The notes under the pieces: model-generated
Seen by the model: only the letters and a program-made list of their open reading frames with translations
Database searches by the model: none
What the model was told of the DNA's origin: nothing
Position numbers and translations under genes: made by a program
Shown: positions 1 through 50,835 of the stretch, piece by piece
Layout: every line of letters starts with the position of its first letter
How positions within the stretch are numbered: the first letter of the stretch is position 1
NCBI GenBank assembly: GCA_017458125.1
Contig: JAFTGB010000055.1
Coordinates: 1 to 50,835 of the forward strand
Origin: Prevotella sp.
GTDB lineage: Bacteria; Bacteroidota; Bacteroidia; Bacteroidales; Bacteroidaceae
Length of the DNA: 50,835 nucleotides
Direction of reading: 5' to 3'

Positions 1-3
1 TAA

Positions 4-113
4 CTCCCCTCCTTGGAAAGGAGGGGCTGGGGGTGGTTGATAATTCGCAGGTAAATATAATATATTCGTCGATGAAATCAACCCCTCCTAACCTCCCCTT
101 TCCAAGGGGAGGA
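4..113. repeat. REP-like inverted repeat doublet
   Basis: Two C/G-rich segments face each other as an imperfect inverted repeat (4-40 and 78-113). Each segment also folds on itself: CCCCTCCTT (6-14) pairs with AAGGAGGGG (18-26), and CCTCCCCTT (92-100) pairs with AAGGGGAGG (104-112). This gives two small hairpins within a larger one, like a REP doublet. No gene is seen in 1-226. The element lies downstream of xyn10C. Whether it is repeated elsewhere in the genome cannot be judged here. Confidence 0.7.
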
Positions 114-145
114 ATTAATTAGCCCATTTTGACACACCCTCTTCT

Positions 146-221
146 TAACAAAAGGTGTCGGACTCTCACGAGCCCGACACTTCACATGTAAAGTTCTAAA
201 AATTACCCGAGAAAAGGGTAA
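146..221 (-). terminator. Terminator region of the xus operon
   Basis: On the minus strand, just after the xyn10C stop, a small hairpin (GGGTAA 216-221 with TTACCC 203-208) is followed by a stronger one (GTGTCGG 155-161 with CCGACAC 174-180). The stronger stem is followed on the minus strand by CTTTTGTT (147-154). This fits an intrinsic terminator for the six-gene operon. Confidence 0.6.
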
Positions 222-226
222 TGGGG

Positions 227-2389
227 TTAACGACCGGCCAAGCCGTCGGCGAAGCCGGCGTAGGTGTGCTTGCGGTAGTAGTCCTTGTCCCAGAGACCGG
301 TGGGCTCACCCTTGCGCCATCCGCTGTCGGTTGGCGAGTCGGTGATGCACCACTGGCAGATGCCCCACTGCTGGGCGGCGGGCACGTTCTCCAAGTAGGC
401 GTTGACGACGAACTTGTAGAGGTCGGCCATCTGCTTGTGCTGCTCCTCGGTGATGTTGGCAGTCAGCACGCTGTTGCCGTCGGCACCCACGTAACCCATG
501 TCGAGTTCGGAGACACGGACGAGCTTGCCCGTAGCGGCCATCAGCTTGAACATGTTGACAATGGCGGCCTTCTTGCTCTCCTGAGTGGAGGCATTGGCGT
601 AACATGAGATGTGCATCTGCGTGCCGATGCCGTCAATCTTGGTGATGCCGTCAGCCTCCCACTTCTTAATCCAGTTGATGAGACTCTTCAGCTTCTTGTT
701 CTGGTCCCAGTCGCTCTCCAGGTTATAGTCGTTGATGAACAGCTTGACATCCTCGGGACCGTACTCGCGGGCCAGACGCACGGCGGTGCGCACGTAGTCG
801 ATGTCGCCCAAGTAGTCCTGCCAGAAGAAGTCGGTGGTGTTGCCCTCCAAACCGTGCTGCAGGGCGTAGTTGCCTTCACCGTCGTCGCCGCCGCCAGAGA
901 TGGCTTCGTTGACAACGTCCCAAGCCTTCACCTTGCCGTCGCAGGCTTCCATCATGCCCTTAATCCAGCGGTCCATGGCCCATGTCAGGGTGTCCTTTTT
1001 CTCCTCGGGCGTGAGGGGGATGGAGTTCAGCTTGACCACCTTGCATACCTTGAGCGAGTAGAAGTCGAGCACGGCATCGGCAGTCTGAGGCTTCAGGATG
1101 ACGTCGTAGGTCGGGTCTGGCGAGCCGGTGAGTCCCGGGAACTTCAGGGCGTATGTGTGGCGACCTGCCACCACGGGCACTGCCTGTGTGAAGTTCTGTG
1201 CGTCGCCGCCCCAGCCGTTCTGTACGGTGAGCTGTACGCCAGAGACCTCCTTGTCGGCAGCCATGTCAACATAGAACACGTAGTCACCCTCGTCCAACTT
1301 GTTGTCGCCACCGGGGACAACGAAGAACTGGCTCCAAGCACCTGTGGGCACGAAGTGCAGGGCACCGTTCACGATGGGCGGTTCGCAACCCATGGGAAAG
1401 TGGGGGAAAGCGCCGTCGGGCTTTGTCTCGTAAGTGTAGAAGTTAACCTCCTGCTCCACCTCGACGGCAGGACTTTCGAGTTTATAGAGTGCTACGCTCT
1501 TGATGGTGTATGAGCCAGCATAGTCGCCTGACTGCAACAGCATGTGTACGCTGGTGACGGCAGCAGTGGTGGTGAACTTAATATCACGTGTTTCCATGTT
1601 GTCGTTGAAATCAATGACACCCGTTTTCACATCATTGCCCCAAGCCCCAATGACATAGTGCAGGTTATCGTTGGCGGGGCTTCCTTGAATCTCAAGGCGC
1701 ATCACGTACTCCGCTCCCTCTTCCAGAGAAATGCCATCGGCAACCATAAACTGCAGTTCCCAAAAATTGGGTATAGTGCCGGTTGTTGTGACGGTAAGAC
1801 CATCGCTGCTGGCTGTCGCCTTGGCATTGATAGCTTCGGGGAACTGTCCCCACATGGAATAGGATCCTGCTGTGGTCCAGTCCATCGTGTAGACCTCTTT
1901 TTCTATCTTGGCATCGGGGTCGATGTCTAATTCCTTGTCCTTCATCAGCGAGTTGAGCCACTTGACGGGCTGCTGGGCGTGCCAAGCCAGCGTGTGGCCG
2001 TAGACGGAGAGTCCGGCTTCGGTGGCCATGTTGACATAGTCGGTGACGGTGCCGAAATTCATGGCACCCGTATTGGCGTCAACGCACGATGCCATCTTCA
2101 TGGCGTTGCCAGGCTCCGTCTCGTCGAAGTTAGAGTTGACCAGGGCATAGACCAGTTCCTGCTTCAGGTAGTCGGTGGCGGTAGTGCCTACGCCGAGCTT
2201 GAAGTTCGGACTCTTCGCGCGGTCCACATACTGCTTCAACGGCTGGTAATCATTCAGGTAGGCATACTCTGCCGTCTTGGCCGGGCGGTCCACCACGTAG
2301 TTGTTAGTGTTGAACTCGTCGGCACACGAAGCCATGAACATGGCTCCGAGTGCTGATATAATGATAGTCTTTTTCATTGTGTCCATCAT
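227..2389 (-). CDS. xyn10C: GH10 endo-1,4-beta-xylanase with internal CBM insert (Xyn10C type), lipoprotein
   Basis: This is an endo-xylanase that cuts the xylan backbone, probably at the cell surface. The N-terminus is a lipoprotein signal with the lipid-attached Cys at residue 22 of the longest reading; starting at Met5 would also fit. The GH10 barrel is split: its first part (about 50-150, ending near HTLAWHAQQP) is separated from the rest by about 300 residues of beta-rich sequence that looks like two CBM4-type modules. The barrel resumes near residue 460. Catalytic acid/base is E495 in WDVVNEAI and the nucleophile is E628 in VSELDMG. It is the last gene of the xus operon, 8 bp after xusE, matching the known order xusA-B-C-D-E-xyn10C of Prevotella and Bacteroides xylan loci. 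The GH10 call is secure; the CBM family is inferred from the known family layout. Confidence 0.95.
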   Translation of the reverse strand: MMDTMKKTIIISALGAMFMASCADEFNTNNYVVDRPAKTAEYAYLNDYQPLKQYVDRAKSPNFKLGVGTTATDYLKQELVYALVNSNFDETEPGNAMKMASCVDANTGAMNFGTVTDYVNMATEAGLSVYGHTLAWHAQQPVKWLNSLMKDKELDIDPDAKIEKEVYTMDWTTAGSYSMWGQFPEAINAKATASSDGLTVTTTGTIPNFWELQFMVADGISLEEGAEYVMRLEIQGSPANDNLHYVIGAWGNDVKTGVIDFNDNMETRDIKFTTTAAVTSVHMLLQSGDYAGSYTIKSVALYKLESPAVEVEQEVNFYTYETKPDGAFPHFPMGCEPPIVNGALHFVPTGAWSQFFVVPGGDNKLDEGDYVFYVDMAADKEVSGVQLTVQNGWGGDAQNFTQAVPVVAGRHTYALKFPGLTGSPDPTYDVILKPQTADAVLDFYSLKVCKVVKLNSIPLTPEEKKDTLTWAMDRWIKGMMEACDGKVKAWDVVNEAISGGGDDGEGNYALQHGLEGNTTDFFWQDYLGDIDYVRTAVRLAREYGPEDVKLFINDYNLESDWDQNKKLKSLINWIKKWEADGITKIDGIGTQMHISCYANASTQESKKAAIVNMFKLMAATGKLVRVSELDMGYVGADGNSVLTANITEEQHKQMADLYKFVVNAYLENVPAAQQWGICQWCITDSPTDSGWRKGEPTGLWDKDYYRKHTYAGFADGLAGR

Positions 2390-2397
2390 TTTAGTTT

Positions 2398-3465
2398 TTA
2401 CTTAGTATAAATAGGCGAGAACTCTTCCATGACGACGCCACTGCGTTCCCATACCATCTTCTGGTGTACTTCGGCACCCTGGATGTGGTTGCCGTAGTCG
2501 TCAACGCCAAAGTCTATGGTGTAGTTCAGCTCCATGAGGTCGCGGTCTTTGTTGTTCCACGACTTCTTGACACCGTCGTCAGTCCACGAGCCGCTGCCGC
2601 TGACGGTGTGGCCCTCGGTGAGCGTGGTGATGGTGCACTGCTCGTTAGCGTTGAAGGTCAGCAGCAGGTCAGTGGATAACGGACGCTGTTCAACCTTCTC
2701 GACCTCCTTGCCATCCTTGTCGTAGGTACGGGCATGGTACTCACGCGTGTGGGTGACGGTGTAGACGCAGGACGTCAGCGAGCGCGTCTTGAGCTGTACG
2801 GTACCGGCCTTCTCGATGTCGTCGATAGAGGTGGTGCCGTGGGTCAGCCACCAGCCGGCATACTTGTTCTGGTACTTGACGCAGTAGAGGATGTAGTCCA
2901 TGGGAGCGACATCCCACTGCGAGGCATCAGTGCGCACGGGCTGGGCGCCTTCCTTGAGCGTGCCGGAGAGAATCTTGCCGAAGCCCGTCTGACTGGCGAT
3001 GACCAAGGGGATGACGTAGGTGTTCTTGACGGCATCGGGGTCGTTGAAGAAGGCATCGGTCAGCTGCACCTCAGTACCGCCGTTCATGGTGCCGTTAAAC
3101 GGCCATGTGGTGGTCTGCAGCTGGTAGTAGTTCTCGGGCATGGCCTTGACGGGCGTGCCGTCCTCGAAGGTCAGACCGTTGACCAACGTGGGGTCGACGG
3201 CTACCTGTATCGTGCCGTTGGAACCACGGGTGGAGCCTCCGAAGGTGGCCTTGATCATGCACTTGTGTGCATGGTCAAGGGTCAGGTCCTGCTCGTCGTC
3301 GCCCAGTTCGATGGTGCGCACCGGAGTCTGGTAGGCGAAGTAGACGCTGGTTCCTCCCTCGTAGTCGGGGAAGTCGGCATCGCCGTTCTTGCAGGATGTC
3401 AGCGTTGTTGCCATAGTGCAGCTCAGCAGGCCTGCAATGAGGAGTTTTATATTGTTACGTTTCAT
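2398..3465 (-). CDS. xusE: XusE-like surface lipoprotein (DUF1735/BT_3987-like domain)
   Basis: A 355-residue lipoprotein; the signal ends at TTLTSC with Cys25. Residues about 35-170 resemble the DUF1735 (BT_3987 N-terminal) domain common in proteins encoded after SusD. The C-terminal part (about 195-350) is beta-rich and ends in the MVWERSG and EFSPIYTK segments; it may be a DUF5627-like domain. No catalytic motif is visible. Its place between xusD and xyn10C matches xusE of known xylan utilisation operons, where it is thought to help glycan binding at the cell surface. The role is inferred from position and domain type rather than from any active-site motif. Confidence 0.85.
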   Translation of the reverse strand: MKRNNIKLLIAGLLSCTMATTLTSCKNGDADFPDYEGGTSVYFAYQTPVRTIELGDDEQDLTLDHAHKCMIKATFGGSTRGSNGTIQVAVDPTLVNGLTFEDGTPVKAMPENYYQLQTTTWPFNGTMNGGTEVQLTDAFFNDPDAVKNTYVIPLVIASQTGFGKILSGTLKEGAQPVRTDASQWDVAPMDYILYCVKYQNKYAGWWLTHGTTSIDDIEKAGTVQLKTRSLTSCVYTVTHTREYHARTYDKDGKEVEKVEQRPLSTDLLLTFNANEQCTITTLTEGHTVSGSGSWTDDGVKKSWNNKDRDLMELNYTIDFGVDDYGNHIQGAEVHQKMVWERSGVVMEEFSPIYTK

Positions 3466-3505
3466 AGTGTACTGTTGTTTATTTTAGAATTTTACATTGT
3501 GATTG

Positions 3506-5329
3506 TTATCTTGTCCATCCGTCGTTCTGCTCCAGATTGCTCCACTTCAGCAGCTCGGAATAGGGAATGGGACCGTAGGTCATGTAGTCCTGATACTGGC
3601 GGGCCTCCACGTCGATGGGGCTGTAGTTGGTACCTGTAGCCGACGACGTGATGTTGACACCCTTGGCTCCTTCGCTCAGGTTAGCCTTCCAGCGGCGCAG
3701 GTCCCAGAAGCGGTGGTTCTCGAAGCACAGCTCCAGACGGCGCTCGTTGCGGATGAGTTCACGCATCTTCTGCTGGTCGCCCTTGATGCTCTCCAAGTAG
3801 GGGTCTTGCCATCCCTCCTCGTGACAACGGGCACGCAGGGCCTTGATGACATCGTAGGCCGAGAAGTTGGCACCGCCGACATTGGCCGTCGGACCTTGTG
3901 CCTCGTTGGCAGCTTCGGCATAGTCGAGCAACAGCTCCGTGGTGCGGATGCGTGCGTTGAAATGACGCTGGTTGGTGGTGCTCGACGGGTTCAGGTTGAC
4001 ATCGTCGCGCAACAGCTTACGCATGTAGTAGCCCGTCGTCGTCGACTTGCCGTTCTCGTGATTCAGTCCATCAATATATCCTGGGTCTGACGGCTTTGTG
4101 TCGGAAGCTGTATTGATAGCACTGCCGCTGGCACCCATACCGTCACCGTTAGTCACGATGTAGGCATGCAGGCGCGGGTCACGGTTCTCGTAAGGCTTGG
4201 CAGCATCGTAGCCAGAGCCAGCAGCGTTGATGGGGTAGCCGTTAGCCATGGGGAAGGCGTCCACCAGGTTCTGCGTGGGGTTGATGCGGCCGTTGCCGTA
4301 GAGCGACGGCGGGAAGTTGTCGCTTTCCATGTCGTGGCTCTCGCCGACGTTTCCGCGCCATACCATCTCTGCAGGGTCGGGGTCGCTGAACTTGAAGTTC
4401 TTGATGAAGTCCTTCTGGTCAAACCATTTCCAACCCGTGGGGTCTACGGCAGCCAGTCCGCCACGCAGGTTCAGGTAGTCGGCAGCCAGTTTGGCAGCCT
4501 GCTCCATGGTCATGGCACCGGCAGAGGCGTAAGCGGGTGAGGCGGCGAAGAGTGCCACCTGCGCCTTGATAGCTGCAATGATGGTAGCGTCAATCTTTCC
4601 ACGCTGCAGATTACCGAAGGCACGGTTGTACTCGGCATCGGTACCGCCCATGGCTGCGTACTTGGCAGGCACACTGCCAGCGGTCACGTCGCCGAAATGG
4701 CTGGGCAGGTACTTCAGAGCCTCGTCGAAGTCGGCCATAATCTGGTCGACGCACTCCTTGAACGTGTTGCGGGGCAGGTTGAAGTCAGCATTCTGGTCCT
4801 CGGAAGCCGTATGGATGGGCACACCCATCAGCTGTCCGCCCACCATGCCGCAGTGTGCACGCAGCAGGTAGAACATGTGCAGTGCACGCAGGGCGTAGGC
4901 CTGACCGCGGTAGAGGTCGAGGTGCATCTGGTTGAGGGCCTCGCTGGTGTAGTCCCAGCGCACCTTGTCGATGTTCTCTAAGAAGAGGTTGCAATACTGG
5001 ATGGCATGGTAGCGTGCGTCCCACTGGCTGACGGGGTTCATCTCCGAAGTCCAGTTGCCGGTGGCCATCTTCTTGTAGTTGTTGCTGTTGTCGTTCGACA
5101 CGGCGTCGTCCGTGGCCACGTCGCTGACAGACGCGCCGTCGTAGGGCAGCACCAGGAAGGCGTTGTCAATGAGACCACGGGCAAACGTGGGGTCATTATA
5201 CATCTCGGTGATGTCCTGAACGTTCTCCAGTGCCGGACTCATTAGGTCGTCGCAGGAAGTAAGTGCAGCAGAAAAGCCGCAGCATAATAAGCCTGCAACA
5301 AATATGTTGTTAATTCTCTTGGTAATCAT
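3506..5329 (-). CDS. xusD: SusD/RagB-family glycan-binding lipoprotein (XusD)
   Basis: A 607-residue surface glycan-binding lipoprotein that caps its SusC partner. The signal peptide ends at ALTSC (Cys26). The N-terminal TPR-type helices of SusD are visible, for example the segment around YRGQAYALRALHMFYLLRAH and the QVALFAASPAYAS helix. The C-terminal SusD signature is also clear, with ELIRNERRLELCFENHRFWDLRRW near residue 530 as the typical RNERR-E-FE--R-WDL-RW pattern. It follows xusC by 30 bp and belongs to the same operon. Ligand specificity for xylan is inferred from the neighbouring xylanase. Length is normal for the family. Confidence 0.95.
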   Translation of the reverse strand: MITKRINNIFVAGLLCCGFSAALTSCDDLMSPALENVQDITEMYNDPTFARGLIDNAFLVLPYDGASVSDVATDDAVSNDNSNNYKKMATGNWTSEMNPVSQWDARYHAIQYCNLFLENIDKVRWDYTSEALNQMHLDLYRGQAYALRALHMFYLLRAHCGMVGGQLMGVPIHTASEDQNADFNLPRNTFKECVDQIMADFDEALKYLPSHFGDVTAGSVPAKYAAMGGTDAEYNRAFGNLQRGKIDATIIAAIKAQVALFAASPAYASAGAMTMEQAAKLAADYLNLRGGLAAVDPTGWKWFDQKDFIKNFKFSDPDPAEMVWRGNVGESHDMESDNFPPSLYGNGRINPTQNLVDAFPMANGYPINAAGSGYDAAKPYENRDPRLHAYIVTNGDGMGASGSAINTASDTKPSDPGYIDGLNHENGKSTTTGYYMRKLLRDDVNLNPSSTTNQRHFNARIRTTELLLDYAEAANEAQGPTANVGGANFSAYDVIKALRARCHEEGWQDPYLESIKGDQQKMRELIRNERRLELCFENHRFWDLRRWKANLSEGAKGVNITSSATGTNYSPIDVEARQYQDYMTYGPIPYSELLKWSNLEQNDGWTR

Positions 5330-5359
5330 AATTACTCTTTACTAATTTCTAATTACTAA

Positions 5360-8224
5360 TTAAAAAGCCACTTGAACACCCAGGTTGTAGAAGCGGGCCT
5401 GCGGAGCAGAGCCTACGTTCATCTCTAACAGTTCACGCTCCTTGGCAATGGTCAGCAGGCTGTTGCCGCTGGCATAGACGGAGAGACCCTTGATGATGCC
5501 GTTGCCGATGATGGACTTGGGGAAGTCGTAGGTCAGCTGCACCTTGGCCAGATCGAAGCGTGAGGTGGAGTAAATCCAGAAGCTGGAGTTGGTGAAGTTG
5601 TTAGCACCGCTCTGCGTGGTCAGACGCGGATAGGTGGCGGTGGCAGCAGTCTCCGGTGTCCAGCGTCCGCGCACGACAGCCGAATACTTGTCGTTCTCGT
5701 CCACCCACCAGTAGCTGTTGTTCTTGACAGCCTTGCCGCCGAAGCCGCCCACGCCGAGCAGGAAGAGGGTGAAGTTCTTGTACTTGAGGGTCACGTTGAT
5801 ACCTAACGTGGTGGGTGCGCCGTACCAGCCGGCCTTGCCTAAGTTGACCTGGTCCTTGGTGTCGATGACACCGTCGTTGTTCTGGTCCTTGTACTTCAGG
5901 TCGCCGGGACGCACGGCGGTACCGCCAAGTTTCTGCACAGGCGAGTTGGCAATGTCGGCCTCGTCCTGGAAGAAGCCTAAGCACTCATAACCCCAGATGG
6001 CGTCGAGGGGCTGTCCCTGACGGTGCTGGTAGCTGTCGGCATAGTTGGTGTCGTCGCGCTTCGAGGCCTTGGTGGTGTAGTGCGTCAGGTTGGCACCCAC
6101 CTTCAGACCGAAGTCGCCGAAGTCCTTCTTGTAGCTCACTGCCAGGTCGAAGCCCGTGCGGCTGTCCTCATTGAAGTTGATGTAGGGCAGGAACGACGAT
6201 GCGGGGTAGTAGACGCGGAAGTAGCTGGGCAGGCGGTTGCTTTCAATGACTCCGCCGGTAATCTTGTTGGTGAAGAACGAGAAGTCGGCAGTCAGGGCGC
6301 GCTGCAGCATAGCGGCATGCAGGCTGACGCTGAACTCCTTGCGGTGCAGGTAGCCGAAGTCGTCGTTGCCGCCGCGCTTCGACTGCACTGCCGAGTGGCC
6401 AGTCTCGCCGTTCCAGTCCCACCAGCCGCCGCTTTCGTAGGTGGCCTGGTACATGTAGTAGTTCTGAATACCCATGTCAGTCTTCAGGTCGCTGTAGCTG
6501 GCACTCAGCTTCAGCTCGTCGAAGAACTTCTGCTGCTGCATGAACTGCTCCTTGGCGATGTTCCAGCCTAAGGTGAACGAGGGCGACACACCGGCACGGT
6601 GTCCTTCCGGCAGACGGGCAGACCACGGTGTGGCAATGGCCACGGTGGCGTAGTAGCGGTGGTCGTAGTTGTAGTCGGCCTGCAAGCCCAAGTTGGCGTT
6701 GCTCAGCTTGTGGTACACTCCCGACACGCTCTGCTGGTAGCCGTTGACGACGGCAATGGCACTGACATTGTGCAAGCCGCCGAAGGTGCGCTTGTAGTCG
6801 AAGTGGGCATTGAATGCTATAGTCTGGTTGTCGGTAGAGCCGCTGATGTTCTGCACACCCGACTTCTTGTCTATGGTGCCGTTGCTGTTCAGGGCTACGA
6901 TGACATCCTTACCGTTGTACGTGCTCCAAGTAGGTTGGAACGTGGCGTATGAGTTGTTGAACGACGTCGAATAGCTGGTGGCATAGTCGACACCCACTAA
7001 GGCGTGGAAGCTCAGACCCTTCAGCAGCGAGCCAAGGTCGACGTTGACACCGGCATCGAACTGGAACTGGCGCGACGTCCAGGTGTTGTAGCCTGCGGCA
7101 TACATGTCGGCGAAGACGTTGGTCAGGTCGTTCTGTGTTCCACCCAAGAACTTACCGTCAATGATGTTGGTCGTGTTGGCCAGCATGGTATGAGCCGGGA
7201 TGGCGTTGGGGTCCAGGTAGCTCGCCGGGATGAACGGGCTGACACGGTTGGGGCGCAGCGTGGCTGCCGTCTCCCAGAAGTTGGCACCGTTGGTACCGCG
7301 TGCGTTGTAGTACGTGGCATTGGCATTGACGTAGGCCGAGATGAAGTTGTTGATTTTCATATCCACGTTACCACGCACGTTGAAACGGTCAGTGTAGTTG
7401 TTCTTGGCCTCGCCGAACTTCAGGAAGTCGCCCTGACGGTAGTAGCTCACGTTGGCGTAGAACTTGGCGCGGTCGTTGCCGCCCTCTATCTCTGCCGTCA
7501 CGTCGGTGCGGTTGTAAGCCTTCTTCACATAGTCAGAGGTATAGAAGTTGAGGTTCGGATAGCGGTAGGGGTTCTGGCCGATAGCGTAGTTGTAGATGGC
7601 GTCCTCCGTATAGAGTGCAGGCAGACCGTCGTTGGCCAGGGCCTCGTTGTAGAGTGTCATGTACTCGGCAGAACCCAGGTACTCGGGGTAGCGCTTAGCC
7701 ACGTTCCAACCCGTGTTGGCACGCACGTTGAACTTCAGTCCGTCGGTGACGTGACCGCGCTTGGTGCTGATGAGCACCACGCCCTTGGCGGCACGGCTGC
7801 CATAGAGCACGACAGCCTGCGCTCCCTTGAGGAAGGTGACGGTCTCTATCTCGTCGGGTTTCACATTGTTAGCAGCACGGGGCACGCCGTCGATAAGCAC
7901 CAGCATGCCGTTAGGGATGTTGACATCGTCGCCATTCTTGCTGAACTCTGACGAGCCTTCCAAGCCCCACATACCGTTGCCGTTGTAACCGGCCACATAG
8001 CCCTGCAGGTTGTCAAGGCTGTACGTATTGTAGTTCTTCTGCATCAGCTCCCGGTAGTTGATTGACGAGACACCACCCAGCACGTCGTCCTTGGCCACCT
8101 TGCGGAATGCCACATTGACGAGCGAGTCCTGTCCAGTCTCTATCTGGGCAGTAGCAGGTGCGACTGACGTGACTGCCAAGAGCGCTGACATATATAATAC
8201 CTTGTGTTTCATAAAATCTTTCAT
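5360..8224 (-). CDS. xusC: SusC/RagA-family TonB-dependent outer-membrane transporter (XusC), lacking the N-terminal regulatory-like domain
   Basis: An outer-membrane TonB-dependent transporter for xylo-oligosaccharides, 954 residues. A Sec signal ends near APATAQ. Directly after it comes the plug domain (LVLIDGVPRAANNV, the TVLKGAQ-like segment TFLKGAQAVVLYGSRAAKGVVLISTKRG), then the 22-strand barrel ending in an aromatic terminus (LGVQVAF). The carboxypeptidase-regulatory-like domain and TonB-box leader (EEVVVVGYG type) seen in the partner XusA are missing, so the protein is about 110 residues shorter at the front. The start is fixed by the signal peptide. It sits between the broken xusB and xusD. 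The reduced N-terminus is a real feature of the reading frame, since no upstream in-frame sequence encodes the domain. Confidence 0.93.
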   Translation of the reverse strand: MKDFMKHKVLYMSALLAVTSVAPATAQIETGQDSLVNVAFRKVAKDDVLGGVSSINYRELMQKNYNTYSLDNLQGYVAGYNGNGMWGLEGSSEFSKNGDDVNIPNGMLVLIDGVPRAANNVKPDEIETVTFLKGAQAVVLYGSRAAKGVVLISTKRGHVTDGLKFNVRANTGWNVAKRYPEYLGSAEYMTLYNEALANDGLPALYTEDAIYNYAIGQNPYRYPNLNFYTSDYVKKAYNRTDVTAEIEGGNDRAKFYANVSYYRQGDFLKFGEAKNNYTDRFNVRGNVDMKINNFISAYVNANATYYNARGTNGANFWETAATLRPNRVSPFIPASYLDPNAIPAHTMLANTTNIIDGKFLGGTQNDLTNVFADMYAAGYNTWTSRQFQFDAGVNVDLGSLLKGLSFHALVGVDYATSYSTSFNNSYATFQPTWSTYNGKDVIVALNSNGTIDKKSGVQNISGSTDNQTIAFNAHFDYKRTFGGLHNVSAIAVVNGYQQSVSGVYHKLSNANLGLQADYNYDHRYYATVAIATPWSARLPEGHRAGVSPSFTLGWNIAKEQFMQQQKFFDELKLSASYSDLKTDMGIQNYYMYQATYESGGWWDWNGETGHSAVQSKRGGNDDFGYLHRKEFSVSLHAAMLQRALTADFSFFTNKITGGVIESNRLPSYFRVYYPASSFLPYINFNEDSRTGFDLAVSYKKDFGDFGLKVGANLTHYTTKASKRDDTNYADSYQHRQGQPLDAIWGYECLGFFQDEADIANSPVQKLGGTAVRPGDLKYKDQNNDGVIDTKDQVNLGKAGWYGAPTTLGINVTLKYKNFTLFLLGVGGFGGKAVKNNSYWWVDENDKYSAVVRGRWTPETAATATYPRLTTQSGANNFTNSSFWIYSTSRFDLAKVQLTYDFPKSIIGNGIIKGLSVYASGNSLLTIAKERELLEMNVGSAPQARFYNLGVQVAF

Positions 8225-8253
8225 CTTTAATGTTTAATCTTTCCTTTAAAGAA

Positions 8254-9420
8254 TTACCATCCGGGGTTCTGAGGATATTCAGCGTACAGGTAAGTCTCGG
8301 CATCCTTCAGCGGCAGCAGGTAGTGCTTGACTCCGAAAGAGCGCTCCACGATGACGGTCTCGCTCCAGCCGCTGACCTCAGCGTCGCGCGGGTCGTTCTT
8401 CGTATAGTCGAAGTTGCCTACGCGCTTGAACTCCTGACGTGTCTTGACGGTGTAGGGAGCCTCGGTGAGCAGCAGCCAGCGCTGCAGGTCGTTCCAGCGG
8501 AAGCCTTCGAAGGCCAGCTCGCAGGCACGCTCGCGGCGTACCTCATCCATAAACAGGTTGGCGCTGCCCAGATACTTCTCTGCCACATGGCCGGCTCCTA
8601 CGCGGTCGCGCAGCACGTTGATGGCATCAGCGGCCGTCAGTCCCACACGGTTGCTCTTGTAGGCAGCGCCTCCAGCGGCGGCGCAAGCCTCTGCGTACAT
8701 CAGGTACAGGTCAGCCACGCGCATGTAGGGCAGATAGGTCTGCAGGGCACTACCCCAGTTATACAGGCCGTCGTACTTGTTAGACTGGTGGGGCACCAGC
8801 TTCTGGCAGAAGTAACCCGTGCGGCTGCCGTCAGCCGAGCGTTTCGGCTCACCCGTGGGCACCATGTTGCCGCCCGTGAACAACTCCAGATACTGGAAGG
8901 GTTTGTCTGCAGCACTCGGTGTGGTATTGAGGAACTTGAAACCGTCGAACATAATGTCGTGGTAGAAGCGCGGGTCACGGTTCTTGAACGGGTGTGTGGG
9001 GTCGAAGCCCGAGTCGGGGTCGGTAATGGGCAGTCCGTTCTCCATGCCATAGGCGTAGTTGATGTAGTTGGCCGTCGGCATGTGGATGATGGCGTCGTGC
9101 TCCACCAGGTTGTTCACCTTGGGTCCCCACAGTTTGGTGAAGTTCCAGTTTGAACCGTTGACTTCAGGCTCCGGGCCGCGCATGATAGCCTCTACCGTGC
9201 CCGGCACTCTCCATCCCTGTCCTGTAGTATAGAAGATGTCGGAGAAGTTGGAGGTGGAAGACTTATCGGCCACATGGTTGTAGATGTCCTCATACTTGTA
9301 CTCAGCCAGCGAGTAGGGCGACTGCGGCAGAGCACTGATAGCCTCGCCTAACGCGTCGGCAGCCTGCTGAGCCAGCGTCGTGTTGTACTTATAGGTGTTG
9401 CCGTTCTTCGAGGCACCCAC
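8254..9420 (-). CDS. xusB: XusB C-terminal half (388 residues), no signal peptide of its own
   Basis: This part begins right after the amber codon, in the same frame; its first codon is GTG, which could in principle restart translation. It has the SusD C-terminal domain (NRDPRFYHDIMF, LPYMRVADLYLMYAEA, ERACELAFEGFRWNDLQRW, ending YPQNPGW). Without a signal peptide it would stay in the cytoplasm, so it is better read as the remainder of xusB than as a separate gene. Confidence 0.75.
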   Translation of the reverse strand: MGASKNGNTYKYNTTLAQQAADALGEAISALPQSPYSLAEYKYEDIYNHVADKSSTSNFSDIFYTTGQGWRVPGTVEAIMRGPEPEVNGSNWNFTKLWGPKVNNLVEHDAIIHMPTANYINYAYGMENGLPITDPDSGFDPTHPFKNRDPRFYHDIMFDGFKFLNTTPSAADKPFQYLELFTGGNMVPTGEPKRSADGSRTGYFCQKLVPHQSNKYDGLYNWGSALQTYLPYMRVADLYLMYAEACAAAGGAAYKSNRVGLTAADAINVLRDRVGAGHVAEKYLGSANLFMDEVRRERACELAFEGFRWNDLQRWLLLTEAPYTVKTRQEFKRVGNFDYTKNDPRDAEVSGWSETVIVERSFGVKHYLLPLKDAETYLYAEYPQNPGW

Positions 9421-10248
9421 CTAAGCGCCCAGTTCGTTGAGCGGCGAGGCAGCCCACAGCAGGGCCTTGCCCATGTAACCCAGCGCGCAAACCTTCGTAA
9501 TGCGCAGGTCGTTCTTGAGCGGTGTGCGCTTTCCGGTAGCCGTGTTTTCCCAATTGTCGGGCAGCAGGTCGGCAGCAGCGCGGAAGTCCTCGGCAGCCTT
9601 CTGTGCAGCCTCTTGGAACGAGAGTCGCGGCAGGTCAAAGGGACCGTCGGCCGGAATGACGTGGTCGACGTATGGCAGTCCGCCAAACCATATCATCTGC
9701 TCCAGATGCCACCAGGCACGGAAGAAGAGCAGCTGTCCCTTGATGAAGTTCTTCTCTTCCTGTGTGGCATTGGTCAGCTTGTCAATGTTCTCCAATCCGA
9801 GGTTCATTTTGCGGATGCAGTACCAGGCATGCTCAAGCGAGTGGTCAAACTTGTTGTTTGATGTCGAGTTGATGGAGGGGCGGTGCAGGTAGTTCTGGCT
9901 ATTGTCCGTGTACCAGTAGCGGTAGTCGCCCAAGTCAATGTGTGCCACGGTGTGCGCGTCGCCACCGCCGGTATTCATCAGCTCGTCCTCACCCCAGTTG
10001 AAGCCTGTGCAATACCAGTTCGACTCCTTGTTGGGGATGCAGTTGTAGGCCTCCTCTACGAAACCCTGGAAGTTCTGGAAGTTCATGAACGCCATCTCAG
10101 GGTTGACGTCCGAGTCTGCCGTCTTGTCCAGATAGTCGGTGCAGGAAGTGAAAAGTGAAGAGTGAAGAGTGAAGAATGCTGCACCAAACAGCACCGTCAC
10201 AACTCTTCTGCAACCTCTTGCACGACCGTATATTTTGTTTTCTTTCAT
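9421..10248 (-). CDS. xusB: XusB N-terminal half (275 residues), ends at the amber codon
   Basis: If translated as it stands, this part gives an exported lipoprotein stump with a signal ending at LFTSC (Cys36) and the first SusD helices, including ALGYMGKALLWAASPLNE, but no C-terminal SusD domain. The end of its signal peptide (FFTLHSSLFTS) is encoded by short tandem TTCACTC-type repeats at 10147-10176. It would not be expected to form a full glycan-binding protein. Confidence 0.8.
   Translation of the reverse strand: MKENKIYGRARGCRRVVTVLFGAAFFTLHSSLFTSCTDYLDKTADSDVNPEMAFMNFQNFQGFVEEAYNCIPNKESNWYCTGFNWGEDELMNTGGGDAHTVAHIDLGDYRYWYTDNSQNYLHRPSINSTSNNKFDHSLEHAWYCIRKMNLGLENIDKLTNATQEEKNFIKGQLLFFRAWWHLEQMIWFGGLPYVDHVIPADGPFDLPRLSFQEAAQKAAEDFRAAADLLPDNWENTATGKRTPLKNDLRITKVCALGYMGKALLWAASPLNELGA
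10147..10176 (-). repeat. Short tandem repeat (TTCACTC type) inside the xusB signal peptide
   Basis: On the minus strand, heptamer-like units TTCACTC/TTCACTT run in tandem and encode FFTLHSSLFTS, the last part of the hydrophobic core and the lipobox of XusB. A second run of the same type lies at 10307-10335, just after xusA. Confidence 0.75.
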
Positions 10249-10306
10249 AACCTTTTTTTATATTATTATCTTTTTTCTTACTGCCTTAGGAAGAGCGGTA
10301 GCAAAT

Positions 10307-10335
10307 TCTTCACTTTTCACTATTCACTCTTCATT
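10307..10335. repeat. Short tandem repeat between xusA and xusB
   Basis: Units of the TTCACTT/TTCACTA/TTCACTC type (plus-strand reading) lie directly downstream of the xusA stop. They match the repeat in the xusB signal peptide 130 bp away. The remaining 60 bp of the xusA-xusB gap is A/T-rich with no clear signal. Confidence 0.7.
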
Positions 10336-10338
10336 TAA

Positions 10339-13300
10339 TCAAAGGTTGAACTTTACACCAAAGTTGATACGCTTTACCGTCGGGTAGGCACCAGTGGCAC
10401 CTTCGTTAGACGAGAAGTTCGACTCGCGGTCGTCCGGCATGCGCGTCCACAGCCACAGGTTGTTGGCACTGACGAAGACCTTCAGGTCGTGTATGCCGAA
10501 CTTGCGAATCCAGGGCTGCGTGAAGGTGTAGGCCACCTCGACGTTCTTCAGACGGATGTAGCTGCCGTCGCACAGGTACTGCGTACCATAGTAATAAGAG
10601 GGTTTCGTATTGAAGCGCGGTGTCAGCACCTCGGCGTCCTGATGATTGTTGCTCCACCAGGTTCCCTGCTTGTAGACATTGGCCAGCATGGGGTCGGCGA
10701 AGCTAATCATCGTCACGTCGCGCGTCACGTTGGTCACGCCGTAGAACTGTGCGAAGCACGAGAATCCCTTGTACTCGAAGCCGATGGTGGCGTTATAGGT
10801 GTTCTGCGGTGTGCCGGTATATCCGTAGGGCACGTTATCGTTGGTGTTGTCCACCTGACCGTCGCCGTTGAAGTCCACGATGTAATAGTCGCCGGGCAGT
10901 TTCTGGTCGTCGCTGCTGTCGTGCTTAGGCGAGCCGTAGAGGTCGTCGAAGGTCTGCATCATGCCTTTGTCTATGAAGGCGTGGGTCTGACCAATGGCGT
11001 AGCCGGCCTGCTTGCGGTAGCTGGGATAGAGATCCGGGTCGTCGCGCTTGACCACCTCGTTGATGGCGTGTGTCATGTTCATGTTTGCCCACAGGCGCAT
11101 CTTGTTGGGGAACACCTTGTTGAGGCGCACCTCCAACTCGTAGCCGTGAGTCTTCACCTCGCCGAGGTTCACCCATGCGGGGCTCTGTCCGAAATAGGAG
11201 GGGACGAGCTTAGAGCCGCCCACCAGGATGTCCGTACGGCGGTCGCTGAAGATGTCGAATGAGCCGGCGATGAGTCCGCCTAAGAAGCCGTAGTCGATAC
11301 CGAAGTTGAACTTCTTCACCTTCTCCCAGTGCACGTTGGTATTACCCACGGCAGCCTCGCGATAGAAATAATAAGGAGAGCCGCCGCGCGACGGGTCCAT
11401 CGTCGCTCCGTCAAAGTTCTGGATGGCGTTCACGTCAAGCGAGGTGCGTCCGCCGTATGCCCACTGCGTCATATACATCCAGCGCTGTCCGACGTTGTCG
11501 TCACCGATGGCACCGTAGGAGGCGCGCAGCTTCAGCATGTCGATGATGTGCTTCTCGCGCAGTTTCTCCATGAACTTCTCCTCACTGATGGTCCATCCGA
11601 TGGCTCCTGATGCGAAGAAGGCGAAGCGGTTGTCCTTCGAGAACTTCTCCGAGCCGTTGTAGGCACCGTTGAACTCCACGTTGTAGCGGTTAGCAAAGTT
11701 ATAGGTGGCACGGAATACCCAGTCCTCGCGGTAGTGTGCGATTTCCGAACCCTTTGCATATTCCTGTCGGCCGAAGTTACCCATCAGCCCGACGTCGTGC
11801 AATCCGAACTTCCGTGCCCAGTTCAGCTGTATCTGGTAGTTCAGGTTGCGCTGTGTCTCATTGTTGTTCACCTCACCGCCGTTGACCGACCACTTGTTGC
11901 CCATGGTGTAGTCAAAGCGGTCGTACTGCTCGTAAGGCTGCTTGTACTGTGCGATACCCGTCTGCGGGTCTATCCACTTCAGCTGCGGGTCGTTATACAG
12001 GTCGGCAATACCGCGGCGGTCCTCACGGAACACGTTGTCCCACGAAATCATGCCGCGCAGCGACAGACCCTTGGTGATGAAGTCAAGCTGCTGCTCCAGG
12101 ACGAAGTCGGTGTTGATGCGGGTGGTAGTGATGGTCTGCACACCACCGATGGAAGAAACCTGCGCTGAGTTCGACACGTTGGTAGAACCGGGCAGGAAGC
12201 CCCACGAGCCGTCGCTGTACTGAGGCAGGAAAGCATCGGGCGAGATGTTGTAGACACCGGCCCACATCTGCGACATCTGCCATCCTAAGCTGCCGCCGCC
12301 GTCCCACTCATGGCCGCGCTCCCACGGGTTGGTCTGCTTGCCGTTCGAGCCGGCAATGTTCACCTTGAAGACGGTGCTCTTGGTAATCTGGAAATCCAAG
12401 TTCGAGCGCACGTTCACGCGGTTGTAGGATATGGAGCGGTCATAGTGGCGTCCCGTCGGGAAGCTCTTGAAGAGGTCGCCCTCGTTGGCGAAGTCGACCG
12501 ACGCGAAATACTTGACGAACTTCGTACCGCCCGAGATGTTCAGGTTGGCGTTGTACGACATGGTGCTTTTCTTGAACATGGCGCGCTGCCAGTCCACGTT
12601 GGGATAACGCTCGCCCATCAGGTTGCCGAACTCGTCTAATGAGTTGGGGTCCTTGCGGTAGTTCTCGATGAAGCTCATGGGCAGCATCTTCGAGAAGCTC
12701 TCCGGGTAAAGGTTCAGCTCATGCTCTATGGCCATGTTGCGGGCCACTAAGGCGTCGTAGGAGTCCAGCTTGTCGGGCAGCATGGAGGGAATCTTCATGA
12801 CGGCATTGGCCGACACGCCAATCTGCGCCTTGCCTTCAGTACCACGCTTGGTGGTAATGAGGATGACGCCGTTGGCACCCTTCACACCGTAGACTGCCGT
12901 TGCCGAGGCATCCTTCAGTACGGAGATGGTGGCCACCGACTGGATGTCTACGCTCGACATGGGGCGCTCAATGCCGTCGACGAGGATGAGGGGCGACGAG
13001 TTGTTCCACGACGACTGTCCGCGGATGATGATCTGCGGGTCTTCCTCGCCGGGAATACCAGACGATGCCGTGGTGACGACACCCGGCAGGTTACCCGTCA
13101 GGGCCGAACCGATGTCGGTAATACCGGCGGCACGCTCCAGCACCTCGCCCGTGGTCTGCGTGATGGCACCCACGACGGAAGCCTTCTTCTGCTGGCCGTA
13201 GCCGACGACGATGACCTCCTCCAACTGTGTGTCGTCCTGCAGCGTGACGTTGATGCTGCGCTGGCGTCCTACTTTCACCTCGCGTGAGGACATGCCCACG

Positions 13301-13548
13301 TAGGAGTACACGATGACCGACTGCTCCGACGGTACGCTAAGCACGTAGTTGCCGTCGAAATCAGTCACTGTTCCCTGGGAAGTGTTTCCCTTCACTACAA
13401 CCGAGGCACCGATGAGGGGTTCCCCGCTTGCGTCCGTAACCGTACCTTTCACCGTGACACCACCCTGGGCATGCAGTAGCGTAGCACATCCAAGGAGCAT
13501 CATCGTCGTCAGGACGGTCTGTCTAATCAATTGCTTTAGATTTTTCAT
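10339..13548 (-). CDS. xusA: SusC/RagA-family TonB-dependent outer-membrane transporter (XusA)
   Basis: A 1069-residue outer-membrane transporter expected to import xylan oligosaccharides with XusB. It has a signal peptide (ending LLHAQGG), then a carboxypeptidase-regulatory-like domain (VKGTVTDASGEPLIGASVVV), the TonB-box region LEEVIVVGYGQQKKASV, a plug domain (PLILVDGIERPMSSVD, SVLKDASATAVYGVKGANGVILITTKRG) and a barrel ending INFGVKFNL. All SusC landmarks are present. It is the first gene of the operon; the promoter and candidate operator lie 76-122 bp upstream of its ATG. Specificity is inferred from the locus. Confidence 0.96.
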   Translation of the reverse strand: MKNLKQLIRQTVLTTMMLLGCATLLHAQGGVTVKGTVTDASGEPLIGASVVVKGNTSQGTVTDFDGNYVLSVPSEQSVIVYSYVGMSSREVKVGRQRSINVTLQDDTQLEEVIVVGYGQQKKASVVGAITQTTGEVLERAAGITDIGSALTGNLPGVVTTASSGIPGEEDPQIIIRGQSSWNNSSPLILVDGIERPMSSVDIQSVATISVLKDASATAVYGVKGANGVILITTKRGTEGKAQIGVSANAVMKIPSMLPDKLDSYDALVARNMAIEHELNLYPESFSKMLPMSFIENYRKDPNSLDEFGNLMGERYPNVDWQRAMFKKSTMSYNANLNISGGTKFVKYFASVDFANEGDLFKSFPTGRHYDRSISYNRVNVRSNLDFQITKSTVFKVNIAGSNGKQTNPWERGHEWDGGGSLGWQMSQMWAGVYNISPDAFLPQYSDGSWGFLPGSTNVSNSAQVSSIGGVQTITTTRINTDFVLEQQLDFITKGLSLRGMISWDNVFREDRRGIADLYNDPQLKWIDPQTGIAQYKQPYEQYDRFDYTMGNKWSVNGGEVNNNETQRNLNYQIQLNWARKFGLHDVGLMGNFGRQEYAKGSEIAHYREDWVFRATYNFANRYNVEFNGAYNGSEKFSKDNRFAFFASGAIGWTISEEKFMEKLREKHIIDMLKLRASYGAIGDDNVGQRWMYMTQWAYGGRTSLDVNAIQNFDGATMDPSRGGSPYYFYREAAVGNTNVHWEKVKKFNFGIDYGFLGGLIAGSFDIFSDRRTDILVGGSKLVPSYFGQSPAWVNLGEVKTHGYELEVRLNKVFPNKMRLWANMNMTHAINEVVKRDDPDLYPSYRKQAGYAIGQTHAFIDKGMMQTFDDLYGSPKHDSSDDQKLPGDYYIVDFNGDGQVDNTNDNVPYGYTGTPQNTYNATIGFEYKGFSCFAQFYGVTNVTRDVTMISFADPMLANVYKQGTWWSNNHQDAEVLTPRFNTKPSYYYGTQYLCDGSYIRLKNVEVAYTFTQPWIRKFGIHDLKVFVSANNLWLWTRMPDDRESNFSSNEGATGAYPTVKRINFGVKFNL

Positions 13549-13623
13549 TGCGACAGATTTTGATTCATAGTTGTTTTACATTATTTTTTGTTACGTTTCT
13601 CAGTCTTAGGTCGTCAGTACGCG

Positions 13624-13670
13624 CTGCAAAGATAAGAGGTTTCAGACTAACCGCCTTTGTCCTGTGTAAC
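13624..13670 (-). promoter_or_regulatory. xus operon promoter with candidate XynR operator
   Basis: The -7 motif TATCTTTG is on the minus strand at 13627-13634. Twenty-nine bases upstream of the TTATCTTTGC core sits GTTACA, followed after 5 bp by CAAAGGCGGTTA. The layout aligns without gaps to the GH5, GH43, GH3 and xyn10D promoters; the 12-bp core CAAAGGCGGTTA is identical in the GH5 promoter. The promoter reading is from the known Bacteroidota consensus; binding by the HTCS is inferred. Confidence 0.75.
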
Positions 13671-13677
13671 GCGCTCT

Positions 13678-15483
13678 TTATCTTTTGTTACATACCTTCA
13701 CCGTCTGCGTCTTTCCGTGGCTATCCGTTACTTTTACAATGTTCACACCGGGCAGGGCGTACAGCACTTTGACCTCGGCACACGCCCCGCTGAGGGCACC
13801 GTCATGGGGGCTGCTGATGCCGGCCGTCTCGCCGTCGTTGCTCAGGTACACCTTATTTATATATATAGGTGTGCCGCCGTAAGTCCAGAAGCCTGCGATG
13901 TAGATGTGCGACGGGTCCACGTCGTGGTCGAACTGGGTGCACTGGTCGTCCTTGTAGGCCCGCATGGCATACAGGTCGATGACCACCTTGGTAGCCGTTC
14001 CAAAGCTGACGCGGTAGGGTGCCGACCAGTAGTTGTTGACATCGAACAGCCGGAACGACGCCCCCACCGTCTGCGGCTGGCTCAGCTCCACCACTAAGTA
14101 GCGGTAAGCCGACAGGTCGACGCCCTCCGGATACTGCCATCCGCCGAAGCCGTACTTGCCGGTGACGAGGCATCCCGTCTGCTCGTCGAAGGTGCCCTGT
14201 TCCCAGATGTTAGGGTTGAACCACTTGTTGGTCAGCGAGAATAGCGGCTGCTCCTCTACCTGCGGCTTGTAGTCGGGCTGGTTGATGAGCTCGCCGTACT
14301 CCGTAGTAGCATAGTAGAGGTAGCGTCGGTAGACGGGGCGCGGGCACGCCTCGGGGTCGGTGAGGAACGTATTTCCGTCGGGTGCGTTGTCGTTATAGCG
14401 CGCCAGCAGGTTGCCGTCGGTGAAGAGCAGCCAGCTGACGTTGCACGTCTCGTCGGCAATGCGCATGAAGTTGGCACCGAAACCCTGCTGACCCGCAGTG
14501 CCGGTGTTGGACTTTCCCCACGAAGAATTGTACTTGGAGGGAGCCCAGTCCATCTCGGTCACCACGATGGGGTTGGTCACTGCGACGGGCATGATCTGCG
14601 CGTCCCACCCACGTTTGAAGTCGCCGTAGTTGACCGTCACGTCGTCGTCGCCATGTCCGCCGTTGTACCATCCCGGGTAGCAGTGGACGGCGTAGCCGAT
14701 GTTGTCGCCCTTGATGGGGTACTTGGCAAAGCCCGCGTAGTTGGACTGCCACCCCAAGCCCGGCACCAGCACGATGTTGGAGCAGTGGCGGCGCACCACG
14801 TCGACGATTTCCTGCATGTACTGCGTCATGGCCTCATCGCGCGCGAGCGTACCATTATTAATATGCACCGGCTCATTGGCCAGCTCAAACAGTATGGCAC
14901 CGTTGTCGCGCAGCAGCGGATGCTGGGCGACGTAGTCCCACACGCGCTTCAGGTACTGGTGGTAGGCATCGCCAATCTCGATGGTTTCCGGGCAGACGCC
15001 GGGCGGGCGCATGACGACATACAGCCCCTTGGACACGGCGTACTGCGCCATGGGGACGAAGACTTCGTCCAAGTAGCGCGTGAAGCGGCTCCACTCGAAG
15101 TGCGAGATGTCGTTCTCCTGAATGCCGTACACCCCGGGGGTATTGCTCCAGTAGGGGTCCATGTGCTGGCGCACGAACGTCATCTGCCATCCGGCGGCCA
15201 GTATGCCGTCGATGATGCCTTTGTTGTACCTGAGGCACCCGGCAACATCGTAGTTGGTCCACTGGGTACCTCGCTCGTTGAACCACGGGCTGAAGGTCTG
15301 CGCCCAGCCGTGCATGTTGACGCGTCGTCCTTCGGCGTTCACTAAGAAGGGGCCCTCCACATGCAGCGGCGACGGTGCCCCCTCGGCTTGGGCGACGGCA
15401 GAAAGCATCAGCAGCATCGCCACTGCCGACAGGCGTCGCAGCCGGTTCATTACGGTCTTAACAGTCATAGGAAAAGAATTCAT
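13678..15483 (-). CDS. GH5-family endo-glycanase with C-terminal beta-sandwich module
   Basis: A secreted glycoside hydrolase, 601 residues, probably acting on xylan given the locus. The signal peptide ends near AVAQAEG. The GH5 barrel spans about 40-385: acid/base E204 in FELANEPVH and nucleophile E310 in VVTEMDWAP. After the barrel, residues about 425-560 form a beta-rich domain that may bind carbohydrate. The last 25 residues (around GVNIVKVTDSHGKTQTVKV) resemble the end of a type IX secretion sorting domain, but the domain would be short. Subfamily cannot be fixed by eye; GH5_21, found in Bacteroidota xylan loci, is a possibility. It has its own promoter with the shared operator layout and is transcribed towards xusA. 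Confidence 0.88.
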   Translation of the reverse strand: MNSFPMTVKTVMNRLRRLSAVAMLLMLSAVAQAEGAPSPLHVEGPFLVNAEGRRVNMHGWAQTFSPWFNERGTQWTNYDVAGCLRYNKGIIDGILAAGWQMTFVRQHMDPYWSNTPGVYGIQENDISHFEWSRFTRYLDEVFVPMAQYAVSKGLYVVMRPPGVCPETIEIGDAYHQYLKRVWDYVAQHPLLRDNGAILFELANEPVHINNGTLARDEAMTQYMQEIVDVVRRHCSNIVLVPGLGWQSNYAGFAKYPIKGDNIGYAVHCYPGWYNGGHGDDDVTVNYGDFKRGWDAQIMPVAVTNPIVVTEMDWAPSKYNSSWGKSNTGTAGQQGFGANFMRIADETCNVSWLLFTDGNLLARYNDNAPDGNTFLTDPEACPRPVYRRYLYYATTEYGELINQPDYKPQVEEQPLFSLTNKWFNPNIWEQGTFDEQTGCLVTGKYGFGGWQYPEGVDLSAYRYLVVELSQPQTVGASFRLFDVNNYWSAPYRVSFGTATKVVIDLYAMRAYKDDQCTQFDHDVDPSHIYIAGFWTYGGTPIYINKVYLSNDGETAGISSPHDGALSGACAEVKVLYALPGVNIVKVTDSHGKTQTVKVCNKR

Positions 15484-15603
15484 ATTTTTAGCTCTTTACA
15501 TTGATTTCTTTAAAAAAGGGGGGAGACTCACGTCGGCCCCCTGCACAAAAAGTCCTACATACCAAAAACTACTAACAATAAGGGGAATGTCTTTCTAATG
15601 CGA

Positions 15604-15650
15604 CAGCAAAGGTAAGGAGTTTGTGTGTAACCGCCTTTGCCGTTTGTAAC
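15604..15650 (-). promoter_or_regulatory. GH5 promoter with candidate XynR operator
   Basis: On the minus strand GTTACA, 5 bp, CAAAGGCGGTTA, 12 bp, then TTACCTTTGC. The core 12-mer and all spacings equal those of the xus promoter. The start codon of the GH5 gene lies 121 bp downstream. The divergent gap 15484-15792 holds this element and the GH3 promoter back to back. Confidence 0.75.
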
Positions 15651-15705
15651 ATGCATTTTCCGCTGCGTAACACGCCACCGCCCTTTTACCCGTCGCAACG
15701 GTTTT

Positions 15706-15752
15706 GTTACATTTCGTGCCGCCCGTGTCAGCGGAAATCATTATCTTTGCGG
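15706..15752 (+). promoter_or_regulatory. GH3 promoter with partial candidate operator
   Basis: GTTACA (15706-15711) lies exactly 29 bp before TTATCTTTGC, the same spacing as in the xus and GH5 promoters, and the -7 motif is TATCTTTG at 15742-15749. The CAAAGGCGGTTA core is not conserved here (TGCCGCCCGTGT in its place), so regulation by the same protein is less certain than for the other sites. Confidence 0.6.
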
Positions 15753-15792
15753 TTAACAAAGTAACCGTTAAAACAAAATTAAAACCATTTTT

Positions 15793-18477
15793 ATGAACAG
15801 AACACAAAGACACAAAGACACAAAGTCTTTTAGAGGCAAGAAGCAAGAGGCAAGAAGCAAGAGAATACTCAAACATCAGACATTTCTCATGCCTCTTGCA
15901 TCTTGCATCTTGCTTATTCTAACATGCTGCACGGCAGCCTGCGTGACAGCCCAGACGCTGCCCTACCAGAACCCTGCCCTCAGCGCCCACGAGCGTGCCG
16001 TTGACCTCTGCCAGCGGCTGACGTTAGAAGAGAAAGCCCTGCTCATGCAGGACGAGTCGCCCGCCATTGCGCGTTTAGGCATCAAGAAGTTCTACTGGTG
16101 GAGCGAGGCCCTGCACGGCGCCGCCAACATGGGCAACGTCACCGTGTTCCCCGAACCGGTGGCCATGGCGGCATCGTTCAACCCCGACCTGCTCTACCGC
16201 GTCTTCGACGTGGCCTCGACGGAGTTCCGCGCCCAGTACCATGAGCGCATGCAGCGCGGCAGCGGCGAGGACGAGAAGTTCCACAGCCTGTCGGTGTGGA
16301 CGCCGAATGTCAACATCTTCCGCGACCCGCGTTGGGGACGCGGACAGGAGACCTACGGCGAAGACCCCTACCTGACCAGCATCATGGGCGATGCCGTGGT
16401 GCGCGGACTGCAAGGCCCCGAGTCGGCCAAGTACCGTAAGCTGTGGGCCTGTGCCAAGCACTACGCCGTACACAGCGGTCCGGAGTACACGCGCCACACG
16501 GCCAACCTCACCGACGTGCCCGTGCGCGACCTGTGGGAGACGTACCTGCCTGCCTTCAAACACTTAGTGCAGCACAGCAAGGTGCGCGAGGTGATGTGCG
16601 CCTACCAGCGCTTGGACGACGAGCCGTGCTGCGGTTCCACGCGCCTTTTGCAGGACATCCTGCGCCGCGAGTGGGGCTTCCAGTATTTAGTGGTCAGCGA
16701 CTGCGGAGCCGTCAGCGACTTCTACACGTCGCACAAGAGTTCGTCGTCGGCCGTCACGGCATCGGCTAAAGCCGTGCTGGCAGGCACTGACGTGGAGTGT
16801 GGCTTCGGCTACTCCTACGGCAGCATTCCCGAGGCCGTGCGCCGCGGCCTCGTCAGCGAACAGGAGATTGACAAGCATGTGGTGCGCCTCTTGGAGGGTC
16901 GCTTCGACCTGGGCGAGATGGACGACGCCTCGTTGGTGGAGTGGTCGCGCATCCCCTACTCCGTCATGTCGTCGAAGGCTCATGCCGCCCTTGCCCTCGA
17001 CATGGCGCGCCAGTCGCTCGTGCTGCTGCAGAACAAGGGCGGCATCCTGCCCCTCAGCAAGCGGGGCGAGAAGATTGCCGTCATCGGTCCTAACGCCGAC
17101 AGCGCGCCCATGATGTGGGGCAACTACAACGGCGTGCCCAACCGGACGGTGACCATCCTCGACGGCATCAGAGCCAAGCACCGCAACGTGCTCTACCTGC
17201 CCGCCTGCGACCTGACCAACGACAAGGTGATGGACTGCCTGTTAGCCTCGCAATGTGCCGCCGACGGCAAGAAGGGTCTGAAGGGCACCTTCTGGAACAA
17301 CGTCGACATGGCGGGCAAACCCGTCAGCACGCAGCAGTACACGACACCCGTGGCGGTGACGACGGCCGGCATGCACAACTTTGCGCCGCGCGTGAACGTC
17401 GAGGATTTCTCGGCCCGCTACGAGACGGTGTTCACCCCGAAGGAGGCGGGCGAATATGTGGTCAACGTGGAAGGCTGCGGCGACTTCGAGGTGTGGATTG
17501 ACGGCGAGCAGAAGGTGAAGATGCACACATGGCGCACCACGCCGACGCGCACGCCCATCCAGGCCGTCAAGGGCAAGAGCTACCGCATAGAGGTGCGCTT
17601 CCAGTTTGTCAAGACGTGGGGCGCAAACCTGAAGATTGACGTGGCCAAGGAACTGCCTATCGACTACCAGCAGACCATAGCACGCCTGAAAGGCATCAGC
17701 AAGGTGGTCTTCGTGGGTGGCATATCGCCGGCTCTTGAGGGCGAGGAAATGCCCGTAAACATTGACAGTTTCAAGGGTGGCGACCGCACCAGCATCGAGC
17801 TGCCGCGCGTGCAGCGCGACTTCCTGAAGGCGCTGAAGGCTGCCGGCAAGCAGGTCATCCTGGTCAACTGTTCTGGCTCGGCCATTGCCCTGGAGCCTGA
17901 GACCGAGACGTGCGACGCCATCCTTCAGGCCTGGTATGCCGGCCAGGAGGGCGGCACGGCAGTGGCCGACGTGCTGTTCGGCGACTGCAACCCGTCCGGC
18001 AAACTGCCCGTCACCTTCTACCGCAGCGACGCCCAGCTGCCTGACTACGAAGACTATTCCATGCGCGGGCGCACGTACCGCTATTTCAATGACGCCCTCT
18101 TCCCCTTCGGCTACGGGCTGTCGTACACCACCTTCCGCGTGGGACAGGCCACGCAGGAGCTGCAGCAGCAGACGGGAACCATGACCGTCAGCGTACCCGT
18201 GGCTAACACGGGAGGGCGCGAAGGTACGGAGACCCTGCAACTGTATCTGCGCTATCTGGACGACGCGGAGGCACCGCTGAAGACACTGCGCGGCTTCCAG
18301 CGCGTCACGCTGAAGGCCGGCGAGGAGCGCACGGTGACACTGCAGCTGCCTGCGGAGCGCTTCGAGTTCTTCGACCCGCAGACCAACACCATGCGCATTC
18401 GACCGGGCCGCTACCAGCTGCTCTACGGCACCAGCTCGCGCGCCGACGACTTGCAGACGCTCAGTTTCTCGCTGTAG
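15793..18477 (+). CDS. GH3-family beta-xylosidase with PA14 insert and fibronectin III-like C-terminus
   Basis: Releases xylose from xylo-oligosaccharides, probably in the periplasm. The N-terminus to about residue 53 is an export signal ending CVTAQ; Met33 is an alternative start. The GH3 N-domain follows (SEALHGAANMG, NIFRDPRWGRGQETYGEDPYL), with the nucleophile D303 in VVSDCGAVSDF. A PA14-type domain (about 495-610) is inserted in the GH3 C-domain, and an FnIII-like domain closes the protein (about 790-890). This is the usual layout of Prevotella GH3 beta-xylosidases. The first 45 codons contain short tandem repeats, so the peptide KKQEARSK and the hydrophobic core LMPLASCILL are repeat-derived. 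Confidence 0.93.
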   Translation: MNRTQRHKDTKSFRGKKQEARSKRILKHQTFLMPLASCILLILTCCTAACVTAQTLPYQNPALSAHERAVDLCQRLTLEEKALLMQDESPAIARLGIKKFYWWSEALHGAANMGNVTVFPEPVAMAASFNPDLLYRVFDVASTEFRAQYHERMQRGSGEDEKFHSLSVWTPNVNIFRDPRWGRGQETYGEDPYLTSIMGDAVVRGLQGPESAKYRKLWACAKHYAVHSGPEYTRHTANLTDVPVRDLWETYLPAFKHLVQHSKVREVMCAYQRLDDEPCCGSTRLLQDILRREWGFQYLVVSDCGAVSDFYTSHKSSSSAVTASAKAVLAGTDVECGFGYSYGSIPEAVRRGLVSEQEIDKHVVRLLEGRFDLGEMDDASLVEWSRIPYSVMSSKAHAALALDMARQSLVLLQNKGGILPLSKRGEKIAVIGPNADSAPMMWGNYNGVPNRTVTILDGIRAKHRNVLYLPACDLTNDKVMDCLLASQCAADGKKGLKGTFWNNVDMAGKPVSTQQYTTPVAVTTAGMHNFAPRVNVEDFSARYETVFTPKEAGEYVVNVEGCGDFEVWIDGEQKVKMHTWRTTPTRTPIQAVKGKSYRIEVRFQFVKTWGANLKIDVAKELPIDYQQTIARLKGISKVVFVGGISPALEGEEMPVNIDSFKGGDRTSIELPRVQRDFLKALKAAGKQVILVNCSGSAIALEPETETCDAILQAWYAGQEGGTAVADVLFGDCNPSGKLPVTFYRSDAQLPDYEDYSMRGRTYRYFNDALFPFGYGLSYTTFRVGQATQELQQQTGTMTVSVPVANTGGREGTETLQLYLRYLDDAEAPLKTLRGFQRVTLKAGEERTVTLQLPAERFEFFDPQTNTMRIRPGRYQLLYGTSSRADDLQTLSFSL
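15801..15920 (+). repeat. Short tandem repeats with inverted arms in the GH3 signal-peptide region
   Basis: Three ACACAAAG-type units (15801-15825) are followed by AAGCAAGAGGCAAG-type units (15832-15864). Their near-reverse complement, CTCTTGCATCTTGCATC-type units, lies at 15886-15920. The arms could pair into a hairpin. Both arms are within the GH3 reading frame and keep it open. Confidence 0.8.
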
Positions 18478-18511
18478 TCGCTGCTAAACACGCCCTAACC
18501 CCTTGACTATC

Positions 18512-18548
18512 AACGCCAGCAGGCATGCCAAAGTGCCTGACGGGCGTT
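18512..18548 (+). terminator. Possible terminator hairpin after GH3
   Basis: AACGCC (18512-18517) with AGGCA pairs with TGCCT and GGCGTT (18543-18548) 35 bp after the GH3 stop. No strong T-run follows, so intrinsic termination is uncertain. Confidence 0.4.
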
Positions 18549-18550
18549 GC

Positions 18551-18687
18551 CGTTTATCATCGGCCGTGTTGCAATTTAAATTAAATTGCGCAGCAAATTA
18601 AATTAAATTGGTGAGCAATTTAAATTAAATTGGTCTGCAAATTAAATTAAATTGCAACGCTGCGGATGATATTTGTCATGGTAAACG
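18551..18687. repeat. Array of four 22-bp A/T-rich repeats within a large palindrome
   Basis: Four exact 22-bp units run head to tail at 18571-18592, 18593-18614, 18615-18636 and 18637-18658. Each has the core GCAA(T/A)TTAAATTAAATTG (18 bp) and four variable bases (CGCA, GTGA, GTCT, CAAC). The array is flanked by inverted sequence (ATCATCGGCCGTGTTGC left, GCAACGCTGCGGATGAT right), with CGTTTA and TAAACG at the outer edges. Each core is itself nearly self-complementary. It lies between GH3 and the HU-like gene. It could be a transcription stop, a protein-binding array or a mobile-element remnant; no function is clear. Confidence 0.85.
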
Positions 18688-18711
18688 CTTGCATAAGTCA
18701 GAATTATTTCA

Positions 18712-18719
18712 TACTTTTG
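18712..18719 (+). promoter_or_regulatory. Promoter -7 motif for the HU-like gene
   Basis: TACTTTTG fits the Bacteroidota TAnnTTTG consensus and lies 69 bp before the ATG of the HU-like gene. It lacks the GTTACA box of the xylan promoters. Confidence 0.55.
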
Positions 18720-18788
18720 TCAAAACTTTCAGCCATCCCTCACCACGGGACGGGCGGCAAACAGCATTACTAACTAAAAACAAAAGCT

Positions 18789-19250
18789 ATGGGACTACAA
18801 TTCACACTGAAGAAGAACCACATCAAGAGTAACCAGGCCTACGGCAAATGGTACGCACAGGTTGTACGGGGAACGGAGATTGGCGTCAAGGAGATAGCCG
18901 ACCGCGTGCAGTCGCACAGCGGCATCAGCCGCGCCAACGTCATGGCCGTCATCACGGCACTGAACGAGGTGGAAACGAGTCTGAAGGACGGCCACACGGT
19001 GAACTTGGGCGAACTGGGCAAGTTCTACCTCAGTATCCGCAGCGAGTGCGTCGACAACCCTGAGGACTTCAGCGTCAGCAAGCATGTGAAGGGCGTGGTG
19101 TGCAAGTACGTTCCCGAGGGTCACCGGCGCACTACGGACAGCAGCGTCTACCGCTCTTTCACCGAGAACGTCAAGCTCACGCAGCTGTCGGAGTACGACG
19201 ACACGGGGCACGTCAAAGAGCGCATCCGCCGAGGAGGCAAGGTGAAATGA
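18789..19250 (+). CDS. HU-related DNA-binding protein (HU-like, 153 residues)
   Basis: A DNA-binding protein of the longer HU-related family typical of Bacteroidota (about 150 residues rather than the 90 of classical HU). The first 125 residues contain an HU-like fold: helical N-terminal part (GVKEIADRVQ, ISRANVMAVITALNEV), then the strands with HTVNLGELGKFYLSIRS, followed by a variable arm and a basic C-terminus (KERIRRGGKVK). It could shape the chromosome or a local site; the neighbouring 22-bp repeat array just upstream is a possible target but this is only a guess. It has its own promoter and is probably not part of xylan use. Confidence 0.85.
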   Translation: MGLQFTLKKNHIKSNQAYGKWYAQVVRGTEIGVKEIADRVQSHSGISRANVMAVITALNEVETSLKDGHTVNLGELGKFYLSIRSECVDNPEDFSVSKHVKGVVCKYVPEGHRRTTDSSVYRSFTENVKLTQLSEYDDTGHVKERIRRGGKVK

Positions 19251-19273
19251 GCACGGGCGCTGGCGCCCACGGC

Positions 19274-19349
19274 AGGCGAAAAATGCGGAATGGCACAAAT
19301 CGTATAGTTTCTGAAACATAACGAAAAGCCCATTCCGCATTTTTCGCCT
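19274..19349. terminator. Perfect 20-bp inverted repeat after the HU-like gene, overlapping the xyn10D operator
   Basis: AGGCGAAAAATGCGGAATGG (19274-19293) is exactly complementary to 19330-19349, with a 36-nt loop. It can end transcription of the HU-like gene. The right arm lies inside the next promoter's 47-bp operator block, so hairpin and operator share sequence. Confidence 0.65.
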
Positions 19350-19359
19350 ATCTTTGCAG
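19313..19359 (+). promoter_or_regulatory. xyn10D-fae1A promoter with candidate operator box
   Basis: GAAACA (19313-19318) lies 29 bp before CTATCTTTGC; the -7 motif is TATCTTTG (19349-19356). The core region AAAAGCCCATTC matches CAAAGGCGGTTA at 7 of 12 positions. The layout equals the other four xylan promoters. Confidence 0.6.
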
Positions 19360-19430
19360 TCGTAACAACGTGTTACCACCACCCATAGAACCTAAAAAGA
19401 ACAAAAGCAACAAAACTAAACATTCAGCGA

Positions 19431-21614
19431 ATGGAAATGAAAACGACTGCAAAAACCGTGCTCGCACTGCTGCTGACAGCGGCCATGAGCACCCAAGTCC
19501 GGGGTCAGGGACTGAAGGACGCCTACCGCGACTACTTCAAGGTGGGCGTCGCCGTGAACAAATTTAACGTGGCCGTGCCCGAACAGGGGGCACTGGTGTG
19601 CCAGGAGTTCAACAGCGTGACGGCCGAGAACGACATGAAACCCGTCAGCGTGCACCCCGCCGAAGGGGTGTGGAACTGGGGCGCCGCCGACAGCATTGCC
19701 AACTTCTGCCGCCAGAAGGGCATCAAGATGCGCGGCCACACGCTGTGCTGGCACGCCCAGTTCAGCGACTGGATGTTCAAGGACAAGAAGGGACGGCCGG
19801 TGAAGAAGGAGGTGTTCTACCAGCGGCTGCGCGACCACATCCACACCGTCGTCAACCGATACAAGGACGTGGTCTACTGCTGGGACGTAGTGAACGAAGC
19901 CATCAGCGACAACCCTCAGGGCAGGATGGTGGACGGCAAGTGGCAGCCCGGCAACCCGTACCGCGAAAGCACACACTGGAAGCTGTGCGGCGACGAGTTC
20001 ATAGCCAAGGCCTTCGAGTATGCCCACGAGGCTGACCCGAACGCCCTGCTGTTCTATAATGACTACAACGAGTGCGAGCCGGGCAAGCGCGACCGCATAT
20101 ATAATATGGTGAAAAAGATGCAGCAGCAGGGTGTGCCCATACACGGCATCGGCATGCAGGGCCACTACAACGTCTACGGCCCGTCGGAGGCTGACATCGA
20201 CGCCGCCATCACCAAATACTCGGAACTGGTAAAGCACATCCACGTCACCGAGCTGGACATCCGCACCAACGAGGAAATGGGCGGACAGCTGCAGTTTGCC
20301 CGTGGCAACGAAAAGACCGTGCCGGCCTACATCCAGACACTGCAGAACGACCAGTACAACCGCGTGTTCCGCGTGCTGCGCAAGCACAAGGACGTCATCG
20401 ACTGCGTCACCTTCTGGAACCTCAGCGACCGCGACTCGTGGCTCGGCACGAACAACCACCCGCTGCTCTTCGACGAGAACTACAAGCCCAAGCGCGTCTA
20501 CGGCATCGTGCGCGACTTCAACCCCGCCGTGGACAACGCCGTCATCAAGGAGGACTTCAAGCCCAACTACTGGAACCAGCCCGGGCAGGAGTGGCCCAAG
20601 GTGAACTCGCAGGGCTACGTGCGCTTCCGCATTGACGCACCCGACGCCAAGTCGGTCATCGTCAGCTTAGGATTAGGCGGACGCGGCGGCACGGTGCTGC
20701 GCCGCGACAAGGACGGCTTCTGGACGGGCACCACGCAAGAGCCGGAGGACCCGGGGTTCCACTACTACCACCTAACCATCGACGGCTGCATGGTGAACGA
20801 CCCGGGCACGGGCAACTTCTTCGGCTCATGCCGTTGGGAGAGCGGCATGGAGATACCGGCACCCGACCAGGCTTTCTACCAGAAGCGCATGGACATACCA
20901 CACGGCAGGCTGCAGCAGGTGCTGTTCCCCTCGCCAAGCACGGGAGAGCTGAAAACGGCATGGGTCTACACGCCGCCGACCTACGGGGAACAAATCGTAA
21001 ATAGTAAATCCGTAAATCGAAAATCCGTAAATCGTTTCCCTGTGCTCTACCTGCAGCACGGCTGGGGCGAGAACGAGACCAGCTGGTCCGTGCAGGGCTG
21101 CGCCGGCACCATCATGGACAACCTGATAGCTGAAGGAAAGGTGAAGCCGTTCATCATCGTCATGACCTACGGCATGACCAACGACGTGAAGTTCGGCAAG
21201 ATACGCGAGTTCACGGCCAAGGAGTTCGAGACGGTATTAGTGGACGAGCTGATACCCTACATCGACAAGCACTTCCTGACCAAGACGGGCAAGTGGAACC
21301 GCGCCATGGCCGGACTCTCCATGGGCGGCATGGAAACGAAGCTCATCACCCTGCGCCGTCCGGAGACCTTCGGCTACTGGGGACTGATGAGCGGCGGACA
21401 GTACGAACCGCAGGACATCAAAGACCCGAAGCAGGTGCGCCTCATCTTCCAGAGCTGCGGCGAAAAGGAGTGGCCCGACCGTCTGAAGCAGAGCACAGAG
21501 GCACTGAAGGCTGCCGGCGTGAACGTGGTAGACTACGTCAGCGAGGGCACGGCACACGAGTTCCTGACGTGGCGCCGCTCGCTGCGCGAGCTGGCTCCGC
21601 TGCTCTTCAAATAA
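19431..21614 (+). CDS. xyn10D-fae1A: Bifunctional GH10 endoxylanase / CE1-type feruloyl esterase (Xyn10D-Fae1A type)
   Basis: A two-enzyme protein of 727 residues. A signal peptide (ending near TQVRGQ) is followed by a GH10 barrel (about 30-365) with acid/base E156 in WDVVNEAIS and nucleophile E274 in VTELDIRTN. A short beta-sandwich linker (about 375-470) leads to an alpha/beta-hydrolase esterase domain (about 480-727) with the nucleophile S630 in GLSMGG and H709 in GTAHEF. Such xylanase-feruloyl esterase fusions are known from Prevotella ruminicola; the pair cuts xylan and frees ferulate cross-links. The loop before the first esterase strand (FPVLYLQHG) holds a 15-residue insert (521-535) encoded by tandem GTAAATC-type repeats. 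Next gene is the HTCS. Confidence 0.93.
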   Translation: MEMKTTAKTVLALLLTAAMSTQVRGQGLKDAYRDYFKVGVAVNKFNVAVPEQGALVCQEFNSVTAENDMKPVSVHPAEGVWNWGAADSIANFCRQKGIKMRGHTLCWHAQFSDWMFKDKKGRPVKKEVFYQRLRDHIHTVVNRYKDVVYCWDVVNEAISDNPQGRMVDGKWQPGNPYRESTHWKLCGDEFIAKAFEYAHEADPNALLFYNDYNECEPGKRDRIYNMVKKMQQQGVPIHGIGMQGHYNVYGPSEADIDAAITKYSELVKHIHVTELDIRTNEEMGGQLQFARGNEKTVPAYIQTLQNDQYNRVFRVLRKHKDVIDCVTFWNLSDRDSWLGTNNHPLLFDENYKPKRVYGIVRDFNPAVDNAVIKEDFKPNYWNQPGQEWPKVNSQGYVRFRIDAPDAKSVIVSLGLGGRGGTVLRRDKDGFWTGTTQEPEDPGFHYYHLTIDGCMVNDPGTGNFFGSCRWESGMEIPAPDQAFYQKRMDIPHGRLQQVLFPSPSTGELKTAWVYTPPTYGEQIVNSKSVNRKSVNRFPVLYLQHGWGENETSWSVQGCAGTIMDNLIAEGKVKPFIIVMTYGMTNDVKFGKIREFTAKEFETVLVDELIPYIDKHFLTKTGKWNRAMAGLSMGGMETKLITLRRPETFGYWGLMSGGQYEPQDIKDPKQVRLIFQSCGEKEWPDRLKQSTEALKAAGVNVVDYVSEGTAHEFLTWRRSLRELAPLLFK
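20991..21034 (+). repeat. In-frame GTAAATC-type tandem repeat inside xyn10D-fae1A
   Basis: Units GTAAATC, AGTAAATCC, GTAAATCGAAAATCC run in tandem and encode QIVNSKSVNRKSVNR between YTPPTYGE and FPVLYLQHG. The same units occur at 29061-29112, 32249-32276 and 36363-36449. The length is a multiple of three. Confidence 0.8.
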
Positions 21615-21643
21615 GCCGGAAAGACACGCAAGGTATCATAAAC

Positions 21644-21683
21644 TTTACGCCATGTAACACGTTCCCATGTTACATGGCGTAAA
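21644..21683. terminator. Perfect 15-bp palindrome between xyn10D-fae1A and the HTCS gene
   Basis: TTTACGCCATGTAAC (21644-21658) and its exact complement (21669-21683) flank a 10-nt loop, followed by AATTTT. It fits an intrinsic terminator for xyn10D-fae1A. Both arms also contain GTTACA/TGTAAC, the box seen in the xylan promoters, but here it lies 34 rather than 29 bp before the HTCS -7 core. Confidence 0.65.
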
Positions 21684-21709
21684 ATTTTGGCCGTTTTCGG
21701 AATATTTAT

Positions 21710-21717
21710 TACTTTTG
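21710..21717 (+). promoter_or_regulatory. Promoter -7 motif for the HTCS gene
   Basis: TACTTTTG fits the Bacteroidota consensus, 45 bp before the ATG. The expected operator box is not at the standard spacing, suggesting that the regulator gene is controlled differently from its target genes. Confidence 0.6.
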
Positions 21718-21761
21718 CATTCGCATACCATGCACTACTACTAACATAAAGTGAGAACACA

Positions 21762-24700
21762 ATGAAAAGTAAAGTTCTATTATCACTGACATTCATGCTC
21801 ACGCTGACGTTCCATGCCACGGCACAGAACGGCAAGCACTTCGATGCTGACAAACAAATGTCAAGCAGTTTCACTACACAGGTTTACCAGGACCGCGACG
21901 GTTTCATCTGGGTGACTACCCGCAACGGAATGAACAAGTATGACGGGTATCAGTTCCAGATACTGAAGAAGGAACGCAAACAGGACATGGGCATGGCCAG
22001 CAACTACGTCAACTGCATGCTGCAAGACCGCCACGGACTCTTCTACGTCGGCATGTACGGAGCGTTCCAGACCTACGACGGCGAGCGGTTCCGCGACGTG
22101 ACCACCTACGACCTGAGCGGCAACGTAACACCCTGCTACATCACCTGTCTGCTGGAGCGCCGCAACGGCGAAATACTGGTGGGCACGTCAGGACACGGAC
22201 TGCTGCGCATGAAAGACGACAAGAGCGCGTACGAGATAGGCGGTAACCTGCGCACACTGCAGACCGTACACCGCATGCTGGAGGACAGCCGCGGACGGCT
22301 CTGGCTGACCACCGACAACGAGGGCGTGTGGTGCCAGGACGGCAGCAGCGGCAGCATCAGCCGATACTTCCAGTCGGAGGAGGAGCGCGGCATGGGTCGC
22401 GACCTGTGTGAGGACGGCGAGGGAAACATATACCTGAGCACGGCGAACAACGGTGTCTACCGCTTTGACGGCCGGCAGTTCCGACATATAGAGTGCACGG
22501 GCAGCAGGCATGTGTCGACGCTGTACGTCAACCGCGCGGGACACATCATGTTAGGCTGCGACGGCGAGGGCGTAGCCGTGCTGGACCCCAAGAGCGGACG
22601 GCTGACCGACAACCCGTACTACAGCCGCGACGTGGATCTGACGACGGCCAAGGTCTACAGCATCACGGAAGACCAGAGCGGCAACGTGTGGTTAGGACTG
22701 TTGCAGAAAGGCATATACATGCAGCCCGCCGGCGAAACGGGATTTCAGTACATCGGCTACAAGTTAGGCACGCGCAACGTCATCGGCACGGCCTGCGTCA
22801 CCAGCATACTGAAGAGCACGAAAGGCAACATCTGGGTGGGCACAGACAAGGACGGACTCTACTGCCTGACGGCAGAGGGACAACTGGTCAGACACCTGCG
22901 CGACGGTGTGCCCACGACCATATTAGGACTCTGCGAGGACAGCAAGGGCCTCGTCTGGGTCGGCACCTACCGCGAGGGCTTAGGATGGGTGGACCCCGCC
23001 ACGCTCACCTACCATAACCAGCCGCTGCCGCAGGGCAGCGACGTGAGCGTCTTCGACCTGGAGGCCGATGCCACGGGGCGGCTCTGGTTGGCCACCATGG
23101 GCGACGGACTGCTGAGCATGGAACTGAAGAGCGGCGTGGTGAAGGCCTACACCATGGGCAAGAACGGCGGCAGCGACCGCAAGGCCAACTGCATCGCCAA
23201 CAACTACATCTCGCAGCTGTCGCTGTCGCCGGACGGCAGGCGCATCTATACCGCCACCACCATGGGCACATGCGCCATGGACATCAGCACGGAGAACTGG
23301 CTCAGCACGTTCCAAGGACAGAACTGCCTGAACTACGGCACGCCTACGCGCATAGCCCGCGAGTTCGACGGCAAGCTGTACTTGGGCACAAACACCGGCC
23401 TCTACCACTACGACCTGAAGCAGCACTACGTGCAGCGCGCCGACAGCACGAGCGGGCTGGCCGACAACGGCATATCCAGCATCGAACAGGACAAGGACGG
23501 ACAGCTGTGGATAGGTACCGACCACGGCCTGTACTGCACCGACAGCCGCAGCGGCATCACCACCAGCTACTTCGTGGACAACGGTCTGCAGTCCAACGAG
23601 TTCAGCGACGGAGCATCATTCCTGACACCCGACGGACTCATGCTCTTCGGCGGACTGGGCGGCGTGACGCTGTTCCGTCCCAACGGACTGAAGGACACAC
23701 AGTGGAAGGCGGAGGTCAAGCTCACGCGCTTCACCGTCAACGGACAGAGCGTGACTGCTGCCACGCGCTCAGGATGGTGGCAGGTCACCGACAGCGCCGT
23801 CATCGCCTCCAACCACTTCGACCTGAGCAGCAACGACAATTCGTTTGCACTGCAACTGTCAACGCTGACCTACGACAACCCTGAGCACATCGTCTACCGC
23901 TACCGCATCAACGACGAGCCGTGGGTGCGGCTGCAACCAGGCGTCAACGAGATAACGTTCTCGCATCTCTCGCCGGGAACCTACCACTTCTGCGTCGTGG
24001 CTGACCGCAACAACCTGTCGACACCCGAGCGCTGCTTCACCATCGTCATCCATGCGCCGTGGTACCGCAGCACGCTGGCATACCTTATATATATCATGGC
24101 TGCCGGACTGGCCGTGTGGAGCTACCTGCGGGCACGCCGCCGCAAGGAGCAGGACCGCCTGCGCCTGCAGGAACACATACACGCCGAGCAGATGGCCGAC
24201 GCGCGCCTGCAGTTCTTCATGAACATCTCGCACGAGATACGCACGCCCATGACGCTCATCGTCACACCGCTGCTCTCGCTCATCAAGCAGGACAACGACC
24301 CGCACCGGCGCAGCATTTACGAGACCATACGGCGCAACGCCGAACGCATCTTAGGACTCATCAACCAGATGATGGACCTGCGCAAGATAGACAAAGGACT
24401 CATGCAGATGCACATGCGGCAGACGGAGCTCATCAGCTTCATCAGCGACATACATACGCTCTTCGACCAGCAGGCACGCACCAAGGCCATCCGCTTCACC
24501 TTCGACCACGACAGCGACGAGCTGCCCGTATGGATTGACCGTGCCCACTTCGACAAGGTCATCGTCAACATCCTGTCCAACGCCTTCAAGTACACCCCGG
24601 CGGGAGGCGACATCCGCATCAGTGTCACACATCCCGACGGCACGGCGCGCATAGCCATCTTCAACAACGGCGAACAGATACCCGAGGAGAGTCTGGAACA

Positions 24701-25835
24701 CATCTTCAAGCGGTTCTACCAGATACCGACCAGCGTCAACGACCGACACACCGGCACCGGCATAGGGCTGGACCTGACACGCTCGCTCGTCGAGCTGCAC
24801 CACGGCACCATCATGGCGCACAACATCGACAGCGGCGGCTGCGAGTTCGTGGTCACCATACCATTAGGCTGCGACCACCTGAAACCAGAGGAGATGGTGA
24901 CGGAGGAGGACGCCCAGATGGACGGACTGACCGCTCCCATAGAGACCGAGGAGGAACCGGCCCAGCAAGCCGACAGCAACGGGCAGGCGGCAGCTGACGC
25001 TCAGCCTGCGGCGACAGGCACCAGCCTGCCCAAGGCGGGCAGCCGCCAGCGCATCGTCATCGCCGAGGATGACGCCGAGATACGGGAATACCTAAAGACG
25101 GAACTGTCAGCCGACTACGACATCACCACCGCCGAAAACGGACGCTTGGCGCTGAGCGAAGTGCTGCGACAGGTGCCCGGGCTGGTCATCTCCGACGTCA
25201 TGATGCCCGAGATGGACGGCAACGTGCTATGCGCCAAGATCAAGGGCAACCCGGCCACTAACCACATCCCCGTCATCCTGCTGACGGCCAAGAGCAGCGA
25301 CACCGACCAGCTGGAGGGACTGGAAATGGGTGCCGATGCCTACCTGATGAAACCTTTCAACATGGACATCCTGCGGCACACCATCGTCAACCTGATACAC
25401 TCGCACCAGACCTTGCAGCTGAAGTACGGCCGCAACGACCAGCTGGAAAGCCAGGTGGACGACGTCAAGATGAAGTCGCCGGACGACCAGCTGTTAGAGC
25501 GCGTCATGCGCGTCATCAACAAAAACCTCGGCAACTCCGACCTCAGCGTCGATGCCATAGCATCGGAGGTGGGCATCAGCCGCGTTCACCTGCACCGCAA
25601 GATGAAGGAGCTGACGGGACAGACACCGCACGACTTCATCCGTAACCTGCGTCTGAAGCAGGCCGCCAACCTGCTGTCGGAACACAACATGAACATCACC
25701 GAGGTCATCTACGCCTGCGGCTTCAACAATGCCGCCTCCTTCTCCACCATCTTCAAGAAGTTCTACGGCATGTCGCCACGCGAATACATGAACGAACACA
25801 AGAACGAAAAAAGAAACACCATGACAACAGTTTGA
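21762..25835 (+). CDS. xynR: Hybrid two-component system regulator (HTCS, XynR type)
   Basis: A single-chain sensor and transcription factor of 1357 residues. The signal peptide ends at ATAQN. The periplasmic part (about 25-760) is a two-bladed set of Reg_prop beta-propeller repeats (DRDGFIWVTTRNGMNKYDGY, SGNVWLGLLQKGIY) and a Y_Y_Y domain (YRYRINDEPWVRL). A membrane helix at about 768-790 leads to the histidine kinase: H-box ISHEIRTPM with His823, N-box NILSNAFKYTP and G-box GTGIGLDL. A receiver domain follows with Asp1145 in ISDVMMPEMDG, then an AraC-type HTH (about 1250-1345). In Prevotella bryantii a protein of this type, XynR, activates xylanase genes. Ligand and targets are inferred from the locus. 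Confidence 0.95.
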   Translation: MKSKVLLSLTFMLTLTFHATAQNGKHFDADKQMSSSFTTQVYQDRDGFIWVTTRNGMNKYDGYQFQILKKERKQDMGMASNYVNCMLQDRHGLFYVGMYGAFQTYDGERFRDVTTYDLSGNVTPCYITCLLERRNGEILVGTSGHGLLRMKDDKSAYEIGGNLRTLQTVHRMLEDSRGRLWLTTDNEGVWCQDGSSGSISRYFQSEEERGMGRDLCEDGEGNIYLSTANNGVYRFDGRQFRHIECTGSRHVSTLYVNRAGHIMLGCDGEGVAVLDPKSGRLTDNPYYSRDVDLTTAKVYSITEDQSGNVWLGLLQKGIYMQPAGETGFQYIGYKLGTRNVIGTACVTSILKSTKGNIWVGTDKDGLYCLTAEGQLVRHLRDGVPTTILGLCEDSKGLVWVGTYREGLGWVDPATLTYHNQPLPQGSDVSVFDLEADATGRLWLATMGDGLLSMELKSGVVKAYTMGKNGGSDRKANCIANNYISQLSLSPDGRRIYTATTMGTCAMDISTENWLSTFQGQNCLNYGTPTRIAREFDGKLYLGTNTGLYHYDLKQHYVQRADSTSGLADNGISSIEQDKDGQLWIGTDHGLYCTDSRSGITTSYFVDNGLQSNEFSDGASFLTPDGLMLFGGLGGVTLFRPNGLKDTQWKAEVKLTRFTVNGQSVTAATRSGWWQVTDSAVIASNHFDLSSNDNSFALQLSTLTYDNPEHIVYRYRINDEPWVRLQPGVNEITFSHLSPGTYHFCVVADRNNLSTPERCFTIVIHAPWYRSTLAYLIYIMAAGLAVWSYLRARRRKEQDRLRLQEHIHAEQMADARLQFFMNISHEIRTPMTLIVTPLLSLIKQDNDPHRRSIYETIRRNAERILGLINQMMDLRKIDKGLMQMHMRQTELISFISDIHTLFDQQARTKAIRFTFDHDSDELPVWIDRAHFDKVIVNILSNAFKYTPAGGDIRISVTHPDGTARIAIFNNGEQIPEESLEHIFKRFYQIPTSVNDRHTGTGIGLDLTRSLVELHHGTIMAHNIDSGGCEFVVTIPLGCDHLKPEEMVTEEDAQMDGLTAPIETEEEPAQQADSNGQAAADAQPAATGTSLPKAGSRQRIVIAEDDAEIREYLKTELSADYDITTAENGRLALSEVLRQVPGLVISDVMMPEMDGNVLCAKIKGNPATNHIPVILLTAKSSDTDQLEGLEMGADAYLMKPFNMDILRHTIVNLIHSHQTLQLKYGRNDQLESQVDDVKMKSPDDQLLERVMRVINKNLGNSDLSVDAIASEVGISRVHLHRKMKELTGQTPHDFIRNLRLKQAANLLSEHNMNITEVIYACGFNNAASFSTIFKKFYGMSPREYMNEHKNEKRNTMTTV

Positions 25836-25880
25836 AACATCCCGCAAAAGACGTTAACCCTTTTCTTCGTACCTTTGCAG
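25834..25880 (+). promoter_or_regulatory. GH43 promoter with candidate XynR operator
   Basis: GAAACA, 5 bp, CAAAAGACGTTA (10 of 12 matching CAAAGGCGGTTA), then GTACCTTTGC at the standard 29 bp. The first two bases overlap the HTCS stop codon. This promoter lies after the TTG at 25832, so the GH43 start must be the ATG at 25910. Confidence 0.7.
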
Positions 25881-25909
25881 CCACAAAACCAATAAACAAA
25901 CTAAAAGAT

Positions 25910-27652
25910 ATGAAGAAAACCATCAAAACCCTTGTCGTGGCCATGGCTGCTGCCACGACGGCCATGGCACAGAATGCCACCTTCAGCCACTACAGCTATG
26001 CGGGCAACGACCAGCGCTTCCAGCAGCAGTACGACCCGCAGAAGCAGTACCTGAACCCCATATTGGCCGGTTTCTACCCTGACCCGTCGATATGCCGGGC
26101 AGGCGACACGTACTACTTGGTCAACTCGTCGTTCTCTTTCTTCCCCGGAGTGCCCATCTTCCAGAGCAACGACCTGGTCAACTGGCAACAGTTGGGACAC
26201 GTGCTCGACCGTCCCTCGCAGGTGCCGCTGAAAGGACAGCGCGTCAGCGGCGGCATCTTTGCACCGGACATTAAGTATAACGCCCGCAACAAGACCTTCT
26301 ACATGATAACCACCAACGTAGGCGCGGGCAACTTCTTCGTCAAGACCACCGACCCCGCCAAGGGATGGAGCGAACCCGTCTACCTGCCGCAAGTGGACGG
26401 CATAGACCCTTCGTTCTTCTTCGACCGTGACGGTTCGGCATACATCGTACACAACGGACCCGTAGAGGGCGGTGCCGACTACGAAGGACAGCGCGCCATC
26501 CGCATCCTGCGCTTCGACACGCGCGGCGACAGCATCATCACGCGCGGCACACCGCAGCAGCGCGGCTGGTGGCAGATAGTGCGCGGAGGCACGCACGTCG
26601 AGGAGCGTCCCATCTGGATTGAAGGTCCTCACCTCTACCGCATCGGCAAATACTACTACCTCATGTGCGCCGAGGGAGGCACCGGCGACTGGCACTCGGA
26701 AGTCATCTTCCGCGCACCTGTCAAGGCCGACATCACCGACCCCGCCGCATGGGAAGAGTGCCCCCACAACCCCATACTGACTCAGCGAACGGGACTGGAT
26801 CCTAAACGCCCCGACATCGTAACCAGCACCGGTCATGCCGACCTGGTGCAGACTCCCGCAGGCGACTGGTACGCCGTCTTCCTCGGCTGCCGCGCATACG
26901 AAGGACCGTTCTACAACACCGGCCGCGACACTTACATGCTTCCCGTCACCTGGCGCGACGGCTGGCCCACCATCCTTGAACCCGGCAAACCCGTCCCCAC
27001 CGTCGTCAACCTGCAAGAGAGAAGCAAGAAGCAAGAAGCAAGAGGCAAGAGTAATCATACCTCTCAGTTCTCACCTCTCACCTCTCACCTCACAGGCAAC
27101 TTCACCTACACCGACGACTTCAACACCGCCAAGCTCGACCAGCGATGGATGTTCCTGCGCAACCCGACAAACGACTTCTACACCACAGGTAACGGACAGC
27201 TCACCATCCGACCGCTGCCCTGCCACATAGGACAGCGCGAAGCACTGTCAGCCATTTTCTGCCGTCAGCAGCATACCAACTTCGAGGCCGAGACCACTGT
27301 CGACTTCCATGCACGCACGGCAAGCGAACTGGCGGGCATGGCTCTGCTGCAGAACGAGGACTACAACTTCGTGCTGGGCAAGACTGTCCTCGACGGACGG
27401 CCTGCCATTGTGCTCACCCGCGCCGAACGCGGCAAGGTCGTCATCGCCTCGGCATTCCTGACCGACGCTGACGCCCCCGTGCGCCTTAAAGTGTCGGGAA
27501 ATGGCCGCTACTACACCTTCTGCTACGCCACCGCCGACGGACAGTGGCAGACGCTGGCCACGGGTGTCGATGCCGTCAACCTCAGCACCAGCAGAAGCGG
27601 CGGCTTCATTGGAGCCTGCATCGGCCTTTATGCCACGACGGAAAACCAGTGA
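25910..27652 (+). CDS. GH43-family beta-xylosidase / alpha-L-arabinofuranosidase with C-terminal beta-sandwich
   Basis: A 580-residue exported glycosidase trimming xylan side chains or ends. The start at ATG 25910 gives a clean signal peptide ending TAMAQ. The five-bladed propeller has the three GH43 acids: D58 in FYPDPSI, D166 in DGIDPSF and E238 in WIEGPHLY. A GH43_C2-like beta-sandwich covers about 400-575 (NFEAETTVDF, GMALLQNEDYNF). Between the domains (residues 368-393) lies a repeat-encoded insert with KKQEARGK and SPLTSHL, almost identical to one in LpdA. It is the last gene of the xylan region and converges with lpdA. Substrate preference, xylose or arabinose, cannot be told by eye. 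Confidence 0.92.
   Translation: MKKTIKTLVVAMAAATTAMAQNATFSHYSYAGNDQRFQQQYDPQKQYLNPILAGFYPDPSICRAGDTYYLVNSSFSFFPGVPIFQSNDLVNWQQLGHVLDRPSQVPLKGQRVSGGIFAPDIKYNARNKTFYMITTNVGAGNFFVKTTDPAKGWSEPVYLPQVDGIDPSFFFDRDGSAYIVHNGPVEGGADYEGQRAIRILRFDTRGDSIITRGTPQQRGWWQIVRGGTHVEERPIWIEGPHLYRIGKYYYLMCAEGGTGDWHSEVIFRAPVKADITDPAAWEECPHNPILTQRTGLDPKRPDIVTSTGHADLVQTPAGDWYAVFLGCRAYEGPFYNTGRDTYMLPVTWRDGWPTILEPGKPVPTVVNLQERSKKQEARGKSNHTSQFSPLTSHLTGNFTYTDDFNTAKLDQRWMFLRNPTNDFYTTGNGQLTIRPLPCHIGQREALSAIFCRQQHTNFEAETTVDFHARTASELAGMALLQNEDYNFVLGKTVLDGRPAIVLTRAERGKVVIASAFLTDADAPVRLKVSGNGRYYTFCYATADGQWQTLATGVDAVNLSTSRSGGFIGACIGLYATTENQ
27011..27086 (+). repeat. 76-bp in-frame repeat element in GH43 (twin of the one in lpdA)
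   Basis: An AAGCAAG-type run (27016-27052) and a TCTCACC-type run (27060-27095) form one unit. In gene sense it aligns without gaps over 76 bp with 28278-28203 in lpdA, 72 positions identical by my count. Both encode the peptide in the same frame, here LQERSKKQEARGKSNHTS and QFSPLTSHL. Confidence 0.9.
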
Positions 27653-27661
27653 TTGTATTGG

Positions 27662-27746
27662 ACCATTTGACTATTTTACTATTTCACCATTGGACAATTG
27701 CAGCCAGAAATGGTCAAATGGTGAAATAGTAAAATAGTCAAATGGT
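27662..27746. terminator. Perfect 30-bp inverted repeat between convergent GH43 and lpdA
   Basis: 27662-27691 is exactly complementary to 27717-27746, with a 25-nt loop. The arms consist of CTATTTTA/CTATTTCA units, the same units as at 31829-31863. It fills the whole gap between two converging genes and ends one base before the lpdA stop, so it can serve as a two-way terminator. Confidence 0.8.
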
Positions 27747-27747
27747 A

Positions 27748-29061
27748 TTATAGCGTTGCTGCCAGAAGGACTTCGGAGAGTGTGGGGTGGATGTGAACCA
27801 TGTCGCGTAACTGGCTGACCGTCGTGTCACGGCACATCAGGACGGAAGCCTCCTGGATGAGGTCAGCGGCATGGGCACCAAAGGCATGACAGCCCACGAT
27901 GCGGTCGGCAGCGTCGGACAGCAACTTCAGCATGCCCTCGCCCTCGTTCATGGCGAGGGCTTTGCCGTTGGCACGCCAAAAGGCCTTGCGACAACGGTAG
28001 GATGTACCCTCTGCCTTGAGCTGGTCTTCGGAGCGTCCCACGCAGGCGGCTTCGGGCTGTGTGAAGATGGCGGCAGGCATGATGTCGAAACGAATGCCGT
28101 CGCTGCGCCCAACGATGTGGTTGACGGCACGCACAGCCTGCATCTCGGCAGCATGGGCTAACAGCTGGCGCCCATTGACATCGCCAATGGCATAGACAAA
28201 TGGAGAGGTGAGAGGTGAGAATTGAGAGGTATGAGTACTCTTGCTTCTTGCTTCTTGCTTCTTGATTCTCTCTTGCAGAGCATCAAGAACCAAAAAGTTG
28301 TCGTCGACGGGGATGAAGCCGCGCTCATCGGTGGCAATGCCTGCTGCCTGCAGGTTCAGTCCTTCGGTGTAGGGCTGACGACCGGTGGCGACAAGGATGA
28401 CGTCGGCGTCGATGTCGGACAGCGACTGCACGGCGGTCTTCATGCGGAAAGTAATGCCGCGGCGCTCCAGCAGCTTGCGCAGCCGCTTGGCCACGTCGCT
28501 GTCAAGCATGGGCAGACACTCTTTCAGATACTCTATGACCGTCACCTCGGTGCCGAAGCGCTGGAACACGCTGGCAAACTCCATACCTATGACACCAGCG
28601 CCGATGATGCAGAGCCGCCGCGGCTGGGTACGCAGCTGCAACAGCTGGGTGCTGGTCATGACGCGCGCATCGTCGAGACCATCGGCAGCGATGAGCTTCG
28701 GACGGCTGCCCGTGGCAATGATGACATGACGAGCAGCGACCGTCGTTAGCGCATCGACGCTGACTGTACAGGCATCGACGAACGAGGCACGGCCACGAAG
28801 CAGCGTGATGCCGGGAGCCGACAGCAGCTGCTCGACACCGCTGCGCAACTGGTCGGTGACCTGCTGCTGGCGCTCGACGGCCTCAGCGAAGGTGGCACTA
28901 TGGACGTAGGTTTTGGTGGGTATGCACCCGCGGTTCAGACAGGTGCCGCCCACCAAGTCCTGTTCAACGATGACAACCTGCAAGCCCTGGCGTGCGGCAT
29001 ATTCGGCAGCACGGTAGCCGCCGGGACCAGCTCCGATAATAAGGAGGTCGACTTTCTTCAT
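27748..29061 (-). CDS. lpdA: Dihydrolipoyl dehydrogenase (glycine cleavage L-protein)
   Basis: A FAD-dependent enzyme that reoxidises the dihydrolipoyl arm of GcvH with NAD+. The FAD site GAGPGGYRAAEYAARQG is at residues 10-26 and the redox disulfide is Cys41/Cys46 in GGTCLNRGCIPTK. The NAD site is IGAGVIGMEFASVF and the C-terminal interface has HIHPTLSEVL with the catalytic His. Residues 262-286, right before the conserved VYAIGDVNG, are a repeat-encoded insert (LQERIKKQEARSK, SPLTSPF) absent from ordinary family members. It is the last gene of the gcv operon, 19 bp after gcvPB. The insert lies in a loop, so the enzyme may still work. Confidence 0.95.
   Translation of the reverse strand: MKKVDLLIIGAGPGGYRAAEYAARQGLQVVIVEQDLVGGTCLNRGCIPTKTYVHSATFAEAVERQQQVTDQLRSGVEQLLSAPGITLLRGRASFVDACTVSVDALTTVAARHVIIATGSRPKLIAADGLDDARVMTSTQLLQLRTQPRRLCIIGAGVIGMEFASVFQRFGTEVTVIEYLKECLPMLDSDVAKRLRKLLERRGITFRMKTAVQSLSDIDADVILVATGRQPYTEGLNLQAAGIATDERGFIPVDDNFLVLDALQERIKKQEARSKSTHTSQFSPLTSPFVYAIGDVNGRQLLAHAAEMQAVRAVNHIVGRSDGIRFDIMPAAIFTQPEAACVGRSEDQLKAEGTSYRCRKAFWRANGKALAMNEGEGMLKLLSDAADRIVGCHAFGAHAADLIQEASVLMCRDTTVSQLRDMVHIHPTLSEVLLAATL
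28203..28278 (-). repeat. 76-bp in-frame repeat element in lpdA (twin of the one in GH43)
   Basis: In gene sense this begins CTGCAAGAGAGAATCAAG and ends with TCTCACC-type units. It matches the GH43 element at 72 of 76 positions and is read in the same frame. The two host genes are unrelated and face each other, so a shared gene origin does not explain the match. Confidence 0.9.
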
Positions 29062-29112
29062 TTTTCGATTTTCGATTTACTTATTTTCGATTTACGTTTT
29101 CGTCTTCGTCTT
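29061..29112. repeat. GTAAATC-type repeat at the gcvPB tail and lpdA leader
   Basis: On the minus strand GACGAAGACGAAAAC units, then GTAAATCGAAAAT units, cover the last codons of gcvPB (KDEDENVNRK), the 19-bp gap and the lpdA start. Very similar sequence forms the tail of dxs at 36363-36449. Confidence 0.75.
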
Positions 29113-30508
29113 TACTCATTTGACAGAACGTTACCACCGGGTGTTTGGCGGCCAGCACATCGTCCACACGGCCGATAGGCGTCAGGTGGGGCGCCGACTT
29201 GACGGTGTCAGGCGACGTACGGGCCTCATCGGCAATACAATGCATGACGCTGATGAAACCGTCAAGCGTTTCAAGCGACTCGTTCTCGGTAGGCTCCACC
29301 ATCAGACTCTCGTGAAATAGCAGAGGGAAGTAGATGGTGGGCGCATGGTAGCCATAGTCGAGCAGACGCTTGGCGACGTCCATCGTGGTGACACCCGTCG
29401 ACTTATCCTTCAGACCGTCAAAGACGAACTCATGGCAGCACAAGCCGTCGACGGGCAGCAGGTAGTCGTCCTTGAGCGACTCCTTGATGTAGTTGGCGTT
29501 CAGCGTGGCTAACGGTCCCACCTCTTTAACGTGCTCACGCCCCAACGACAGGATGTAGGCATAGGCACGCATCAGCACGGCGTAGTTGCCGTGGTAGGGC
29601 GAGACGAAGGGGAAGAAGTCCTGCAAACCCTCGCGCACACCGACGGGTCCGGCCCCCGGTCCACCACCGCCGTGAGGTGTTGAAAACGTCTTGTGCAGGT
29701 TGACGTGCATGACGTCGAAACCCATATCGCCGGGACGGCACACGCCCAGCATGGGGTTCAGGTTAGCACCGTCGTAGTACATCAGCGCACCGCAGCCGTG
29801 TATCAGGCGCGCTATCTCCGGTATCTGCCGTTCAAAGAGTCCCAGCGTGTTGGGGTTGGTCATCATCATGGCGGCAATAGAGGGGCCTTCGGCGCTGACC
29901 AACCGCTGCAAGTCGTCGAGCGACACAAGACCGTCGGCCGTAGACCGCACCTCCACTATCTCCAGTCCGCAGACGGCAGCCGAGGCGGGGTTGGTACCGT
30001 GCGCCGAGTCGGGGATGATGACTTTGCGACGCTGGCTGTCGCCGCGCGAACGGTGGTAGTTGTCGATGACCATCAGTCCCGTCAGTTCGCCATGGGCTCC
30101 AGCGTAGGGTTTGAAGGTAAAGTGAGCCAGACCCGTCAGCGCACAAAGCGAGCGCTCCAGCAGTGTCACCACGGCCAGCGCACCTTGCGCGGTCGCAGCG
30201 GGCTGCTGCGGATGCAGGTTCTGGAACTGGGGCATGGCGGCAATCTCCTCGTTGAGCTTGGGGTTGTACTTCATTGTGCATGAGCCCAAGGGATAGAAGC
30301 CGGTGTCGACACCGAAGTTGTTGTTGGAGAGATTGGTATAGTGGCGCACCACGGTCAGCTCGTCGCACTCAGGCAGTGCGGCATCGTCCTTACGGCGCAG
30401 TGCTGCGGGCAGCGTATAGTCGCCAAAGCGGTTCTTGGGCAGGCTGTACCCTTTGCGGCCTTCGTGCGACAGCTCGAAAATCAGTTTTCCGTATAGTTGG
30501 TTGTTCAT
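29081..30508 (-). CDS. gcvPB: Glycine dehydrogenase (decarboxylating) subunit 2
   Basis: The PLP-binding half of the split glycine cleavage P-protein, 475 residues; together with GcvPA it decarboxylates glycine and loads the aminomethyl group on GcvH. The PLP lysine is K273 in NLHKTFSTPHGGGGPGAGP, a hallmark of the family. The N-terminal segment TNLSNNNFGVDTGFYPLGSC is typical too. The final residues KDEDENVNRK are encoded by short tandem repeats and look unlike the usual end of the family. It follows gcvPA by 18 bp in the operon. Confidence 0.97.
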   Translation of the reverse strand: MNNQLYGKLIFELSHEGRKGYSLPKNRFGDYTLPAALRRKDDAALPECDELTVVRHYTNLSNNNFGVDTGFYPLGSCTMKYNPKLNEEIAAMPQFQNLHPQQPAATAQGALAVVTLLERSLCALTGLAHFTFKPYAGAHGELTGLMVIDNYHRSRGDSQRRKVIIPDSAHGTNPASAAVCGLEIVEVRSTADGLVSLDDLQRLVSAEGPSIAAMMMTNPNTLGLFERQIPEIARLIHGCGALMYYDGANLNPMLGVCRPGDMGFDVMHVNLHKTFSTPHGGGGPGAGPVGVREGLQDFFPFVSPYHGNYAVLMRAYAYILSLGREHVKEVGPLATLNANYIKESLKDDYLLPVDGLCCHEFVFDGLKDKSTGVTTMDVAKRLLDYGYHAPTIYFPLLFHESLMVEPTENESLETLDGFISVMHCIADEARTSPDTVKSAPHLTPIGRVDDVLAAKHPVVTFCQMSKDEDENVNRK

Positions 30509-30526
30509 TAGTAGAAAGTTGAGGGT

Positions 30527-31837
30527 TTAGATGAGGGACACAAGGCGGTCGATGTCTTCTTTAGTACGTTTCTCGGTGACGGCAAAGAGCAGACCATCCT
30601 GCATGCGGACACCACCGAGAATACCGTTGTCGAGGAAACGCTGGTAGAGGGCGTCGACATCACCGTCGTAACGCACCAGGAATTCATTGAAGAACGGCTG
30701 GTCGTAGACCAGTGTGAAATGACCCGTGGCAAGCAACCGCTCACACAGGTAGTGTGCACCAGCATACGACAGTTGGGCGGCTTCCTTGAGCCCCTGCTTG
30801 CCCATCAACGACAGGTAGACGGTGACAAAGAGCGCCATCAGCGACTGGTTGCTGCAGATATTCGACGTAGCCTTCTGGCGACGGATGTGCTGTTCGCGGG
30901 CCTGAAGGGTCAGAACGAAAGCACGCTGGCCGCGGTTGTCCTTCGTCATGCCGACAATGCGACCGGGCATCTTGCGGATAAGTTTCTCCGTACAGCACAT
31001 ATAACCGACGTAGGGGCCACCGAACTGCATGGGAATGCCCAAGCTCTGGCCGTCGCCCACGGCAATGTCGGCACCCCACTCGCCCGGTGTCTTCAGCAGG
31101 GCCAGGTCGGCAGCCACGCTATTGACAACGAACAGGGCTTTCCGTTCGTGGCAGGCATCGGCAAAACCCGTAAAGTCCTCGATGATGCCATACGCGTTGG
31201 GCTGCTGGACAATGACACCAGCAACACCGTCGAGCGACTGCAGCAGACTGTTGAGTGCCGACAGTTTGGTGACACCATCCTCGGCAGCTATCGTCACCAG
31301 TTCAATGCCCTGATGGAGGGCATAGGTGTTGAGCACCTTCCGAATGTCAGCACTCACCGTCTCGGACACCAGCACCCGATTGGCCTTCTTGCCGGCAGCC
31401 ACAGCCATCAGCATAGCTTCAGCGGTGGCCGTCGTGCCGTCGTACATAGAGGCATTGCTGATGTCCATGCCCGTCAGAGCAGCCATCATCGACTGGTATT
31501 CAAAGATGTAGTGCAGAGTGCCCTGAGAAATCTCTGCCTGATAGGGTGTATAGCTGGTCAGAAACTCCGAGCGCGACAACAGACTGGGAATGACCGACGG
31601 CGTGTAATGGTCGTAGACGCCGTTGCCGGCAAAGCAGGTCAGCTGACGGTTCTGGCTGCCAAGACGCTCAAACAGCTGGCGCACCTCTAACTCGCTCATG
31701 GCCGAGGGTATCGCATAGTCGTCCTTAAAGCGAATGCTGTCAGGTATGTAGGCAAAGAGTTCGTCCAACGACGACACCCCTACCCGCTCCATCATCACTT
31801 TCAAGTCGGCTTCGGTATGGGGGAAATATTTTACCAT
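30527..31837 (-). CDS. gcvPA: Glycine dehydrogenase (decarboxylating) subunit 1
   Basis: The other half of the split P-protein, 436 residues, normal length. Family segments are clear: FAGNGVYDHYTPSVIPSLLSR, SFLTSYTPYQAEISQGTLHYIFEYQ-like stretch near residue 90-110, and SNICSNQSLMALFVTVYLSLMG near the C-terminus. It pairs with GcvPB. The start codon and first codons (MVKY) lie inside a CTATTTTA-type repeat, with the gcvH stop 20 bp upstream. Confidence 0.96.
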   Translation of the reverse strand: MVKYFPHTEADLKVMMERVGVSSLDELFAYIPDSIRFKDDYAIPSAMSELEVRQLFERLGSQNRQLTCFAGNGVYDHYTPSVIPSLLSRSEFLTSYTPYQAEISQGTLHYIFEYQSMMAALTGMDISNASMYDGTTATAEAMLMAVAAGKKANRVLVSETVSADIRKVLNTYALHQGIELVTIAAEDGVTKLSALNSLLQSLDGVAGVIVQQPNAYGIIEDFTGFADACHERKALFVVNSVAADLALLKTPGEWGADIAVGDGQSLGIPMQFGGPYVGYMCCTEKLIRKMPGRIVGMTKDNRGQRAFVLTLQAREQHIRRQKATSNICSNQSLMALFVTVYLSLMGKQGLKEAAQLSYAGAHYLCERLLATGHFTLVYDQPFFNEFLVRYDGDVDALYQRFLDNGILGGVRMQDGLLFAVTEKRTKEDIDRLVSLI

Positions 31838-31863
31838 TTTACTATTTCACTATTGTACTATTT
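31829..31863. repeat. CTATTTTA-type repeat across the gcvH stop and gcvPA start
   Basis: Tandem CCATTTTA, CTATTTCA, CTATTGTA, CTATTTAT units cover the gcvH stop, the gap and the gcvPA start codon. They are the same units as the arms of the hairpin at 27662-27746. Confidence 0.75.
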
Positions 31864-32238
31864 ATCACAAAAAGCGGCATAAGCCTGCGCACTCATCAGC
31901 GCGCTGAGTTCCGACTTGTCAGCGAGCGACACCTTGATAATCCAATGCTCGTAGGCATCGCCGTTAATCAGTTCCGGCTGGTCCTCCAACGCTTCGTTGA
32001 CAGCAACGACGACACCGGTCACTGGCGAGATGAGGTCGCTGGCAGCCTTGACACTCTCAACAGCTCCAAACTCCTCGCCTGCCGACACTTCGTCATCAAC
32101 CTCTGGCATGTCAACATAGACCACGTTGCCCAAAGCGTTCTGGGCATAGTCCGTGATGCCAATGTAGCCAAACTCGCCTTCCACTCTCACATACTCGTGC
32201 GACTCTGAATAATAGAGTCCTTCCATTACTTTTGCCAT
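31858..32238 (-). CDS. gcvH: Glycine cleavage system H protein
   Basis: The lipoyl carrier of the glycine cleavage complex, 126 residues. The lipoylated Lys64 sits in GAVESVKAASDLISP, and the family segment ITDYAQNALGNVVYVDMPEV precedes it. It shuttles the aminomethyl group between the P and T proteins and is recycled by LpdA. Lipoylation may rely on LplA encoded at the head of the same operon. Confidence 0.97.
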   Translation of the reverse strand: MAKVMEGLYYSESHEYVRVEGEFGYIGITDYAQNALGNVVYVDMPEVDDEVSAGEEFGAVESVKAASDLISPVTGVVVAVNEALEDQPELINGDAYEHWIIKVSLADKSELSALMSAQAYAAFCDK

Positions 32239-32248
32239 AACTATTATA

Positions 32249-32276
32249 TTTACGATTTAACGATTTACGATTTAAT
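32249..32276. repeat. GTAAATC-type repeat between gcvT and gcvH
   Basis: On the minus strand TAAATCGTAAATCGTTAAATCG (22 bp split here as TAAATCGTAAATCG and TTAAATCG) fills most of the 44-bp gap. Same unit type as in xyn10D-fae1A and around dxs. Confidence 0.65.
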
Positions 32277-32282
32277 ACCTTA

Positions 32283-33362
32283 TTATTTTTTATAGTGCTT
32301 GTCGTAGAAACGCTTCTTGCAGACGATGCCGGGAAACACCTTCTTACGTATCTGGATATCCACGGCAGTACCCAGGGCAGCCCACCGCGCATCAACAAGA
32401 GCCATGCAGACACTCTTGTCGGTAGAGATGGTATGATAGCCCGTGGTCACCACACCGATGGGCTGGCCATCCTTCAGCACCGTATAGCCGTGGCGGGGGA
32501 TGGCCTTGTCAAGCAGTTCGATGCCCACCAGTTTCTGTTTTAATCCCTCAGCTTTCTGCTGAAGCAGGGCGTCCTTGCCAATGAAATCGTCCTTGTCAAA
32601 CTTGACGAACACGCCCAAGCCTGCCATCAGGGGAGTGATGTCGGCTGAGAGTTCGTCGCCGTAGAGCGGCAGTCCCACTTCAAAGCGCAGCGTGTCGCGG
32701 CAACCCAGTCCGCACGGCTTGCAGTGGCCCGAGGCCACTAAGCGGTCCCAGCACGTATTGATAAAGTCGGAAGAGGCGTAAATCTCGAAGCCGTCCTCGC
32801 CTGTATAGCCTGTACGACTGACTATGACTTCACCTATCAGCTTGAAGGTGTAAAAAGTCAGCTCACGACAGGGCAGGGCCAGCACCTCCTCCATCAGCGC
32901 CTCCGACAGGGGGCCTTGTACGGCCAGCTCACCGTAGTTGTCGCTCTGGTTGTCTAGTGTCACCTGATAGCCGTCGGCGTGCTGCTGCAACCACTGCCAA
33001 TCCTTGTCGATGTTAGAGGCGTTGACCACTAACAGGAAGCGGTCGGCTGCCAGACGGTAGACCAGCAGGTCGTCCACCACGCCGCCATCGGGGTAGCACA
33101 TCATGCCATAGACGATGCCGCCATCGGCCATGCCTCGAACATCGTTAGTAAAAATATGGTTGACAAAGCGCTCAGCGTCGGGACCACTGACAAACAACTC
33201 GCCCATGTGGCTGACATCGAACACACCGCAACTGTGACGCACGGCCTGATGCTCGTCTACAATGCCACTGTACTGAATGGGCATGTCGTAGCCGGCAAAG
33301 GGTGCCATGGTGGCCTGCAGGGCCACATGTTTCTTGTAAAGACAGGTTCTCTTGTTTTCCAT
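32283..33362 (-). CDS. gcvT: Aminomethyltransferase (glycine cleavage T-protein)
   Basis: Transfers the methylene group from GcvH to tetrahydrofolate and releases ammonia. 359 residues, usual length. Conserved segments include MPIQYSGIVDEHQAVRHSCGVFDVSHMGE, SRTGYTGEDGFEIY and CGLGCRDTLRFEVGLPLYGDEL. It starts 9 bp after lplA, clearly in one operon. No glycine riboswitch can be seen in the short gap. Confidence 0.97.
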   Translation of the reverse strand: MENKRTCLYKKHVALQATMAPFAGYDMPIQYSGIVDEHQAVRHSCGVFDVSHMGELFVSGPDAERFVNHIFTNDVRGMADGGIVYGMMCYPDGGVVDDLLVYRLAADRFLLVVNASNIDKDWQWLQQHADGYQVTLDNQSDNYGELAVQGPLSEALMEEVLALPCRELTFYTFKLIGEVIVSRTGYTGEDGFEIYASSDFINTCWDRLVASGHCKPCGLGCRDTLRFEVGLPLYGDELSADITPLMAGLGVFVKFDKDDFIGKDALLQQKAEGLKQKLVGIELLDKAIPRHGYTVLKDGQPIGVVTTGYHTISTDKSVCMALVDARWAALGTAVDIQIRKKVFPGIVCKKRFYDKHYKK

Positions 33363-33371
33363 AAAGATGTT

Positions 33372-34343
33372 TTAGGATATGAGTAAATGAATAAAGTCTT
33401 CGGTCATCAGGTTCATCACCACGTCGTCTATTCGGTCGGGCAATGCACGGCTAAGGGCTTCGTGGCTGAGCGGGACGTCATGCAGACGGCTAAGCAGCTG
33501 GCTGTCCAAGTCGCCTAACAAGAAGTAGTCGCCTAACAGGTTGACACCCTTGATGACGCCGTTCTTCAGTTGCATACGGGCCTCCAAATCGCCGACGCCT
33601 TCTATGCGTCCTCGCTTGACCACCGTATAGCTGGGGTTCTTACCGTAGATGAACTCGGGCGACAGGTAGTCCTGCTCCAAGAGCGTTATCTGCCTGACAT
33701 CATCGTCGGTAAGCATAACCTGACCGTCACACAGGGTGTGCCACACGAAGTCCTTAAACTCTGGCAGCGTCAGACTAATGTAGTCTTTGAGCAAGGCTAC
33801 GCGCTGGCGCACGCTGATGATGCCCTTCGACAGCAGTTTGGGTCCGGTCGGCGTGATGCTGCCCACCATGTTGACCATGTCAGTGTCGTAGAGCATGGTG
33901 CCATGCACGACATTGCGACCAGGCAGACGGTAGAAGGCATTACCAGACACCTTGCGGGAGCCTATCATAACGTCGTTGCGCCCAGTGGCTGACGCATCAA
34001 CACCGAGGCGGCGCAGCATGGTGACCACCATGTTTATATAACGGTGGAAGGTGAAACCCACCTGCTGCTCGCTGGTGATGTAGGAAAACATGACGTTGGA
34101 ACGGTCGGCATAGACGCAGCCGCCACCGCTCTTGCGACGGAACAGCCGTATGCCGTGGGTGTGACAGAAAGGAATATTGACTTCGTTCTCGATAAGTTGG
34201 TTGCGACCGAAAATAACGCTGGGGTCGACCTGCCACATGAAAAAGGCTTCGGACACAGGCAGACGTCGTGCCACATACTCTTCCATGGCCAGATAGAAGG
34301 AGAGGCTGCGTGCCTGCTCGTCAGGAAGGATGATGTAGTTCAT
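33372..34343 (-). CDS. lplA: Lipoate-protein ligase A
   Basis: Attaches free lipoate to carrier proteins such as GcvH via lipoyl-AMP. 323 residues with the ligase core: FGRNQLIENEVN, RRKSGGGCVYAD and GSRKVSGNAFYRLPGRNVVHGTMLYDTD with the binding Lys in SRKVSG. A C-terminal accessory domain follows (about 245-323). As first gene of the operon it links lipoate supply with the lipoyl-dependent enzymes behind it. Its promoter is divergent from that of dxs. Confidence 0.94.
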   Translation of the reverse strand: MNYIILPDEQARSLSFYLAMEEYVARRLPVSEAFFMWQVDPSVIFGRNQLIENEVNIPFCHTHGIRLFRRKSGGGCVYADRSNVMFSYITSEQQVGFTFHRYINMVVTMLRRLGVDASATGRNDVMIGSRKVSGNAFYRLPGRNVVHGTMLYDTDMVNMVGSITPTGPKLLSKGIISVRQRVALLKDYISLTLPEFKDFVWHTLCDGQVMLTDDDVRQITLLEQDYLSPEFIYGKNPSYTVVKRGRIEGVGDLEARMQLKNGVIKGVNLLGDYFLLGDLDSQLLSRLHDVPLSHEALSRALPDRIDDVVMNLMTEDFIHLLIS

Positions 34344-34366
34344 GAGGCTTTCAGGTTATTGCTTTG

Positions 34367-34374
34367 CAAAAATA
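34367..34374 (-). promoter_or_regulatory. Promoter -7 motif for the gcv operon
   Basis: TATTTTTG on the minus strand fits the TAnnTTTG consensus, 24 bp before the lplA start. It is the only visible promoter for the six genes from lplA to lpdA. Confidence 0.55.
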
Positions 34375-34437
34375 TGAAGAATTTATGTTATTTGCAAGGA
34401 TTTTAAGAAATTATTTTGCCGTTTGAACGAATTGGTG

Positions 34438-34445
34438 TATCTTTG
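34438..34445 (+). promoter_or_regulatory. dxs promoter
   Basis: TATCTTTG (-7) with TTTG at 34415-34418 19 bp upstream, a good match to the full Bacteroidota promoter. The GTG start of dxs is 28 bp downstream. Confidence 0.65.
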
Positions 34446-34472
34446 CACCTGTATTTTTGAACTATCGTAGAA

Positions 34473-36401
34473 GTGAAACTACTGCAAAGCATCAGAGAAC
34501 CTGAAGACCTGAGAAGGCTGGCTGTGGACGAACTGCCGGAGGTTTGCCGCGAGTTGCGCGAGGACATCGTCAAGGAGTTGTCGGTAAACCCCGGACACTT
34601 GGCGTCAAGCCTTGGTGCCACCGAGATTACCGTGGCGTTGCACTACGTCTACAACACGCCGGAGGACCGCATCGTGTGGGACGTGGGTCATCAGGCTTAC
34701 GGTCACAAGATACTGACCGGTCGCAGGGCGCTGTTCTGCACCAACCGCAAATTAGGCGGACTGCGACCTTTCCCCTCACCCGAAGAGAGCAAATACGACA
34801 CCTTTGCCTGCGGACATGCCTCGAACAGCATCTCGGCAGCATTGGGCATGGCCGTGGCAGCAAGGCAGATGGGAGACGACAGGAAGGTGGTGGCCGTCAT
34901 CGGCGACGGAGCCATGTCGGGCGGTCTGGCCTTCGAGGGGCTGAACAACGTGTCGTCGTCGGACAACGACATGCTGATTATCCTGAACGACAACAACATG
35001 TCGATAGACCGCGCCGTGGGCGGCATGCAGGAGTACCTGCTGTCGCTGAACACCAACGAGACGTACAACGCCATGCGCTTCAAGGTGACGCGCTGGCTGC
35101 ACCGCATAGGACTGCTGAACGACAACCGGAGGCGGGGACTCATCAGACTGACCAACGCCGTCAAGTCGGCCATATCGCACCAGCAGAACGTGTTCGAAGG
35201 CATGGACATCCGATACTTCGGACCTTTCAACGGCCACGACGTGAAGGAGCTGGTGCGCATTCTGCGCCAGCTGAAGGATATGAAAGGGCCTAAGATGCTG
35301 CACCTGCACACCCAGAAAGGCCATGGCTACGCTCCCGCCGAGAAGGACGTGACGGTATGGCATGCACCGGGGCGCTTCGACGCCGAGACGGGCGAGCGTG
35401 TGGTGAAGGACACCACGGGGACGCCGCCGCGGTTTCAGGATGTCTTCGGCGAGACGCTGCTGGAGCTGGCCCGCCAGAACGGGCGCATAGTGGGTGTGAC
35501 GCCGGCCATGCCGACAGGTTGCTCCATGAACCTGATGATGAAGGAGATGCCAGAGCGTACGTTCGACGTGGGCATTGCCGAGGGGCATGCCGTCACATTC
35601 TCGGGAGGCATGGCCAAGGAGGGGCTGCTGCCCTTTTGCAACATCTACAGTGCCTTTGCCCAACGCGCCTTCGACAACATCATACACGACGTGGCCCTGC
35701 TCAGGCTGAACGTCGTCATCTGTCTGGACCGTGCCGGACTGGTGGGCGAGGACGGTCCCACGCACCATGGTGCCTTCGACATGGCAGCCCTGCGCCCTAT
35801 CCCCCACCTCACCATCGCCTCGCCCATGGACGAGCACGAGCTGCGCCGACTGATGTTCACCGCCCAACTGCCCGACAAGGGGCCTTTTGTCATACGATAC
35901 CCCAGGGGACGCGGTTCGCTGGTGGACTGGCGTTGCCCGTTAGAGGAGATTGCCGTAGGCAAAGGACGCCGCCTGCGCGACGGCAGCGACGTGGCAGTAG
36001 TATCCATCGGCCCCATCGGTAAGACGGTTGCCCAGGCCATCGACGAGATTTCTCACCTCTCATCTCTCACCTCTCACCTCTCCGTCACCCACTACGACTT
36101 GCGATTCCTGAAACCGTTAGACGACGACCTGCTGCACGAGATTGGCCGCAAGTTCAAGCATGTGGTCACCGTGGAGGACGGTGTGCTGGCCGGGGGCATG
36201 GGCGCTGCCGTACTGGAGTGGATGAGCGCACACGGCTACTCACCAGTCATCCGCCGACTCGGTTTGCCCGACGAATTCGTGGAACACGGCAAGGTGAGCG
36301 AACTGCAAGCCATCGTAGGCATTGACAAGGAAAGCATCTTGCGAGCCATCACAGAGGCCATTGACGAAAACGAAGACGAAAAACGAAGACGTAAATCGTA
36401 A
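34473..36401 (+). CDS. dxs: 1-deoxy-D-xylulose-5-phosphate synthase
   Basis: Makes DXP from pyruvate and glyceraldehyde 3-phosphate, the first step of the MEP isoprenoid pathway. 642 residues. The thiamine diphosphate site is [20 protein letters not shown] with the LNDNNMSID segment; the transketolase middle part has [18 protein letters not shown], and the C-terminal domain has [16 protein letters not shown]. Start codon GTG, chosen because [14 protein letters not shown] matches the usual N-terminus. Residues 527-537 ([11 protein letters not shown]) are a repeat-encoded insert before [13 protein letters not shown]. The tail [12 protein letters not shown] is repeat-encoded too. Confidence 0.96.
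36051..36083 (+). repeat. In-frame TCTCACC-type repeat inside dxs
   Basis: Tandem TCTCACC/TCTCATC units encode [11 protein letters not shown], 11 codons. The same units occur in the GH43 and lpdA elements ([14 protein letters not shown]) and at the S41 peptidase start (SSLTSHL). Confidence 0.8.
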
Positions 36402-36449
36402 ATCGAAAATTCGTAAATCGAAAATAAAAAGACGAAAACTTCAAACTTC
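36363..36449 (+). repeat. Repeat forming the dxs tail and trkA leader
   Basis: GACGAAAACGAAGAC units pass into GTAAATCGAAAATTC units across the dxs stop and then AAGACG and CTTCAAA units up to the trkA start. The first part encodes the charged dxs tail. Nearly the same sequence ends gcvPB at 29061-29112. Confidence 0.75.
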
Positions 36450-36455
36450 AAATAC

Positions 36456-37814
36456 ATGAAAATCGTCATCGCCGGCGCCGGCGCCGTAGGAACCCACTTG
36501 TCGAAACTGCTGTCACGCGACCGTCAGGACTGCGTGCTCATAGACGAAGACCCGGAACGACTGGGCGACCTGGACAGCCGCTACGACATTATGACCATAC
36601 AGGGACGCACGACCAGCATCAACACGATGAAGGAGGCCGGTGTGGAGAATGCCGACCTGTTTGTGGGCGTCACACCCGACGAGAGCCGCAACATGAATGC
36701 GTGCATGATAGCCCACGCCCTGGGTGCCAAGAAGACGGTGGCACGCATTGACAACTTTGAATACCTGGACCCTGCCCGTAAGGAACTGTTTGAGCGCATG
36801 GGCATCAACTCGCTCATCTTCCCCGAGGTGCTGGCTGCCATCGACATCACCAACGGACTGAAGATGTCGTGGGTGCGCCAGCGGTGGGACGTGCACGACG
36901 GAGCACTGGTCATGCTGGGCATCAAACTCAGGGAGACGTGCAAGATACTGAACCAGCCGCTGAAAGAGCTCTGCGGCCCCGACGACCCCTACCACGTCGT
37001 AGCCATCAAGCGCGACGGCGAGACACTGGTGCCCGGCGGCAACGACCAGCTGTGTGTGAACGACCTGGCATACTTCATGACCACGCGCGAGTACATTCCT
37101 TACATACGCGAAATAGTGGGCAAGGAGCACTACACCGACGTCAAGAACGTCATCATCATGGGGGGCGGGCGCACGGCCGTCAGAGTGGCTAAAATCGTCC
37201 CTGACTACATGGATCTAAAGATTATAGAGATTGACGGACAGCGATGTGAGAAGCTGAACGAGAAACTGGCCGAGCGTGACGTAATGATTATCCACGGCGA
37301 CGGGCGCGACTTAGGACTGCTGCAGGAGGAAGGCATCCAGAACACGCAGGCCTTCGTGGCACTGACGGGTAATGCCGAGACCAACATTCTGGCCTGTCTG
37401 ACGGCCAAGCGGTTAGGTGTGCGCAAAACGGTAGCCATGGTCGAGAACCTGGACTATGTGGAGATGGCCGAAAGTCTGGACATAGGCACTATCATCAACA
37501 AGAAGACACTGGCCGCCAGCCACATCCACCAGATGATGCTGGCCAGCAACGTCAGCAACGTGCGTTCGCTGATGCTCGTCGACTCCGACGTGGCTGAGTT
37601 TACGGCGGACAGCGGTTCCAGGGTCACCAAGCGGGCTGTCAAAGACTTGGGGCTGCCTTTCGGCGTCACCATTGGCGGACTGGTGCGCAACGGTCAGGGC
37701 ATACTGGTCAACGGTAACACGCGCATAGAGGCCGGCGACTCGGTCATGGTGTTCTGTCACGAGCAAAACCTGAAAAAGGTAGAGAAATACTTCAAGGCCA
37801 ATACGCTATGGTAA
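36456..37814 (+). CDS. trkA: Trk potassium uptake system NAD-binding protein TrkA
   Basis: The cytoplasmic regulatory ring of a Trk potassium transporter, 452 residues. Two copies of RCK_N (Rossmann) plus TrkA_C are seen: GAGAVGTHLSKLLSRD at the N-terminus and IIMGGGRTAVRVAKIV in the second half, each followed by the NAD ribose-binding acid (LIDEDPERL, IIEIDGQRC). The stop overlaps the trkH start by 7 bp, typical of a translationally coupled pair. Confidence 0.96.
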   Translation: MKIVIAGAGAVGTHLSKLLSRDRQDCVLIDEDPERLGDLDSRYDIMTIQGRTTSINTMKEAGVENADLFVGVTPDESRNMNACMIAHALGAKKTVARIDNFEYLDPARKELFERMGINSLIFPEVLAAIDITNGLKMSWVRQRWDVHDGALVMLGIKLRETCKILNQPLKELCGPDDPYHVVAIKRDGETLVPGGNDQLCVNDLAYFMTTREYIPYIREIVGKEHYTDVKNVIIMGGGRTAVRVAKIVPDYMDLKIIEIDGQRCEKLNEKLAERDVMIIHGDGRDLGLLQEEGIQNTQAFVALTGNAETNILACLTAKRLGVRKTVAMVENLDYVEMAESLDIGTIINKKTLAASHIHQMMLASNVSNVRSLMLVDSDVAEFTADSGSRVTKRAVKDLGLPFGVTIGGLVRNGQGILVNGNTRIEAGDSVMVFCHEQNLKKVEKYFKANTLW

Positions 37815-39268
37815 ACTTCCAGCTGGTCAACAAAATCATCGGGTCGCTGCTGTTCCTGCTCGGCACGCTGCTGGCCATATGCGTGGGCGTGTCGGCCTAC
37901 TACGGCGAGGACGACCTGCTGGCATTTCTTATCTCAACTATACTCAGCATCAGCGCAGGCTTTGTGTTCAAGTACATCGGGCGCAATGCCGACAACAGTC
38001 TGAGCCGGCGCGACAGCTACTTCCTTGTGACGGCGACGTGGGTCATCTTCACTATCTTCGGCATGTTGCCCTTCCTCATCGGCGGCTATATACCCAATGT
38101 CACCGATGCTTTCTTCGAAACCATGTCGGGGTTCACCACCACGGGAGCCACCATCCTGCAACGCGTGGACGGACTGCCGCATGCCATTCTCTACTGGCGC
38201 ACGCAGACACAATGGATAGGCGGACTGGGTATCGTCTTCTTCACCATTGCCATCTTGCCCTCCATGGTGGGCAGCGGTAGCGTCAAGGTGTTTGCCGCCG
38301 AAGCGACAGGGCCCATGCGTTCGAAGATGCACCCACGCCTGTCGACCATGGCCAAGTGGATATGGACCATCTACCTCGGGCTGACCCTTGCCTGCATAGG
38401 CTCTTTCTACCTATGCGGCATGAACTGGTTTGACAGCATCAACTACGCTATGACGACAACGGCTACCGGCGGGTTCGCACCGCACGACGACTCGACCAGT
38501 TTCTACAACCAGCCCTCTATAGACTATGTCTGCGTACTCTTCCAATTTCTGGCCGGCATCAACTTCGCCATGCTCTACATGGCCATCTTCAAACTCAAGG
38601 TGGGCACGCTGTTCAAGAGTTCGGAGTTCAAGCTCTACCTGTCCATCGTGGGCGGCAGCACACTTTTCTTCATGTACCTGCTGATAACGCGCAACGGCTA
38701 CGGAATGGAGCACGCCTTCCGCTCGTCGCTGTTCCAAGTGGTGTCGTTCATGACCACCACGGGACTCTTCAACGACGACGTAGCACGGTGGCCCCACATC
38801 ACATGGGTCGTGCTGGGGTGCCTCATGTTCATCGGTGCCTGCTCGGGGTCTACCACGGGCGGCTTCAAGTGCATCCGCGGCGTCATGGTGTTCAAGGTGC
38901 TGCGCAACGAGTTCAAGAAGATACTCCATCCCAATGCCGTGCTGCCCGTGAAGGTCAACGGACAGACCATGCCGCAGCAGAAGCTATCGACGCTGCTGGC
39001 TTTCTTTGCCATCTACACCATCATGGTGCTCATCACGGCCACCATCATGATAGTGGCAGGCATCGACAGCACCAACGCCATCACCATAGCACTGAGCTGC
39101 ATGAGCAACGTCGGCGCATCGCTCGACACGGAGATAGGTGCCGTCATGACGTGGGGCAGCATGCCTGAGCACATCAAGTGGACATGCTCGTTCCTCATGC
39201 TCGTAGGCCGTCTGGAAATCATGTCCGTGCTGGTGCTCTTCACCCGCACGTTCTGGAAAGACAATTAA
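37808..39268 (+). CDS. trkH: Trk-type potassium channel subunit TrkH
   Basis: The membrane pore of the potassium uptake system, 486 residues with about ten hydrophobic segments. The four pore loops of the TrkH family are visible, for example SGFTTTGATIL, TTTATGGFAPHDDST and the VSFMTTTGLF loop. It starts inside the last codons of trkA and forms a two-gene unit with it. Confidence 0.96.
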   Translation: MVNFQLVNKIIGSLLFLLGTLLAICVGVSAYYGEDDLLAFLISTILSISAGFVFKYIGRNADNSLSRRDSYFLVTATWVIFTIFGMLPFLIGGYIPNVTDAFFETMSGFTTTGATILQRVDGLPHAILYWRTQTQWIGGLGIVFFTIAILPSMVGSGSVKVFAAEATGPMRSKMHPRLSTMAKWIWTIYLGLTLACIGSFYLCGMNWFDSINYAMTTTATGGFAPHDDSTSFYNQPSIDYVCVLFQFLAGINFAMLYMAIFKLKVGTLFKSSEFKLYLSIVGGSTLFFMYLLITRNGYGMEHAFRSSLFQVVSFMTTTGLFNDDVARWPHITWVVLGCLMFIGACSGSTTGGFKCIRGVMVFKVLRNEFKKILHPNAVLPVKVNGQTMPQQKLSTLLAFFAIYTIMVLITATIMIVAGIDSTNAITIALSCMSNVGASLDTEIGAVMTWGSMPEHIKWTCSFLMLVGRLEIMSVLVLFTRTFWKDN

Positions 39269-39277
39269 CAATAAAAA

Positions 39278-39300
39278 AGAAGCAAGAGGCAAGAGGCTAG
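39278..39300. repeat. AAGCAAGAGGCAAG-type repeat upstream of manA
   Basis: Units AGAAGCAAG, AGGCAAG, AGGCTAG lie in the 38-bp gap between trkH and manA, the same type as in GH3, GH43 and lpdA. Confidence 0.7.
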
Positions 39301-39306
39301 AAAATT

Positions 39307-40206
39307 ATGAATTACTACAAGTTTACCCCACTGCTGAAAACCCTGATATGGGGCACTGAGAGCTGGCAAATCAGCGGTGTGCCGGGTGACGAGACCGTCA
39401 CCGACGGCAAAAGCCTGAACGAATTGGTGAAGGAACAAAAGGAACAACTCGTAGGCAAGGCTAACTACCAGCGTTTCGGCAACGAGTTTCCGCTGCTCAT
39501 CAAATTCATCGATGCCCACCAGGACCTGAGCATCCAAGTGCATCCTACCGACGAGATAGCCCACCGGCAGGGCAAGCCGAGGGGTAAGACCGAGATGTGG
39601 TACGTCATGGACAGCGAGCCTACGGCCACACTCTACAACGGTCTGAAGATGCAGATTACCCCAGAGCAATATAAGGCGATGGTAGCCGACGACACCATTT
39701 GTGACGCACTGGCACGCTATCAGGTCAAGGCGGGCGACTGCTTTTTCATTCCCGCAGGACGCATCCACGCCATCGGTGCAGGCTGCTACTTAGCTGAAAT
39801 TCAGCAGACCAGCGACGTCACCTACCGCATCTACGACTACGGACGCCGCGACAAGGACGGCAACCTGCGACAGCTACACACCCGCGAGGCTGCCGAGAGC
39901 ATTGACTACAACGTGCTGCCCGACTACCGTCAGCACTACGTGCCGACGAAGAACGAAGGCCAGCTGCTGGTGGAATGTCCCTACTTTAACACCGCTGTCT
40001 ACGACCTCACCGAACCCATGACCATCGACTACAGCGAGCTGGACAGTTTCGTCATCCTCATCGGGCTGAAAGGTGAGGGCACGCTGAGTGTTGACGGAGA
40101 GGAGGTGACATTGCACGGCGGAGAGTCGCTGCTGCTGCCGGCCACCGTCAGCGAGGTAAGCGTTGAAGGGACGCTCAAGTTCCTGGAGACCTACGTGCTG
40201 TCGTAG
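39307..40206 (+). CDS. manA: Mannose-6-phosphate isomerase, class I
   Basis: Interconverts mannose 6-phosphate and fructose 6-phosphate, feeding GDP-mannose or glycolysis. 299 residues, slightly short. The cupin core binds zinc; family segments include SIQVHPTDEIAHRQG, GKTEMWYVMD, CFFIPAGRIHAIGAGCYLAEIQQTSDVTYRIYDYGR. The 3' end overlaps the converging DUF4435 gene by 32 bp. The stop is TAG. Confidence 0.94.
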   Translation: MNYYKFTPLLKTLIWGTESWQISGVPGDETVTDGKSLNELVKEQKEQLVGKANYQRFGNEFPLLIKFIDAHQDLSIQVHPTDEIAHRQGKPRGKTEMWYVMDSEPTATLYNGLKMQITPEQYKAMVADDTICDALARYQVKAGDCFFIPAGRIHAIGAGCYLAEIQQTSDVTYRIYDYGRRDKDGNLRQLHTREAAESIDYNVLPDYRQHYVPTKNEGQLLVECPYFNTAVYDLTEPMTIDYSELDSFVILIGLKGEGTLSVDGEEVTLHGGESLLLPATVSEVSVEGTLKFLETYVLS

Positions 40207-41257
40207 CAGCAGGAGGAGCAGCCTTTTCCTTGTCCCTATCCATGTAGTCACGGACATCACGGAGGATGTGCTGGAAAGGCTCTGCATTCTGGTAGCCAGC
40301 ATTCTTTTTCAAGGTTTGACGGATGTCCTGTAGCGAGTGCTCATAGCACGACATCTCGTTGCGACGCTGGGTATGGTGACGTGCCGTGCGGCTGATTTCG
40401 TCCTGACGCTCCTGGCGCAGCCGGTTGCACACCTTATTTAATATAGGTATTACGACATTGTCAAACAGGTGATGCCCTTGAATGTAGAGATAAGTGGTCT
40501 GCGGGGTGACACCGAGGGCTTTGATATCTTCCTTGGTACGCAGGTACGCCTCTTTGTTGTTAGGAAACTCAGTCTGCAGCTGGCGTATCTTAGTGCCGAC
40601 CTTGCGGCGCAGGTGGTCAATGGAGGGCTGCGGCTCCTGGACATTGAAGCCGCCGGGGTCTACGACACGGTTGAAATCGGAGAGTGAGAAGCGGTTGTGC
40701 TTGCCCGCACGGTAAGCCCACACAGACCACACAAAAAGCGGGAAGACGGTCTCGCTGTACTGTCGCAGATAGTCCTCGAAGTCGAAGATGCGATGGTCGT
40801 TGAGCGTGACCGCTACGCAGGTGTCGTGCAGCGAGGGAGCATAGCATTGCAGGTTTTCTATGGCGTAGGCGTAGGTGTGGAACACATACGGACACTTCAC
40901 CACCTTGAGCGACTGGGGCGTGACGCCTTGCAGTAGGTAGTCATAGTCGGCATCGACACAGGCTATCATGTCACGGCCAAGGCGTCCTGAATAGCCGGCA
41001 GCGTCTTTGTCGCCTTTCTCCTCAATGAAATTCATCAGCACCGACTTCTTTCCCCGTTCCAGCTTCTTGTGCGACGGCAGCATCACCTCGAAATAACGCG
41101 TCTGGTCTTCAAAGCGGCTCAGCACAGTGCGCCAGAAGTAGATGTCGTCGTAGCTCTCGACGTAGGCCACTATCCTACGCCGCGCCTTCTTCGACGTCAG
41201 CTGGTTGGCTGCCTCGATGTAGCTTGAGTTCAGACTGTCCTTTAGCCGGTTTCCCAT
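40175..41257 (-). CDS. DUF4435 (TOPRIM-like) protein, possible effector partner of the adjacent ATPase
   Basis: A 360-residue protein that looks like the DUF4435 family. The N-terminal part has the TOPRIM-type acid in IVAYVESYDDIYFWR and then DMIACVDADYDYLLQG, a DxD motif, as expected of a metal-dependent nuclease fold. The C-terminal half (about 190-345) is rich in charged helices. The gene follows an ABC-type ATPase; DUF4435 (AriB) plus ATPase (AriA) is the make-up of the PARIS anti-phage system, so a defence role is possible. The start is ATG 41257; GTG 41311 would overlap the ATPase gene and read through a repeat. Function remains inferred. Confidence 0.8.
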   Translation of the reverse strand: MGNRLKDSLNSSYIEAANQLTSKKARRRIVAYVESYDDIYFWRTVLSRFEDQTRYFEVMLPSHKKLERGKKSVLMNFIEEKGDKDAAGYSGRLGRDMIACVDADYDYLLQGVTPQSLKVVKCPYVFHTYAYAIENLQCYAPSLHDTCVAVTLNDHRIFDFEDYLRQYSETVFPLFVWSVWAYRAGKHNRFSLSDFNRVVDPGGFNVQEPQPSIDHLRRKVGTKIRQLQTEFPNNKEAYLRTKEDIKALGVTPQTTYLYIQGHHLFDNVVIPILNKVCNRLRQERQDEISRTARHHTQRRNEMSCYEHSLQDIRQTLKKNAGYQNAEPFQHILRDVRDYMDRDKEKAAPPAATTARRSPGT

Positions 41258-41260
41258 GTA

Positions 41261-41284
41261 AATTGAGAGTTGAGAATTGAGAAG
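41261..41284 (-). repeat. TCTCAAT-type repeat between the ATPase and DUF4435 genes
   Basis: On the minus strand CTTCTCAATTCTCAACTCTC units fill the gap between the two genes. They belong to the same TCTCAxx type as in dxs and lpdA, and could be read in frame only if GTG 41311 were the DUF4435 start. Confidence 0.65.
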
Positions 41285-41294
41285 ATAGTTTTCA

Positions 41295-42098
41295 TCACAA
41301 CGTGATGTCACTGACCTCCGTCACGTTGTCGGCCCACCCGTTCATGATGACGGCGGGCGAGTGGGTGGTCAGGATAATCTGCACGTTGGGGTTCAGCTCC
41401 AGGATAAGGTCGATGAGCCGTTTCTGCCACTCTATGTGCAGACTCACCTCCGGTTCGTCCATGAAGAGCACATAGGGCTGCTGGTCCTGCACCAGCACGG
41501 TGAGCAGGATAGCCAGCATCTGCTTCTCGCCACTGCTCAGCTGGTAGGGCACTAACTGCTCTCCTATCTGCGAGAACCGTATCTCGTTCTCTGTCCGTAC
41601 TATTTTCTTGCCCGTGTCTTCAAACAAGTCGTCGACAATGTCCTGAAAACGCTTCTTGGCTTCCGACAGGTGCTGGGCGGCATCCGTGTTGCCCTGCTGC
41701 AACTCGGCAATGATGCGGTTGCCGATGTTCACCTGATAGTCCAGGTACTTACGCTGCAAGTGGTAGAGTTGGAAGTCAAGGGCGGAGCGGATGCGTGAGT
41801 CTACAAGGTTCATGGTCTCCAAGTCGAGCACGGGGGAGTCCAGCGAACGTATGAGGTCGTAGCGTATATGCGTAGCGTCGGCAGGCTCCGCCACCAACCG
41901 CACACCCTTGAGCAGGTGGTTATGCAGGTCGCCGCTGGTGTTGACGCTTCGCGACACCTTATTTAATATAGTGCTTTTGCCCACGCCGTTGATGCCACTG
42001 AGAATGTTGACATGGGGGTCAAGGTCCCACAGGATGTGCTTCTTGCCGCTCCACAGCGAGTCTATCTCTATTTGCCGGATGTAGTTTGCGTACTTCAT
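41295..42098 (-). CDS. ABC-type AAA ATPase paired with DUF4435 protein
   Basis: A small ATPase of 267 residues from ATG 42098, chosen because MKYANYIRQIEID matches the usual beginning and lies right behind the promoter. Walker A is GINGVGKST, the ABC signature is LSSGEKQ, Walker B is YVLFMDEPEVSLH and the H-loop is ILTTHSPAVI. The middle part (about 95-180) is helical and may form a short coiled coil; it lacks the long coiled coil of SMC-type proteins. No membrane segment is seen, so it is not a transporter. Together with the next gene it resembles the AriA/AriB pair of PARIS or OLD-like systems. Confidence 0.85.
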   Translation of the reverse strand: MKYANYIRQIEIDSLWSGKKHILWDLDPHVNILSGINGVGKSTILNKVSRSVNTSGDLHNHLLKGVRLVAEPADATHIRYDLIRSLDSPVLDLETMNLVDSRIRSALDFQLYHLQRKYLDYQVNIGNRIIAELQQGNTDAAQHLSEAKKRFQDIVDDLFEDTGKKIVRTENEIRFSQIGEQLVPYQLSSGEKQMLAILLTVLVQDQQPYVLFMDEPEVSLHIEWQKRLIDLILELNPNVQIILTTHSPAVIMNGWADNVTEVSDITL

Positions 42099-42114
42099 AG
42101 TCCTAAGTTTTCTG

Positions 42115-42122
42115 CAAATATA
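42115..42122 (-). promoter_or_regulatory. Promoter -7 motif of the ATPase-DUF4435 operon
   Basis: TATATTTG on the minus strand, 17 bp before the ATPase ATG, which implies a very short leader. Confidence 0.55.
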
Positions 42123-42143
42123 ATAAATAAACCGAACACTAAG

Positions 42144-42197
42144 ACACAAAGCGACAAAGTTTTTTTAAAATTAACGTAATTCTTTGCTTCTTTGTGT
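42144..42197. repeat. Inverted repeat of ACACAAAG-type units between divergent promoters
   Basis: ACACAAAGCGACAAAG (42144-42159) faces CTTTGCTTCTTTGTGT (42182-42197), pairing at 14 of 16 positions. The units match those at 15801-15825 in GH3. It lies midway between the ATPase and permease promoters. Confidence 0.6.
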
Positions 42198-42209
42198 TCC
42201 AAAAATGCG

Positions 42210-42217
42210 TACCTTTG
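42210..42217 (+). promoter_or_regulatory. Promoter -7 motif of the DMT permease gene
   Basis: TACCTTTG lies only 9 bp before the ATG at 42226, so the transcript would have almost no leader. Confidence 0.55.
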
Positions 42218-42225
42218 CAGCCGAT

Positions 42226-43152
42226 ATGAAAGAAAACAAAGCACTCATAGCCCACCTCAGCATGTTCGGGGCGTGTGCCGGCTGGGGACTGATGGCTCCG
42301 GTAGGCAAGGATGCGATGACGCACGGCTTCGACGGCATCACCATGGTGACATTCCGCGTGGTAGGTGCCTGCGTGCTGTTTCTGATAGCGTCGCTGTGGG
42401 CACCCAAGGAGCATGTGCCGCGGCGCGACAAGCTGATGTTCAGCGGTGCAGCCCTGTTCGGACTGCTGCTCAACCAGTGCTGCTACACGTTAGGACTGAG
42501 CATCACGTCGCCCATCAACGCCAGCATCGTCACCACGTCGATGCCCATCTTCGCCATGCTTCTGGCAGCCCTCATCCTGAAAGAGCCCATCACGGGTAAG
42601 AAGGCCTTAGGCGTGCTGATGGGCTGCAGCGGAGCGCTGATGCTCATACTGACCTCGGCCGCCCATGCCGACGGCAAGGTGGGCGACATCCGCGGCGACC
42701 TGCTGTGCCTGTTCGCGCAGTTCTCGTTTGCCCTATACCTGTCGCTGTTTAATCCCCTTATCCGCCGCTACAACGTGTTCACCGTCAACAAATACATGTT
42801 CTTGTGGGCCACGCTGATACTGCTGCCCTTTACGTTCGGGCATGTGAAAGGGGTGGTATTGGGTGAACCAATACCCGCACGGACGTGGTGGGAGGTGGCC
42901 TACGTGGTGGGAGTGGGCACGTTCCTCTGCTACATACTGACCATGATAGGGCAGCGCACACTACGGCCCACAGTGGTCAGCGTCTACAACTACGTGCAGC
43001 CCATCGTCTCGGTGGGTGCCTCACTACTCATGGGCATCGGCGTGCTGAAGCCCACCCATGCCATAGCCGTCGTGCTGGTGTTCAGCGGTGTGTGGCTGGT
43101 GACGAAGTCAAAGTCGCGGCGGGACATGGAATTAGCGAAGAGTAAGAAGTGA
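42226..43152 (+). CDS. EamA/DMT-family membrane transporter
   Basis: A ten-helix permease of the drug/metabolite superfamily (308 residues from ATG 42226). Two EamA repeats are visible: the first about residues 8-140 with GLMAPVGKDAM and SPINASIVTTSMPIFAMLLA, the second about 160-300 with TLRPTVVSVYNYVQPIVSVGAS, a classic EamA signature. Substrate unknown. The stop is 2 bp from the stop of the converging FKBP gene. Confidence 0.9.
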   Translation: MKENKALIAHLSMFGACAGWGLMAPVGKDAMTHGFDGITMVTFRVVGACVLFLIASLWAPKEHVPRRDKLMFSGAALFGLLLNQCCYTLGLSITSPINASIVTTSMPIFAMLLAALILKEPITGKKALGVLMGCSGALMLILTSAAHADGKVGDIRGDLLCLFAQFSFALYLSLFNPLIRRYNVFTVNKYMFLWATLILLPFTFGHVKGVVLGEPIPARTWWEVAYVVGVGTFLCYILTMIGQRTLRPTVVSVYNYVQPIVSVGASLLMGIGVLKPTHAIAVVLVFSGVWLVTKSKSRRDMELAKSKK

Positions 43153-43154
43153 AA

Positions 43155-43754
43155 TCACTTCCTGTCTCCGCTTTTCTTGAACCAGAAATCCACAAGACGT
43201 ATCTCGTAGATAAGCGTACTGTAGGCAGGAATGCCTGAAGTCGCCGTGCTGCCGTAGCCCAGCTGGTAAGGAATGTAGACACGCCAGCGATCGCCACGGT
43301 GCATGTACTGCAACGCCGTAGAGAAGCCTGCTACCAAACCCTTGACAGCAAAGGCGGAAGGCTGGTCGACATCGGGGTCGAACTTAGTCAGCCAGCTGCG
43401 TCCGAACTCATAACCGTTGTCGTAGCTGGGCGACGGCATCAGCCGCCCCGACCAGTCCACGTTGACGGAGTCCGTATAGTAGGGGCTGGTCATACCAGTA
43501 CCGCGCTCCAGCACGTCCACCAGGATGCAGTTCGTGTGGCTTAACTCTGTTGCTTTCTTTGACCCCGGCTGGGTCCAGCTTGGCAGTATGAAACAGTTGT
43601 CCGTCTGTACGCTGTGAGCCTGATACTGCGTCTCAAAGAAAGCCTCGTTCTTCGCCTGCCAGTTGGCGTACTCCTGTTCGGCGGTGTCCTCCTCGCTGCA
43701 CGACACGAAGCCGAGCAGCGGGAGAACAGCGATAAGATATTTCTTGATGTTCAT
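43155..43754 (-). CDS. FKBP-type peptidyl-prolyl isomerase lipoprotein
   Basis: A 199-residue lipoprotein (signal ending GFVSC, Cys19) with an FKBP domain at about 85-195: VDWSGRLM, FAVKGLVAGFSTALQYMHRGDRWRVYIPYQLGYG and the final YSTLIYEIRLVDF. It probably helps fold proteins in the cell envelope. Its ATG follows the glyS stop without a spacer, so the two genes are likely co-translated from one message. Confidence 0.92.
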   Translation of the reverse strand: MNIKKYLIAVLPLLGFVSCSEEDTAEQEYANWQAKNEAFFETQYQAHSVQTDNCFILPSWTQPGSKKATELSHTNCILVDVLERGTGMTSPYYTDSVNVDWSGRLMPSPSYDNGYEFGRSWLTKFDPDVDQPSAFAVKGLVAGFSTALQYMHRGDRWRVYIPYQLGYGSTATSGIPAYSTLIYEIRLVDFWFKKSGDRK

Positions 43755-45296
43755 TTACTGTAATTTCTTTAACAGGCTGGCGATGCTGACCTTATCCTCG
43801 ATGATGCTGTTAAGGTCTTCTATTCTTACACGCTCCTGTTCCATGGTGTCACGGAAGCGCAGCGTGACGCAGCCGTCCTGCAGCGTGTCGTGGTCGACGG
43901 TGACGCAGTAGGGAGTGCCTATGGCGTCCTGACGGCGGTAGCGCTTGCCTATGGAGTCTTTCTCGTCGTACTGGCAGTTGAAGTGGAACTTCAGGTCGTT
44001 GATGATTTCACGGGCCTTCTCGGGCAGTCCGTCCTTCTTCACCAGCGGCATGACGGCCAGCTTGACCGGAGCCAGAGCGGCGGGCAGCTTCAGCACGGTG
44101 CGGGTCTCGCCGTTCTCCAACTTCTCTTCGCAGAAGGAGTGGCACATGATGCTGAGGAACATACGGTCGACACCGATGGACGTCTCAATGACGAACGGTG
44201 TGTAGCTCTCGTTGGTGGCGGGGTCGAAATACTTGATCTGCTTGCCGCTGTACTTCTCGTGCTGCGACAGGTCGAAGTTGGTACGCGAGTGGATACCCTC
44301 AACCTCCTTGAAGCCGAACGGCATCTTGAACTCGATGTCGGTGGCAGCGTTGGCGTAGTGGGCCAGCTTGTCGTGGTCGTGGAAACGGTAGTTCTCCGCA
44401 CCGAAGCCTAAGGCCTGGTGCCACGCCATGCGCGTCTGCTTCCACTTGGGGAACCACTCCAGCTCCGTGCCGGGCTGGACGAAGAACTGCATCTCCATCT
44501 GCTCGAACTCGCGCATGCGGAAGATGAACTGACGGGCAACAATCTCGTTGCGGAAAGCCTTACCTATCTGGGCTATGCCGAAGGGTATCTTCATACGGCC
44601 CGTCTTCTGCACGTTCAGGTAGTTGACGAAGATGCCCTGTGCCGTCTCAGGACGCAGGTAGACCTTCATGGAACCGTCGGCCGAAGCGCCCATCTCGGTC
44701 GAGAACATCAGGTTGAACTGGCGCACGTCGGTCCAGTTGCGGGTGCCGCTGATGGGGCACACAATCTCCTCGTCCAGGATAATCTGCTTCAGCTCGTCCA
44801 GATCGGGCCCCTGCATGGCGGCAGCATAGCGGGCATGCAGGGCATCGCGCTTCTGCTTGGTCTCCTTCACACGCTCGCTGGTCTCCATGTATTTCTGCTC
44901 GTCGAACGAGTCGCCGAAACGCTTGCGCGCCTTCTCCACCTCCTTCTGTATCTTCTCGTCGTACTTGGCTATCTGGTCTTCTATCAGCACGTCGGCACGA
45001 TAGCGTTTCTTCGAGTCGCGGTTGTCTATCAGAGGGTCGTTGAAGGCATCAACGTGACCGCTGGCCTTCCATATCGTGGGGTGCATGAAGATGGCCGAGT
45101 CGATACCCACGATGTTCTCGTGCAGCAGCACCATCGACTTCCACCAGTATTCCTTGATGTTGTTCTTCAGCTCAACTCCGTTCTGACCATAGTCGTACAC
45201 GGCGCCCAGTCCGTCGTAGATCTCACTTGAGGGAAACACGAAGCCATACTCCTTGCAGTGGCTCACAATCTTTTTAAAAACGTCTTCTTGTGCCAT
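43755..45296 (-). CDS. glyS: Glycine--tRNA ligase
   Basis: A class II synthetase, 513 residues, dimeric type found in Bacteroidota. Family segments include VFPSSEIYDGLGAVYDYGQNGVELKNNI, the motif 2 region RPETAQGIFVNY and AFRNEIVARQFIFRMREFEQMEM, and motif 3 near SIGVDRMFLSIM. The C-terminal anticodon-binding domain covers about 390-500. The leader of about 50 bp is too short for a T-box. Confidence 0.97.
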   Translation of the reverse strand: MAQEDVFKKIVSHCKEYGFVFPSSEIYDGLGAVYDYGQNGVELKNNIKEYWWKSMVLLHENIVGIDSAIFMHPTIWKASGHVDAFNDPLIDNRDSKKRYRADVLIEDQIAKYDEKIQKEVEKARKRFGDSFDEQKYMETSERVKETKQKRDALHARYAAAMQGPDLDELKQIILDEEIVCPISGTRNWTDVRQFNLMFSTEMGASADGSMKVYLRPETAQGIFVNYLNVQKTGRMKIPFGIAQIGKAFRNEIVARQFIFRMREFEQMEMQFFVQPGTELEWFPKWKQTRMAWHQALGFGAENYRFHDHDKLAHYANAATDIEFKMPFGFKEVEGIHSRTNFDLSQHEKYSGKQIKYFDPATNESYTPFVIETSIGVDRMFLSIMCHSFCEEKLENGETRTVLKLPAALAPVKLAVMPLVKKDGLPEKAREIINDLKFHFNCQYDEKDSIGKRYRRQDAIGTPYCVTVDHDTLQDGCVTLRFRDTMEQERVRIEDLNSIIEDKVSIASLLKKLQ

Positions 45297-45349
45297 AATG
45301 TCACTTGCTATTTGACAATTAAACTGTTAACTTTTTGAATTATTGGCTG

Positions 45350-45357
45350 CAAAGGTA
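45350..45357 (-). promoter_or_regulatory. glyS promoter -7 motif
   Basis: TACCTTTG on the minus strand, 53 bp before the glyS start. It serves glyS and the FKBP gene. Confidence 0.6.
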
Positions 45358-45696
45358 CGAAATAATTGAGAATTAACCATTGGGAACCGACAATTATTTC
45401 ACTGGTCTGCAACATTATTTAATAATATAATTGAAGTTCCACACGTTTGGAGTTAGACCATATCTTGTGGCTATTTTTATGTTCTTTTCCCTGTCAGGAG
45501 TGTCGCGCAGCGTTGCCAAAAACCTTGCCACTGTTGACATTTATCGCTGGCGGCGTTGCACTTTGGCAGCACGCCCGCCGTTGTTTGGCAGGGGAACGAG
45601 CCGTCGTTTTGATAACTCGGTATTATCACCCGGCAATATCACGGTACAAAAAACTGAAAATATTTTTAATCACTTGCATTTCTCTCTTTTTTTTTG
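45358..45696. other. Divergent gap between glyS and parC, largely unexplained
   Basis: Apart from the two promoters at its ends, this stretch has no recognised gene. An open frame at 45431-45739 (102 residues) has no family features and runs over the parC promoter and start. The middle (about 45495-45640) is richer in G/C than its flanks and has repeated GCCAAA/TTTGGCAG segments near 45512, 45562 and 45585. It may be the relic of a small gene or a structured RNA. Confidence 0.35.
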
Positions 45697-45704
45697 TAAT
45701 TTTG
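45697..45704 (+). promoter_or_regulatory. parC promoter -7 motif
   Basis: TAATTTTG lies 19 bp before the parC ATG after a T-rich stretch, a fair match to the consensus. Confidence 0.55.
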
Positions 45705-45723
45705 CACGGAAATCTATTAACAC

Positions 45724-48435
45724 ATGGACGACGAAATAAAAGACGACATCATAGAAAATCCTGAAAGCACTGACAGCACGGAGACGGCGGAGGGACACTC
45801 CGACTATAAACCCGTAAACCGCTTCGACGCAGCGGCTGTGCACCACCTGAGCGGCATGTACCAGAACTGGTTTCTGGACTATGCCTCGTACGTCATTCTG
45901 GAGCGTGCCGTGCCACACATCGAGGACGGACTGAAACCCGTGCAGCGTCGCATCCTGCACTCGATGAAGCGCATGGACGACGGCCGCTACAACAAGGTGG
46001 CTAACATCGTGGGGCACACCATGCAGTTCCACCCACACGGCGACGCCAGCATCGGCGACGCCCTGGTGCAGATGGGACAGAAGGACCTGCTCATCGACAC
46101 TCAGGGCAACTGGGGCAACATTCTGACGGGCAACCGTGCCGCTGCTCCACGATACATCGAGGCCCGGCTGTCGAAGTTCGCCTTGGATACCGTCTTCAAT
46201 CCCAAGACGACGGAGTGGCAGATGTCGTACGACGGACGCAACAAGGAGCCCATCACGCTGCCCGTCAAGTACCCGCTGCTTCTGGCTCAGGGAGCCGAGG
46301 GCATCGCCGTGGGTCTGTCGTCAAAGATTTTGCCCCACAACTTCGTGGAAATCTGCGACGCCGCCGTTTCGTACCTGCACGGCGAGGAGTTCCACCTCTA
46401 CCCCGACTTCCCCACCGGTGGCAGCATCGACGTCAGCAAGTATAACGACGGACAGCGCGGCGGCGTGCTGAAGGTGCGCGCCAAGATAGAGAAACTGGAC
46501 CCCAAGACGCTGGTCATCCGCGAAATTCCGTACTCGAAGACCACCGAGACGCTCATCGACAGCATACTGAAAGCCATAGACAAGGGAAAAATCAAGGCTC
46601 GCCATGTGGAAGACCTGACGGCGGCCAAAGTGGAGATACAGGTACTGCTGGCACCAGGCGTGAGCAGCGACAAGACGCTGGACGCCCTCTACGCCTTCTC
46701 GGACTGCGAAATCAACATATCGCCCAACTGCTGCGTCATCGAGGACAACAAGCCGCAGTTCCTGACCGTCAGCGACGTGCTGCGCCACAGCGTCGACCGC
46801 ACAAAAGACCTGATACGTCAGGAACTGGAAATCCGAAAGGGCGAGCTGATGGAGCAGCTGCACTTCGCCTCGCTGGAGAAGATATTCATTGAGGAACGCA
46901 TCTATAAGGACAAGAAGTTCGAGCAGGCACCAACCATCGATGCCGTCTGCGAGCACATTGACGAGCGGCTCACCCCCTACTACCCGCAGATGGTGCGCGA
47001 GGTGACCAAGGACGACATCCTGCGGCTGCTGGAAATCAAGATGCAGCGCATCCTGAAGTTCAACAAGGACAAGGCCGACGAACTCATGGCCCGCATCAAG
47101 GCCGAGATTGACGAGATAGACCGCGACCTGGCCAACCTGGTGGAGGTGACGGCACAGTGGTTCCTGTTCCTGAAGGAGAAGTACGGCAAGGACCACCCGC
47201 GACTGACCGAGATACGCAACTTCGACACCATAGAGGCCACCAAGGTCGTCGAGGCCAACCAGAAGCTCTACATCAACCGCACGGACGGCTTTATCGGCAC
47301 CGGGCTGAAGAAGGACGAGTTTGTGTGCAACTGTTCCGACATCGACGACATCATCATCTTCTACAAGGACGGAAAATTCAAGGTCGTCCGCGTGGCCGAC
47401 AAGCTGTTTGTCGGCAAGAACGTCATGTGGCTGGGCGTGTTCAAGAAGAACGACCAGCGCACCATCTACAACGCCGTCTACCGCGACGGCAAGAAGGGCT
47501 ACTACTACATCAAGCGCTTCAACGTGCCCGCCATCACCCGCGACCGCGAGTACGACCTGACGGCAGGCACGCCCGGGTCAAGGGTGTGCTACTTCACTGC
47601 CAACCCCAACGGTGAGGCCGAGGTCATCAAGGTGACGCTGGACCCGGCACCCAAGCTGCGACGCATCTTCTTCGACAAGGACTTCTCCGAAGTGGGCATC
47701 AAGGGACGCAGTGCCAAGGGTGTCATCCTGACCAAGTTCCAGGTGCACCGCATAGGACTGAAGAGCCACGGCCACTCCACGCTGGGAGGCCGCAAGGTGT
47801 GGTTCGACCCTGACGTCAACCGCCTGAACTACGACGAGCACGGACGACTCTTAGGCGAATTCAACGACGGCGACCAGATACTGGTCATCCTGCAGAACGG
47901 TGACTACTACCTCACCAACTTCGACCCCAACAACCACTTTGAAGACAACATCGCGCTATTAGAGAAGTACGACGCCGACAAGGTGTGGAGCTGCGTGCTC
48001 TACGATGCCGACAACCAGGGCTATCCTTACGTCAAGCGCTTCGTCATGGAGGCCTCGAAGCGCAAGCAGAACTTCATTGGCGAAAACCCCAACTCGCAGC
48101 AGATACTGCTGACCGACACGCCATACCCGCGCCTGCTGGTCACCTATGGCGGCAACGACGCCTTCCGTGGCTCCGAGGAAGTAGATGTCGAACAATTCAT
48201 CAGTGTCAAGGGCTACAAAGCCAAGGGCAAGCGCCTCACCACATGGCACATCGACAGCATCACCGAGCTGGAGCCCCTACGTTTCCCGGAAGAACAGGAA
48301 GAGCAGGAAGAACCGGAGGATGCGGACAACCCGGACGAACCCGAAGATCTGGACCCCGACGCCGGCAAGAGCCAGCAGCAGGTGTATGACGAACTGACCG
48401 GACAGCTAAGCCTTTTCCCCGATGACGAAATGTAG
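45724..48435 (+). CDS. parC: DNA topoisomerase IV subunit A (ParC-type)
   Basis: The DNA-cutting subunit of a type IIA topoisomerase, 903 residues. The catalytic Tyr144 is in AAPRYIEARLS, preceded by the DNA-gate segments ERAVPHIEDGLKPVQRRIL and VGHTMQFHPHGDASIGDAL. A coiled-coil tower and a C-terminal beta-pinwheel follow, and an acidic, Glu/Asp-rich tail (about 855-885). ParC rather than GyrA is preferred because the sequence resembles the Bacteroidota gyrase/topo IV A type and lacks an evident GyrA box. The next gene starts inside its last codons. Confidence 0.92.
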   Translation: MDDEIKDDIIENPESTDSTETAEGHSDYKPVNRFDAAAVHHLSGMYQNWFLDYASYVILERAVPHIEDGLKPVQRRILHSMKRMDDGRYNKVANIVGHTMQFHPHGDASIGDALVQMGQKDLLIDTQGNWGNILTGNRAAAPRYIEARLSKFALDTVFNPKTTEWQMSYDGRNKEPITLPVKYPLLLAQGAEGIAVGLSSKILPHNFVEICDAAVSYLHGEEFHLYPDFPTGGSIDVSKYNDGQRGGVLKVRAKIEKLDPKTLVIREIPYSKTTETLIDSILKAIDKGKIKARHVEDLTAAKVEIQVLLAPGVSSDKTLDALYAFSDCEINISPNCCVIEDNKPQFLTVSDVLRHSVDRTKDLIRQELEIRKGELMEQLHFASLEKIFIEERIYKDKKFEQAPTIDAVCEHIDERLTPYYPQMVREVTKDDILRLLEIKMQRILKFNKDKADELMARIKAEIDEIDRDLANLVEVTAQWFLFLKEKYGKDHPRLTEIRNFDTIEATKVVEANQKLYINRTDGFIGTGLKKDEFVCNCSDIDDIIIFYKDGKFKVVRVADKLFVGKNVMWLGVFKKNDQRTIYNAVYRDGKKGYYYIKRFNVPAITRDREYDLTAGTPGSRVCYFTANPNGEAEVIKVTLDPAPKLRRIFFDKDFSEVGIKGRSAKGVILTKFQVHRIGLKSHGHSTLGGRKVWFDPDVNRLNYDEHGRLLGEFNDGDQILVILQNGDYYLTNFDPNNHFEDNIALLEKYDADKVWSCVLYDADNQGYPYVKRFVMEASKRKQNFIGENPNSQQILLTDTPYPRLLVTYGGNDAFRGSEEVDVEQFISVKGYKAKGKRLTTWHIDSITELEPLRFPEEQEEQEEPEDADNPDEPEDLDPDAGKSQQQVYDELTGQLSLFPDDEM

Positions 48436-49222
48436 ATACAGCCTGTTGGCTGTCGCCTGCTGGCTGCTGACGCTCGCCGCCTACGGCCAACAGCCTAAAG
48501 TCATCACGCGCAGCACGATGATAGGTTTCGGCGGCACCAATGTGCTGGACACCTACCTCTCCGAAGAGCACTTCAGCGGACCAGGACTCACGTTCCTGGC
48601 CACCGTGGAGCGGCAGCGGCCCGACCGCCACTGGTCTACGCTGGTGGAGCACGAGGCAAACGTGTCAACAGTGAAAGACCGCGCCAACTCCAAGCAGGAG
48701 TTAGAGGGTGCCTACAACCTCTACTGGGGACGGCTGCGCAGCTGGCTGTTAGCCGACGGACGGCTGCGACTGCAGGCCGGTGCCGTGGCCAACGCCTCGC
48801 TGGGCTTCATCTACAACACCAGCAACTCCAACAACCCCGCACAAGCCCGCGCCCACCTCAACGTCATGCCCACGGCCGTGGCGCACTACTCGTTCCGTCT
48901 CTTCGGCCTGTCCGTCACAGCCCGCTACGAGTTCAACATGCCCTTGGTCGGCATCATGTTCTCGCCCAACTACGGACAGTCTTACTACGAGATATTCGCG
49001 CGTGGCAACTACGACCACAACGTCGTCCCCACCACCTTCGTCACGGCTCCCGAGTGGCGCCATGCCCTGACCGTCGACACGCCAGTCAGCAAAACGCTCA
49101 CCTTACGGCTGGGCTACCTCGGCAACATGCAGCAGGCTAAGGTCAACAACCTGCGCCAGCACGTCTACACCCACCGCTTCCTCGTCGGACTGACCAAGCG
49201 GTTCTCTGTTATTCCTAAATGA
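48422..49222 (+). CDS. DUF3316 family exported protein
   Basis: A 266-residue protein with a signal peptide (ending AAYGQQ) that fits DUF3316, a family found mainly in Bacteroidota. It is beta-rich throughout, alternates polar and aromatic residues (YSFRLFGLSVTARYEFNMPL, HRFLVGLTKRFSVIPK) and ends in an aromatic/hydrophobic strand, all of which suggests an outer-membrane barrel. Function unknown. Its ATG overlaps the parC end by 14 bp, so the two are co-transcribed. Confidence 0.82.
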   Translation: MTKCRYSLLAVACWLLTLAAYGQQPKVITRSTMIGFGGTNVLDTYLSEEHFSGPGLTFLATVERQRPDRHWSTLVEHEANVSTVKDRANSKQELEGAYNLYWGRLRSWLLADGRLRLQAGAVANASLGFIYNTSNSNNPAQARAHLNVMPTAVAHYSFRLFGLSVTARYEFNMPLVGIMFSPNYGQSYYEIFARGNYDHNVVPTTFVTAPEWRHALTVDTPVSKTLTLRLGYLGNMQQAKVNNLRQHVYTHRFLVGLTKRFSVIPK

Positions 49223-49440
49223 GTAATGAGAAATGAGAAATGAGAAATGGAAATGAATAATGAAGAAATGGGAATGGAAGTGAAGAATAACAACAAACAA
49301 CAGAAACAACGGAAGCAACGGATGAGGAACGGAGCACAGCTCATTTCTACATTCCTCATTTCCATTTCTCATTTCTCATCTCTCACTTCTCATTTGGTGC
49401 GAAGCACCTCATTTCTCATTATACTCGCGTTCTCCCTCGT
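49221..49440 (+). repeat. Large inverted repeat of TCATTTC-type units at the start of the S41 peptidase gene
   Basis: GAGAAAT-type units (49221-49256) face TCATTTC-type units (49354-49395) as a long imperfect inverted repeat. A small GGTGC/GCACC hairpin (49396-49408) and one more TCATTTC unit follow. The left arm covers the DUF3316 stop region, and the right arm encodes SISHFSSLTSHL if the gene starts at 49247 or 49322. Confidence 0.8.
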
Positions 49441-50401
49441 CAGCTGCGTCGACACACAAGAGAGAGAGGACACACCTACAGGCAACTTCGAGGCCCTGTG
49501 GCACATCATCGACGAACACTACTGCTTCTTCGACTACAAGCAACATGCCTACGGACTCGACTGGCAGGACGTCTATAACAAATACAAAGTGCGCGTCAGC
49601 GACAAGATGAGCGACAGCCAACTCTTCGAAGTGCTCACCGACATGCTTGCCGAACTCCGCGACGGCCACGTCAACCTGTCCTCGTCCATGGACTACGGAC
49701 GCTACTGGACGTGGCATGAGGCCTACCCGCAGAACTTCAGCGACTCGCTGGAACGCCGCTACTTAGGCACCGACTACAGGCTGGCCGGAGGCATGAGCTA
49801 CCGCGTGCTCGACGACAACATCGGCTACATACGCTATGCGTCGTTCAACAGTCCCGTGGGTGAAGGCAACCTCGACCAGTGCCTCACCTACCTTGCACTC
49901 TGTCGCGGACTCATCATCGACATACGCAACAACGGCGGCGGCGAACTGACCACGGCCGAGCGGCTGGCCGGACGCTTCGTACAGCAGAAGACGCTCGTCG
50001 GCTACCTGCAGCACAAGACGGGCAGCGGACATAACGACTTCTCCAACATGGAGCCACGCTACTTAGAGCCGTCCAGCAACGTGCGCTGGCACAAGGGCGT
50101 CTGCGTGCTCACCAACCGCTCCGTCTACAGTGCGGCCAACGACTTTGCCGTCATCATGCACGCCCTGCCCAACGTCAAACTCGTAGGCGACCGCACGGGG
50201 GGCGGCAGCGGACTGCCCATGAGCAGCAGCCTGCCTAACGGCTGGACCGTGCGCTACTCGGCATGCCCCATCTACGACGCCAACAAGCAGCACACCGAGT
50301 TCGGCATTGCCCCCGACGTTGCCGTGTCGCTTACCGATGCAGCGACGGCTAAAGGCGTAGACGACATCATCGAGACAGCACGGCAACTGTTAATAAAATA
50401 G
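49247..50401 (+). CDS. S41-family peptidase lipoprotein
   Basis: A serine protease of the C-terminal processing/tricorn-like S41 family with a lipoprotein signal (LAFSLVSC, Cys67 in this reading). The N-terminal helical part (about 75-150, including ELRDGHVNL) is followed by the S41 core: GLIIDIRNNGGGELT, the nucleophile Ser295 in RSVYSAANDF, GDRTGGGSGLP and the closing GIAPDVAV. The start is unclear: 49247 and 49322 (ATG) read through the repeat, whereas GTG 49397 gives a compact 17-residue signal beginning MRSTSFLII. No PDZ domain is evident. Confidence 0.87.
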   Translation: MEMNNEEMGMEVKNNNKQQKQRKQRMRNGAQLISTFLISISHFSSLTSHLVRSTSFLIILAFSLVSCVDTQEREDTPTGNFEALWHIIDEHYCFFDYKQHAYGLDWQDVYNKYKVRVSDKMSDSQLFEVLTDMLAELRDGHVNLSSSMDYGRYWTWHEAYPQNFSDSLERRYLGTDYRLAGGMSYRVLDDNIGYIRYASFNSPVGEGNLDQCLTYLALCRGLIIDIRNNGGGELTTAERLAGRFVQQKTLVGYLQHKTGSGHNDFSNMEPRYLEPSSNVRWHKGVCVLTNRSVYSAANDFAVIMHALPNVKLVGDRTGGGSGLPMSSSLPNGWTVRYSACPIYDANKQHTEFGIAPDVAVSLTDAATAKGVDDIIETARQLLIK

Positions 50402-50423
50402 AAAAACAGGGCAAATCTCAAAA

Positions 50424-50453
50424 TTTCTCACTTCTCATTTCTCATTTCTCATT
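50424..50453. repeat. TCATTTC-type repeat upstream of the tRNA genes
   Basis: Tandem TTCTCAC, TTCTCAT units sit between the S41 stop and the tRNA promoter, the same type as at 49354-49395. Confidence 0.7.
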
Positions 50454-50462
50454 TAAATTGTG

Positions 50463-50470
50463 TACCTTTG
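50463..50470 (+). promoter_or_regulatory. Promoter -7 motif for the tRNA genes
   Basis: TACCTTTG, 33 bp before tRNA-Leu, fits the Bacteroidota consensus. Confidence 0.6.
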
Positions 50471-50503
50471 CACCCGCTATCACGAAAAGCGATGGTCAGG
50501 ATC

Positions 50504-50585
50504 GCGCCTGTGGCGGAATTGGTAGACGCGTTAGACTTAGGATCTAATGTTTCACGGCGTGCAGGTTCGAGTCCTGTCAGGCGCA
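50504..50585 (+). tRNA. tRNA-Leu (anticodon TAG)
   Basis: Acceptor arm GCGCCTG/CAGGCGC, anticodon stem TTAGA/TCTAA with loop CTTAGGA giving anticodon TAG (50538-50540), a long type II variable arm, and T-arm GCAGGTTCGAGTCCTGT. 82 nt with discriminator A; CCA is not encoded. Confidence 0.93.
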
Positions 50586-50599
50586 CGAACGCATAAAAG

Positions 50600-50673
50600 G
50601 TCGGCATAGCTCAGCTGGTTAGAGTATCACCTTGACATGGTGGGGGTCCTTGGTTCGAGTCCAAGTGTCGACA
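50600..50673 (+). tRNA. tRNA-Val (anticodon GAC)
   Basis: Acceptor arm GTCGGCA/TGTCGAC, D-arm with AGCTCAGCTGGTTAGAG, anticodon stem TCACC/GGTGG with loop TTGACAT (anticodon GAC), T-arm CTTGGTTCGAGTCCAAG. 74 nt, CCA not encoded, 14 nt after tRNA-Leu, so one transcript is likely. Confidence 0.92.
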
Positions 50674-50683
50674 CAAAAGCAAT

Positions 50684-50719
50684 CGCGAACGGCTTACACT
50701 AAGGCGTTCGCGTTTTTTA
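50684..50719 (+). terminator. Intrinsic terminator of the tRNA transcript
   Basis: CGCGAACG (50684-50691) pairs with CGTTCGCG (50705-50712), followed directly by a run of T. It is close behind tRNA-Val. Confidence 0.85.
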
Positions 50720-50745
50720 TGCTGATTAGTGAAACAAAAAAACAC

Positions 50746-50804
50746 CCTACACCCGCGACACCCACAACACTGAAGTCCAGTGTTGTGGGTGTCGCGGGTG
50801 TAGG
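50746..50804. repeat. Perfect 27-bp hairpin near the window end
   Basis: 50746-50772 is exactly complementary to 50778-50804 with a 5-nt loop (AAGTC). Each arm is made of CACCCGCGA/CACCCACAA-type 9-bp units, so it has the same build as the other repeat-armed hairpins. A second terminator or a mobile repeat is possible. A-rich/T-rich flanks are short. Confidence 0.8.
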
Positions 50805-50835
50805 CAGAAAAAATCATTCAACTATACATAAATAA

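Follow-up and report, generated by a model that had tools for sequence, protein, structure and literature searches.

REP elements with their RAYT transposases are small dispersed repeats, and dispersed repeats inside protein genes have reportedly been described for Wolbachia. The Rickettsia palindromic elements occupy intergenic positions and also sit in frame within unrelated protein genes; 19 such reading frames are reported, with element lengths of 105-146 bp and long stem-loops (PMC2229807). TAACTGA heptamers occur many times per genome, some of them in ORFs, in Beggiatoaceae, Cyanobacteria and some Bacteroidetes; there a single unit dominates, related heptamers are rarely repeated, and most repeats lie upstream of start codons (PMC4679880). 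The BrickBuilt MITE of Porphyromonas gingivalis has a 23-nt repeat and 19 copies in one strain, described as always intergenic (PMC4596501). PARCELs are tandem copies of a 25-residue motif in ORFs without assigned functions, a coding repeat for which shuffling, both inside a genome and from one genome to another, has been proposed (PMC2996958). The literature search, to which subscription journals were mostly out of scope, returned no description of multi-unit heptamer arrays within Prevotella genes.

The window analyzed here (50,835 nucleotides, positions 1 to 50,835 of contig JAFTGB010000055.1 in the Prevotella sp. assembly GCA_017458125.1) contains two converging genes with a nearly identical 76-bp segment. 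One gene encodes a glycoside hydrolase family 43 protein with a GH43_C2 domain (25910-27652, plus strand; identified by domain matches) and the other is lpdA, encoding dihydrolipoyl dehydrogenase (27748-29061, minus strand; identified by domain and solved-structure matches). Aligned without gaps, the GH43 copy (27011-27086, plus strand) and the lpdA copy (28203-28278, minus strand) shared 72 of 76 positions, and their likeness ended at these borders. Both copies are read in gene sense and in frame as LQER(S/I)KKQEAR(G/S)KS(N/T)HTSQFSPLTS, which confirmed the original prediction of nearly identical in-frame elements in two converging genes. The sites had been described as tolerant, and this was borne out: the GH43 copy sits between the Glyco_hydro_43 (aa 47-353) and GH43_C2 (aa 401-578) domains, and the lpdA copy directly precedes the YAIGD motif, where two solved LPD chains among the matches listed have few residues. 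The further proposal that the element had been copied or moved between unrelated genes was supported as well.

The 76-bp segment was present in none of the 29 LpdA and none of the 29 GH43 homologues listed, although the LpdA of locus L081 ends before the site. An old conserved segment common to the homologues, which had been named as a reading that would undo the prediction, was rejected on the homologue and solved-structure alignments. The alignments that had been proposed for finding empty sites gave a divided answer: the segment was absent from the homologues, but the GH43 insert stands in place of a native linker of about 10 residues and does not mark a clean empty site. A search of the genome and its relatives with the 76-bp query, also proposed earlier, matched its own genome 69 times at E ≤ 10, the lpdA copy at E 1.9e-28 and hence beyond chance, and reached E ≤ 0.001 in 9 of 40 genomes, namely its own and eight others, all of the same genus. 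Each half of the element is a tandem 7-mer array, so the repeat unit itself accounts for part of the likeness.

An assembly artefact or a binning chimera might also produce such copies, since the genome is a draft (86 contigs, 88% complete, 3.37 Mb) in which repeats can collapse or misjoin. This explanation is scarcely credible: the copies differ in sequence and occupy different open genes, and the LpdA loop described below holds repeats in separate assemblies of many species. The narrower case raised with the original prediction, a two-copy assembly duplication, was ruled out, the copies being unequal and lying in different genes on several contigs.

The element was resolved into an (AAGCAAG)n array, a core AGTAATCATA, and a (CTCTCAC)n array, with a period of 7 assigned to both arrays by Tandem Repeats Finder. 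In the GH43 copy (plus strand) repeat finding placed the left array at 27020-27051 and the right array at 27062-27091, and the alignment of copies placed the core at 27050-27059. In the lpdA copy (minus strand, arms named in gene sense) the left array occupies 28239-28269, the core AGTACTCATA 28230-28239, and the right array 28203-28230. The 10-bp core is common to 10 aligned copies and varies slightly, with one change from AGTAATCATA in the lpdA copy and the start GGTAATCATA in the mfd copy. The two arms are unlike each other, while other arrays in the genome form inverted pairs. Arm length differs among copies, and single arms were also found alone, in rnhB and dxs. Heptamer arrays are common in this genome and similar units also stand by themselves, so the two segments could have grown independently from local heptamers and be alike only through their units. 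That is highly improbable: both segments have the same order of arm, non-repeat core and arm, 72 of 76 positions are identical, and the same core recurs in the 10 aligned copies.

The Rickettsia palindromic elements are nearest to the Prevotella element in behaviour, sharing insertion in frame into unrelated genes. The earlier comparison with them held in this respect but failed on size and hairpin: the Prevotella element measures 76 bp rather than 105-146 bp, consists of two heptamer arrays, is one of many unit types, and folds weakly, without a long stem-loop. Folding gave -15.8 for the GH43 copy against a shuffle mean of -10.9 (sd 2.8), and -10.5 for the lpdA copy against -8.4 (sd 2.7). A strong hairpin was not supported by these values, and the 76-bp element is not convincingly palindromic.

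Period-7 repeats were then counted in a genome sample of 450,835 b, comprising the window and 20 stretches of 20 kb. Autocorrelation revealed 79 lag-7 segments of many different units, a density that may be too high because the 20 stretches were drawn from four long contigs with matches to the 76-bp query. The same sample contained 41 segments at lag 14, 20 at lag 8, 16 at lag 22, 12 at lag 21, six each at lags 15 and 16, and at most three at each of lags 4-6, 9-13 and 17-20. A single Markov shuffle of the sample contained no segments at any of these lags. In other species of the genus, 15 lag-7 segments were found in 20 stretches (400,000 b), eight of them in one genome, and other genera of the order had two in 20 stretches (257,727 b, two short ones masked). 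The period-7 phenomenon is thus very uneven within the genus. The two copies in the window are real, but they represent one arrangement within a large period-7 population and not the two-copy unit first proposed. We consider it rather probable, as one joint statement, that the GH43 and lpdA segments are both copies of one composite repeat, dispersed in this genome and part of a large multi-unit period-7 population, and that this family spread by seeded slippage and template switching, with movement by a transposase as the main rival.

Part of this population lies inside protein genes. Genes were initially called from the length of the ORFs, and on that basis 35 of 96 merged arrays were coding (coding fraction 0.917) and 61 were outside. 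ORFs with GC3 below 0.62 were dropped, moving seven arrays to outside genes; after this filter 27 of the 96 arrays lay within 19 ORFs of the 450.8-kb sample and 69 lay outside, though arrays near a gene start may be located 5' of the true start codon. The ORFs included lpdA, GH43, dxs, mfd and a lacZ-type GH2. A 375-aa ORF adjoining arrays was taken for a spurious reading frame in duplicated sequence. Extended to 3.37 Mb, the rate of 19 ORFs per 451 kb would put arrays in some 140 genes, an extrapolation from a possibly biased sample.

The TAACTGA repeats come nearest to these arrays in make-up, both being head-to-tail 7-bp units at many genome sites. The Prevotella arrays differ in having many coexisting units, in forming composite and inverted elements, and in lying within ORFs, enzymes included, in 27 of 96 cases. 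BrickBuilt stands further off than either the Rickettsia elements or the TAACTGA repeats; it too has tandem repeats within a dispersed element, and it belongs to a related order, but its published units are of 23 nt and intergenic, whereas the Prevotella units are of 7 bp and partly inside genes. PARCELs also repeat coding sequence and are likewise further off, the Prevotella arrays being short inserts in identified enzymes.

In-frame copies of the 76-bp family were found in GH43, lpdA, GH2, a 1355-aa ORF on contig 34 (three copies, with an additional right arm seen in translation), and mfd (one copy in a 1169-aa frame). The mfd insert comprises residues 983-1024 (42 residues), where the best solved match has 12; a second array near residue 132 falls in an unaligned part. 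In the lacZ-type GH2, 3 + 7 extra residues relative to a solved structure occur at one array, and the 76-bp copy is in an unaligned part. The single left arm in rnhB corresponds to 13 extra residues relative to a solved structure. In dxs (34473-36398) a CTCTCAC-type array lies in frame at 36051-36082 (plus strand), with seven extra residues relative to solved DXS at the array and three shortly upstream in the protein.

Seven is not a multiple of three, so that a heptamer array is translated into one and the same heptapeptide whichever frame is used. As a result, a unit free of stops is compatible with every phase of insertion, provided that the net length added is divisible by three; such identity would ease coding insertion. 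The frame argument is arithmetic, and the stop counts of the in-ORF arrays agree with it, while arrays of period 6 or 9 are nearly absent from the sample. Of the 27 arrays, 24 have a unit that is open in sense and nine a unit that is open in antisense. Seventeen of the 27 were open in sense only, seven in both directions, one in neither, and two in antisense only, these last two counting against the favoured explanation.

The site of the lpdA copy was followed across the genus. At E ≤ 1e-60, 74 of 120 genomes contained a protein match to LpdA, many of these matches being split near residues 257 and 288, and a DNA search matched 187 of 398 genomes, many of the matches listed ending at the loop. 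Most of the 80 LpdA loci from titled genomes belonged to assemblies of Prevotella and Prevotellaceae from the rumen or other parts of the gut. In total, 179 loci were examined, of which 159 gave the loop by sequence anchors and 20 did not; the latter include L228 and L232, whose loops were nonetheless observed. Collapsed to 125 distinct sequences, the 159 loops comprised 64 short ones of 6-8 aa, with ETTVKGI frequent among them, a single one of 9 aa, and 60 of at least 10 aa. Of the long loops, 19 were heptamer arrays of several units (lag 7, score ≥ 10; shuffle mean 0), 18 were palindromes only (a significant perfect stem), and 23 were neither by the tests used, which counts against the preferred explanation. 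At the same score the long loops gave no hits at lags 3-6, 8-11 and 13, one at lag 12, and twelve at lag 14, a multiple of 7. No short loop among the 125 distinct sequences passed the lag-7 test.

The heptamer loops were built of different units, including CTCTCAC (L059), AATTCTC (L063), AACTATC (L064), AACTGTC (L069), AACAGCC (L146) and CATCCCT (L139). As for strains in culture, the loop of Prevotella aff. ruminicola Tc2-24 measures 12 aa and is not heptameric, and khp7 and ne3005 have 7-aa loops; a long heptamer loop was seen in none of the named isolates examined. On a quick tree built from 106 LpdA proteins after removal of the loop, the short or long state changed at least 17 times and the hand-assigned loop class at least 41 times; these counts are approximate because the tree leaves 36 of 103 inner branches open and has flags on three long rows. 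Sister rows often carry different loops, for example L075 and L289, or L077 and L283. The short loop is probably ancestral, a view helped by the short loops of the solved LPD chains. These sequences mark the LpdA loop as a place where different repeats have landed repeatedly within the genus.

The idea that the loop repeat is always specific to its own genome gave a mixed result and was set aside. Three AACTGTC units with at most one mismatch gave 22 overlapping matches in genome G097, six of them in its lpdA, and two in the other 19 genomes chosen; a reversed-pattern control (24 in G097) was uninformative because reversed AACTGTC is a rotation of the same repeat. AACAGCC was common in several genomes: G111 (44, two in lpdA), G151 (40), G258 (27) and G405 (6). 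The GTAGGCTG palindrome was rare, with seven matches across five of 20 genomes.

Arrays persist in the core enzymes lpdA, dxs, mfd and rnhB, and some N-terminal arrays resemble signal peptides, which would be in keeping with selection of the inserts for some role, such as that of a flexible linker, an interaction peptide or a phase-variable switch. Such selection is nevertheless improbable, as the content of the LpdA loop differs even between sister species and the loop is short in 64 of 125 distinct sequences. A loop this variable and this often short indicates that no particular peptide is kept.

Under the favoured reading of seeded slippage and template switching, arrays would grow and move through slipped-strand and template-switch synthesis, seeded where host DNA resembles the unit, in lpdA presumably at AAYTWYC. 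Copying would occur mostly over short distances, and selection would leave stop-free, sense-oriented, length-compatible inserts in surface loops and linkers. By default an insert would be neutral, without function in the host protein. Among 16 distinct AA-type loops picked by eye, 14 start in register with the native AAYTWYC of Asn-(Tyr/Phe) codons, although three of these loops have a length of just 7-8 aa and the junction glutamine codon may be native. The 11 family copies included four pairs less than 2.5 kb apart, where 0.08 were expected, a clustering seen in 0 of 20,000 random placements. Copy identity was rejected as proof of local copying, neighbours not being singled out by pairwise identity: over 50 nt of core and right arm, a span that overruns the end of the lpdA arm, lpdA agreed with mfd at 78% and with GH43 at 72%. 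One finding counts against slippage: some units recur in several copies as inverted arms flanking conserved centres, which implies that whole units are copied too. The protein search of 120 genomes offered no very close relative in which an empty site might be seen, its best LpdA match being 75% identical.

These inverted arms, together with the recurrence of the core and both arms in at least 10 places and the presence of two Y1_Tnp genes in the genome, would fit a non-autonomous transposable element (MITE-like or like the Rickettsia elements) moved whole by a trans-acting transposase, with the heptamer arms as recognition sites. We regard this as unlikely, though less so than the other rivals: arm length varies by copy, lone arms occur in rnhB and dxs, and the many different units in one LpdA loop are hard to explain by one enzyme. 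The 1.5-kb flanks of both Y1_Tnp matches are also free of lag-7 arrays, and a heptamer-flanked RAYT as the engine was accordingly not found. Those LpdA loops that are palindromes resemble REP elements, but the two Y1_Tnp genes are not flanked by arrays of the 76-bp family. An inverted pair of TTGTAACA-type 8-mer arrays does lie about 0.7 kb from one Y1_Tnp match.

With slippage and template switching preferred, a bolder reading may be offered tentatively, and we lean against it as a whole: the period-7 arrays would be frame-agnostic coding selfish DNA entering genes in any phase, the LpdA loop would be a genus-wide trap keeping each lineage's own-genome repeats, and some gene-start arrays would now be signal peptides. 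Dispersed in-gene repeats are here extended to a gut Bacteroidota lineage, in a form built of tandem heptamers and found in about 19 ORFs of a 451-kb sample. The LpdA loop amounts to a replicated natural experiment, with one orthologous site and many fillings, so that the entry of short repeats into genes, and the reason for a period of 7, become directly testable in strain collections. Caution is also due with Prevotella protein models, which can hold repeat-derived peptides.

The window is also dotted with 7- and 8-mer arrays of other units, some in inverted pairs. An inverted pair of 8-mer arrays (27662-27746; arms of 38 nt, 95% complementary) lies between the converging GH43 and lpdA genes. 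An 8-mer array with inverted AGAAGCA-type arrays (15802-15913, plus strand) lies at the predicted start of an 894-aa ORF, and a TTCACTC-type array (10146-10175, minus strand) near the N-terminus of a 275-aa ORF. A CATTTCT-type array (49363-49392, plus strand), close to the N-terminal end of a 384-aa ORF, forms one arm of an inverted pair spanning 49217-49395.

Arrays of tandem heptamer or octamer repeats were found at or near the starts of ORFs, where their translations, judged by eye, read like signal peptides. In the window, such arrays were located at 15802-15913 (894-aa ORF), 10146-10175 (275-aa ORF) and 49363-49392 (384-aa ORF). Two further loci of the same genome carried signal-peptide-like arrays at an ORF start, again by visual judgement: L120 (15955-16004) and L127 (15910-15936). 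In one example, an inverted AGAAGCA pair at the ORF start was translated as KKQEARSK followed by LMPLASCILL. In another, a TTATTTC array at the ORF start encoded the peptide FYFLFFISYLLTSC, the end of which appeared lipobox-like by eye.

The same AGAAGCA-arm element bordered one side of an inverted duplication on one contig, in which a stretch of more than 1 kb was present twice in inverted orientation (L125 10265-11390 and 17189-18314). Two genomic sites, window 18571-18654 and L136 18232-18313, were near-identical to each other, each comprising four units of 22 bp that contained palindromes of the AATTTAAATT type.

Within the genus, the LpdA loop, the segment just before YAIGD, contained several kinds of repeat. 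The loops of L343 and L347 (42 and 43 aa) were large in-frame palindromes with long perfect stems of 36 and 13 bp, respectively. The loops of two species (L228 and L232) consisted of CCTGAGCCTGTCGAAGG-type repeats, an additional repeat kind besides heptamers and palindromes. Several species (L075, L077, L161, L219, and L339) shared an LpdA-loop palindrome translated as VGCDSVAA, and the peptide VGCDSVAA was also found in the GH2 protein, a lacZ-type ORF of the window's genome (L003 translation).
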